Below, piece after piece: positions 1-38,739 of a DNA stretch of 38,739 bases (positions are counted from its first letter, which is position 1; each line of letters starts with the position of its first letter). Under the pieces are notes generated by a model. The model was not told the origin of the DNA. It ran no database searches and was given only the letters and a program-made list of their open reading frames with translations. Position numbers and translations under genes: made by a program. The stretch is from positions 1 through 38,739 of the forward strand of contig JAQUQE010000015.1 in the NCBI GenBank assembly GCA_028716225.1, read 5' to 3'. Source of the stretch: Dehalococcoidales bacterium (GTDB lineage: Bacteria; Chloroflexota; Dehalococcoidia; Dehalococcoidales; UBA5760).

Positions 1-1220
1 GCTTCCAGAGCTTTAGAATAAAACCGGATGTAACTCGGCCGATAGTCACTGTCCTCATTGAATCCGATCCTTATGTATCCACCGGTATAATCGGTATTCG
101 TCCGTCCGGTAGCGCACAAATCCAGATAGGCATCAGCAGTAAACACTCTAGAATTAATACGCAATGCCGATTGGTCACGCCCGTACATGTCCACGTACAG
201 AGCGCCAATGCCGTGGTACGCAGAAGACGACAGGTATACAGTAGCGTTCCTGTCAACTCCAATGTCGTCCCCACCACCAATAGCCCCAAAAGTACTCTGG
301 GCATGCCCACCGCTACTTGTCGCATTGAGTATAGCTGTCCCAGAACTCAACGAGTCGGTAAAAGTCGGAGATATCTGGATTTGAGACCCGTTTGTACCCG
401 CAATCGTCTTGATCTGGATTTGAGCGGGCGACCCTGAATGTGTTCTCTCATGAATTATCTTGAAGTCCCACTGATCAAACTCTGTAGAACCTCCCCCGGC
501 CACCGCCATAACCATTCCACTGCCATCGTTGTAGAACCTAACGTGCTCCCTGCCACCGAGAGAAGCACCCAAGACATTCGATCCGGGCCAGAAAAAGCCT
601 GTATCAGGATCGCTGTGCCCTGAGAGCCCCGGTTCAGCAGCCGTTCCGGCCCCTACATGAACGAGATCGGCAGACGCAACAGGAACCAAATACGGAGTAC
701 CAACCTCATTTCGCGCCCAATATGTATCGCCACCCCCGCCATCGCCGAACGAAAACATCGCCCTGGCGTCTTCGCCCTGCATCAACGTTGCCCCGTTAAA
801 CCAACGTATCGTCAGATCGTTGCCGAAATACCCCAGGATCGTTATCGACGGATCAATCGGAGTCGAAGCAAACAGCTCCAAGACCGTCGATTGTGCCCCT
901 ACCGCACCCGGCGTCATCACCACACCGATCATGTAGTTGGGCAAAAGCGTAAGCGGCGTTGTGCTATCTATAGTTATCTCCGTGTTCAGCGTCCTTGAAA
1001 TCAGAACAAGATCGTCGTCCATCTCCAGCTTCAATACGCCAGCATCATCATAAACACGCGCATTCGGAATCGACTTAAAAATAGTCCTAAGCGCCTCCAG
1101 CAAACCAAAGCTCGTCGCATCCACGCCGCTCATTAAGTCTTCAAACTTCTGCTGCCACAGTTGCCAATCGGCATTCCAGGCCGGAACCGGCCACTGATTT
1201 CTCGGTGTTTCAGTAATCAT
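1..1220 (-). CDS. Tail-fibre or baseplate-appendage-like protein, 3' part outside the window
   Basis: The frame opens with ATG at 1220 and stays open to the left edge (406 codons seen), so the C-terminus is missing. The start overlaps the stop of the J-like wedge gene as ATGA, so the two are probably translated together. The N-terminal ~60 residues are Trp-rich and helical. Around residues 198-210 there is a GHSDPDTGFFWPG motif, followed by Gly/Ser-rich beta-type sequence that resembles the shaft of phage fibre or neck-appendage proteins. Its position after J is where a P2-type I or fibre gene usually sits. I infer a receptor-binding or fibre-attachment role; no enzymatic motif was seen. The exact family is unknown. 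Confidence 0.6.
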   Translation of the reverse strand, partial: MITETPRNQWPVPAWNADWQLWQQKFEDLMSGVDATSFGLLEALRTIFKSIPNARVYDDAGVLKLEMDDDLVLISRTLNTEITIDSTTPLTLLPNYMIGVVMTPGAVGAQSTVLELFASTPIDPSITILGYFGNDLTIRWFNGATLMQGEDARAMFSFGDGGGGDTYWARNEVGTPYLVPVASADLVHVGAGTAAEPGLSGHSDPDTGFFWPGSNVLGASLGGREHVRFYNDGSGMVMAVAGGGSTEFDQWDFKIIHERTHSGSPAQIQIKTIAGTNGSQIQISPTFTDSLSSGTAILNATSSGGHAQSTFGAIGGGDDIGVDRNATVYLSSSAYHGIGALYVDMYGRDQSALRINSRVFTADAYLDLCATGRTNTDYTGGYIRIGFNEDSDYRPSYIRFYSKALE

Positions 1221-3394
1221 ATGTCACCACCATCCTCGCTGGTAAGGTTGATAGTCAATGCACCCAAGACAGCAACCTGATTCTCTCCCGTCATGAAGTT
1301 ACCCCCAATAACTACACCTACAGGTCCAGTCATTGAAATATTGACATGGTGCAACCCCACAAGTGGTTCAATGGCCTTATACAGATCCGAGAGATACAAA
1401 GGCTGATTGAAGTCCCGCCCCTTCATCAACCGCTTGACCGTGGCCGCAATCTGCGATCTCAACTCGTCCGGCACATAACCAGACCGAACCATCGCGCTGA
1501 TCGTGATGCTTGCCGGAACGAGATTCAGAGAACCATCCACAACCTCTACAACCTGCGTCACCTCTTTGCGAGCATTCAAAAATGTCTGCAAAGCATCCAT
1601 CAATCCAATAGAAGGAGCCACGTAGTTCCCATCCAAATCCAACGCCAAAATCGGAACTTGAACGTAATTCGATAGACAGTCGTCCGAAAACAATTCAGAA
1701 ATCCTGAGTCTTATATCAGCTATAAGGCCCTCAACGCCCAACAACAAAGCCGCACTATCTCCGGTAAGCTGTGCAAGGTCAGCAGCTATCTGGTCAAGCA
1801 ACGCCGATATGGATTCGGCATCTGAAGACATAGACTGAATCGAGGTATCCATCGTACCCCCGGAATCCAGTGCTTCTACCAAGTCGTCAAGCGGAGCCGC
1901 CGCGCTATCAAGCGCCCCCTGGATAGTCAATACCCCCGTCTGTGCCTGTTGCGCCTCCGACAACGTAGAATTTGCCGCGACAAGAAGCGAATTCAAACGC
2001 CCAACTATCTCGCTTGGAGACAATCCTCCGTTCACGTCGTTTATCAACGTCTGAATCCCGTTCGTAACCACGGCTCCATTATTTGTAACCACTGACAATC
2101 TAGCATTTGCATCCACACTATAAGCGCGTGCAGATGCCACATGGTTTTGAGCCGCCGCCGCCCATCCATACATCTCCCCCCGCAACGTCTCGAGCCCGGT
2201 AAGCACCGACTGGATATTCACCAAGAACGCCTTCGCCGACGCCGCATCCGCATTCGTACTCGTTTCAATTGCCGCCGCGTCCGCCGCAAACACCGTAACA
2301 AGCGAATCGATCTGAGTCAGCAAGTCAGTGGTAACAATATCGTCATACGACGATTTGGGATTAATTGCATAGGCTTTGGCAACCGCACCGAAAGTAGGGT
2401 CCGAAAACGTATTCGACAGCGCCTCATAATCCGGTTGCGTAATCGCCGAATCCCTGGCCGCAAATACTTGCGGTGCCCACCTACGAGCCGAATCTGGGTC
2501 TTCCGGATTCGTTCCCCCGGATATGCGATCAGGGTTCGTAACAGTAAACGTCACCGGCTGCCCCGCGATAATCAGCTTGTCCACCGATGTCTTGATCGTG
2601 TCAGCAATCACGTTGCCCTTGTCGCCATCGATAATCAGATACCGAATCTTGATCTCGGCACCCACTGGAGGAAGAGCACCAGCAATGCCATCCCCGAACC
2701 GCACAATAGGCGGATTCTGCATATAGCTGATTTCGTATTGCGGAATCGCCTCGAACGTCAAAAAATCGACCTCCGGCCACAGCGAACCGTCTACCCAAAC
2801 TTCAACTTTCTGGTACGCCAAGTACCGTCCGGGGTCCACGCTCGCCAGCCTATACGTCTGGTTCTTCTCCCCGTTCGACGTGTAAGTGAGTATCCGAGAC
2901 TCACCCTGTCGCACCTCCACGTTCAGTATCCCGCCCGGAGCAATAGGCAGAGGCTGCGTAACTTTTGCATACGATTCGTAGAAGAGCCCATTCGGCCCCG
3001 AATACTTCCAGCGATCCTTCATCTCGAAACCGGTAGAAGTCCCCGTCGGGAAGGTCAGCGCAACCGGACCACTAGCGGGAGCGGCCGGTCGCATCTTATA
3101 CGTCAACTGCTCGACAAGCCGTTCTATCGCCGCGCTTGTCCGCGCCGTCGCCAGGAAACAATCACTCGCTGCCCTATCGAGATACCAGATCAGCGCCGCA
3201 TACGCCCATGCAACAAGATCCCGCAGCATGATGCCCTGCTGAACCGTCGCATAGTCGTTGTAGACAGTCCCGTATTCTACTTTCAAGCGACGCAGCAATT
3301 CGTCTGCCATGGACGTGAAGTCGCGAGCCGCAAACTTCACCTCATTCAACATCCGCCTATCTGGGACCAGCGGGGCATATGCGTCATCAACCAT
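1217..3394 (-). CDS. Baseplate wedge protein, J / gp6 type, with long helical insertion
   Basis: A 725-residue protein. The first 110 residues are helical, as in baseplate J/gp6 proteins. The hallmark beta-hairpin 'VRFGDGIAGALPPVG' lies near residues 225-240. The C-terminal ~120 residues ('LRSQIAATVKRLMKGRDF' then 'LYLSDLYKAIEPLVG') match the usual J C-terminal region. Members of this family join neighbouring wedges into the baseplate ring. Unusually, about 210 residues (roughly 355-565) between the two halves are Ala-rich and helical, which accounts for the large size. ATG at 3394 has a GGGAG-like ribosome site 8 nt upstream, and the preceding W-type gene ends at 3397. Confidence 0.88.
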   Translation of the reverse strand: MVDDAYAPLVPDRRMLNEVKFAARDFTSMADELLRRLKVEYGTVYNDYATVQQGIMLRDLVAWAYAALIWYLDRAASDCFLATARTSAAIERLVEQLTYKMRPAAPASGPVALTFPTGTSTGFEMKDRWKYSGPNGLFYESYAKVTQPLPIAPGGILNVEVRQGESRILTYTSNGEKNQTYRLASVDPGRYLAYQKVEVWVDGSLWPEVDFLTFEAIPQYEISYMQNPPIVRFGDGIAGALPPVGAEIKIRYLIIDGDKGNVIADTIKTSVDKLIIAGQPVTFTVTNPDRISGGTNPEDPDSARRWAPQVFAARDSAITQPDYEALSNTFSDPTFGAVAKAYAINPKSSYDDIVTTDLLTQIDSLVTVFAADAAAIETSTNADAASAKAFLVNIQSVLTGLETLRGEMYGWAAAAQNHVASARAYSVDANARLSVVTNNGAVVTNGIQTLINDVNGGLSPSEIVGRLNSLLVAANSTLSEAQQAQTGVLTIQGALDSAAAPLDDLVEALDSGGTMDTSIQSMSSDAESISALLDQIAADLAQLTGDSAALLLGVEGLIADIRLRISELFSDDCLSNYVQVPILALDLDGNYVAPSIGLMDALQTFLNARKEVTQVVEVVDGSLNLVPASITISAMVRSGYVPDELRSQIAATVKRLMKGRDFNQPLYLSDLYKAIEPLVGLHHVNISMTGPVGVVIGGNFMTGENQVAVLGALTINLTSEDGGDI

Positions 3395-3396
3395 TC

Positions 3397-3822
3397 TCAG
3401 ACTCCCTGCGTCGTCGGTGTAAGAATCACTTGCTGCTCCCGTGATTCACCACCAACGGTATACACGATGTCAAAAATGATTGACACCCCAATGCCATTTT
3501 CCAGTTTTTGAGACGATGGAGTAACGCTATTCACCCGCGTCCCTGGGATATATGTCTCTATTGCGTTCGCCACCAAATTAGCCAATCTCGCCTGCTGAAT
3601 CGGCGTCATGTTCTCGAACACAAACGAATAGATCGGCACGCCCAACGACGGCCTCATCACCCGCTCGCCCGGAGCCGTCATCAGCAACGCCACGATATTT
3701 ACATAGGTTTTATTCTGCGGCGACACCATCGCTGGCATACCCGTCGGTCCAAGCTGATACGGAAAAGCAAACGACTTTACAATCTGTTCATCTTCCGTCG
3801 ATGGCACCTTATTCAAAAACAT
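3397..3822 (-). CDS. Baseplate wedge protein, gp25 / W family
   Basis: A 141-residue protein, normal size for the GPW/gp25 family. Family features include the N-terminal 'SFAFPYQLGPTGMP' stretch, a helix ending in 'LLMTAPGERVMRPSLG', 'VFENMT' and a C-terminal beta-hairpin. The G(E/T)R-x-M-x-P-x-(L/F)G core is the family hallmark. T4 gp25 and P2 W nucleate the sheath at the baseplate. It sits directly before the J-like gene, the usual W-J order. ATG at 3822 has only a weak upstream AGG, so it may depend on coupling within the operon. Confidence 0.88.
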   Translation of the reverse strand: MFLNKVPSTEDEQIVKSFAFPYQLGPTGMPAMVSPQNKTYVNIVALLMTAPGERVMRPSLGVPIYSFVFENMTPIQQARLANLVANAIETYIPGTRVNSVTPSSQKLENGIGVSIIFDIVYTVGGESREQQVILTPTTQGV

Positions 3823-3860
3823 GATCTTAACCTATCATACACAAGCACTGACTCGCAATT

Positions 3861-4199
3861 TCAGTCCAATGGACATCGCGGTTTTACCCCAATACTCGGC
3901 ACACTCGGAAGTGCCGGAATCGAAAACGGCGCTGCAGGCACCGGTATCGCCAAGGAAACTTTCGGCTGCGTATACGTCACCCCCGGTATCTTACGGGGAA
4001 GTGTAGGAAGCCTTGGAATTGCCGGGAGTGAAAACGGTGGCTGCGGCACCGGTATCGCCAGCTTCGGCGAAGGAATGGACGGTCCTGGCACGCTAGGAAC
4101 GTCTGGTGCGTCTGGCAACGACGGAACACTGAACGGTGGCTGCGGCACCGGTATCGCCAATCCCGGAACCAACGGAGTAGGTATGTGACAGCGGCTCAT
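3861..4199 (-). CDS. Proline-rich triple-repeat protein, possible spike-tip component
   Basis: A 112-residue protein that is about one third proline. A unit 'LAIPVPxxPFSxPxLP' begins at residues 14, 47 and 83. Cys4-His5 lies near the N-terminus and Cys109 near the C-terminus, with no other Cys or His. I do not recognise a family. Its place between the spike and the W-type wedge gene is where tip (PAAR-like or metal-capped) proteins often occur, so a spike-associated role is possible, but the usual PAAR motif is absent. ATG at 4199 overlaps the stop of the HNH gene (ATGA). The repeats are also strong at DNA level (28-bp near-identical copies). Confidence 0.7.
   Translation of the reverse strand: MSRCHIPTPLVPGLAIPVPQPPFSVPSLPDAPDVPSVPGPSIPSPKLAIPVPQPPFSLPAIPRLPTLPRKIPGVTYTQPKVSLAIPVPAAPFSIPALPSVPSIGVKPRCPLD
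3925..4159 (-). repeat. Three 28-bp direct DNA repeats inside the proline-rich gene
   Basis: Copies lie at 3925-3952, 4033-4060 and 4132-4159. The last two are identical over 28 bp. The first differs at three positions near its left end. All share the core GGCACCGGTATCGCCA on the plus strand and encode the LAIPVP part of the repeat. Spacing is 108 and 99 bp, both multiples of three, so unit gain or loss would keep the frame. Confidence 0.9.
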
Positions 4200-4573
4200 C
4201 TTATCTTTCCATATACAGCATCTTTATGTGTCCACCCATATTTGATCCTAGATCTTATTTTCCAATAATTTTCACCCGTATATTCTACCCACTCTGAAAG
4301 AGTTTTACCAACGCCATCAATACAGAGGACAACATTGTTGCCTTTGTTTCTACCTTGTTGTTTTCGCGTAGCCCATCGGCAATTACACGGATCATAGTTT
4401 CCATTATTATCAATTCGATCTACTGAATAATGCAAACCAGGAGAAGGCCCCATGTCATTGTAAAAATTATCAAAACTATTCCAACGCTCACAAACCCTTA
4501 TGCCTCTACCGCCATACCTGTAAATAGTAAGCCTTCCGTATTTGTCTCCAGGTTTGATATCTATCCTACGCAT
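4196..4573 (-). CDS. Short HNH homing-endonuclease-like protein (internally deleted paralogue)
   Basis: A 125-residue, visibly AT-rich gene. The core 'GGRGIRVCERW', 'YSVDRIDNNGNYDPCNCRW' and 'LSEWVEYTGENYWKIRSR' blocks match a common phage HNH family and the second HNH gene at 30511-31137. Its N-terminus 'GDKYGRLTIYRY' joins directly to 'GGRGI'. The ~75-residue zinc-ribbon and helical segment present in the other copy is missing. The HNH core residues (His before DRIDN, then the NC pair) are kept, so catalysis is possible but DNA recognition may be altered. It lies between the spike and proline-rich genes; its ATG has AGGTG upstream and its stop overlaps the next start. Confidence 0.82.
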   Translation of the reverse strand: MRRIDIKPGDKYGRLTIYRYGGRGIRVCERWNSFDNFYNDMGPSPGLHYSVDRIDNNGNYDPCNCRWATRKQQGRNKGNNVVLCIDGVGKTLSEWVEYTGENYWKIRSRIKYGWTHKDAVYGKIR

Positions 4574-4586
4574 TGCATTAACACCT

Positions 4587-5540
4587 TTATGATATAAACA
4601 CCTTACTAGATAATTCCTTATACATCATTACCGGAGGAGTAGTGCCTGGAGTAGTTGGTGCACCAGGCGCTGATGTTGTATGTTGATGAGTCAGCCCCCA
4701 CCCAAGAGCAAAAGCATTTCCTTTTATGGCAGGTTCAGAAGCACCTTTACCTAAAAAAACTACTCCTGCACTGGCCGAGAATTGCTTGTTACAATCTGTC
4801 ACAACATTGTCCCCGGTCAGCACAATATCCTTGCCGTTGATCGCAATCGCACCCCCCGATTTGGTCATCAACGTCACCTTGTCCACACCCAAGAACAACA
4901 TCGACCCCACCTTTCCGTCCTTGTCTACCGTTTGCAAAGTCGTCTCGTCGTCCTCTGCATTCATGTACAAGGTCGATCCGTTCTTGTTCGTAATTTGCGT
5001 ATGCCCCTCTTTCGTAAATGAAATGAATTGCGGAGTCGGCTCGCCTTCACCGTCCCCGCGCACGATTGCGACCTCGAGCTTGTCCGGGTCATCGTTGAAA
5101 ACCAGATAATGCCCTGCCCTTGTGCGTATCCCGCGCTTCGTCGGACCCTTGTTCTCCATATCGTCCGACTGGAAAGTCTCACTCTTCTGTCGAGTCGTGA
5201 TCGTTCCCCCAATGTAGATAGGAAGTTGTGGATCGCCCCACTCAAACACGACCCATATAATCGATCCCTCTTCCGGCGGATGAAAAACTCCCGTTATCTG
5301 CCCGTCCGGAGTATCGCCCATGCCGTTCATCGAAGGTCTCATCCAAAAACCACCCGGAACATCCTCGGGATTTGGCATGTTGATCGCCGGACACGTCGCT
5401 CGAATCCTGTACCGCCCCTCCGGGTCTTTATTGTCAATCACCCGCGCTGGATAGGTTCCGTAAAAACGATTACAGAAACGCTCCAGCCCCCGCGTCACAT
5501 CGCCAAGGTAGTTCTTCAGCCATTCAAGCGGGGAAATCAT
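4587..5540 (-). CDS. Baseplate central spike, gpV / gp5 OB-fold type
   Basis: A 317-residue protein. Residues ~30-115 form an OB-like domain ('YPARVIDNKDPEGRYRIRAT', then 'GSIIWVVFEWGDPQLPIYIG'), as in gp5/gpV spikes that attach to the hub. Residues ~150-270 are repetitive beta sequence fitting a trimeric beta-helix. The C-terminus is Pro/Thr-rich ('HQHTTSAPGAPTTPGT'). No lysozyme domain is present, unlike T4 gp5. ATG at 5540 overlaps the hub stop. The last dozen codons are AT-rich like the neighbouring HNH gene, so the native 3' end may have been rewritten when that gene arrived (inference). Confidence 0.85.
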   Translation of the reverse strand: MISPLEWLKNYLGDVTRGLERFCNRFYGTYPARVIDNKDPEGRYRIRATCPAINMPNPEDVPGGFWMRPSMNGMGDTPDGQITGVFHPPEEGSIIWVVFEWGDPQLPIYIGGTITTRQKSETFQSDDMENKGPTKRGIRTRAGHYLVFNDDPDKLEVAIVRGDGEGEPTPQFISFTKEGHTQITNKNGSTLYMNAEDDETTLQTVDKDGKVGSMLFLGVDKVTLMTKSGGAIAINGKDIVLTGDNVVTDCNKQFSASAGVVFLGKGASEPAIKGNAFALGWGLTHQHTTSAPGAPTTPGTTPPVMMYKELSSKVFIS

Positions 5541-6862
5541 TTCTGCAACTGCCCCCCTGCCGTCTCCTGCTTCTCACCCGTAACCGCCTTCCATCCACGC
5601 CGGTGACAATTAAGCGTCATATTCCACGCCCCGCCCTCATACGAGTGTGTTATCCCCTGGATGAAATAGCGGTCGTTGAATAGCGCACCACACCCCCATA
5701 GCTCGCACAAGCGCCCAACATATTCGTCCGCATGGCCGATGGTCTGAATTTCCAAATCCAACCCCGGATTTCCCTGAGTCTGGAATCTCCGCGCCTGACT
5801 GTAAAATATATCGGACCCGCCCGGCATCACCGGACCTGACATGTACGTTCCTTTCTTACCGTCCGTCTTAGCTATGTCCGCCACCTTCTCCCCGACCGTC
5901 TTATCCGAGTACCGGATGTCTTGCGGTGCTGTAGCGTTCAGCCTCCCATCAATAGGCTCTTCTTGCTCTTTGGGGTCCAGCGTCTTCGATACGTCCTCAC
6001 CCGTCTCTGTATCGATCCCCGACGCATCAACACCACTCGCCGATGCCGTTGGCCCCTTGGATACCCAGTTCGTAGCATCTTCCGCCGGTGTAAATCCGTA
6101 GCAAGGATACTGTCTGTTTTCTGGATTCAGTATACCGCGCAACACGTATTTGTTCACAACCGAATCTTCGAGCTTTTGTTGAAACTTGTCGTTCTCCGTG
6201 AAAATCTGCAACGTCCCCCGGTCCCCCTGGATATAGAACTTGACGTTGTTCTTTAGGCAAACTTCCTTGATCGCATCCCAAATCCCCTTGTTCGCCAACC
6301 CCCCGTAAAAATCCACGGCATTCTGATATGACACCTTGTTGGGCTTCAAGAGCTTCCAGGCGTTCAGGTTTGCCGACGCCGCATCCGTCACGGAAATCTC
6401 GTTGCCAAGCAATCTTGCCAAGCCCGTGAGCAACTTGACCGCATCGTATCCGGACTCCGCAAGCACATCCTTGGTCACGGTGTATCCGATGGTCTTCGTA
6501 GAGTCGATGCCTATCTCGAGCGTGCCCGTAAGGCCGTTGGCATCCAGCGACAAGCCCTTGCCGCCGTTTGGCAAATACCCAGCAACCCACGGCAGGAATT
6601 TCCCCGACGCATATCCTATCCGAGCCTTTACCAAGTTGTGCTGCTTGAACGGAGTGCTCTCGATAATGTCCAGCATAGGTATAGCAAATTCATAGGGAAC
6701 ATCGATACCCACCGACAGCTTTGGATTCGTATCAGTCATGACATACACAATCTGAACCGAAGTCAAAAACGGTCTGTCCGGCGATCCCCAATGCCACTCT
6801 TCACCGCTCTCGATGTCGGTAATGATCACTTGCGCGATGGGGTCTGTAAACGCCGATGTCAT
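5537..6862 (-). CDS. Baseplate hub protein, gpD / gp27-like
   Basis: A 441-residue protein. The order 'LSVGIDVPYEFAIPMLDIIE', 'LVKARIGYASGKFLPWVAGY', a 'GTLEIGIDSTKT' beta region, then 'WDAIKEVCLKNNVKFYI' and a C-terminal 'YFIQGITHSYEGGAWNMTLN' matches the phage late-control D / hub family, which forms the trimeric ring between tube and spike. The segment at ~260-330 (GVDASGIDTETGED...) looks like a flexible insertion. It is coupled by ATGA overlaps to the LysM gene upstream and to the spike downstream, the canonical X-D-V order. Confidence 0.85.
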   Translation of the reverse strand: MTSAFTDPIAQVIITDIESGEEWHWGSPDRPFLTSVQIVYVMTDTNPKLSVGIDVPYEFAIPMLDIIESTPFKQHNLVKARIGYASGKFLPWVAGYLPNGGKGLSLDANGLTGTLEIGIDSTKTIGYTVTKDVLAESGYDAVKLLTGLARLLGNEISVTDAASANLNAWKLLKPNKVSYQNAVDFYGGLANKGIWDAIKEVCLKNNVKFYIQGDRGTLQIFTENDKFQQKLEDSVVNKYVLRGILNPENRQYPCYGFTPAEDATNWVSKGPTASASGVDASGIDTETGEDVSKTLDPKEQEEPIDGRLNATAPQDIRYSDKTVGEKVADIAKTDGKKGTYMSGPVMPGGSDIFYSQARRFQTQGNPGLDLEIQTIGHADEYVGRLCELWGCGALFNDRYFIQGITHSYEGGAWNMTLNCHRRGWKAVTGEKQETAGGQLQK

Positions 6863-7242
6863 CGTTCGATATACCTATTCCCTTGTGGCAAAAACTTCGT
6901 ATCGATCCAGTTCCTAGAAGGGATTTTCAGCTTTCGTCCCTTGTATAACTGAACGTCCGGCAGATCCAGATTGTTACGCGCAGCAATGATCCAGTACATT
7001 TCACTACGTTCTTCTCCCCACGCCGCCGCCGCAATCTTGTCCAGCCGCTCGTCCGGCCCCTCTACCAGATAGGTTCGCTCCGATTCTTCAACACCATCCC
7101 AGCTCGGCATCTCGAACATTGCCCTAAATCGAATCGTACTGTCCGTCTCCTCATCATACACCACCTGCTCGGGCATGAAGTTCATGAACGACAACGGACT
7201 GGCCTTCAATATGTTCTTTCTTGGATTCGGATCACTCGCCAT
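6859..7242 (-). CDS. LysM-type baseplate protein (gp53 / gpX-like)
   Basis: A 127-residue protein. Residues ~57-112 form a LysM-like fold ('TYLVEGPDERLDKIAAAAWG', 'MYWIIAARNNLDLPD', 'YKGRKLKIP'). Phage proteins of this kind (P2 gpX, T4 gp53) sit at the hub/wedge and stabilise the baseplate. The N-terminal ~50 residues contain a 'RFRAMFEMPSWDG' strand. ATG at 7242 has AGGA upstream. The stop overlaps the hub start, so the two products are probably made in proportion. Confidence 0.82.
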   Translation of the reverse strand: MASDPNPRKNILKASPLSFMNFMPEQVVYDEETDSTIRFRAMFEMPSWDGVEESERTYLVEGPDERLDKIAAAAWGEERSEMYWIIAARNNLDLPDVQLYKGRKLKIPSRNWIDTKFLPQGNRYIER

Positions 7243-7251
7243 CGTCTATTC

Positions 7252-10200
7252 CTATCCGGCCACCGGGGCTGGCCCCGATGTCGTAGCCCCCTTCGGAGTC
7301 GGCTTCGTACCGCTCATGATGCCCGTCTGGGTAACCAGCTCGTTGTGTATGGCCTTGAGCATCTTTCTTGTGGCCGCCGCTTCGTTCACAACCGCCATTG
7401 TAACACCCGAAAGTCCCGGCAAGCTCATCGCCAGCGCAAAGCTCTTCTTGACATCGACGTTCGCATCCGGATCTGCGGTCTCTATCTTCATCCCCATGTC
7501 GGCGACAATCCCCTCCGCAATCGACGCCAACAAGCCTTTCTTTGCCGACAACTCACGCATTTTCACAGCATAAGTGTCCAAGGCAGAAATAACAGATTCG
7601 TCCATCGCCATTTCTACCGTTTGCCGCACCATATCCATGCTGTCCGCAATCCCAAACGAGAACTGCTCCATGATTGCCTGGCCAGCCATGTACACATCAC
7701 TGCTTGGCCCTTCACCGGAAAGCGGCCCCGTAATGGGTGGAGATTGCCCAATAATACTAGATGTCGCATCAGACACGGCATTATCTATCTGTGTTGTAGT
7801 GTCTTCGCTTTTGAGCTGATCCGTTATCCCTGTCACAAGCTGTGTAGCAACAGATTGCCCACCAAGTAATGCACCCTCTTGATTTGCCGCAATCAGCTCT
7901 CCTTCCCATTCCTCCATGGGCATTATAGATTGGTCGTACAGATCCTTTTCTGTAAAACCACTACCTGAAAACTGAACATTCAGAGCCTGTTCACGAGCAA
8001 ATACGTCAGACTTTATTGTTTCGATATATTTTATAGTGTCTTCGAGCCGTTTTATCGTTTCGTCACTCTGTAGAACTCCGGCCTTTTTCTCTTCCGCAAT
8101 TGCATCCTGCATCAACTTGGCATAATCGTCTAAATAAGACGGCATATTCATGACAGTAAGCTCCAACGACTTTCTGTCATCACTCATTATTTTCTTGGAC
8201 CCTTCAAGCCCCCGTGATACCAGATCCTGTCCGGTCAGCTTGTCTTCTATGTCCGTAACAAATTTTCCAATCTTTTCCCCTAAACTAAGCCCAGCCATTC
8301 CCGCCAACGCCACAATACCAGACACAGGATTAGAAAGAGCAAGCATGAACGCCGCGCCACCCATCGTGGCCATCGTGGAAATCTCACCACCGCCCATGCC
8401 CGAAAACAAACCGCTCACCATGGACTTCACCATCCCGATCAGGCTCGGAAGTATCGTTTTGAAAACGCCCACCAACGTCGTTCCCAACGCAGCCCAGTCC
8501 ACATCCTTTGCAAGTATGTCCGCCAGTTTTTGCAAAACTCTTGCAGCCCCGTTCAAGATAGCTTCCCAAGGAAATAGCGACACGACAAATTCAAAAGCCT
8601 TGGTCAAACCGTCGGCAATGTCCTTGAATATCCCACTCTCTTTGATCCCCGTGAATGCCTTCTTAAACCAGTTGAAAACGCTTTCCACTCCCGTTTTGAA
8701 CTTCGTCCACAGTTCGCCCCAGTTGATTCCCTTGAGCATTCCGCTGATTTTTTCCTTCATCCCGCCAATAATGGAATCGAACGGGCCAAGAATCGATTTC
8801 CTCGCCTTGTCATCCATCACGAACAGTCCGGCGATCCCGGCACCCGCCGCAATGCCCCCGAGCGGTCCGAACATCCCGAGCATCTGCATAATCGGTGACA
8901 GCTCATCCCCGAACTTACCGAGCGTCTTGAATACGAGTCCGGCTTTGGCCCCGAACGCTGCCGCATTCTTTACGCCGTCCTTCGTATTCGATGCGAACGA
9001 CGCAAAAAGTCCGCTTATCCCCATTTGCTCGTAGTTCGATACCGCTTTCACAAAAGGCCCCCACGTCTCGTCAGAGCCCAATCGCTGAATCTCCTTGCCA
9101 GCCTCCCGCATACCCGCGATCTGGTCCTTCACGTACCCGCGCACGTCCTTACGCGCTACACTACGGACCATCATGTCGAACTGCTCTTGTGCTCGATTGT
9201 ACGTATCCTGCAGCGTCAATCCAGAGCTGTATGCGTCCTTCCCAAACTGGTTCAATGCGCCGGACCCCTTGACAGTCAGCTTGTCCATCGCAGCCAACGC
9301 AGTCGTACTCTCGTTTGTCCCAGCCGCAAGGAACGCCAAGCCCTTCGCCCCCTCGCCCAGGGACGCACTGAAATCCGCGAGCGACCGCTGTACCCCGGTC
9401 CTCTCGTCCGCACTCATCTTGGAGAACAACTCATTGATCTTTTGTACCCCAGCCACGGAATCCCGGCTGCCTGTCGCGATGATCTCCCGCGCCTCGTCAA
9501 ACCCGACTCCGAGCTGCATCATGTACTTCAACAACGGGTTCTCACTCAAAGCCCGGTCATCGCCAATACTCAGTGCCCGCGTGATCGCGACATCCTGCTC
9601 CGCGAACATCTTGGCCACGGCATTCCCGCTGGTCACCGCGTCCTCTTGGTTCACGCCCATCTTTAAGAACGCACCGGACAACCGAGCCGACGACTCCATG
9701 AGGCCCTGTATTTCTTTCGACGACCGCTGCATTGTTGGAGGAAGTGACTTGAATATTCCTCCAATCTCGTCCAACGCACCTTTCGCACCCTTTAGCGGCC
9801 CCAGCCCTGTACCTGTCGCCTTCCCAATTGCCGTCATGTTGTCCAGGAACTTGGCAGCGTCCTTCGGTGCCGCCCCCCACGACGCTGTAAGGTCACCAAG
9901 AATCTCAGTATAATCCTGCATCGGAACGCCGGTCGTAGATACGACCTTGACCCAATCCTGGGTTGACATTCCAAGCGAGTCCATAGCCTCTTTGGCCCCC
10001 TTGTTGGCAACGTGCATCGTCTTCATCACGTCCGCAACAGTATCCGCGCTCGTGTTCATTCCGTAGGCAATACCTGCCGCCCGCGACGCAAATGCCTTCA
10101 TTTCCTTACCGGTCAGATTCAACGTCGCAGCCACTGGCTTTGTCGTCTGCAACAGCCCCGTCATCGTGGCTTCTAAGCTGGAAGTAAGGTTTCCCGTCTC

Positions 10201-11103
10201 TCCAGTCAACGTCTTCATGTTCGCCGCGATATTCGCTACGTTGAACTGAGTTACCCGCTTCATTAACCCTTCCATTGCCCCAGATGTTTTCTTCCTAAAA
10301 CCTCCCGCTTCTTTGCCCGTATCGTCTAGCTCGTCACCCAGTTTTTTAACTGACTTTGTTGCATCATCTGTATTTTCTATAAATTGACCAAGTTCATCGC
10401 GTTTTTTGCCAAACGTTTTTTTGAAAATCACACTAAATTTCTGAATACCTCGGCTGGCCAAGGACATCCCTGCATCAACACCCTTGCCAAATATATCCTT
10501 GGTTACAGAAGCAACATGCTCAAGCTCGTTACCAACCAATTTCATAACCTGTTGTGATTTCTCGCCAAGTTTGCCGAGGCCATTTCCTATCACCTCAATA
10601 TGCGGCATTGCCGTATTACGAAGAACCGCATATGCCTGTCCCATTTTGAACAACGGTTTATATGTAACTTCACCAGCCTTAACCATTGCCTTCCCAATGG
10701 ACTGACCAACACTATAGGCCATATCCTCGGCCTGGCCGACCACCGTATTCCGAGCCGCCCCGAGTGACCGCCCGAACTCAACCACTGAATTTTCCATTTC
10801 CATGGTCGCTCTACCAAAAAAATGGCCTAACCCTACCGTCACATCCTCGATTCGCTTATTTATTTTATCCACCTCGCCAACCACAGCGTTTCGGGCCGCT
10901 CCAATCGATCTCCCAAGTATAACCGTCTGCCCTTCAAGTTCAGCGTTCAGCTTGTCGACAACCTTTGCGGCCCCTCCCGCAATCTTGTTCTGCTTCTCCA
11001 AGAGCCAGTTGACGGAATCGAGTCCCTTGATCGTATCCCCAAGGGTCTGCTCGAACCCTACGTCCCGCGCCCCCATCTCAAATGCAAACCCGAGGAAACT
11101 CAT
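7252..11103 (-). CDS. Tail tape measure protein
   Basis: A 1283-residue protein from ATG at 11103. A GTG 21 nt further upstream is possible but lies inside a hairpin. It is rich in Ala, Gly and Lys and helical. Residues ~64-126 hold two copies of 'GRSxGAARNxVVG'. The middle has the usual tape-measure core ('AGIAYGMNTSADTVADVMKT'). Hydrophobic segments lie near residues 745-765 and 910-945, as is common in proteins that enter the cell envelope. At roughly 1.5 angstrom per residue, tail length would be near 190 nm, a rule of thumb only. No Shine-Dalgarno precedes ATG 11103; instead there is a palindromic element repeated at 24548. Confidence 0.92.
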   Translation of the reverse strand: MSFLGFAFEMGARDVGFEQTLGDTIKGLDSVNWLLEKQNKIAGGAAKVVDKLNAELEGQTVILGRSIGAARNAVVGEVDKINKRIEDVTVGLGHFFGRATMEMENSVVEFGRSLGAARNTVVGQAEDMAYSVGQSIGKAMVKAGEVTYKPLFKMGQAYAVLRNTAMPHIEVIGNGLGKLGEKSQQVMKLVGNELEHVASVTKDIFGKGVDAGMSLASRGIQKFSVIFKKTFGKKRDELGQFIENTDDATKSVKKLGDELDDTGKEAGGFRKKTSGAMEGLMKRVTQFNVANIAANMKTLTGETGNLTSSLEATMTGLLQTTKPVAATLNLTGKEMKAFASRAAGIAYGMNTSADTVADVMKTMHVANKGAKEAMDSLGMSTQDWVKVVSTTGVPMQDYTEILGDLTASWGAAPKDAAKFLDNMTAIGKATGTGLGPLKGAKGALDEIGGIFKSLPPTMQRSSKEIQGLMESSARLSGAFLKMGVNQEDAVTSGNAVAKMFAEQDVAITRALSIGDDRALSENPLLKYMMQLGVGFDEAREIIATGSRDSVAGVQKINELFSKMSADERTGVQRSLADFSASLGEGAKGLAFLAAGTNESTTALAAMDKLTVKGSGALNQFGKDAYSSGLTLQDTYNRAQEQFDMMVRSVARKDVRGYVKDQIAGMREAGKEIQRLGSDETWGPFVKAVSNYEQMGISGLFASFASNTKDGVKNAAAFGAKAGLVFKTLGKFGDELSPIMQMLGMFGPLGGIAAGAGIAGLFVMDDKARKSILGPFDSIIGGMKEKISGMLKGINWGELWTKFKTGVESVFNWFKKAFTGIKESGIFKDIADGLTKAFEFVVSLFPWEAILNGAARVLQKLADILAKDVDWAALGTTLVGVFKTILPSLIGMVKSMVSGLFSGMGGGEISTMATMGGAAFMLALSNPVSGIVALAGMAGLSLGEKIGKFVTDIEDKLTGQDLVSRGLEGSKKIMSDDRKSLELTVMNMPSYLDDYAKLMQDAIAEEKKAGVLQSDETIKRLEDTIKYIETIKSDVFAREQALNVQFSGSGFTEKDLYDQSIMPMEEWEGELIAANQEGALLGGQSVATQLVTGITDQLKSEDTTTQIDNAVSDATSSIIGQSPPITGPLSGEGPSSDVYMAGQAIMEQFSFGIADSMDMVRQTVEMAMDESVISALDTYAVKMRELSAKKGLLASIAEGIVADMGMKIETADPDANVDVKKSFALAMSLPGLSGVTMAVVNEAAATRKMLKAIHNELVTQTGIMSGTKPTPKGATTSGPAPVAG
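10726..10914 (-). repeat. Internal repeat pair in tape measure N-terminus
   Basis: Residues 64-79 and 111-126 both read GRS(I/L)GAARN(A/T)VVG, 47 residues apart (DNA 10867-10914 and 10726-10773). The DNA copies have diverged at third codon positions, so the duplication is old and selected at protein level. Confidence 0.75.
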
Positions 11104-11106
11104 TTT

Positions 11107-11136
11107 ACTGCAAAGGTAGCGCACTCAAGTGCGCGT
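11107..11136 (-). promoter_or_regulatory. Palindromic leader element, copy 1 (before tape measure)
   Basis: Thirty bases that recur at 24548-24577 with only the two central bases changed. The core is GCGCACTCAAGTGCGC, a perfect 7-bp inverted repeat around two bases. On the transcript, an outer GGTAGC/GCTACC pairing (11115-11120 with 11137-11142) can extend it. It fills the gap between the chaperone -1-frame stop (11138) and the tape measure ATG (11103). There is no downstream T-run, so it is not a terminator. A protein-binding site or translational control hairpin is inferred. Confidence 0.7.
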
Positions 11137-11137
11137 G

Positions 11138-11341
11138 CTACCGTCTCCGTCTTGGTCGAAGTTTTGGCTGTGAAGCCCGTGCGTTCGCGTGCGCCTTTTC
11201 CATCGTGACTTTCCGGTCTATGAACCGCTTGCGCCGCGAATACGGGATTGCCATCGAAGCCTCGTAGGACTGACCCTGCTTCTCCATCAAGAAGAAGATT
11301 TCGTCTTCCAAGGCTTCTACTTGGCCGAGGGGAAGAAAAAA
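11138..11341 (-). CDS. -1 frame extension of the tail assembly chaperone
   Basis: This frame is reached from the chaperone gene by a -1 shift at the slippery heptamer 11335-11341. It adds about 65 residues (LPLGQVEALEDEIFFLME..., then 'MAIPYSRRKRFIDRK' and a basic tail). The 'SYEASMAIPYSRRKRF' stretch is typical of the C-terminal part of phage tail chaperones, and the frame has no good independent start or ribosome site. The fused product would be ~341 residues if translation begins at 12162. The stop at 11138 is 34 bp before the tape measure start. By analogy with lambda G/GT, the extension should bind the tape measure (known for the family, inferred here). Confidence 0.78.
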   Translation of the reverse strand, partial: FFLPLGQVEALEDEIFFLMEKQGQSYEASMAIPYSRRKRFIDRKVTMEKAHANARASQPKLRPRRRR

Positions 11342-12162
11342 CTTGATTGCCCCACGTCCATGTGGCCTTGCCACGTATGGTTGCACTCGTCACAGTCAAA
11401 CTCCACCTTCGTGTCGATGGAACCTTCTTCCCGCTCGAACAACTCCCGCAGGAATGTCCGATCCTTGGTCGACAAGGATTTCAAGGCAGTGGATGCCTTG
11501 CGGTAGTCCCGGTTCCGGTCAATTTCAACATCCCCAACGGAGTCAACCCGAGCCAATAATCCCAACGTAAGACGATCATTCTTCTTCGACTTTTGAGCAG
11601 TCAGCCATTCTTCATCCGTGGCCCTGATTACATGCCACTTTACTTCCTTCCCGCTTGGAAGGGTATCCGTCCGGTCGCGCAGCATCCGATTCGGCATCGG
11701 CACCACATCGATCTGCTTGAGGTCCAGTGTCACATGCTGCTCGACCCTGCAATTCGGACACGTCACGTTGCAGTCGTAGAAATCACCGAGAGACACCCTG
11801 CGAATTGCCAGGAGCACGACCATCCTGTCATGCCCGGTCAAGTCCGCCGCCGCCTTTTGGAGTGTAGCCCGGTCGCCGATACCCCCGAGCTGCACCAAGC
11901 AATTCCCGACGACCGCATTCAGCCGTGCGATGATCGATCCCGACGATGCCAAGATGTCTTCCTCGTATCCCCGCATTTCCCGGACGACCGCCGTCGTATG
12001 GATCTCTTCGCCCTGAATATATCCACACGGCAACTCCACTGCCAGACAGCCGGGAGCTGGATCTAGAACGTGTCCCTTCGTGCGGTCTTGAACCAACGCC
12101 ACCGTTTCAGCCCCCTCTTCCCCTTGGGGCTCTTCAGCCGTTTTCAGCTCTTCTTTCGACAT
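11317..12162 (-). CDS. Tail assembly chaperone / T4 gp26-like baseplate protein, 0-frame product
   Basis: A 281-residue product from ATG 12162, which has a strong GAGGA five bases upstream. An ATG at 12180 or GTG at 12213 is possible but overlaps the RHH gene more deeply. The core 'FYDCNVTCPNCRVEQHVTLD' with two CxxC-like pairs (a second pair, CDEC, near the end), and 'VLLAIRRVSLGDF', match the T4 gp26-type baseplate/chaperone family found just before the tape measure in many myoviruses. The 0-frame ends 'SSFFFPSAK'. A slippery heptamer there allows a longer product. Likely role: chaperoning the tape measure during tail assembly. Confidence 0.82.
   Translation of the reverse strand: MSKEELKTAEEPQGEEGAETVALVQDRTKGHVLDPAPGCLAVELPCGYIQGEEIHTTAVVREMRGYEEDILASSGSIIARLNAVVGNCLVQLGGIGDRATLQKAAADLTGHDRMVVLLAIRRVSLGDFYDCNVTCPNCRVEQHVTLDLKQIDVVPMPNRMLRDRTDTLPSGKEVKWHVIRATDEEWLTAQKSKKNDRLTLGLLARVDSVGDVEIDRNRDYRKASTALKSLSTKDRTFLRELFEREEGSIDTKVEFDCDECNHTWQGHMDVGQSSFFFPSAK
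11335..11341 (-). other. Programmed -1 ribosomal frameshift site (T TTT TTC)
   Basis: In the chaperone frame the codons read AGT TTT TTC, giving the canonical X XXY YYZ heptamer T TTT TTC six codons before the 0-frame stop at 11317. After a -1 slip both tRNAs re-pair on TTT TTT and translation continues in the frame that ends at 11138. The next ~70 bases are moderately GC-rich, but no clear stem or pseudoknot was worked out. Confidence 0.75.
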
Positions 12163-12337
12163 CCTCTTCCTCTTTCTCATAGCCTTCAACAAGTCGCTTC
12201 GTTTCACGGACACGCCTCTCTACGAAATCCAAAATCAAGGATCGAATAACATCACTTACATTTCTACCGTCAGCCTTGCATTGCCGCAAGAACCGCTGAT
12301 ACACCCCGTCATGGATTTCGACATTCAGTCGAGGCAT
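12134..12337 (-). CDS. Ribbon-helix-helix DNA-binding regulator
   Basis: A 67-residue protein. Residues 3-10 'RLNVEIHD' form the DNA-contacting strand. 'VYQRFLRQCKADGRNVSDVI' and 'RSLILDFVERRV' give the two helices of an Arc/CopG-type dimer, followed by a charged C-terminal tail. It is the first gene of the tail-tip operon and faces a divergent plus-strand promoter, so it probably controls one or both directions (inference). No Shine-Dalgarno precedes ATG 12337, and a -10-like CATAAT ends only six bases before it, which fits a leaderless mRNA. It overlaps the chaperone start by 29 bp. Confidence 0.8.
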   Translation of the reverse strand: MPRLNVEIHDGVYQRFLRQCKADGRNVSDVIRSLILDFVERRVRETKRLVEGYEKEEEDVERRAENG

Positions 12338-12343
12338 GTGTCA

Positions 12344-12372
12344 ATTATGAGTAAATCCGACGCATATCGCAA
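12344..12372 (-). promoter_or_regulatory. Candidate promoter of the tail-tip operon
   Basis: On the minus strand TTGCGA (12372-12367), 17 bp, CATAAT (12349-12344). The -35 matches 4/6 and the -10 matches 5/6 of the sigma70 consensus. Transcription would begin at or next to the ATG of the RHH gene. Confidence 0.5.
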
Positions 12373-12402
12373 CTTGTTTCACTCAAACATCACAAATAAA
12401 TG

Positions 12403-12430
12403 TTGACAAATCCATATCGGTTATTATGAT
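12403..12430 (+). promoter_or_regulatory. Sigma70-type promoter P1 of the plus-strand cassette
   Basis: TTGACA (12403-12408), 16 bp, TATGAT (12425-12430): perfect -35 and 5/6 -10. It lies in the divergent gap after the RHH gene, and is followed by AAAGGAGGTG (12436-12444, a near-perfect Shine-Dalgarno) and ATG 12449. This is a strong host-type promoter, unlike anything seen before the structural genes. Confidence 0.8.
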
Positions 12431-12448
12431 TCAAAAAGGAGGTGCCAT

Positions 12449-12610
12449 ATGTCCGTAGAAAAAAAGATCATTCTGTCTCAATTCGGAATCGGCGGTCCAA
12501 GCTGTCCGTGTTGCTCAGACAGACCCGGATCGTATGCACGCCGCAAATCTTTTCGCAACGGTCGCCGCCTCGCGAAGAAAGCAGCAATCAAAGAAGGTAT
12601 GGAGGGATAA
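12449..12610 (+). CDS. Small Cys-motif basic protein, 53 aa
   Basis: It starts MSVEKKIILSQFGIGG, has a CPCC cluster at residues 19-22, and ends in a basic Arg/Lys-rich tail (YARRKSFRNGRRLAKKAAIK). The start is well defined: AAAGGAGGTG lies five bases before ATG 12449, and promoter P1 is just upstream. TAA at 12608-12610 overlaps the next ATG (TAATG). A longer frame in another phase covers the same bases but lacks these signals. The CPCC plus basic tail suggests a metal- or nucleic-acid-binding mini-protein; no family is recognised. Confidence 0.75.
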   Translation: MSVEKKIILSQFGIGGPSCPCCSDRPGSYARRKSFRNGRRLAKKAAIKEGMEG

Positions 12611-13029
12611 TGAGCCACATAAGCTCCGAAGCAAAACTACTGTATGGCTTCCGCGTCAAGCGGGGAGAATTCGCAAATATCATCCAAGGCAGACTCCAAG
12701 AGCTTAAAATGTGTCCCGACGAATGGGAGATAGACTTCGACTGGACAACCGTATATGCAAAGGTCGTCCACGACACCGACAGCATGTCGACTACCAAAAT
12801 AGTCGAGGAATCCGGCTGTGATATTTCATTCCTCGGACAGCCAGACGAACCTGACTGCTTCATCCACATGACAACAATCCATTCGGCAAAGCCAAATCAA
12901 CCGTTTTTCCTGGAAGAAAAGCATTTGAACGCAGCCATCAATGCAGACGGCATGATAGCAAATTTCTGTCAAATATTCAGAATCATTCCTGAAAAATTCC
13001 AATGGATTCTCGTCGCCAGCTACGGCTAA
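12610..13029 (+). CDS. Unknown protein, 139 aa, first cassette operon
   Basis: It starts at ATG 12610 (MSHISSEAKLLYGF), overlapping the preceding TAA, with GGAGGG (12601-12606) as ribosome site. The in-frame upstream extension is rejected because it reads through the 53-aa gene in another phase. Mixed alpha/beta composition with a 'WEIDFDWTTVYAKVV' segment and an aromatic C-terminus ('IIPEKFQWILVASYG'). No membrane segment, signal peptide or catalytic motif was recognised. It is co-transcribed with the 53-aa gene from P1. An A-rich tract follows the stop. Confidence 0.78.
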   Translation: MSHISSEAKLLYGFRVKRGEFANIIQGRLQELKMCPDEWEIDFDWTTVYAKVVHDTDSMSTTKIVEESGCDISFLGQPDEPDCFIHMTTIHSAKPNQPFFLEEKHLNAAINADGMIANFCQIFRIIPEKFQWILVASYG

Positions 13030-13057
13030 AAAAATAAAAAAATAGTCCTTTTATCCG

Positions 13058-13085
13058 TTGACAAACTCATTCTAGGTTGTATACT
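13058..13085 (+). promoter_or_regulatory. Sigma70-type promoter P2 with possible UP element
   Basis: TTGACA (13058-13063), 16 bp, TATACT (13080-13085): perfect -35 and 5/6 -10. An A-rich tract (13027-13043) lies upstream at a distance compatible with an UP element. The expected start near 13092 leaves a ~44-base leader that carries a hairpin (13105-13120) before the ribosome site. Confidence 0.78.
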
Positions 13086-13104
13086 ATATTTAGGTAACGA
13101 GATG

Positions 13105-13130
13105 CCCCGTAAGATTCGGGAGAAAGAGTT
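13105..13130 (+). promoter_or_regulatory. Leader hairpin plus CGGGAGAAAG ribosome site
   Basis: CCCG (13106-13109) pairs with CGGG (13117-13120) around a 7-base loop. CGGGAGAAAG is then followed nine bases later by ATG 13136. The same CGGGAGAAAG-N9-ATG arrangement, again behind a short GC stem, precedes the gene at 14322. Hairpin opening could modulate ribosome access (inference). Confidence 0.5.
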
Positions 13131-13135
13131 GGCCA

Positions 13136-13315
13136 ATGTCCAAGAAAACCGAAATGTTGCTCGCTCAGATTAACATGGTTGATTCCATGTCGTCTGAAGC
13201 GGCCGAATACGGCGACGATGAACTCATGGCGGAACTCGCCTCGCTCAAGGACGAGGCGTTCGATCTGTTCGCCGATTACACCGACTATTCGGAAGACCTC
13301 TGGGGAGTCCACTAA
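13136..13315 (+). CDS. Small acidic protein, 59 aa
   Basis: Reads MSKKTEMLLAQINMVD... and ends YSEDLWGVH. About 15 of 59 residues are Asp/Glu against few Lys/Arg, concentrated in the second half ('EDLW', 'DYTDY'). The GGGAGAAAG ribosome site and promoter P2 support expression. TAA at 13313-13315 overlaps the next ATG (TAATG). Small acidic early phage proteins are sometimes DNA mimics or inhibitors of host enzymes, but nothing in the sequence proves that here. Confidence 0.72.
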   Translation: MSKKTEMLLAQINMVDSMSSEAAEYGDDELMAELASLKDEAFDLFADYTDYSEDLWGVH

Positions 13316-13656
13316 TGGGCGTCAGCTTTTCAATACGTGGACATTCAGATTTCGAGAAAGACCCTCATTTCTCAAACGTCAACGCCAGGCAAATCATGGA
13401 TATGCTCAGCGTCTTTTGCAATCCCAATGACGGTCTCTGCGGCGAAATCGCTGACAAAGAAATCGACCGCGTGGCCAAGCTGGCCATGTTCCATCTCAAC
13501 GTCGAAAACCAGAACTACTCGACCGAGGACCATTGGCATTCACCGAGATGTGTTACTCTCGGTACTTCGGACGAACACGTCCGGTATCGTCTTAGGGCAA
13601 TACTCGAACTCTGCGTAAAAGCAAAAAGGCTCAGCCAAAGCATAACCTTTGGTTGA
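13315..13656 (+). CDS. Conserved-looking unknown protein, 113 aa
   Basis: Begins MGVSFSIRGHSDFE, coupled to the acidic gene by TAATG. The pattern 'VxFSxxG ... FSNVNARQIMDML ... GEIADKEIDRVAKLA ... YRLRAILELCVKAKR' recalls a family of small uncharacterised proteins I believe occurs in bacterial genomes and phages, but I cannot name it with certainty. No catalytic motif or membrane segment. The ribosome site is the GGGG tract in the preceding codons. Confidence 0.75.
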   Translation: MGVSFSIRGHSDFEKDPHFSNVNARQIMDMLSVFCNPNDGLCGEIADKEIDRVAKLAMFHLNVENQNYSTEDHWHSPRCVTLGTSDEHVRYRLRAILELCVKAKRLSQSITFG

Positions 13657-13704
13657 AACAGAATTGAGTTTATGCCTTCGGGCGCTTTAACAAAGGAGAG
13701 AGTC

Positions 13705-13959
13705 ATGGATTACAATTCGTACTTGAGAGTAGATGGCACCATCCGGAAGGGATGGACGGATGAGCCAGCAGCCGCAACCGACCGACGGCTGTATAACATG
13801 GGACCATTACGCCGTCGATACGCCGTCGGTGAGCGGCTGCAGCATCGGCGGCTCGGTACGCTCATATGTGTGGCGTGTAAGCGTCTAGTGAACGAGGACC
13901 AATGCGCGGATTGGGGCGGTCCGAGCTTCGGAGGGGATTTCGTCCATGCGGAGGACTAA
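13705..13959 (+). CDS. Small Cys-containing protein, 84 aa
   Basis: The start ATG 13705 is chosen because AAAGGAGAG lies five bases before it; an upstream in-frame ATG (13672) has no ribosome site. The sequence runs MDYNSYLRVDGTIRKGW, then a basic stretch, 'LICVACKRLVNEDQCADW' and an acidic end. The CxxC with a third Cys could bind metal, but a full zinc-finger set is not evident. Function unknown. Confidence 0.68.
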   Translation: MDYNSYLRVDGTIRKGWTDEPAAATDRRLYNMGPLRRRYAVGERLQHRRLGTLICVACKRLVNEDQCADWGGPSFGGDFVHAED

Positions 13960-14017
13960 TTACGAGCGCAACCGCGTCCGATCCGTGCTCGAATTACAAG
14001 AAGAGAATGACCGATGA
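13946..14017 (+). CDS. Candidate 23-codon coupling ORF
   Basis: ATG 13946 lies nine bases after GGAGGGG (13930-13935 region) and reads MRRTNYERNRVRSVLELQEE, then NDR and stop. The TGA (14015-14017) overlaps the next gene's ATG as ATGA. That next gene has a poor ribosome site of its own, so this mini-ORF may mainly deliver ribosomes to it. It overlaps the end of the preceding gene by 14 bases. Expression as a stable peptide is uncertain. Confidence 0.45.
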   Translation: MRRTNYERNRVRSVLELQEENDR

Positions 14018-14238
14018 TAAAATTTAATATTTATCGAAACAAATCCGATAACTGCTACATAGCGACGGTAGTCCCAAACTATGTTGGCGTCCATGACACG
14101 CTGGACGAATGCCGCCAACTATACGGTTCGCCGGTAGACTATTGCCAAAGGTACGATATTGGGGATTTGCCCCGAAAATGGCGCGGCAAGCCCCTAAAAC
14201 TCGTCACCTTCGATGAAACGAGGTTGTTCGAGCATTAG
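14014..14238 (+). CDS. Small unknown protein, 74 aa
   Basis: Begins MIKFNIYRNKSDNCYIATVV and ends FDETRLFEH. Compact alpha/beta composition with aromatic residues; no motif recognised. The start overlaps the stop of a 23-codon ORF (ATGA), which probably supplies translation because only a weak AAGAGAATG precedes the ATG. A short hairpin with a T-run follows the stop. Confidence 0.7.
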   Translation: MIKFNIYRNKSDNCYIATVVPNYVGVHDTLDECRQLYGSPVDYCQRYDIGDLPRKWRGKPLKLVTFDETRLFEH

Positions 14239-14244
14239 GGCATC

Positions 14245-14264
14245 AACCGGCATTGCCCGGTTTT
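14245..14264 (+). terminator. Weak intrinsic terminator or leader hairpin
   Basis: AACCGG (14245-14250) and CCGGTT (14257-14262) form a perfect 6-bp stem with a CATTGC loop, ending in TTTT. A second hairpin, GGGGC/GCCCC (14267-14271 with 14278-14282), follows at once. The T-run is short, so partial termination or a structured leader for the 14322 gene is more likely than a full stop. Confidence 0.4.
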
Positions 14265-14321
14265 AAGGGGCAATTTCGCCCCGTCAAATCCGGCCACAGA
14301 GCCGGGAGAAAGGCATACGCC

Positions 14322-14633
14322 ATGAATCCGAGAACCATGACCGCAATCATCGACAGCAAAAGGTACAACACCGAAACCGCCACCCTCATCAGCGGAAACG
14401 ACTACTGGGACGGCCACAACTACGAACGCCACGGCCGCAATACGTTTCTCTACCGAACGGCGAAGGGCGCATACTTCGCCGTCCATCAAACCTGTTGGCA
14501 AGGCGAAAATGACTCCATAGAGCCGCTATCCGAGGATGAAGCCGTCAAACTGTACGAGAGCCACGACAGAGGCGGCGATTGCCGCCTGAGCTTCGAGGAT
14601 GCCTTTCCCGGCATCCAAATCGAAGAAGCATAA
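14322..14633 (+). CDS. Unknown protein, 103 aa, last gene of plus cassette
   Basis: The start is ATG 14322 (MNPRTMTAIIDSKRYNTETA), behind CGGGAGAAAG nine bases upstream. The in-frame extension to 14253 would read through the hairpin leader. The core 'KRYNTETATLISGNDYWDG', 'GRNTFLYRTAKGAYFAVHQT' and 'LSEDEAVKLYE' looks like a small beta-rich protein type I recall from phages and plasmids, of unknown function. It converges with the minus-strand gene ending at 14645, with no strong terminator in the 11-bp gap. Confidence 0.75.
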   Translation: MNPRTMTAIIDSKRYNTETATLISGNDYWDGHNYERHGRNTFLYRTAKGAYFAVHQTCWQGENDSIEPLSEDEAVKLYESHDRGGDCRLSFEDAFPGIQIEEA

Positions 14634-14644
14634 TCCGCTTGTAG

Positions 14645-15421
14645 CTATTCCGCCCCGAAACCGGAACGTCCGAGATCCCTGATTGCAGTCTTGGCCGCCG
14701 TTGTCCCCTGAACCCCCACGCCCTTGCTCGAGAAGAACATCTTCAGCACTGGAATGAGCGCATTCGATAGTTCAGCCACCCCAGCCTCGTCGACACCCTC
14801 GGACGCCAGCAACCTCTCGACCCTCGGCGACCACAGCATCGCCTCGACGATCCTGTTCACCTTGCTCAGCGAGATAGACTCCTCATCCATCTTCTTCTCG
14901 CCAATACTCCGGGTCGGCACCCTGCCGCCTTGCCCGAAGTATTTCTTGACGATCATGTAGAATCCCTGCTTGAGTGTCGCCGCTACCGAAGGTCCGTCAA
15001 GATCGTACCTGAACATAAGCCGCTCATATTCGGGCCGATTCATGGAAAGGAACTTGTCGAAGAACGCATCCCACCTCTGGCGATTGACGATTCCCGCCGA
15101 ATTTGGCGGATTGGTCTCCGGCAACCCCTTCGCGTTCGCCGCCATCGCCGCATATTCGTATGGGTCGACCGTGAATGTCCCGATGTCGAAACGCCCCTTG
15201 AAATACCGCTTGAGCATTTCGGTAAAATACTCCCGGAGATTTTCCTGGACCTGAATGCTGTTGTATCCCCGCTTATCGAGTAGATCCAGGAAGCGGCCCC
15301 ACGAATTCGACGTGAACATCTTGTCGAGTAGCTTGCGAAACGTTTCAGGCCCTATCGACTCTTGAACAGCAAGGGTCTCCATGTTTTCGATAATGACTTT
15401 CATTTCTCGCTCTTCGGTCAT
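14645..15421 (-). CDS. Unknown late protein, 258 aa
   Basis: The start is ATG 15421 (MTEEREMKVIIENMETLAVQ), with AGGAG eight bases upstream; a TTG 18 bases earlier is less likely. Predominantly helical, with many charged residues and a 'RLMFRYDLDGPSVAATLKQG' segment in the middle. The last gene of the minus-strand block, convergent with the plus cassette. No family recognised. Its position between tube genes and baseplate operon suggests a virion or assembly protein, without direct evidence. Confidence 0.75.
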   Translation of the reverse strand: MTEEREMKVIIENMETLAVQESIGPETFRKLLDKMFTSNSWGRFLDLLDKRGYNSIQVQENLREYFTEMLKRYFKGRFDIGTFTVDPYEYAAMAANAKGLPETNPPNSAGIVNRQRWDAFFDKFLSMNRPEYERLMFRYDLDGPSVAATLKQGFYMIVKKYFGQGGRVPTRSIGEKKMDEESISLSKVNRIVEAMLWSPRVERLLASEGVDEAGVAELSNALIPVLKMFFSSKGVGVQGTTAAKTAIRDLGRSGFGAE

Positions 15422-15455
15422 CGTATTCTCCTCTTTCAAGCCCCTCGCCGGAGCC

Positions 15456-15773
15456 TCAAACCTTCCTCGGAATTATTGACGGTATCGGTCCCGTCTTGTC
15501 GTTGGAAAAAAAGTGTTTCCTGCCCCGAATCGTCCGCCATACACCGCCCTTATCACCAAGCTTGTGTTGGCGCTTGTCCTTTGCCTCGACCACGGCGTCA
15601 CCATCCGGCACAAACAGCTCATAGACACCCGCCGTGAGCTTTCGCTTCCTGCTTCCAGTCGGAGTTATCTCCTCAATGTCATCGACATCGATCACCTCAC
15701 CCGGAAACACGCGCCGAAGCATCCAGCCAAGGGGTATCATGACGCCAGCTATATTTGCAGAAGTCGTTGTCAT
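15456..15773 (-). CDS. Small unknown protein with WRTIRGR motif, 105 aa
   Basis: Begins MTTTSANIAGVMIPLGW. Residues ~78-90 read 'GGVWRTIRGRKHFF', a tight motif resembling the (V/W)RTI(K/R)GR-x-(V/H)F sequence found near the ends of some phage morphogenesis proteins. The middle is basic and beta-like ('SRKRKLTAGVYELFVPDGDA'). It lies in a close-packed run of short genes; function not assigned. Confidence 0.68.
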   Translation of the reverse strand: MTTTSANIAGVMIPLGWMLRRVFPGEVIDVDDIEEITPTGSRKRKLTAGVYELFVPDGDAVVEAKDKRQHKLGDKGGVWRTIRGRKHFFSNDKTGPIPSIIPRKV

Positions 15774-15786
15774 CTTATTTCCATTG

Positions 15787-16125
15787 TCAGTTTTTGCATG
15801 TTTCTTCCGGAACCAAGACGACTTTCACGCCCTTCTTGGTGCGAAGTAGGTCCACAAACCGCAAATCGTTGTGTTCCAAAAATCTTTTCTTAACCTGTCG
15901 TCCTACAAGCATCGCATGACGTCCTTCGATAAGCATCTGGAACGTCGGCTGGTCGCCCCTGAACTTTACCTCAAACAGGAACTCGTCGATTTCTCGCCCC
16001 TTAGTAGCCCGCTCCCCGGCGGCCTTGAGCGACCTGAAAATCGCACGCTCATCGTGAGTCAGCGACTCATCCTGAACCTCTTCTTTTTCGGACAAGAACT
16101 CAGAAAGTCTTTCTGATAACTTCAT
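15787..16125 (-). CDS. Small unknown charged protein, 112 aa
   Basis: Begins MKLSERLSEFLSEKEEVQDE: an acidic helical N-terminus, then 'REIDEFLFEVKFRGDQPTFQ' and a basic C-terminal half with 'RTKKGVKVVLVPEE'. ATG 16125 overlaps the stop of the preceding gene (16122), so the two are translated together. No membrane segment or known domain recognised. Confidence 0.7.
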   Translation of the reverse strand: MKLSERLSEFLSEKEEVQDESLTHDERAIFRSLKAAGERATKGREIDEFLFEVKFRGDQPTFQMLIEGRHAMLVGRQVKKRFLEHNDLRFVDLLRTKKGVKVVLVPEETCKN

Positions 16126-16559
16126 ATTGCGTCCTTTATCCTGTTTTTACGCATTTTTCTAAACATTCGGTTCATCGATGCCACCTTTACAAGTCCATCC
16201 GCCGTCGTCCGTATCCACTTCATCGACTCCCTAAATCTATCAAGCAACGCCGGAATAGGATTGTCAATATTATCAAGCCGAAAGGCATCCTGATACCAAA
16301 ATCCCAAAGCATCCCGCGTCCATTCTACAAGCACCGATATCTTGAATTGCATATCGTCCGGCACATACATGGTCACCCTGTACCTGCCAATCAAATCGCC
16401 ATCCGCATCTGGAAGCTGAGATACCATCTTCACCATGGTGCCGCCTGGAATCGTGCGCGGACTGTATATCTTCTCCCTGTACAACCGCCTCCCTGCGCTT
16501 TTTGCCAACGCCTGCATGGACCGTTTCGCAATATCCGATCTGGTTTCAACTTGCCCCAT
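16122..16559 (-). CDS. Unknown protein, 145 aa
   Basis: Begins MGQVETRSDIAKRSMQALAK. Central beta-like segment 'GGTMVKMVSQLPDADGDLIG', followed by 'WTRDALGFWYQDAFRLD', and a strongly basic tail ('RMFRKMRKNRIKDAI'). The basic tail could contact DNA or RNA, but no family was recognised. Coupled to the next gene by a 4-bp overlap; preceded by a 45-aa gene ending at 16567. Confidence 0.68.
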   Translation of the reverse strand: MGQVETRSDIAKRSMQALAKSAGRRLYREKIYSPRTIPGGTMVKMVSQLPDADGDLIGRYRVTMYVPDDMQFKISVLVEWTRDALGFWYQDAFRLDNIDNPIPALLDRFRESMKWIRTTADGLVKVASMNRMFRKMRKNRIKDAI

Positions 16560-16566
16560 CCGATCA

Positions 16567-16704
16567 TTACCTGAAAGTCATCTCTTTCTTCAACTTCCCG
16601 AGGTCGCCACGGAAACCTTCTATAACATCCTTCCATCGAGAAAGCTCCGCGTACATGTTGTGCGGCAAGGCATCCATGGTTGCTTTCTCAATCAATGATT
16701 TCAT
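16567..16704 (-). CDS. Small unknown protein, 45 aa
   Basis: Reads MKSLIEKATMDALPHNMYAE and ends LKKEMTFR. It fills an otherwise empty 141-bp gap. ATG 16704 overlaps the stop of the holin-like gene (ATGA), which makes it a convincing coupled gene despite its size. Helical, with 'LSRWKDVIEGFRGDL' in the middle. The stop is eight bases before the next ATG. Function unknown; a small partner of the membrane protein upstream is possible. Confidence 0.65.
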   Translation of the reverse strand: MKSLIEKATMDALPHNMYAELSRWKDVIEGFRGDLGKLKKEMTFR

Positions 16705-16925
16705 TCCACCAGCTCCTTGGCCACGTTCTTCTTCGTTTTTTCCTTTGCAGCCTTTGTGCCCGCGCCCACGTCCGCGATCCCCTGGCCTACGAGATACGTC
16801 CCAAGCATCGCAATCGCCGAATACACAGCCGCTTCCGATATGGGTTTTCCCAAGGCGTCATTGACTATGATCAAGAGCGCCGCCAAGATACCGACGATCA
16901 ATTTCCGCGATTTTAGCTTTTCCAT
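16701..16925 (-). CDS. Holin-like small membrane protein, 74 aa
   Basis: After a short basic N-terminus (MEKLKSRK) come two hydrophobic segments, residues ~9-23 'LIVGILAALLIIVND' and ~33-52 'AAVYSAIAMLGTYLVGQGIA', then a Lys-rich C-terminal tail. This two-segment plan with a 'VND-LG' turn resembles small phage holins or holin-like membrane proteins. No endolysin gene is in the window, so a lysis role is inferred from topology only. ATG 16925 has AGGAGGTAG upstream (GGAGG, 7 nt). Confidence 0.65.
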   Translation of the reverse strand: MEKLKSRKLIVGILAALLIIVNDALGKPISEAAVYSAIAMLGTYLVGQGIADVGAGTKAAKEKTKKNVAKELVE

Positions 16926-16935
16926 CGTCTACCTC

Positions 16936-17571
16936 CTAAGCGTACCGACCTTTGTACTTGCCGCGTACCCCCACTATCTCCATGACGCTATACAGAAACT
17001 TGACCGGATCATTCCTTATCATCCTTTGCAGCCCAACAACCACGTCATCCTCTCGTTCCCGCGCGTCCCAGTCATCCTGTTGGGAAAGAGCCCGGAGTTG
17101 ATCGAACGCACTTTCTATCGCACGTCTCATCTTGGTATCAAACCCAAGAACCCCCTCCGTCTGTGCCACTTCCAATTTCTCTATTAGTTTTCGCATGGTA
17201 ATTATCCTGTTCTCAAACAGCTTGGCCTCGTCACGCAGGCCCATACCCTTCATGATCTTCGCCAAGACAGATTTCTGTTTCAGCGACAACCGAAGAGGAG
17301 TCTTTCCAGTCAATCGAAACATGGACTGCAAGAATTGGTTGTTTCTATCCCGTGCATGGGCCGTAGCAATCGCCCGGACCATCGCTTCCTCTTCCGGTGT
17401 CCGATTGCGCCAAGATTGGTCCGGCATCGATCCGCGAAACTGAGACCCTTTATGGATACCCAGGTAAGACTTCCCTACAAACCAGGAATTACCCTCGTCA
17501 TCGTGGGCCATGCCCCGGTCATCTACGTAGACATCTGACTCGTCAATCTGCATCTGTGTACGGAAGCCCAT
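16936..17571 (-). CDS. Unknown late protein, 211 aa
   Basis: The start is uncertain: ATG 17571 (MGFRTQMQIDESDVYVDDRG) or ATG 17553, neither with a clear ribosome site; a TTG at 17577 is also in frame. The first ~40 residues contain 'DDRGMAHDDEGNSWFVG', a small beta module. The rest is helical and basic ('LSLKQKSVLAKIMKGMG', ending 'RGKYKGRYA'). It overlaps the end of the upstream gene, so coupling may replace a ribosome site. Function unknown. Confidence 0.7.
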   Translation of the reverse strand: MGFRTQMQIDESDVYVDDRGMAHDDEGNSWFVGKSYLGIHKGSQFRGSMPDQSWRNRTPEEEAMVRAIATAHARDRNNQFLQSMFRLTGKTPLRLSLKQKSVLAKIMKGMGLRDEAKLFENRIITMRKLIEKLEVAQTEGVLGFDTKMRRAIESAFDQLRALSQQDDWDAREREDDVVVGLQRMIRNDPVKFLYSVMEIVGVRGKYKGRYA

Positions 17572-17863
17572 TAGCAAATTCGCTAATATCGTCAGCTATT
17601 TTTCTTCTGTGACCCTCGAAAACCCCCGCAAACCGTGTGCCCTTTGCACCTTGAGCCAAATACCAGAGTATACTCCCCATGAACCCAGCCAGCATCTGTA
17701 CTGTCCCCTGCAACGCGCCATCTTTGACACTCCGTGAAAACCCAGAAGCTGAACCAGAAATATTACGCTCAATATCCTTTAGCGCACCGAAAAGAACCCT
17801 TTTATCGACACCATGCCCCGCCTCGTCCAAGACACTCTGTATTCGCTCGATCATCCGATTCAT
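17543..17863 (-). CDS. Unknown protein with hydrophobic helix, 106 aa
   Basis: True start ATG 17863 (MNRMIERIQSVLDEAGHGVD), with GAGAGG seven bases upstream. The longer open frame to 18136 merely shadows the upstream gene. Residues ~57-73 'VQMLAGFMGSILWYLAQG' form a hydrophobic, probably membrane-associated helix between charged helices. It overlaps the next gene by ~29 bp. Function unknown. Confidence 0.7.
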   Translation of the reverse strand: MNRMIERIQSVLDEAGHGVDKRVLFGALKDIERNISGSASGFSRSVKDGALQGTVQMLAGFMGSILWYLAQGAKGTRFAGVFEGHRRKIADDISEFANGLPYTDAD

Positions 17864-17874
17864 TGCCGCACCTC

Positions 17875-18537
17875 TCAGTCCACGTCGAAGTCTACCAGCA
17901 TATCGATCACGAACGTGCCCGGATCGCCAGTCGTGCTCACCGTCACGTTTTTGGGGTCGAAGTCGAAATGACTCGCAATCCATTCTGCCATGGCGTCTGG
18001 GTCTTCGATGGTCCCCAGCGCGTTCACGATTATTGTCCCCTCCATATCCGCCGGGTTGAAGTCGAACTTGTCGAATGCGAACGAAATGCCCTCGAACTCC
18101 TTTGTCAGCTCGTTGACCAGATCCGTGGACGCCCATCCCTCTGTCTCGGTTTTCAGCGCGTCGTAGACCCCACCCATGAGGTCACCCACCACATCACCGA
18201 ACGCTTGCTCCCCTATCTGCTTCTTGGCCTTGCGCGGTGCCTTGTGGCTCTCTCCAAGCACCTGCTTCGCAACCGAAGTCAAGGCATCCGAGACGCCGGA
18301 CAGGTACTTCTTGGCCATCTCGTCGTCCGAAGACGCGGCAAGCCCCTTCAGAAGCTGAACCATCTTGAAGAAGTCCTCTTTGTCCCGGTAATCGGTATCG
18401 CGCAGCGCCTCGATGGTTCCTTTTACATCACCATCGTCGCCGTCTTCTTGCTCGACGAGCGCCGGACGCCCCGTAATCTCGTACTGAACCCCGGCCAACT
18501 CACACAGATCGTTCATGTCAAAATTCGGTCGTTTCAT
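17875..18537 (-). CDS. Acidic unknown protein, 220 aa
   Basis: Begins MKRPNFDMNDLCELAGVQYE, with GGAG upstream of ATG 18537. Residues ~45-140 are helical. The C-terminal ~80 residues are acidic with repeated beta-alpha character ('FDKFDFNPADMEGTIIVNAL', 'SHFDFDPKNVTVSTTGDPG'). Two FDF-P segments ~40 residues apart suggest an internal duplication. No catalytic motif or family recognised. Confidence 0.74.
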   Translation of the reverse strand: MKRPNFDMNDLCELAGVQYEITGRPALVEQEDGDDGDVKGTIEALRDTDYRDKEDFFKMVQLLKGLAASSDDEMAKKYLSGVSDALTSVAKQVLGESHKAPRKAKKQIGEQAFGDVVGDLMGGVYDALKTETEGWASTDLVNELTKEFEGISFAFDKFDFNPADMEGTIIVNALGTIEDPDAMAEWIASHFDFDPKNVTVSTTGDPGTFVIDMLVDFDVD

Positions 18538-18555
18538 TCTCTATGTCTCCTGTTT

Positions 18556-18912
18556 TCAATCTCCCCGTCCCTGCATTCGTCTTTCTTTACGTTTGGCGTC
18601 CGACAGCTTTATGGGCTTCCAGTATTGATCCCGCTCGCAGCCAGCCCCGGCCAACTCACTCAGCGAAAAATACCCCAACTCATCGTCGCCAAGCCCCATG
18701 ACGTATCCGAAGAATGTATCCTTCCCATCGAACTCCGTCGCCAGCCACGTCCCAGATCCTCGAGGATAAAAGAACTTCACCCACACCGTCGGGTCCGGGT
18801 TGTTCTCGTTCGAGTACAACGGTGGAAGCCGCTTTCGGTCAACAGATGTCAACAGCTTTTGCCAAGCCCCCTCGGATAACACGCGCTCAATTGCCTCTAC
18901 TAGCTTTCCCAT
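18556..18912 (-). CDS. DUF2958-type protein, 118 aa
   Basis: Residues ~28-100 match the DUF2958 pattern I know from phages, plasmids and integrative elements: 'LPPLYSNENNPDPTVWVKFF' followed by a P-G-W-x-TEFDGKDTFFGYV segment and 'GDDELGYFSLSELAG'. The function of this family is unknown; members are usually encoded on mobile elements rather than in virion operons. Here it sits directly after a tube-like gene. The C-terminus is basic ('DAKRKERRMQGRGD'). Confidence 0.8.
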   Translation of the reverse strand: MGKLVEAIERVLSEGAWQKLLTSVDRKRLPPLYSNENNPDPTVWVKFFYPRGSGTWLATEFDGKDTFFGYVMGLGDDELGYFSLSELAGAGCERDQYWKPIKLSDAKRKERRMQGRGD

Positions 18913-18920
18913 ATTCCCTC

Positions 18921-19496
18921 TTAAATCGGATCAAGAGCCGTCAGTTCAGTAACGGCCTCAGGTTGAATTGTTAGCTCCGAAATACTCACATCAGGTGAAT
19001 TGGCGTCAAAATCAGACGCCGATTTGTACGCCGATGGTATACACCCCCACAGTAACCACGCCTTACCCGGTAAGAACTCTCCAATCTCAAACGGATTCTG
19101 TATCCCGCTGCTGTCGAACTGCTTCCCAATGCCAGTCACCGGATCAATATTGTACAGATTGATGTTCGTATAGCTCAACAACAAGAGATGCCGCTGTGTC
19201 GTCTCTAGCCCGGTCAATGCCCGATACATCCACTGCCACATAGTGTCGTCGAATCCCCGCACGCCTCTCGATAATGTAATCGGAGACATCTCTCCGCCTC
19301 CATAAGAGTATTTCTTGAACATCGAGTTTAGCTGCGTGATGGAATCGACCTGTGCTGAGTATTCAGGCGATGAAATTGCAGAGAAGCCAAAGAACGGAGC
19401 ACCAAGAACATAGAACGGTGGAGCCATACTCGGAACAAGGTCGAACAGCCAGAAACGATAAGACTGCATGAAGTCCAATATTCTGTTTCTGGCCAT
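18921..19496 (-). CDS. Tail tube-like protein, gp19 family, copy 2
   Basis: A 191-residue protein. 'FWLFDLVPSMAPPFYVLGAP', 'ITLSRGVRGFDDTMWQWMYR' and the C-terminal 'AWLLWGCIPSAYKSASDFDA', then 'VSISELTIQPEAV', match the conserved T4 gp19-type tail-tube fold. It follows another tube-type gene (19518-20057), as in phages that use one paralogue for the main tube and another as a tube initiator or terminator close to the baseplate. Which one is the main tube cannot be decided from sequence alone. Confidence 0.8.
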   Translation of the reverse strand: MARNRILDFMQSYRFWLFDLVPSMAPPFYVLGAPFFGFSAISSPEYSAQVDSITQLNSMFKKYSYGGGEMSPITLSRGVRGFDDTMWQWMYRALTGLETTQRHLLLLSYTNINLYNIDPVTGIGKQFDSSGIQNPFEIGEFLPGKAWLLWGCIPSAYKSASDFDANSPDVSISELTIQPEAVTELTALDPI

Positions 19497-19517
19497 CCAA
19501 AATCCCCTCGCCGTTCT

Positions 19518-20057
19518 TTATGCCGCCTGTCCGGGGAAGATATCGAACTTCTCGATAGCAATCGTTGTCTCAGCGATGGACACCTCGCTGGCTGTCGCAT
19601 CGAAATCCCCCACCTTGGCCGTGGTCGCGAAACATTCCCCGCATTCGATCCTGCGGTGCTTCGACTTGTCCGTCGTGCCCGCAACCGCATCCGCCATCTC
19701 GGTCCTCTGATAGTGCCAGATCGTAACGTCGCAGCGGTACTCTTGACCATTCACCGACGCCATGACCATCTGATGAAACGCCGTGTCCCTCTTTGTGATG
19801 CCGCGCATGAGCGACAGCTCGGAAACGGTAGGCGGCCCTGGGAACTTCATGGCCCAAATCGAATTCCCCTCTCGGTACTCGGCAACCTCCACCGACAACT
19901 CCGGCATCGTCACCTGATTGAATCCGGCCACCGCTTTCGCCTCGTAGTTATCACGATCTGACGCTGGGGTGCTCTGGAAAAGATCCACACCGCTCGCATT
20001 TGCAGATGTGACATGGTATCGAAACCCCTGCATCATATCGGTCTTCGCTGGTCTCAT
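19518..20057 (-). CDS. Tail tube-like protein, gp19 family, copy 1
   Basis: A 179-residue protein from ATG 20057 (MRPAKTDMMQGFRYHVTSAN), with TAAGGAGATT upstream; the longer frame to 20126 is an artefact of the preceding gene's end. 'VTMPELSVEVAEYREGN', 'ELSLMRGITKRDTAFHQMV' and 'VGDFDATASEVSIAETTIAI' are the strand and loop signatures of the tail-tube family. 'CGECF' near residue ~137 is unusual. It follows the sheath with one gene between, as expected for a tube gene. Confidence 0.82.
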   Translation of the reverse strand: MRPAKTDMMQGFRYHVTSANASGVDLFQSTPASDRDNYEAKAVAGFNQVTMPELSVEVAEYREGNSIWAMKFPGPPTVSELSLMRGITKRDTAFHQMVMASVNGQEYRCDVTIWHYQRTEMADAVAGTTDKSKHRRIECGECFATTAKVGDFDATASEVSIAETTIAIEKFDIFPGQAA

Positions 20058-20067
20058 TTCAATCTCC

Positions 20068-20571
20068 TTATGGCCGATCCATGCCTGGCGGCCTATTGTC
20101 CCTTCCAAGCGACGGGAATTCGTCAAAAACTGCTATATCCCAACCATTGCCCAGGATAAACACCAACTGCCCATCGGCAGTCAATGCTTGCAAGCTTTTC
20201 GCCTTGAACTGACATCCGGGCGGAACGAATATCCCAGGCGCTTCCCATTCCGCATATCCGTTCCCGGCTGTCAAGGTGATGTTCCCTACAAAGGAATCGT
20301 CGCCATCCCGGTCAACCACAAACAAGTCGATACCGGTTACCCCAGGCATCGATACGTACACTCGCTGGACCGTAAAACCTTCGTGAGCAATCGCTTCCGC
20401 AATATCGATGAGACCTCCGTCGGTCAGATCGCTATATTTTCGATAGCGGCCTCGACGAATCGTCTCGCCGGAATCAACAAGCGGAGATCCTACTGGAGCA
20501 ACGCCAGATAAGGCCCCCCCGTTCAGAATACGATGTATCAGAACAGCAGGTATAGTATTGATCGCTCCCAT
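20068..20571 (-). CDS. Unknown virion-type protein between sheath and tube, 167 aa
   Basis: Begins MGAINTIPAVLIHRILNGGA. Mostly beta-type sequence ('VYVSMPGVTGIDLFVVDRDG', 'GNITLTAGNGYAEWEAPGIF'), with the look of a small jelly-roll or decoration domain. It lies between sheath and tube, so a virion component is likely but unproved. No known family recognised. Confidence 0.72.
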   Translation of the reverse strand: MGAINTIPAVLIHRILNGGALSGVAPVGSPLVDSGETIRRGRYRKYSDLTDGGLIDIAEAIAHEGFTVQRVYVSMPGVTGIDLFVVDRDGDDSFVGNITLTAGNGYAEWEAPGIFVPPGCQFKAKSLQALTADGQLVFILGNGWDIAVFDEFPSLGRDNRPPGMDRP

Positions 20572-20587
20572 CGGTCACCCGTATCGG

Positions 20588-23356
20588 TTACGCCGCCGCA
20601 GCGATAACCTTCTGCTGGAACCTGAATACCAAGAACTCACCCGGCACGTTCGCCGCGATTCCAACATCGCAAAATACGATGCCCTTCTTAACTGTAGTAT
20701 CCGGGTTATTCGTGCTGTTGCAGATTACAAAGTACGCTTCTGCCGGTGTGTCTCCTGCCAGGTATCCCGAGTCGAACAGACCCTTCAAGAATGTCGATAC
20801 CTGTGTATCGATCTTGCTCCACAGCGTCGGGCCATTGTTCTCGAAGATGTGCACATGCGTCGCGTTGAACACCGACTTCTCGACGAACATGAACAACCGG
20901 CGTTGTTGGATGTACGGCCATTCGCCGCCAGACATGTCGAGCGTCCGCGCTCCCCACACCACGCGCCCTGTATGCGGCCACTGAACCAGCGGGTTGATCT
21001 TGTTCTCGTACACGATACCGCATTGCGTCTCGGTCAGATCGGCCTCCAAGCCGACTGCCCACTGAATCGAGCCCTTCGCCATGCCCGCCGGTGCCTCGCC
21101 CACGTTCCGTGTCGAGTCTGTCCGCGAATAGATACCGGCAACGTGACCTCCGCATGGGATATCGAGGTTCACGTCCGTTATCGGATCGCGCACCTTGATG
21201 TGCGGATAGTACAGAGCTGCGCGGCTCGTGTACTTGTTGAGTTGGAACTTCTTCCAGGTCACCGCCTCCTGATACGACAGCCCGTGCGGAACCGTCAGTA
21301 CCACGAACTTGTCCTTGACCAACTCCGCGTAATCAATCAAGGCCCACGAAACGTAGGTGTCCGTCTGGAAGTCCGCCGCAACGAGTGTCATCATTGCGTC
21401 CACTTTTCCGAACGCGAACACGCCCTCTTGGTCTACCGCCAAATCCGGGTCCACAACGTCCGCGCTCGTGATGTCCGTGCCGTCAGTCCCGCCTGTCAGG
21501 ATATTGGACAGCTCACTCACCGGATTCGTGTAGTAGTTGGCGACGGAGCTGTACACGCCGGGAACTCCAAGACTCGGGTCGCTTGTAAGCTTCCAAGTGG
21601 TCTTTACCACCCCCGTCGTGTAGCTGACAGTATTCACGCCGTTCGTATCGAGCTGATACTTCGTCGGGACTCCGGCGGTCTGTGTCGCCGACAAAGCCAG
21701 GTTTCCGTTGGCGTCGTCCTCTACTGCCACGGAGTGATAGTAGAGACAACCTAACAAGATTGGAATACCTACCGCCAATTCATTCCCGGTGAAATCCAAG
21801 ACGTTATTGACATCGGTTGGGCTCGCAATCTGCCCTGTGGTGTAATTGATCTTGCCAACTACTGCGTTCAGAGTTTCCGGATCTAACGTCAGATTCCCAG
21901 CCCCGTCATCGGTAATGTACTTGGTGCCAACACCATCGACGTTGACCTGCATACAGACCGTTCCGGGAACTATCCTTGCCGGATTTGACGACGTTCCGGG
22001 CGAAATCACGCTCTCCGTAGCCGTGTTGTGCCCCATTCCGATCTTCACCTTCGGGCTAACCAGCATATATTCATCGCCAGCCACGGGTGTCGACGGCCCA
22101 CCGTTGATGTCGACAAACGTGATACTGGTAGCCGTATTGTTAGTGATCACCGCCGACCATCCCAGCGTCTTGTTGATCAGAACATATCCCATCAAGCTCG
22201 TAAGGGGCCACGCCTTTGTCGTATCGTTCAGCGTACCGGCCGCACCGCCTGTTGCCACGCCGCTGTCGTACTCGACGTAATCCGAAAACTGAAATCCCAA
22301 CGATACAGTCTTTTGGAACGGAGCGTCCGCCAACGCATATTGCCATGCCTTGATCGTGCCGTCGTATGCCACCGGTGGTGTCGCAGTGCTTCCCTGCGGA
22401 ACCCTCGTAGCAGAAAAATCTTCGGCAATAACCTGAGTTCCCTGCAGGTCTTGCGGATTGCCGTAATTGCCGTAGTCAATGACCTCGAGATTGGAAGACC
22501 CAGAGCCGTCGGCATTGATCACGGTGGTTATATAGCTCGGGCTCGTCGGGTCATCGAACACGAGATCCGCCCATGTCTCGACTGTCTCCCACGCTGGATT
22601 CAGCGCATCACCGCTCACGTTCTCGTCCAGCATCACATCGAATCTCGTCCACCGCGCCTCGGCCTGCACCAAGTAGTCATCGCTGCCCGGATTGATCCGC
22701 ACGCGGAAGAAATTCCCGGCCTCACCCGGCCACGCCATCTGGAACCGAAACACGCGATACGTATACGTAGCCTGCATACCCGTAGGTATGTACAGAGTCG
22801 GGTCGTTTATTGTGAAATTGATTTCCCCGGTTGTGAGATTGATCGTACCCGACCCACCAGCCGCGATAGCAGCCGCACCCGAGTTCACCGGGTCCACCGT
22901 GAGATTCCCGTTGGCATCCGATATGAAAACATATTCGTTGTCGGGAATGGCTGCGTTCAGATGCAACGAAAATCCAACGTGTGTCAGCGGCGTCTTCTCC
23001 AGTTGCCTGCTGTAGATACCCGTAGGCTCGAGGTTTACAGCCAGGGCCTCTACTGTATCGGCCATGAGATCCCAAGCCGCAGCATCCGCATCGCTCGCAG
23101 CAACACGGACAAAGTACATGATGCTCCCGCCGTTTGCGAAGAAAGCATACGCCTCATGCGCCGCAAGACCCTTATCCGAGAATCCGCCAAACTGTCTGAC
23201 GTATTCCGGGAAGCTGGTCGAGATAGTGGGTTGATTGACCGGGCCTCGGGGTGAGTACCCTACGAGACCGAAGTTAGATGTCGAGACGCCCGCAATCGGA
23301 CCGGGACCGCTCGGAACCTCCTGGATATATACACCGGCATGTGCAAAGTCGTTCAT
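20588..23356 (-). CDS. Tail sheath protein with inserted repeat modules
   Basis: A 922-residue protein, longer than T4 gp18 (659). The N-terminus 'HAGVYIQEVPSGPGPIAGVS' and 'GLVGYSPRGPVNQPTISTSF', and the C-terminus from 'WGARTLDMSGGEWPYIQQRR' to 'GIAANVPGEFLVFRFQQK', are classic for contractile sheaths. The polymerising core is split by extra beta modules: three (D/A)GNLT...YTTG units near residues 146-178, 484-507 and 546-580, and a 'GTLNDTTKAW...ITNNTATSITF' module near 370-430. These probably project from the sheath surface. GGAGTAAGAA precedes ATG 23356. Confidence 0.92.
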   Translation of the reverse strand: MNDFAHAGVYIQEVPSGPGPIAGVSTSNFGLVGYSPRGPVNQPTISTSFPEYVRQFGGFSDKGLAAHEAYAFFANGGSIMYFVRVAASDADAAAWDLMADTVEALAVNLEPTGIYSRQLEKTPLTHVGFSLHLNAAIPDNEYVFISDANGNLTVDPVNSGAAAIAAGGSGTINLTTGEINFTINDPTLYIPTGMQATYTYRVFRFQMAWPGEAGNFFRVRINPGSDDYLVQAEARWTRFDVMLDENVSGDALNPAWETVETWADLVFDDPTSPSYITTVINADGSGSSNLEVIDYGNYGNPQDLQGTQVIAEDFSATRVPQGSTATPPVAYDGTIKAWQYALADAPFQKTVSLGFQFSDYVEYDSGVATGGAAGTLNDTTKAWPLTSLMGYVLINKTLGWSAVITNNTATSITFVDINGGPSTPVAGDEYMLVSPKVKIGMGHNTATESVISPGTSSNPARIVPGTVCMQVNVDGVGTKYITDDGAGNLTLDPETLNAVVGKINYTTGQIASPTDVNNVLDFTGNELAVGIPILLGCLYYHSVAVEDDANGNLALSATQTAGVPTKYQLDTNGVNTVSYTTGVVKTTWKLTSDPSLGVPGVYSSVANYYTNPVSELSNILTGGTDGTDITSADVVDPDLAVDQEGVFAFGKVDAMMTLVAADFQTDTYVSWALIDYAELVKDKFVVLTVPHGLSYQEAVTWKKFQLNKYTSRAALYYPHIKVRDPITDVNLDIPCGGHVAGIYSRTDSTRNVGEAPAGMAKGSIQWAVGLEADLTETQCGIVYENKINPLVQWPHTGRVVWGARTLDMSGGEWPYIQQRRLFMFVEKSVFNATHVHIFENNGPTLWSKIDTQVSTFLKGLFDSGYLAGDTPAEAYFVICNSTNNPDTTVKKGIVFCDVGIAANVPGEFLVFRFQQKVIAAAA

Positions 23357-23382
23357 TTCTTACTCCATGTTGCCAAGCCGAA

Positions 23383-23838
23383 TTATCGGCGTCTCTTGCG
23401 TATCTTGCCAGAATCAACATCCTTCAACTCCTCATCTTGGTCAACATTTTCAGAACCAACTTCATCAACAATCGGCGTTTCTGTACTTTCCGCCGTCTTT
23501 TCCACGGAAATCTCCGCTTCCGCCTCGGTCAGCTCAGGCGGCTTTATTGATACCGGCGGGATTCCCGCCGCTTTCGTCTTGCCCTTTTCGGCAAACCGTT
23601 TCGCCAGCTCCGATTTGCCCAGCACATCCTCGATCTTCTTCTGCGGCACCGGCGCTTCGGCAACCGACGGTGCACCCGGAGGACGCCCTGTAATACGAAG
23701 CTGTCCGCTACGAATCAGAGCCGCTACCTCCACCGTCTCTTCCAAGATTTCAATCTTGGTATTTGGACGCACCGACTTCGACAGACCCTTTTTCACAGGT
23801 ATCGGCCGAACGGTTTTACCCGAGTAGTAATACCACAT
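23383..23838 (-). CDS. Unknown protein with disordered C-terminus, 151 aa
   Basis: The N-terminal ~50 residues (MWYYYSGKTVRPIPVKKG..., 'LSKSVRPNTKIEILEETVEV') form a small beta domain. The remainder is low-complexity Glu/Pro/Lys and probably disordered, ending 'SGKIRKRRR'. The same plan (beta N-terminus, acidic Pro/Glu linker, basic end) occurs in the gene at 32836-33222. GGGAGG precedes ATG 23838. It lies immediately before the sheath; function unknown. Confidence 0.7.
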   Translation of the reverse strand: MWYYYSGKTVRPIPVKKGLSKSVRPNTKIEILEETVEVAALIRSGQLRITGRPPGAPSVAEAPVPQKKIEDVLGKSELAKRFAEKGKTKAAGIPPVSIKPPELTEAEAEISVEKTAESTETPIVDEVGSENVDQDEELKDVDSGKIRKRRR

Positions 23839-23841
23839 AGA

Positions 23842-24537
23842 TCAAGTCCTCCCTTCAACACCCGACTGAACCCGCAAGCGTGGATCGTACATCGAGGAAT
23901 AAGGCACATCCTCCCAAGTATCGATTTCCGCACGAACCGTAAATGACACAGTGGACGACTGTGTACGGTCAGCGATGTCAGCCAATTCGGATGTATTTGA
24001 AAACGACATCTCTCCTGCATCATAATAACGAACGTCTCCAAGACTGTCTATTACTTTAAAACAAAACCACGGTGGTCTCATCTTGACCATGACGAATTTA
24101 AGCATCCGGTTCGACTCCATCGCCCGCCGTCCGTGGATCGTCAAGTCATAAGTGATGTCATACGGATCGCCCCGAAGCTGCTCAACATATGCAGACCATC
24201 CCACCATACCGTTCGCCAGAACAATCTTCTCGGCTCCCGGCGCTGGCGCTCTGGCAACCGTCCCCGTCAACGGCTGGCGCTCGTATGCAGGAGTGTAGTC
24301 GTTCTTCCTGAAAACAAACGATGGAAGAATAAAATCCTGGTACGGGTCTTCGGGCGCATCAAAAAACACCGGAATTTTACCCTGAAAACGTTCCAGGTCT
24401 GTATCGACACCCGGAACCTCTACTACGTACTGATTTCTGGATTCGCCGTCTATAACGAACTGACTCAGCTCGGCACCGAGACTCAAAAAACATCCGAGAT
24501 CAAAGTCTCGTATATCTACCGTTCCAAGAATCGTCAT
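23842..24537 (-). CDS. Putative tail completion / head-tail joining protein, 231 aa
   Basis: Begins MTILGTVDIRDFDLGCFLSL. Features include 'LRGDPYDITYDLTIHGRRAM', 'LKFVMVKMRPPWFCFKVIDS', then 'SLGDVRYYDAGEM' and a C-terminal 'TVSFTVRAEIDTWEDVPYSS'. The beta-rich plan and its place between neck genes and sheath fit a tail-terminator or completion protein. That is context-based inference; no exact family is recognised. The leader between this gene and the upstream one contains copy 2 of the 30-bp palindromic element. Confidence 0.62.
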   Translation of the reverse strand: MTILGTVDIRDFDLGCFLSLGAELSQFVIDGESRNQYVVEVPGVDTDLERFQGKIPVFFDAPEDPYQDFILPSFVFRKNDYTPAYERQPLTGTVARAPAPGAEKIVLANGMVGWSAYVEQLRGDPYDITYDLTIHGRRAMESNRMLKFVMVKMRPPWFCFKVIDSLGDVRYYDAGEMSFSNTSELADIADRTQSSTVSFTVRAEIDTWEDVPYSSMYDPRLRVQSGVEGRT

Positions 24538-24547
24538 CCGATGCCTA

Positions 24548-24577
24548 ACTGCAAAGGTAGCGCACTTGAGTGCGCGT
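24548..24577 (-). promoter_or_regulatory. Palindromic leader element, copy 2
   Basis: Identical to 11107-11136 at 28 of 30 bases; only the two central bases of the palindrome differ (CA versus TG), which leaves the 7-bp arms GCGCACT/AGTGCGC intact. It lies 10 bases before ATG 24537 and just after the stop of the 64-aa gene at 24583. Confidence 0.7.
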
Positions 24578-24582
24578 AGTCT

Positions 24583-24777
24583 CTACTCGCCTTCGCCCGG
24601 CTCCACCGTTATCGCCCCAGCCTCGGCCGCCTTATTGATGAAATCGAACGCATGGTCCACTTCATCACGGCTCCGCTCGAGTGCACGATGGAGAAGGTCA
24701 TTCTCTACCCCCTGCAACGCCGTATTTAAGCTGTTCAACTTATCAGAATCTTTTACTTTTTTCTTATCGCCGGACAT
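24583..24777 (-). CDS. Small helical unknown protein, 64 aa
   Basis: Reads MSGDKKKVKDSDKLNSLNTA..., then 'ALERSRDEVDHAFDFINKAA' and an acidic end. Entirely helical and charged. GAGAGGTGAAAG precedes ATG 24777. Located between a possible head-tail gene and a putative tail completion gene; function unknown. Confidence 0.65.
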   Translation of the reverse strand: MSGDKKKVKDSDKLNSLNTALQGVENDLLHRALERSRDEVDHAFDFINKAAEAGAITVEPGEGE

Positions 24778-24791
24778 CTTTCACCTCTCAG

Positions 24792-25601
24792 CTATAAAAT
24801 TTTCGACATTTTTCTGGCAAATTCAATGCCTTCCTTAACAATTGACGAGTCTACTGTATCAGAATTTTCTGGCAATGCGAATTGATTTTTGCCCGTCAAT
24901 ATGTACTCAGTAATCTTCCCTACGCATTCCTTGGCGTATTGGCGCGTAGCCTGGAATGCCGGTCTCCATACCGGCTGTGACTTTTTCCCGTCCATTCCCA
25001 GCTCGCGCCTCAACACATCGTGCCCCAAATCAGGCGTTACCGATAAACCTATCGCGTGCTCGAAATTACCTATCTCTGGCGCAGCCGCACCCGCATCAAC
25101 AAGCTCTCGTTCAATCTTGTTCTTGTTCGCATACAGACGCTCGGCAATCGCCGTCAATTCGTCAGGACGCGCCGTTCGAGAGAAGACCTTTGCTTGGCCT
25201 CTTTGGACCGCGACAGGCACCAATGCCGCTGGCCACGGACTATACCGCCCAAGAACAACCACCCACGCTGGTGACGATTGAAGAGGAACAAAATATAACG
25301 CAGTACTCGATGCGTTATCCACCGTCACATCTATTTCCGACTTGTCCAGGTAGATCGCAATGACATCCTCGGTCTGTTCCTCTTTTAAGATCGCAACCCG
25401 CAAAGCGTCCCCGTAGTCTATTTCTCCGCTGCCCACGGTAGCTTTGGGATGTAGCTTCTTGATCTCATTCAGCAAGTAATTGCCAACATCAACCAAAAAC
25501 ATGGATTTTGCCTCGTGGTATCGAGAAATCCATTTTTTTTTGGCGTTCTGTAGTGCTTTTTTGCTGTTTTTAGAGAGCCTAATGTCGTAGCGGCCGGTCA
25601 C
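24792..25601 (-). CDS. Unknown head-tail region protein, 269 aa
   Basis: The best start is GTG 25601 (V/MTGRYDIRLSKNSKKALQNA), overlapping the TAG of the upstream gene (TAGTG). The longer frame to 25874 only reads through that gene. A basic helical N-terminus ('ALQNAKKKWISRYHEAKSM') is followed by 'VDVGNYLLNEIKKLHPKATV' and a beta region. The plan loosely recalls HK97-gp10-like tail joining proteins, but I am not confident of this. Confidence 0.68.
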   Translation of the reverse strand: MTGRYDIRLSKNSKKALQNAKKKWISRYHEAKSMFLVDVGNYLLNEIKKLHPKATVGSGEIDYGDALRVAILKEEQTEDVIAIYLDKSEIDVTVDNASSTALYFVPLQSSPAWVVVLGRYSPWPAALVPVAVQRGQAKVFSRTARPDELTAIAERLYANKNKIERELVDAGAAAPEIGNFEHAIGLSVTPDLGHDVLRRELGMDGKKSQPVWRPAFQATRQYAKECVGKITEYILTGKNQFALPENSDTVDSSIVKEGIEFARKMSKIL

Positions 25602-26377
25602 TACTTGGTAGCTTTCAATTCGGGATGCCCTTTGCGGCCACGGAGAATCGTGGATGCCTGCGTTCCGCGTTCCTTGCCAACGACCTCGAATCCCTTGGCC
25701 AGATCCTTGGCGGCTTCCTCGGCTGCGTTGTCGAGCGCGTGCATCATCTTCACGTCCTTCTCCCGAGACGGACGGACGCCGACTATCTTTTCGACCATAT
25801 CCTTCCACATCCCGTATATGACCGAGTAGTCCGGCATCGGATACTGAATGCCCGTCTTCTTGTCGAGTTCCCACTTCACGCCGATACCTTTATTGAGTGC
25901 TTTTCCGAGCGCATCCTGCCAAATCTCCTTGGCAACTTCGACAGGAAACTCAAGAATCGGTTTTGGCGGCTTATTCATAAGCGTCTTCAGGATGACCGTC
26001 ATCATCTCATCAGCCGACGGAGTAAGCCCGGATGCGCGACCACGCCACCCGCGAGGCACCAACGCATACGACGGCTCGTCTATGGTCCCCACGTCCGGAG
26101 TCACGTTCTTCTCCTCCGGCGAAATGGCATAGGTCCATGCCTCGTTGATCCATTTTTGCACTTCCTGGATCGCCTTTTCTTCTCCGATTTCCTTGGACAA
26201 CCCCTCAATGAGCAAAGCCACCCATTTGACGCTCGTCCCTGGCCCCCAGCCTGCAGAATCCTCGGTCAGGTTCACACCCTCCCAGTTCTCCTCCAGCTTC
26301 GCCGCCGCACCCGAAGCCTTGGCATCGCCACGAACGATTCCCTCTATTTCTTCAATCAAGTCCCTAAAATTGCCCAT
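25601..26377 (-). CDS. Unknown head-tail region protein, 258 aa
   Basis: Starts at ATG 26377 (MGNFRDLIEEIEGIVRGDAK), with GGAGGG five bases upstream; the open frame beyond this overlaps the preceding gene. Helical, with 'WVALLIEGLSKEIGEEKAIQ', a 'SYALVPRGWRGRASGLTPSA' loop and a basic end ('TILRGRKGHPELKATK'). The stop overlaps the next GTG. No family recognised. Confidence 0.72.
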   Translation of the reverse strand: MGNFRDLIEEIEGIVRGDAKASGAAAKLEENWEGVNLTEDSAGWGPGTSVKWVALLIEGLSKEIGEEKAIQEVQKWINEAWTYAISPEEKNVTPDVGTIDEPSYALVPRGWRGRASGLTPSADEMMTVILKTLMNKPPKPILEFPVEVAKEIWQDALGKALNKGIGVKWELDKKTGIQYPMPDYSVIYGMWKDMVEKIVGVRPSREKDVKMMHALDNAAEEAAKDLAKGFEVVGKERGTQASTILRGRKGHPELKATK

Positions 26378-26388
26378 GGTCCCTCCGT

Positions 26389-26697
26389 CTAGGCGAATTC
26401 GCCTGTCACTTTGAATGTCACCGTATTTCCTTTGCCCGTCCATCCCGGCATCTCAACGTAAGCCTGCAGGGAATACTCGCCTGCCTGGTCGAAATCCCCG
26501 GCTCGAACAACATACCGTATCTTTGTCGTTTCGTAAACAGATCCGTGCCATGTAACCCGCGTACCATCTGGCTTTTCTACCAAGAGATCCCGCACCGTCG
26601 ATGTGGAAATATCCGAACAAGTATCGACGATGATCTCGGTCCCCACGTCTCCAACGTAGTATTTTCCCGGCAAATCACAATTTGAGCACACAGTCAT
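26389..26697 (-). CDS. Small Ig-like or beta-sandwich protein, 102 aa
   Basis: Begins MTVCSNCDLPGKYYVGDVGT. A CxxC at residues 4-7 is followed by a beta-sandwich pattern ('RDLLVEKPDGTRVTWHGSVY', 'GEYSLQAYVEMPGWTGKGNT'), ending 'VTFKVTGEFA'. It resembles small Ig-like decoration or joining proteins. Coupled to the upstream gene by an ATGA overlap. Role inferred only from fold impression and place. Confidence 0.68.
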   Translation of the reverse strand: MTVCSNCDLPGKYYVGDVGTEIIVDTCSDISTSTVRDLLVEKPDGTRVTWHGSVYETTKIRYVVRAGDFDQAGEYSLQAYVEMPGWTGKGNTVTFKVTGEFA

Positions 26698-26876
26698 CGT
26701 ATCAATTCCACAAGATTTAGCTTGGATGTCAAGTTGATATTTTTGCCGATAGCGGATGTCTCAGCCATGGTCCTCGATACACCGGAATTTAAATCCATCA
26801 CCATCCCCAACAGGGAAACCAACAACAAACGCATTTCAAGCTGTGATGTCAAGCACAGTTTGTCTGTCTCTTCCAT
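26694..26876 (-). CDS. 3' frame after TRG-repeat gene (60 codons from ATG 26876)
   Basis: From ATG 26876 it reads MEETDKLCLTSQLEMRLLLV... and ends 'INLTSKLNLVELIR'. There is no ribosome site before this ATG. The sequence continues the LxS rhythm (LTSxL, LxLVS, DLNS, NLTS) seen at the end of the TRG-repeat frame (26849-27019), which would be joined by a -1 shift. It is therefore either the C-terminal half of one protein made by frameshifting, a reinitiating second gene, or the product of an indel. The stop overlaps the next ATG (ATGA), so translation of this frame is used. Confidence 0.55.
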   Translation of the reverse strand: MEETDKLCLTSQLEMRLLLVSLLGMVMDLNSGVSRTMAETSAIGKNINLTSKLNLVELIR

Positions 26877-27019
26877 GGTGATACCAAATCGAGCCTTCGG
26901 CTGATTTTTGAAGTCAACCGCAACAGTTCGCGCCACACTTTCGCAAATCCCGATACCCCGTATCCACGGGTAGCGATCAAGTGATTTGGCCCAAGTCCAC
27001 GGGTGACAATGTGATTCAA
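26849..27019 (-). CDS. TRG-repeat protein, TTG start, 56 codons, other frame
   Basis: Reads (L/M)NHIVTRGLGPNHLIATRGYG, then VSGFAKVWRELL and 'LTSKISRRLDLVSPW'. TTG 27019 overlaps the upstream stop (TTGA), and GGAGG lies eight bases before it. The paired TRGLG/TRGYG motif recalls short N-terminal repeats in phage head-tail region proteins. A competing longer frame across the same bases lacks a start with a ribosome site. It stops at 26849, but a -1 shift would continue into the 26694 frame. Confidence 0.6.
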   Translation of the reverse strand: MNHIVTRGLGPNHLIATRGYGVSGFAKVWRELLRLTSKISRRLDLVSPWKRQTNCA

Positions 27020-27531
27020 ACTGTTCGCCTCCGTTCAAAAACACGCTCCATGGACGGCAAAGAAGCCTCGTCATACAGATTGAAAACAAGTAGCTGCGTA
27101 GTCGCGTCGTCATCGTAAAAAATCATCTGGTTATCGACTATCCGCCAACGCCCTGTCTCCACCTTGCGAACGATAGCCAAGTCGTCCTGCAGCAAAATCA
27201 CCCGCGAATGTACATCCGCGAGCATAGCCTGCTCGGCAATATCTCTGACAATCAAATCTTCGGCAACCAGCGTCTCTTGCCCCCGGCTATCTACCAAGTC
27301 GTATTCAACGACGTATTGGCCGACCGGCAATGCCGCAGGAAGCCAGTTGTACCGCCACTTTGATCCCCCCACATGCACCAAAGGAGTCGCCGCCAGAATG
27401 TCAACCTCACTACCGCTGACAATACTATAAACACGGACAGTGCCGCTGACAATATCCGTCTTCTCAGACCCGTCTGGATTCAAGCCGTATAGCTGAAGAA
27501 CGACAAGGCTTTGGTCCAAATCAGCGAGCAC
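27016..27531 (-). CDS. Virion-associated beta protein, 171 aa
   Basis: Starts at GTG 27531 (MLADLDQSLVVLQLYGLNPD). The N-terminal ~90 residues are an Ig-like module ('KWRYNWLPAALPVGQYVVEY'). The C-terminal part 'GRWRIVDNQMIFYDDDATTQ', then 'PSMERVFERRR', is a pattern seen in phage structural proteins near head-tail joining genes. The C-terminal Arg-rich end overlaps the TTG start of the next gene. Exact role unknown. Confidence 0.72.
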   Translation of the reverse strand: MLADLDQSLVVLQLYGLNPDGSEKTDIVSGTVRVYSIVSGSEVDILAATPLVHVGGSKWRYNWLPAALPVGQYVVEYDLVDSRGQETLVAEDLIVRDIAEQAMLADVHSRVILLQDDLAIVRKVETGRWRIVDNQMIFYDDDATTQLLVFNLYDEASLPSMERVFERRRTV

Positions 27532-27699
27532 TTATGGCACCAGTCGACCCATCCTGGCCCCGCACTTGGGGCACTCTATTTGACCGCACGGCTCGCTCGT
27601 TTTGTGTTCCTCTTCATAGCCGCAATTGGGACACTTGCAGATTCCACCCGGACCAAGCCCCGCTGCGTCCTGTTCGATTCTCTCTATCAACTTTCTCAT
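27532..27699 (-). CDS. Zinc-ribbon mini-protein, 55 aa
   Basis: Starts at ATG 27699 (MRKLIERIEQDAAGLGPGGI), with GAAAGGCGAG upstream. A two-knuckle zinc ribbon follows: 'CKCPNCGYEEEHKTSEPCGQ', then 'CPKCGARMGR'. Cys pairs at CPNC and CPKC with an intervening His/Cys fit one Zn site. Such small ribbons are frequent in phage head-tail operons, function unknown. The in-frame extension to 27834 overlaps the membrane protein gene and is rejected. Confidence 0.78.
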   Translation of the reverse strand: MRKLIERIEQDAAGLGPGGICKCPNCGYEEEHKTSEPCGQIECPKCGARMGRLVP

Positions 27700-27701
27700 T
27701 T

Positions 27702-28241
27702 TTACTCGCCTTTCACTTGGATCTTCGGCGGGCTCGGCAACTGAATCAGCGCATCCCCCCGCACGGTTTGGACAATCAACATAGTGGCCAGAGCGATTCC
27801 CATCGCAAACGCCACCAGCAGCCAGGGTATCCACCGAAAAGCTGTGCTACGCAAGGCAGCAACATCTTTTGCGGCCATCTCCTGCATCCGTATCGCATGT
27901 ATATCAATGACCTTGCTATCATCTGCCGATCTATCGGTAATCATGTCCTTAAAAGCATTCAAACGCTTGATATGGTGCCAAATACCCCGAATCTGCGATT
28001 CAGCGCCGCATGTATCTTGCTTGCGTTCTACGACACGAATACGCTCCTCGTGCCGTTCCAGTCGTCTATCATGCTCGGTGTGCTTGGTATCAAACGCCTT
28101 GATTATGATGGTCTGCTCAGCAATCGCCTTCTCAACCTGTACCATCGATTTGGCCAGCGCCCTGTTGCTTTCCGACAAGTCGGAATACAACCTATACAAA
28201 CGCTGAACATCTAGATCGTTCGATTCATCCTTTTTTAGCAT
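27702..28241 (-). CDS. Coiled-coil protein with C-terminal membrane anchor, 179 aa
   Basis: Residues ~10-80 are a coiled coil ('LSESNRALAKSMVQVEKAIA', 'EHDRRLERHEERIRVVERK'). A hydrophobic segment at ~136-160 ('WIPWLLVAFAMGIALATMLI') is followed by a short tail. This topology resembles XhlA-like phage membrane proteins, possibly lysis-associated. The gene overlaps its upstream neighbour, an N-terminally anchored membrane protein, by 17 bp, so they may act as a pair. Confidence 0.7.
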   Translation of the reverse strand: MLKKDESNDLDVQRLYRLYSDLSESNRALAKSMVQVEKAIAEQTIIIKAFDTKHTEHDRRLERHEERIRVVERKQDTCGAESQIRGIWHHIKRLNAFKDMITDRSADDSKVIDIHAIRMQEMAAKDVAALRSTAFRWIPWLLVAFAMGIALATMLIVQTVRGDALIQLPSPPKIQVKGE

Positions 28242-28548
28242 TTTTGAGCCCGTTTATCTCTTCTGTGAGCGAAAATGCAGCATTTACCAAATGCTCCAAC
28301 AGTTTCCTTTCCTGTTGGCCACTGACACTCAACTCGGCAAATGCCGCGACTATTCGTTCTTGACTAGCTGTTAAGCTGTTTGCCAAGTCAGCCCACTCCT
28401 TCGGCACCATCCAAGCGTATTGCCCATCCGGATTGCGGACATCGTGCATCCTGTACAACCTTGCCACAATACATAAAGTAACCACCCCTATAATAGATAT
28501 CAAAATGACCGTTCCGAATATCACCCAACTTACGAATTCGTGATCCAT
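28225..28548 (-). CDS. N-terminally anchored membrane protein, 107 aa
   Basis: Residues ~7-32 ('SWVIFGTVILISIIGVVTLC') form one transmembrane helix, followed by a soluble helical part ('ADLANSLTASQERIVAAFAE', 'LLEHLVNAAFSLTEEINGLK'). GAGG lies seven bases before ATG 28548. The plan is that of an i-spanin or other single-pass assembly protein; no partner is proved. Paired with the C-terminally anchored coiled coil downstream. Confidence 0.68.
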   Translation of the reverse strand: MDHEFVSWVIFGTVILISIIGVVTLCIVARLYRMHDVRNPDGQYAWMVPKEWADLANSLTASQERIVAAFAELSVSGQQERKLLEHLVNAAFSLTEEINGLKNAKKG

Positions 28549-28558
28549 TTCAAATACC

Positions 28559-29020
28559 TCAGAATTTCGTTATTGAACTCGCCTGTGCGCTGCCCCCCGA
28601 AAAATCCAACAGCAGCCTTGAGTTTTCCGTGTACCTTACGTATACGTCCCCGTCTCCCACTATAGGAACCACTCGTTCCTTGACTACTACCTTCTTCATC
28701 GCCAGCACACCCTTTATCTTTTCCATACAGGTCACACCATCCGAGCACTGTCGGTTGCAAACCCCCAAAGACCGGCCCCCAATCGCCAGCGTCGCATCCG
28801 AAGACTTCCCACAGATCAAGCAGAAAGCGTGCAAATACCCTTCCATTGGCCCCTTGTATTGAGGGAAAGCCCTACCCATTGCAGGACCACCGCAGTCCTT
28901 CCCGCAAGAAACCATGCCCCCTCCTGGCCTGTCTAGCGCATCGTGGTAATGCTCACACCATGCACATACAGCATTCAATCCAGTATCAATCAAGCGTTCA
29001 GCCATTTCAGCAGTAATCAT
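28559..29020 (-). CDS. Cys-rich, probably zinc-binding protein, 153 aa
   Basis: The first ~100 residues carry several Cys pairs: 'CAWCEHYHDALDRPGGG', 'SCGKDCGGPAMGRAFPQYKG', 'HAFCLICGKSSD' and 'CNRQCSDGVTC'. These suggest two zinc sites. The C-terminal ~45 residues are beta-like ('VVVKERVVPIVGDGDVYVRY'). GGAGG lies six bases before ATG 29020. The 'FPQYKGP' block looks conserved and specific, but I cannot name the family. Confidence 0.72.
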   Translation of the reverse strand: MITAEMAERLIDTGLNAVCAWCEHYHDALDRPGGGMVSCGKDCGGPAMGRAFPQYKGPMEGYLHAFCLICGKSSDATLAIGGRSLGVCNRQCSDGVTCMEKIKGVLAMKKVVVKERVVPIVGDGDVYVRYTENSRLLLDFSGGSAQASSITKF

Positions 29021-29021
29021 C

Positions 29022-29609
29022 CTACGCCTCCAATTTCCGCTCGGGCACGAATTGACTTCTGCGCTTCAGCTCGAACCGGTAACCAATAGTCACCGGCGTA
29101 CCCAGAACATTCCCGCTGGCACCAACACGAACCACATCCCACCATTCGCCAAAAACATATACCACGTCCCCTTCCTTCGGAACGCGATTGTTCATGCAAA
29201 CCAACCCAGATTCAGCAATCGCGCATACCCAATGAGTCTTGGACATGCTCATGATCGCATCGTACTCGACGACTTTCCCTTCGGAACGCACCGACGGCGT
29301 TCGATTATCTGCCTCCACGTATTCGACAGCACAAAGAACGTTCAGCGGAGAATCGCCACTTGCAATATCCGGGCAAAAATTCCAGGACATCTTATGCGTT
29401 TGCGGTGTCCCCCGTGGCGACCTGGGATTCGTCCCTCCATACAAAGGATCGTTATCCGGCTCACCATACAAAGCGTCCACATTTTTGCCGCGATTTAGTG
29501 AGTAATATTCCGCTGTCGTCCCAGACAGCTCTATCCGTTCAGCATCTTGCGCTGCTAGATATTCGGCGTCCTGAGCCCCGTAGATATTGCCCCGGCCTTT
29601 GCACCCCAT
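29022..29609 (-). CDS. Putative neck or head-completion protein, 195 aa
   Basis: Begins MGCKGRGNIYGAQDAEYLAA. Contains 'EYYSLNRGKNVDALYGEPDN', then a C-terminal beta module 'EGDVVYVFGEWWDVVRVGAS', ending 'RRSQFVPERKLEA'. This organisation resembles T4 gp14-type or head-closure proteins that act downstream of the capsid gene. Function inferred from pattern and position between head and tail genes. GGAGGG precedes ATG 29609. Confidence 0.6.
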   Translation of the reverse strand: MGCKGRGNIYGAQDAEYLAAQDAERIELSGTTAEYYSLNRGKNVDALYGEPDNDPLYGGTNPRSPRGTPQTHKMSWNFCPDIASGDSPLNVLCAVEYVEADNRTPSVRSEGKVVEYDAIMSMSKTHWVCAIAESGLVCMNNRVPKEGDVVYVFGEWWDVVRVGASGNVLGTPVTIGYRFELKRRSQFVPERKLEA

Positions 29610-29629
29610 CTATCCCTCCGGTGGAAAGG

Positions 29630-30496
29630 TCAGACGCTATATTTACGCCGCAACTCCATCAAGGTCGACATGTCAAAGACGGACTCTTCCTTGCCCGCGA
29701 TTTTGTTACGCATTGCCTCGGCAAGCGCCCTTCCGAGCGGCAGGTCAAGCCCTTCCAGTTCCGATCCGTCCCAGCACCGTCTGTTGTCACCCGCTTCTCG
29801 AGCCGCGCGTCCGCACGGATGGCTGGTAGAGCCGTATTTCCCTAAAATACCTTTGCCATCTGCCGTCTTTCCCTTGCCCGTGAATTTAAGCTTTGTCTTC
29901 GCTATCGCCCAGGAACCGCCCTTTTGGCCAGCAGCTTTTTTCACGCCAGCAAACTTTCCGTCCTTGTCATGAAACGGATTGCCCATGCCGGGTTTGCGTT
30001 TCGGAGCCCCCGCCACCTTGTTGTACGTTTCTGACAGCGACTTCGATAGATTGACGACCAGCGCCTCGAACGCCTCTTCGTCTTCCTCGTCTTCGAGAAC
30101 CAACTGATCCTCGTATACGAGGAGCGCCGCCTCTATGATCTCCGGCTTGGTCACGATGACATGCGGCATGAACGCCACCGAGTGCTGTCCCTCGATGTCC
30201 CGCAGCACCACCTCGCCGGGTTCGAGCAGCTTGGATTCGACGAAGAAGTAGTACATGTCCTCGGCATCTTCGTAATCCTCGAACCTGAAAATCAGTTCAG
30301 AATCGCTGTCCTTGCCCTGTATCGGCACCAAGGGATGACCGATATACTGGTTGTTGTAGGAAGAGACCGAATCTTGAACGCGCTCATCGATCCGCTTCAT
30401 GGCCTCCCGATAGTCGCGCACACCAATCGCCTTGCGATCCCCCTCGCTCAGAATCTCTTCCGTCTGTTGTTTGAATTTCTCAATGAGTTCTCTCAT
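29630..30496 (-). CDS. Unknown protein with KDGKFAG and GRAARxxG motifs, 288 aa
   Basis: An N-terminal helical, acidic part ('FEDYEDAEDMYYFFVESKLL', 'VLEDEEDEEAFEALVVNLSK') precedes a basic Gly/Lys-rich region: 'GMGNPFHDKDGKFAG', 'GSWAIAKTKLKFTGKGKTA', 'HPCGRAAREAGDNRRCWDGS'. The HDKDGKFAG / GRAAR-C pattern recalls short motifs repeated in phage structural proteins. GGAGGT precedes ATG 30496. Possibly a virion DNA-associated protein (inference). Confidence 0.66.
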   Translation of the reverse strand: MRELIEKFKQQTEEILSEGDRKAIGVRDYREAMKRIDERVQDSVSSYNNQYIGHPLVPIQGKDSDSELIFRFEDYEDAEDMYYFFVESKLLEPGEVVLRDIEGQHSVAFMPHVIVTKPEIIEAALLVYEDQLVLEDEEDEEAFEALVVNLSKSLSETYNKVAGAPKRKPGMGNPFHDKDGKFAGVKKAAGQKGGSWAIAKTKLKFTGKGKTADGKGILGKYGSTSHPCGRAAREAGDNRRCWDGSELEGLDLPLGRALAEAMRNKIAGKEESVFDMSTLMELRRKYSV

Positions 30497-30510
30497 CTTT
30501 TTACCTCCAG

Positions 30511-31137
30511 TTACCCGGTCATTATACTCGTAGGATGGTATGATTTTCCAAAAAGAGCCGACTCTTCAGTCCATCCTCTTGCCAGTCTACTATAGACCAT
30601 CTTATAATTTACACCAAGCTCTTCCACCCATTCAACAAGCGGTTTTGAAACCCCAGATATAGATATAATTCTGTTATTGCTTCTGTTTCTGTGCTGGACA
30701 ACCCATGTTGACCATTGACAATTTTCAGGACAATAATCACCATCGTTGTCTATTCTATCCAAAGTATGATTTCGACTCGGCCGCCTTCCCATGTCCTCAA
30801 AAAAGAAAGCAAAATCTTTCCACCGATCACATACCCCTATCCCTCTTCCTCCGTAGTGAATAAATTCAGGATGAGTAGGATATAAACATCTATATTTCAT
30901 ATTTTGCCAAATTTTGTATTCACTAGAACCACTCATGCCATGTGTAATTCTTCCTTTTCTATGTAAACATCCACAGCTTTTAGTGCATCCGTTTCTTAGG
31001 TTTTTTAATGATACAATTTTGGTATTCCCACAATCGCACTTGCAATACATCATTCTAAGACCATTGAGGTTTTCTGAATCTTGAATTACAACAAGATTTC
31101 CATAGCGATCCCCTCTTTTTACAATTAATCTAGTCAT
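30511..31137 (-). CDS. HNH homing endonuclease, full-length
   Basis: A 208-residue, AT-rich gene. N-terminal zinc ribbon 'CKCDCGNTKIVSLKNLRNGC' with a second pair 'SCGCLHR', then 'HGMSGSSEYKIWQNMKYRC', the HNH core 'YGGRGIGVCDRWKDF' and 'TLDRIDNDGDYCPENCQWST', then DNA-binding repeats ('LVEWVEELGVNYKMVYSRL'). The final residues HPTSIMTG are not part of the endonuclease family and resemble the HPTGILTG end of the upstream gene. ATG 31137 overlaps the neck-gene stop. The gene probably spreads by homing into the neck locus. Confidence 0.88.
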   Translation of the reverse strand: MTRLIVKRGDRYGNLVVIQDSENLNGLRMMYCKCDCGNTKIVSLKNLRNGCTKSCGCLHRKGRITHGMSGSSEYKIWQNMKYRCLYPTHPEFIHYGGRGIGVCDRWKDFAFFFEDMGRRPSRNHTLDRIDNDGDYCPENCQWSTWVVQHRNRSNNRIISISGVSKPLVEWVEELGVNYKMVYSRLARGWTEESALFGKSYHPTSIMTG

Positions 31138-31883
31138 CCTGTTAGAATTCCTGTCGGATGCGACATCTGGCGAACCTTTTCCTCGATGTTTAGCTCAATC
31201 GTTTCGGCATTAGCGTACATGGTATCGCCGTCCATCGAGAACGCCCCCGTCGCACTTGGTTTCTCAGGAAACTTCATCCTTATATTCGCCAGCGTTTTCA
31301 TTGCTTTCGCCAATGCGTATTGCCGAAACAAATTCCATTCGTAAGGCCGCAGGTAGTGGTAGTCGAAACATCTTGACATATAAACAACCATGACCCGCCT
31401 GGTATCGCTGTTCAACGGCGACAGGATCAACATCTGCCTCGAATGGTCCCACTCCCAATCCTTGTCTGCGCTTACTATAGCCTTGGCCGATTCTCGGTAC
31501 ATCATGTACTGGACAATACCGGAATACCCTCCGCGTCCCTCATACACGTACTGAAAAGGATTGATCTCCACATCGGCCCACCCAAACACATCGTGCAAAC
31601 CATCGCCCTGGGAATCAAAATATACATCTACCACGCTTCCAACATCAGGCCCAAGCAGATCCGCAGAATACTCAACGGTTCCAGGTTGCACCAAAAGCTC
31701 CACGGATCGCACGCGACCCACCCACTGCATCCAATATTCTTGCGCTTCCGTGATTGCATCTTCTAGCTGATCGTCAGACAGCTCTACGCCAACAACATCG
31801 CAGCCAAGCTTACGCAAAAGCCACTCTTTTAGCTTCACCGTAGCTCGGTCGTCACGCCAATCTCTACCGCAATTCACCGGCAT
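31134..31883 (-). CDS. Putative neck protein, gp13-like, 249 aa
   Basis: A 249-residue protein with an N-terminal 'VKLKEWLLRKLGCDVVGVEL', 'DDQLEDAITEAQEYWMQWVG', a beta centre and a C-terminal 'FRQYALAKAMKTLANIRMKF', then 'ATGAFSMDGDTMYANAETIE'. This YALAKA-K-LA-IR plan is typical of T4-like neck or connector proteins. The end 'SHPTGILTG' is repeated at the end of the HNH gene, suggesting the 3' end was rebuilt when the endonuclease gene inserted. GAGG precedes ATG 31883. Confidence 0.68.
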   Translation of the reverse strand: MPVNCGRDWRDDRATVKLKEWLLRKLGCDVVGVELSDDQLEDAITEAQEYWMQWVGRVRSVELLVQPGTVEYSADLLGPDVGSVVDVYFDSQGDGLHDVFGWADVEINPFQYVYEGRGGYSGIVQYMMYRESAKAIVSADKDWEWDHSRQMLILSPLNSDTRRVMVVYMSRCFDYHYLRPYEWNLFRQYALAKAMKTLANIRMKFPEKPSATGAFSMDGDTMYANAETIELNIEEKVRQMSHPTGILTG

Positions 31884-31894
31884 ATATGCCTCAC

Positions 31895-32203
31895 TTAGAA
31901 GACGTTACTGAAAGCCTCGTACTCTTCCGGGCTCAATTTGTTCTGAGCCTCTTTCCGAATAACCCCGGACATCTCGCGCCGGAATTCAATCAGACCAACA
32001 GACATGCCACCAAGCAGCATATGGATTTTGCTCACATGTTCCATAGCCTGAGCAATCTTCTTCAACCCAACCAGCTTTGCCGCCTCGATGACGAACCCAT
32101 TGTGATCGTTCCTATCTTCCATGTCAGACATTTTGTCCAACGTTTTCAGAAATTCTTTGTCAACAGCACCAGTGCCTTGTAGTCGCTCAATTATTTTTTT
32201 CAT
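31895..32203 (-). CDS. Helical unknown protein, 102 aa
   Basis: Begins MKKIIERLQGTGAVDKEFLK. All-helical, with a hydrophobic 'KIHMLLGGMSVGLIEF' face and a C-terminal 'NKLSPEEYEAFSNVF'. ATG 32203 overlaps the stop of the upstream gene (ATGA). Small helical genes here often encode head-tail joining or packaging adaptors, but no family is recognised. Confidence 0.68.
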   Translation of the reverse strand: MKKIIERLQGTGAVDKEFLKTLDKMSDMEDRNDHNGFVIEAAKLVGLKKIAQAMEHVSKIHMLLGGMSVGLIEFRREMSGVIRKEAQNKLSPEEYEAFSNVF

Positions 32204-32826
32204 GACCCCGCCTTTTTTAGAGATTTACCGGCGAGTATCCGGTAAATAGCCCTTTGTATTCTGGCAGCCGCAACGTAAACCTCTGTATCCTTAACGTTGA
32301 CCCTCTTCAACGCCTTGACCACGGAATCACCTATCTCAGACATAACACTATTGAGCTGTTCGGAATCCATCTGTGTTGTCGCCACAACCGCCTTCCTTAT
32401 TTCGCCTGGCAATTTGTCGACATCCACCGAGGAATCAGGATTGGCCAACGGCATTTTCTCGACAGGATTCTCCGATTCATCATCTTCCTTTTCGTCATCG
32501 TCCCTATTGTCTAGCTTCTCCGCCTCAAACATTGGAACAGCCTCTCCGAGAGACTTTAGCTTTGAAGCTACGCGGTCATCCGGCCCCGAAAGAATTGCAT
32601 CCGCAGCTACAATCGTCGGGGTTTCGACTAAAGGAACAAACAAATGGAGATCGCCTCGATAAAAAGCCCCGTTATTGAGAGACAGACCAAACGGAGAAGT
32701 AGCCACGACCTCCCCTGTAGCCACCGGCGATCCCATGAGCGTCACTACGTCGATCATCTCTCCGATACCTATTGCACCGAAATCGACCGCGCCATCCAGA
32801 CGCCCCTCATGCAACACCCTCGACAT
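32200..32826 (-). CDS. Unknown capsid-region protein with acidic linker, 208 aa
   Basis: The N-terminal ~75 residues form a beta module ('GSPVATGEVVATSPFGLSLN', then 'FYRGDLHLFVPL'). A central Asp/Glu linker ('DNRDDDEKEDDESENPVEKM') leads to a helical C-terminal half ('LNSVMSEIGDSVVKALKRVN'). Two domains joined by a disordered tether. The function is not known. It lies two genes after the capsid gene, suggesting a decoration or joining protein. Confidence 0.7.
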   Translation of the reverse strand: MSRVLHEGRLDGAVDFGAIGIGEMIDVVTLMGSPVATGEVVATSPFGLSLNNGAFYRGDLHLFVPLVETPTIVAADAILSGPDDRVASKLKSLGEAVPMFEAEKLDNRDDDEKEDDESENPVEKMPLANPDSSVDVDKLPGEIRKAVVATTQMDSEQLNSVMSEIGDSVVKALKRVNVKDTEVYVAAARIQRAIYRILAGKSLKKAGS

Positions 32827-32835
32827 CTCGGCCCC

Positions 32836-33222
32836 CTATCTGTTTTTCTTCTTTGCCTTCGGCGAGCCCTTGTCCTTTTTATGACCTGGCTCTGGTTTCA
32901 GACTAACCGTGTCATCTTCGTCTGGGATATCTTCCTCGACAACTTCCGGTTTTTCCGTTTCCATCTCGTTAGGCACTTCCGGCTCGCCTGTCGGGACAGA
33001 TACTGGCGGCTCTACGACAGGAACTTTCTTGGCCTCGGACTTCGGCTCTGGAAACACGTCGATCATTGCTGACCACGCACTCAGATCCAGATCCGTATCC
33101 ACGACCTTGCCCGGCTCCATGACGACATCCTCCATCGTTGTTATCACGGCACCATTGACAACCTTAACCCTCGTGCCTACGAACGCCTGTTTCTTCTGCC
33201 CACGCTTCAAGATGTATTTCAT
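32836..33222 (-). CDS. Beta-domain protein with acidic Pro/Glu tail, 128 aa
   Basis: The start ATG 33222 (MKYILKRGQKKQAFVGTRVK) has GAGGAGAAG upstream; the longer frame reads into a terminator hairpin and is rejected. A ~50-residue beta N-terminus is followed by low-complexity acidic linkers ('VPNEMETEKPEVVEEDIPDE') and a Lys-rich end. The plan parallels the gene at 23383-23838. It is the first gene after the capsid terminator, so it is probably expressed at a lower level than capsid. Confidence 0.7.
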   Translation of the reverse strand: MKYILKRGQKKQAFVGTRVKVVNGAVITTMEDVVMEPGKVVDTDLDLSAWSAMIDVFPEPKSEAKKVPVVEPPVSVPTGEPEVPNEMETEKPEVVEEDIPDEDDTVSLKPEPGHKKDKGSPKAKKKNR

Positions 33223-33234
33223 TTTCTTCTCCTC

Positions 33235-33271
33235 AAAAAAAAGGGGCCGGGCCGATACCGACCCAGCCCCT
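33235..33271 (-). terminator. Strong intrinsic terminator after the capsid gene
   Basis: On the minus strand AGGGGCTGGGTCG pairs with CGGCCCGGCCCCT (13 pairs, two of them G-U) around a GTAT loop and is followed by eight T residues (33242-33235). It lies in the 75-bp gap between the capsid stop and the ribosome site of the next gene, so it should lower transcription downstream of the most abundant virion gene. Confidence 0.92.
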
Positions 33272-33297
33272 CTGGTCAACAAGCTACCAACCCGCTA

Positions 33298-34911
33298 CTA
33301 CGGGGTAGTGACTACCGTCGGCAGACCGCTGACAGTGATCACGCCGTAGTATTCGGCCCGCAGCATCTTCGTCGCGTACCGCGTCCGCACGCCCTTGCGG
33401 AACGTGAAGTCGTCGGGGTCCATGAACGTCGGAGTGACCTGGAGCGGCACGTAAGGTGCGTACACATACCCGGCATCGAGGAAGTTGCGTCCCTTCAGAC
33501 CGACGAGAACCTTGGTCTCATCCATGAACGGGTCCACGTAGACCGCCCACTTGCGGAGCAACGTTCCAACCCTGCTGATGCCGTAGTCCGCCGTGAGTGG
33601 ACCGTAGGCCGTCGGCTGGATGTTCTGTTCGATAGCCGCGTAGTCACCGTGCGTCGAAAGCTGATCGAGGAGTGACTGAACGGCCGGTCCGCACACGATG
33701 AAGTTCGCCGGTGCGCGTCCCGAAGTCTTGTGGATACGGGCCGACATCGCGGAAATCTTCGTGAGCAGGTTGCGGATCGTCTCGATCTCGCCCGGAATCG
33801 TCGCCGAATAGGTATACGTCGCGGTGTGCTGGGCACCCTGGATCAGGTCATCGATGATCTCGCGGTCCACCTCGAGCATGACCTCGTTGGAGAATGTGGA
33901 TACGATCTCGGTCTCGACTTCCATGCCATGCAGCGCCCGCATGTCGTCCACTGCTTCGACCGTCCATCTGGCTTTCAGCTTGCGGCTCTCGGCCTGCACG
34001 GTATGCAGCGAAATGTCCAAGGACACGCTGGGGATCTTCGCTCCACTCGTCTGGTACACCAACTCCCAGTTCACGTAGTATTGGAGGTAAACGACCGTGT
34101 TGCTCGCGAAGTTGGACGCCGTTCCGCCGGTTCCCTTCGGTGTGATCGCCCAGTTTCCGTTGGTGATGCTGAAGGTTCCCACGTCGTTGCTGTTCGCGTC
34201 GTCGATGAAGTGACCGGCGTTGTTCATGGTCGCCACAACCTCGAGCGGAGCAAGCGCGTTATCCGCGTCGAGAATCCGGTAGAACGCCTTCACCGTGAAC
34301 GTCCGCTGTCCGAGCGTCCCGTTGTCGCGGATCGGGGACCACTCTGCCGTGTCGCAGTTTGCAGACCCCTGGTTCAGCGTCGCAGTCGCCACGCCCGTGT
34401 TCGTGCACACGGCGTCGTAGTCGATGAACTCGGAGCTGTAGTAGCGTGCGAAGTTCGGCTGCATACCGTCGCCCGCGTTCAGCTTGCCGCTGTACGACAT
34501 GTCCGTAGGAACGCCTGTCAGACCGTTCGGCGTGACCTTCGAGCCCTTCTCGTCGGTGTATTTCTTCTCGTAGTAGAAGATACCGGATACCGGCGACGGC
34601 ATCGGCTGGACGGACACGATTTGATTGGCGATCAGGTTCGGCCACACCCGGCGAAGGATCGGGAAAACGTACTTGGTGAAGTACCCCGTGTTTGTCGAGA
34701 GCGTATCCTCGTTCAAGGACTTGAGATGGTCCATCTGGTTCTCCAAGAGAACCGCCGTCACCTTCTTGATGTACGGCAACTGGATGGGGTCCGTGTTGTC
34801 GGTTTTCTCCAGCAGTTTTGCCCACTTCTTGATGCAAGCATTCGCGTAACCCGCGTCGTGGAGACTCCGGGGTCCAGCCTGCTCAATGATTTGTCTCGCT
34901 TCTGACTTCAT
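33298..34911 (-). CDS. Major capsid protein, gp23-like
   Basis: A 537-residue protein. 'YFTKYVFPILRRVWPNLIAN', 'QPMPSPVSGIFYYEKKYTD', 'HGMEVETEIVSTFSNEVMLE' and the C-terminal 'YVYAPYVPLQVTPTFMDP' match the T4 gp23-type HK97-fold capsid family. An insertion-like region near residues 160-290 is Thr/Asn-rich and may form a surface domain. The N-terminal ~65 residues may be removed by the prohead protease encoded just upstream (known for T4). TAGGAG precedes ATG 34911, and a strong terminator follows. Confidence 0.95.
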   Translation of the reverse strand: MKSEARQIIEQAGPRSLHDAGYANACIKKWAKLLEKTDNTDPIQLPYIKKVTAVLLENQMDHLKSLNEDTLSTNTGYFTKYVFPILRRVWPNLIANQIVSVQPMPSPVSGIFYYEKKYTDEKGSKVTPNGLTGVPTDMSYSGKLNAGDGMQPNFARYYSSEFIDYDAVCTNTGVATATLNQGSANCDTAEWSPIRDNGTLGQRTFTVKAFYRILDADNALAPLEVVATMNNAGHFIDDANSNDVGTFSITNGNWAITPKGTGGTASNFASNTVVYLQYYVNWELVYQTSGAKIPSVSLDISLHTVQAESRKLKARWTVEAVDDMRALHGMEVETEIVSTFSNEVMLEVDREIIDDLIQGAQHTATYTYSATIPGEIETIRNLLTKISAMSARIHKTSGRAPANFIVCGPAVQSLLDQLSTHGDYAAIEQNIQPTAYGPLTADYGISRVGTLLRKWAVYVDPFMDETKVLVGLKGRNFLDAGYVYAPYVPLQVTPTFMDPDDFTFRKGVRTRYATKMLRAEYYGVITVSGLPTVVTTP

Positions 34912-34937
34912 AGTCTGGCTCCTATAGAAAGTTGTTT

Positions 34938-36590
34938 TCAGTCAATGGATGGCTGAATCCCCGCCAATACCGAAAGCTCATCCATGTCTTGTCCAAGCTC
35001 ATTGATTCGCTTTCGATTGTGACGCTCTTCACCCTCCTCTTCCAACCGCATCCTCGAACCGGTCTTTCCCTTTTTGACCCTATCGAGCATTTGATTGAGA
35101 GATTCGTCTGCCATCCGCCTTACCCCGCGCTTTTCCACCAACTCATCAACGACTGAACGGTCTTGGACATTTTCCATCAATCCAAGCAACTCTCTACCAT
35201 TTGGCAACCCAGCAACCTTTTCGAGCTTGTAGGCTTGCAGCTTTGCTTCTTCAACTCTGCGATTGGAAGATTCCTGTATGGTCCGTATCCGCTCTTCGGC
35301 CTTTTCGGCCTTGGCTTGCGCCTCTTCAAGCAGATCCTCTACTTCAGCAATCTTCTCGTTCGCTTCCTTGACCTCGGCAATCCGCTGTTCGTCTATTCGC
35401 TCGGCCAGCTTTGAAGCTTTGAGCACTCTACCTTCCAACTCATCAACCTTGCTTTCAAGCAGGGCGATTTTACCTCGCAGTTCCGCGTTTTCTTCGCGTA
35501 CCCGCGCTTCATCCTTTGATACCACGTCGTCTGCAGCAGGAAGATCCTCTAGTATGGCATCCAACGCCACCTGGACATCTTTCACGTTCTCGAACGTCCG
35601 GTTGAGCATGAGTTTACGAATCGATTCCGCCATCGGATGTCCCGAAATGGCCCGCTCGATATGAAGACCATGCGCGGCCATCTTCGCCATAGACAACGCC
35701 TTATCTCGCTGCTCAACGGCCTCCGCCACTTCCAGCTCTTTTGCCTTCATGGCGTCACGTACCACTGCATCACTCAGATCCGTGCGATATTCGGAGACCA
35801 GATCGGCTATCGCCGCCAACACAGCCTTTGCACCGCCGATCTCGGGATCGCTACCGATCTCTTCACGGAGTTGTCTTTCGAGCCCTTCTCGCTGTTCTAC
35901 CAGTGCATCTTTCAACTTGCGCTCAAAGTTCTCGGACAGCTCCGCAACCACGGATTCCCTAAGTGCTTTGGCGTCCTTGTCATCCGCCGACTCCGTGAGT
36001 GCACCTTCGCCACCCTTCAAGGATTCGGCGATCTCTGGAAACTCATCCATGAACATCTTGGCGATTGAGGGATCATCCAAGTCCTCTGTGTAGATGGCTG
36101 GCACTGCCGACCTCACCGCCGGGTCCGCGACGAAATCGTAGGTTTTTAACGAAAAATCGTCCTGGACCACCTCAGCCTCGTTATTGCCGTCCCCCGGCGC
36201 AGTAGAGCCAAATCCTCGACTGGAAACGCCAACCTCTATACCCGCATCGATCAGGGCTTTCAGAATCTTGCCTTCCGGTGTGCCCAGTATTTCGGCTTCG
36301 CCAATCACAATGCCATCTTTGATTTTCAACGACGTTATCACATGACTCGCCCGCTTCAAGGAAGTTCGACCGTCTTGCGGGTGGTCTAACTCACCTAGCA
36401 CTCGGCGTCGTTTCATATCCGGTTCGAGCTTCTTTATTTCCCGAAGCATCAGCTTCTCCGGATACGTCCTGCCGTTGTCGGTCGGAGTACCTACCCGGCC
36501 GAATTCGCCTCGAGCTATGAGCTTGCCACCCGTGCCCTCAACCAGAGCCAGTTTCGACGGAATTGCCTCAACCAAAAGAGTTTTGCCCAT
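34938..36590 (-). CDS. Prohead protease fused to scaffold-like coiled coil
   Basis: A 550-residue protein from ATG 36590 (MGKTLLVEAIPSKLALVEGT), with GGGGAT upstream. Residues ~1-170 are a gp21-type protease: 'NGRTYP' (39-44), His70 in 'GELDHPQDGRTS', and Ser123/124 in 'EVGVSSRGFGS'. Residues ~240-550 are long charged coiled coils typical of prohead core proteins ('AELRGKIALLESKVDELEG'). Fusion of protease and scaffold in one chain differs from T4, where gp21 and gp22 are separate. It sits just before the capsid gene, as expected. Confidence 0.85.
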   Translation of the reverse strand: MGKTLLVEAIPSKLALVEGTGGKLIARGEFGRVGTPTDNGRTYPEKLMLREIKKLEPDMKRRRVLGELDHPQDGRTSLKRASHVITSLKIKDGIVIGEAEILGTPEGKILKALIDAGIEVGVSSRGFGSTAPGDGNNEAEVVQDDFSLKTYDFVADPAVRSAVPAIYTEDLDDPSIAKMFMDEFPEIAESLKGGEGALTESADDKDAKALRESVVAELSENFERKLKDALVEQREGLERQLREEIGSDPEIGGAKAVLAAIADLVSEYRTDLSDAVVRDAMKAKELEVAEAVEQRDKALSMAKMAAHGLHIERAISGHPMAESIRKLMLNRTFENVKDVQVALDAILEDLPAADDVVSKDEARVREENAELRGKIALLESKVDELEGRVLKASKLAERIDEQRIAEVKEANEKIAEVEDLLEEAQAKAEKAEERIRTIQESSNRRVEEAKLQAYKLEKVAGLPNGRELLGLMENVQDRSVVDELVEKRGVRRMADESLNQMLDRVKKGKTGSRMRLEEEGEERHNRKRINELGQDMDELSVLAGIQPSID

Positions 36591-36827
36591 CTTATCCCCA
36601 TTTTCTCCAGCTCTTGTGCCGGAGACCTGATTTTCGAGCAAGTGGGTTGCGGTCGAGCTTTCGGCTCGCTTCGGGACTGATTTTGCGATCCGTTTGGTTG
36701 CCATCCATTCGCGTATGTTTGCGTTGCGACTCAAAACCAACCAACTCCAATCTTCCCGAAGTGTACGCCGTTCTCCTCTTCCGCTTACCACTCGGCCTCG
36801 GGGCCGCCAGTTCCTCTGGCAAGCGGC
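36591..36827 (-). other. Gap between charged-repeat and protease genes
   Basis: 237 bp without a supported gene. It holds a GCCAG/CTGGC hairpin just after the upstream stop, with no T-run. A possible 38-codon frame (MDGNQTDRKISPEASRKLDR..., ending RKWG at 36592) stops two bases before the protease ATG. An in-frame upstream extension of the protease from ATG 36704 also exists. Neither has a ribosome site, so both are left unassigned. Confidence 0.4.
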
Positions 36828-38282
36828 CTACTCGTTTCCCAGCTCTCCGTCCTCGACCTTGGCAAAGGACTTGGTTATCAGCTTCAATACCGGTTCCAGT
36901 TCCGCGATGAATTCGTTGTCGTCCATCACGTCCTCGTCGAGCCGTCCGACCTCGAAAGCGTCGATCAGCGTATTTGCCGCATCCTCGTAGATTTCGTACA
37001 CGGACTTGTCCGCGAACTCCTCGTTCAAGAGATTGAGGATCACAATGACCCGCTCTACGATCTCGTCCCGCAGCCCCGAGCGCGAGGTAGTCATACCCTC
37101 TGTTACCTGCATCAGCTCTTGCGCGAACGGCGACATCAAGCTCTCGCCACGCCGCCTGGCCAAGCGATCCGACCTCATGATCGACCTGCGACCGCTTCCC
37201 ATGCGCCGCCACAGCTTCTTCAGGCGACCCTCTCGTTTGAGCTTGCCGACCGATCCGACCGCCGCATGGGACGGTACACAGGGACGCCTGCCCGGCCCCT
37301 CTCCGATGGCACGTTTACCCGTCGGGCACTTGAACACGGTCTCCTTGGTCATGGAGCCGGAACGGTATTTTCTCATCCGCTTCGCCGCCCCGCCCACGAT
37401 CTTGCGAACCACGCTCTCCGCCATCTTCCGCAGCGCCGGGTTGTTCTTGGGAAGCTTCTTGAGCTTCAGCTCGGAAAGCAGCTCGTCGAAGTCTTCCTTC
37501 TGCATGGCCTCGAACGGGAGAGCATCGATCCGGTCCAGAAGCTCCTTGGTGACGTATGGGCCGTCGATGGGATCGTTGGCATCCTCTTTCTTGACGCCGC
37601 GTTTCCGCTTGGACTCCATCGGTTCTTCTTCCTCATCGTCATCGGTCCAGTCGTCCTCGCCGTCGTCATCCTGTTCCTTGCGGATTTTCCGCTTGGCTTC
37701 TTTCACCGCACGACGTTTCTTGGATTCGGTTTCTACCTCGTCCTCTTCTTCGTCGTCGTCGCTATTGTCCCAGCCGATGACCTCCTCGCCGTCCTGCTCC
37801 TTGCGATACCGACGGACACTCCGCTTGCGCGACTCGGACTTCTCTTTCTCATCCTCGTCGTCGTCTTCACCGTCTTGCTCGGATTTCTTCTCGTCGTCTT
37901 CGGAATCATCCTGCTCGCGCTTCACGGACCGACGCTTTCTGGACTCGTATTTCTCTTTCTCGTCATCTTCTTCGTCGTCTTGTTCGGACTTCTTTTCGTC
38001 ATCTTCTTCGTCGTCTTCGCCATCTTGCTCGCGTTTCAGCGACCGCTTGGCCTTTCGGCTTTCTTTCTTGACCACGCGCTTGCGCTCGGTCTTTTCCTCG
38101 CCGTCTTTCTCGTCATCTTTCTCGCCGTCTTGCTCTTCCTTCTCATCCTCGTCATCGTCGCCGCAGCCTTGCTCGGATTGCACACCGGCCCGGCGAGCGG
38201 TTTCGTTCATATCGATAGGAAGACCAAGTTCGCGGAAATCCTCTTCCAAAGTCGTTCTCACTACAGGCTGTTTCATTTGCAT
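36828..38282 (-). CDS. Alternating-charge repeat protein, possible scaffold/core protein
   Basis: A 484-residue protein. Residues 74-230 hold five ESRK/ESKK units at 74, 113, 150, 186 and 223, each a basic block followed by a KEQD and a long Asp/Glu stretch. The rest comprises an acidic linker start, 'YVTKELLDRIDALPFEAMQK', a small Cys/Pro motif 'CPTGKRAIGEGPGRRPCVPS', and helical ends. Disordered and highly charged, it could serve as a prohead core or charge-buffering protein, inferred from its place before the protease. AAGGAGTA precedes ATG 38282; TAATG coupling with the upstream gene. Confidence 0.75.
   Translation of the reverse strand: MQMKQPVVRTTLEEDFRELGLPIDMNETARRAGVQSEQGCGDDDEDEKEEQDGEKDDEKDGEEKTERKRVVKKESRKAKRSLKREQDGEDDEEDDEKKSEQDDEEDDEKEKYESRKRRSVKREQDDSEDDEKKSEQDGEDDDEDEKEKSESRKRSVRRYRKEQDGEEVIGWDNSDDDEEEDEVETESKKRRAVKEAKRKIRKEQDDDGEDDWTDDDEEEEPMESKRKRGVKKEDANDPIDGPYVTKELLDRIDALPFEAMQKEDFDELLSELKLKKLPKNNPALRKMAESVVRKIVGGAAKRMRKYRSGSMTKETVFKCPTGKRAIGEGPGRRPCVPSHAAVGSVGKLKREGRLKKLWRRMGSGRRSIMRSDRLARRRGESLMSPFAQELMQVTEGMTTSRSGLRDEIVERVIVILNLLNEEFADKSVYEIYEDAANTLIDAFEVGRLDEDVMDDNEFIAELEPVLKLITKSFAKVEDGELGNE
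37592..38063 (-). repeat. Five-unit alternating-charge tandem repeat
   Basis: Units start at residues 74, 113, 150, 186 and 223 (spacing 39, 37, 36, 37). Each has ES(R/K)(K/R)-basic-(S/A)(V/L), then KxEQD and an acidic run. The regular ~37-residue period shows ordered duplication rather than random low complexity. The fifth unit keeps only its basic block. Confidence 0.8.
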
Positions 38283-38739
38283 TACTCCTTGCTTGTTGGC
38301 AGTGCTCGACCTTTCATATACTCGAACACAATTGCCATGGTTCTTGCTCGGTCGGCCAATTGATCATGTGCCTTCGCAATCATGGGCAAACCAGAACGCC
38401 CAAACAACTTATCGGCCTTACCAAGCAAGTCAACAACGACTTGCGATTCAGCAAGCAGCGAGTCACGGACGGCACCTAAAAACTCTTGTTTCTCCCCAAA
38501 AGACAAGCCCGTGCACCCCGTTGAAACTTCGGCGAACACAGACCTTAAGATACCCATGGATTCTCTGATCTCCTTTTCAAAGTCAACCAGTCGGGTCTCT
38601 GCAATCTTCGCGTAGTACGTCTTCGGCACGCGCCCCTCAATCTCCCGAATCCGCCCATGAAGGGATGTCCTGATTCGGTCGATATTGGCCTCGTACATTT
38701 TCGTCCAGTCGTTTTCTGCAATAGACTCTTCTATTTTGG
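38282..38739 (-). CDS. Unknown helical protein, 5' end outside the window
   Basis: The frame is open to the right edge and continues upstream of the first ATG in view (38698): ...KIEESIAENDWTK then MYEANIDRIRTSLHGRI. ATG 38698 lacks a convincing ribosome site, so the gene probably starts outside the window. All-helical, with 'DFEKEIRESMGILRSVFAEV' and 'AESQVVVDLLGKADKLFG'. It is coupled to the charged-repeat gene by TAATG. A portal or core-accessory C-terminus is possible; no family recognised. Confidence 0.6.
   Translation of the reverse strand, partial: KIEESIAENDWTKMYEANIDRIRTSLHGRIREIEGRVPKTYYAKIAETRLVDFEKEIRESMGILRSVFAEVSTGCTGLSFGEKQEFLGAVRDSLLAESQVVVDLLGKADKLFGRSGLPMIAKAHDQLADRARTMAIVFEYMKGRALPTSKE

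Follow-up and report, generated by a model that had tools for sequence, protein, structure and literature searches.

Insertion of an HNH homing-type endonuclease gene into the 3′ end of a neck (head–tail adaptor) gene, bringing a substitute neck 3′ end and displacing the native end onto the HNH gene, is very likely the event recorded in the DNA described here. The window is the whole stretch analysed, 38,739 nt of contig JAQUQE010000015.1 from a Dehalococcoidales bacterium, to which all coordinates of its features refer (table 1). Two tails are present, one closing the neck gene and the other, downstream, closing the HNH gene; relatives are HNH-free at this site, and the same architecture is found at other genes.

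Table 1. Features of the window at and near its two HNH genes.
Feature	Coordinates	Strand	Basis
Neck (head–tail adaptor) gene, host of the insertion, 249 aa	31134..31883	−	PHROG 211, relatives, fold match
Substitute (probably imported) neck tail, HPTGILTG + TGA, AT-rich third positions	31134..31160	−	GC3
ATGA overlap of neck stop and HNH start	31134..31137	−	Same overlap in L096 and L098
HNH homing-type endonuclease gene, 208 aa, catalytic signature LDRIDNDGDYCPENCQW intact	30511..31137	−	PHROG 374
Displaced neck tail, HPTSIMTG + TAA, forming the 3′ end of the HNH gene	30511..30537	−	Next gene contiguous
GGAGG ribosome site of the next gene	30504..30508	−	Sequence
Next gene, directly 3′ of the neck gene in HNH-free relatives	29630..30496	−	Synteny; L001 ortholog 57% identical
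Second HNH gene, without a foreign tail	4196..4573	−	Lies in a native ATGA overlap; HNH-free relatives L384 and L386
Probable imported tail of the gene preceding the second HNH gene: last ~58 codons, AT-rich like the HNH gene	4587..4760	−	GC3

The neck gene ends CAT CCG ACA GGA ATT CTA ACA GGA TGA (HPTGILTG and stop; this end with its substitute tail is written as GGAATTCTAACAGGATGA), and coupled translation of the neck and HNH genes is inferred from sequence alone on the strength of their ATGA overlap. The HNH gene ends CAT CCT ACG AGT ATA ATG ACC GGG TAA, the C-terminus of its product reading ...ALFGKSY-HPTSIMTG, and is separated by 14 nt from the next gene, whose ATG lies at 30496. The two 27-nt ends agree at 17/27 positions in DNA (counted by hand) and at 6/8 in protein; because synonymous differences dominate, both must have been under selection as protein endings. 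A short repeat, CATCCNAC, is present at both junctions.

The neck gene was matched to PHROG 211 (head-tail adaptor Ad2) at E 3e-13, and its predicted fold matches T4 portal–neck complexes containing gp13/gp14 (Foldseek E 1e-9). The structure model is of moderate confidence (pLDDT 68), and the tail is predicted in it, at low confidence, as an extended peptide beyond the last helix. Adaptors only 20–24% identical still end in a similar short peptide (PLSFHIG, GPQFFIG), and the neck tail is considered constrained because this P..F.IG-like ending is kept; by inference, a neck gene missing these end codons would probably be impaired.

The window HNH protein was matched to PHROG 374 at E 2e-66, with a zinc ribbon and the HNH signature, and the residues invariant in an alignment of 18 relatives are kept. 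Members of the PHROG 374-type family end at, or a few residues past, an ALF/ALT motif, and the second HNH protein of the window ends ...AVYGKIR. Matches to Enterococcus phage HNH proteins that seemed to reach the tail (to residue 207 of the query) were rejected, these being longer proteins of about 320 aa. Among 263 unique HNH C-termini collected in a survey, the neck-like ending was absent from the 262 genes other than the window's own, the next best sharing 3/8 residues, and the BLOSUM score against the neck ending was 37 for the window HNH and 8 for the best of the others. Random draws of eight residues reach 6/8 identity with P about 5e-7, which together with the 263-member comparison rules out chance; the likeness of HPTSIMTG to HPTGILTG is real. 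An earlier note, made before any comparison, had described both endings, the ATGA overlap, the good ribosome site after the HNH gene, the neck identity of the host protein and the foreignness of the last HNH residues to their family, and all of these held.

HNH-free relatives were represented by five distinct loci (L001, L024/L039, L036, L037 and L040/L041), whose neck proteins are about 61–67% identical to that of the window. In all five the neck protein ends [RH]P[TVI]xI[FIM][TV][GD], L036 being without the final residue, and an ortholog of the 30496 gene follows directly after a spacer of a few tens of nucleotides. The HNH protein was not found in the records of these relatives, which are fragments, so that its absence is shown at this site only; at this fixed site, directly after the neck gene, HNH presence nevertheless varies. 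No further neck relatives were found in a genome contig search or in 400 genomes of the host's phylum. The earlier note had set out the prediction beforehand that HNH-free relatives would carry a neck gene followed directly by the 30496 gene, and this held in all five; its further expectation that their neck proteins would end exactly in HPTSIMTG failed on spelling, none of the five having that octapeptide, although the same motif is present. The case that it had named as refuting, HNH homologues elsewhere with the same ending, was not encountered among the 262 other HNH genes.

Protein comparison does not distinguish the native copy, the relatives being about equally close to both window tails. 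The HNH-borne tail adjoins the next gene, as the native tail does in relatives, and the present neck tail adjoins the HNH gene. GC3 is 0.11 in the present neck tail, where none of the last six sense codons ends in G or C, compared with 0.585 in the neck body, 0.29 in the HNH gene and 44% in the HNH-borne copy; the tail value rests on nine codons and is only suggestive when taken alone. From contiguity with the next gene together with GC3, the HNH-fused copy is probably the old tail and the present neck tail probably an import. The downstream spacer of the window lacks a palindrome that all HNH-free relatives have, from which further change at the right-hand junction is inferred.

This palindrome, CGAACTYRAGTTCG, occurs in intergenic regions of the relatives (L001 at 5756, 6651, 9024 and 10428; L024 at 3716; L036 at 4241; L037 at 4964; L041 at 4964), always including the interval between the neck gene and the next gene. 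A variant, CGCACTYRAGTGCG followed by CTACCTTTGCAGT, is found twice in the window, at 11120 and 24561. It may be an operator or a hairpin.

Polarity is plainest at the MazG gene of Acinetobacter Obolenskvirus phages, which provide a natural experiment. In AbP2, IME-AB2, WCHABP12 and RM_A2 no HNH gene lies directly after MazG, which ends ...KESDPxYA...NYxA (...VKSIEENYSA in AbP2) and is followed by the next gene. In YMC-13-01-C62 and Ab59 an HNH gene stands right after MazG, which there ends ...EYQKSINDRP (also given as ...ISDMTEIEREEYQKSINDRP), and the HNH proteins end ...GNLFIKESDPYYAALVKSIEENYSA (also given as ...FIKESDPYYAALVKSIEENYSA). Over its final 30 nt the YMC HNH gene agrees with the end of AbP2 mazG at 29/30 positions, and identity of 93% between the two phages continues into the next gene. 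The distal copy is the native one, and the MazG tail is different in the HNH-bearing phages; a native C-terminus closest to element-free relatives and a divergent substitute are both found here. The full-length substitute MazG tail was recovered in 11 Acinetobacter records, every one with an HNH gene at that place, and the remaining Acinetobacter records match only the first 30 residues. Distant MazG endings resembling the substitute occur in Salmonella phage SPAsTU and Staphylococcus phage vB_ScoM-YCP, and MazG 3′ ends may be a repeated HNH target in distant phages. In the Staphylococcus phage (L383, 1797–2226), a truncated ORF resembling an HNH zinc ribbon comes after MazG and overlaps it.

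Other host genes were surveyed by checking the end of each upstream gene against the sequence surrounding the 3′ terminus of its HNH gene. At score 60 the automatic count was 12 against 0.56 expected; this overstates the real cases, several hits having been discarded on inspection, and the Obolenskvirus case was missed and found only through comparison of related phages. Discarded were tandem HNH/AP2 repeats (L148, L151, L157 and L089), low-complexity GC-rich or antisense frames (L066, L337, L248, L211 and others) and L123, a whole-gene repeat and not a tail duplication, in which the HNH gene is flanked by two diverged copies of an entire small zinc-finger gene (2527–4100).

Among the cases retained, an ATP-dependent DNA ligase has its tail duplicated in L107 (GVMNKPRFARYICIRDIVDIVL before the HNH gene and GVKDAPRFARYICKRAVEDII after it), the displaced tail retaining the GVKD.PRF of HNH-free ligases. 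Tail duplications were also found at NinB (L091 and its relative L363), a Firmicute NinB-like gene (L139), a RuvC-like gene (L098), a small protein gene (L096), a small ORF (L360) and MazG of the E. coli phage vB_EcoM_APEC (L210). The HNH-borne end in L098, IAFVGAATQTFKQMLNQARAA, can be aligned with ISFAGASLQTFKMMQARAA, the end native to the HNH-free Synechococcus phage Yong-M2-251. A close phage relative of the L096 host protein was sought and not found, which leaves the native tail of that protein undetermined. Both L096 and L098 share the layout of the window, with an ATGA overlap at the start and the displaced tail fused in frame at the end; in-frame fusion is also seen in L210 and Obolenskvirus, and the displaced tail is out of frame with the HNH gene in L091, L107, L139 and L360. 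Because the HNH proteins of these cases are only about 31–43% identical among themselves, the cases are probably separate events. The majority of surveyed HNH genes have no recognisable tail duplication, and tail replacement is one mode among others.

Two further arrangements were observed. In L330 (2879–3794) a truncated 5′ copy of a small gene (MSRPDSPCIAVCTTLYDEKC) precedes the HNH gene, and the full gene, with a new start, overlaps the HNH 3′ end, a head substitution and so a mirror case. In Escherichia phage vB_EcoS_SA126VB (L371, 1492–2507) an HNH gene separates RNase H from DNA ligase; the C-terminus of RNase H is shorter than and different from that of CAjan, which has no HNH gene there, and a displaced copy is absent.

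Composition was compared over the last 15 codons of genes. Upstream of HNH genes, GC3 is shifted towards that of the HNH gene by 0.195 (s.e. 0.029, n = 29), compared with 0.091 (s.e. 0.008, n = 321) at control gene ends of the same loci (Mann–Whitney p 3e-4); the control shift is non-zero owing to AT-rich gene ends and regression to the mean, and only the excess counts. The window's second HNH gene occupies precisely the point where two genes natively overlap by ATGA, an overlap that it re-forms with the next gene. In the gene upstream of it, GC3 of the last ~58 codons is 0.10–0.33 against 0.45–0.75 in the gene body, and values at or below 0.30 were reached in only 1.8% of 271 control windows. 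No displaced tail copy is left at this site; the upstream gene nevertheless probably carries an imported tail.

Three rival explanations were considered. The one that survives best, though unlikely, is that the neck tail is native and that a tandem duplication, or a target-site repeat, produced a second copy of the 3′ end beyond the HNH gene, this distal copy being a passive remnant. The equal closeness of both tails to the relatives in protein and the repeat CATCCNAC at both junctions are in its favour. Against it, the agreement of 17/27 in DNA and 6/8 in protein indicates that both copies were long selected as real tails, the proximal copy has an HNH-like GC3, and in Obolenskvirus it is the distal and not the proximal copy that matches HNH-free relatives. 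Very unlikely is a second explanation, that HPTSIMTG serves the nuclease, for instance by docking the HNH protein on partners of the neck protein. The tail is indeed translated in frame at the HNH C-terminus, and such fusion recurs in L096, L210, L098 and Obolenskvirus, but the four out-of-frame cases make it look like a one-in-three accident of frame. A group I intron, intein or bypassing element removed before or during expression, to which only the position inside coding sequence points, is all but excluded, since no Rfam group I or II match (and so no catalytic core) was found in 30300–31400, almost all of the 623-bp insert is taken up by the HNH frame, its length is not divisible by three and the frames differ, which tells against an intein, and the neck gene already has its own stop before the HNH gene.

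Under the preferred reading, tail replacement, a free-standing HNH homing endonuclease gene would have entered within the last eight codons of the neck gene as a unit of ~623 bp, comprising a substitute neck 3′ end with its own stop, the ATGA overlap and the HNH frame. The native last codons would have been pushed downstream to become the 3′ end of the HNH frame, supplying its stop codon, much as the earlier note had proposed; this is supported, with polarity clearest in Obolenskvirus. By inference, and without cleavage data, the nuclease would cut its target gene at the 3′ end in a genome that lacks the unit, and repair from an HNH-bearing genome would copy the unit in, presumably by recombination within the body of the host gene and within the gene downstream. 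The recoded tail would keep the protein and destroy the cut site, thereby resisting cleavage, and the old tail would stay downstream as a fossil. Fusion of tail to HNH is probably incidental, because in-frame status varies between cases. Since the peptide encoded by the substitute tail is nearly the same, the neck protein remains whole, and to that extent the earlier note's claim of a self-repairing insertion sparing an essential gene is supported; the essentiality of the neck gene and its function with the new tail are inferred and not shown.

The same way of working, in a different lineage, is known from fungal mitochondrial mORFs with a foreign C-terminus, described for atp6 of Allomyces macrogynus and atp6, atp9, cox2 and nad3 of Glomus (PMC3630166). 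There too an endonuclease gene lies near the host 3′ end, a divergent substitute C-terminus is joined to the host gene and the native C-terminus is left downstream (directly after the mORF in Glomus atp9), giving the same three parts in the same order (PMC3630166). The mORFs are LAGLIDADG or GIY-YIG in mitochondria, whereas the window element is HNH (PHROG 374 type) in phage genomes; the window and phage cases differ further in ATGA coupling, an 8-codon tail and, in several, fusion of the native tail in frame to the nuclease. The closest phage report is ShiLan, an HNH element in actinobacteriophage methylases (PMC11855218). It is likewise a phage HNH element in coding sequence, its first 11 codons resembling the 11 host codons after the insertion, but it is internal and read through in the host frame, with no stop and no replaced tail (PMC11855218); an intron or intein was considered unsupported by its authors (PMC11855218). 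The seg/mob and mobE/mobA genes of T4-like phages are also intron-less phage homing genes beside or inside essential genes, but occupy intergenic sites or split a gene into two working polypeptides (PMC2988022). Substitute tails are not described in the relevant sections of PMC2988022, PMC10448857 and PMC12724721, and no paper reporting the arrangement in phages was found in the open-access literature searched, outside which most subscription papers lie. Tail replacement is already known for the fungal mORFs and, within the literature searched, is likely to be new for phage HNH genes.

In engineered cleave-and-rescue drives, the nuclease that attacks a vital gene is paired with a recoded rescue version of that gene. 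The window offers a natural parallel, with the difference that only the last codons of the gene are recoded and that target cleavage is unproven. A bolder reading, slightly less likely than not, is that phage HNH homing genes are a recurring class of natural cleave-and-rescue elements with nuclease-immune recoded ends, each HNH targeting the conserved 3′ end of a particular phage gene and the old end remaining as a fossil of the cut site.

Annotators and phylogeneticists should be aware that genes adjoining HNH genes can end in foreign codons. Where the insertion occurred is recorded by the displaced tail, which also hints at the nuclease target, so that the specificity of uncharacterised HNH proteins becomes directly testable. 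Carrying a spare part may often be how selfish genes get into vital genes, as seen here at several phage genes; if true, intron-less homing genes would have a way into vital genes that spares them the cost of breakage, which introns and inteins avoid through splicing.
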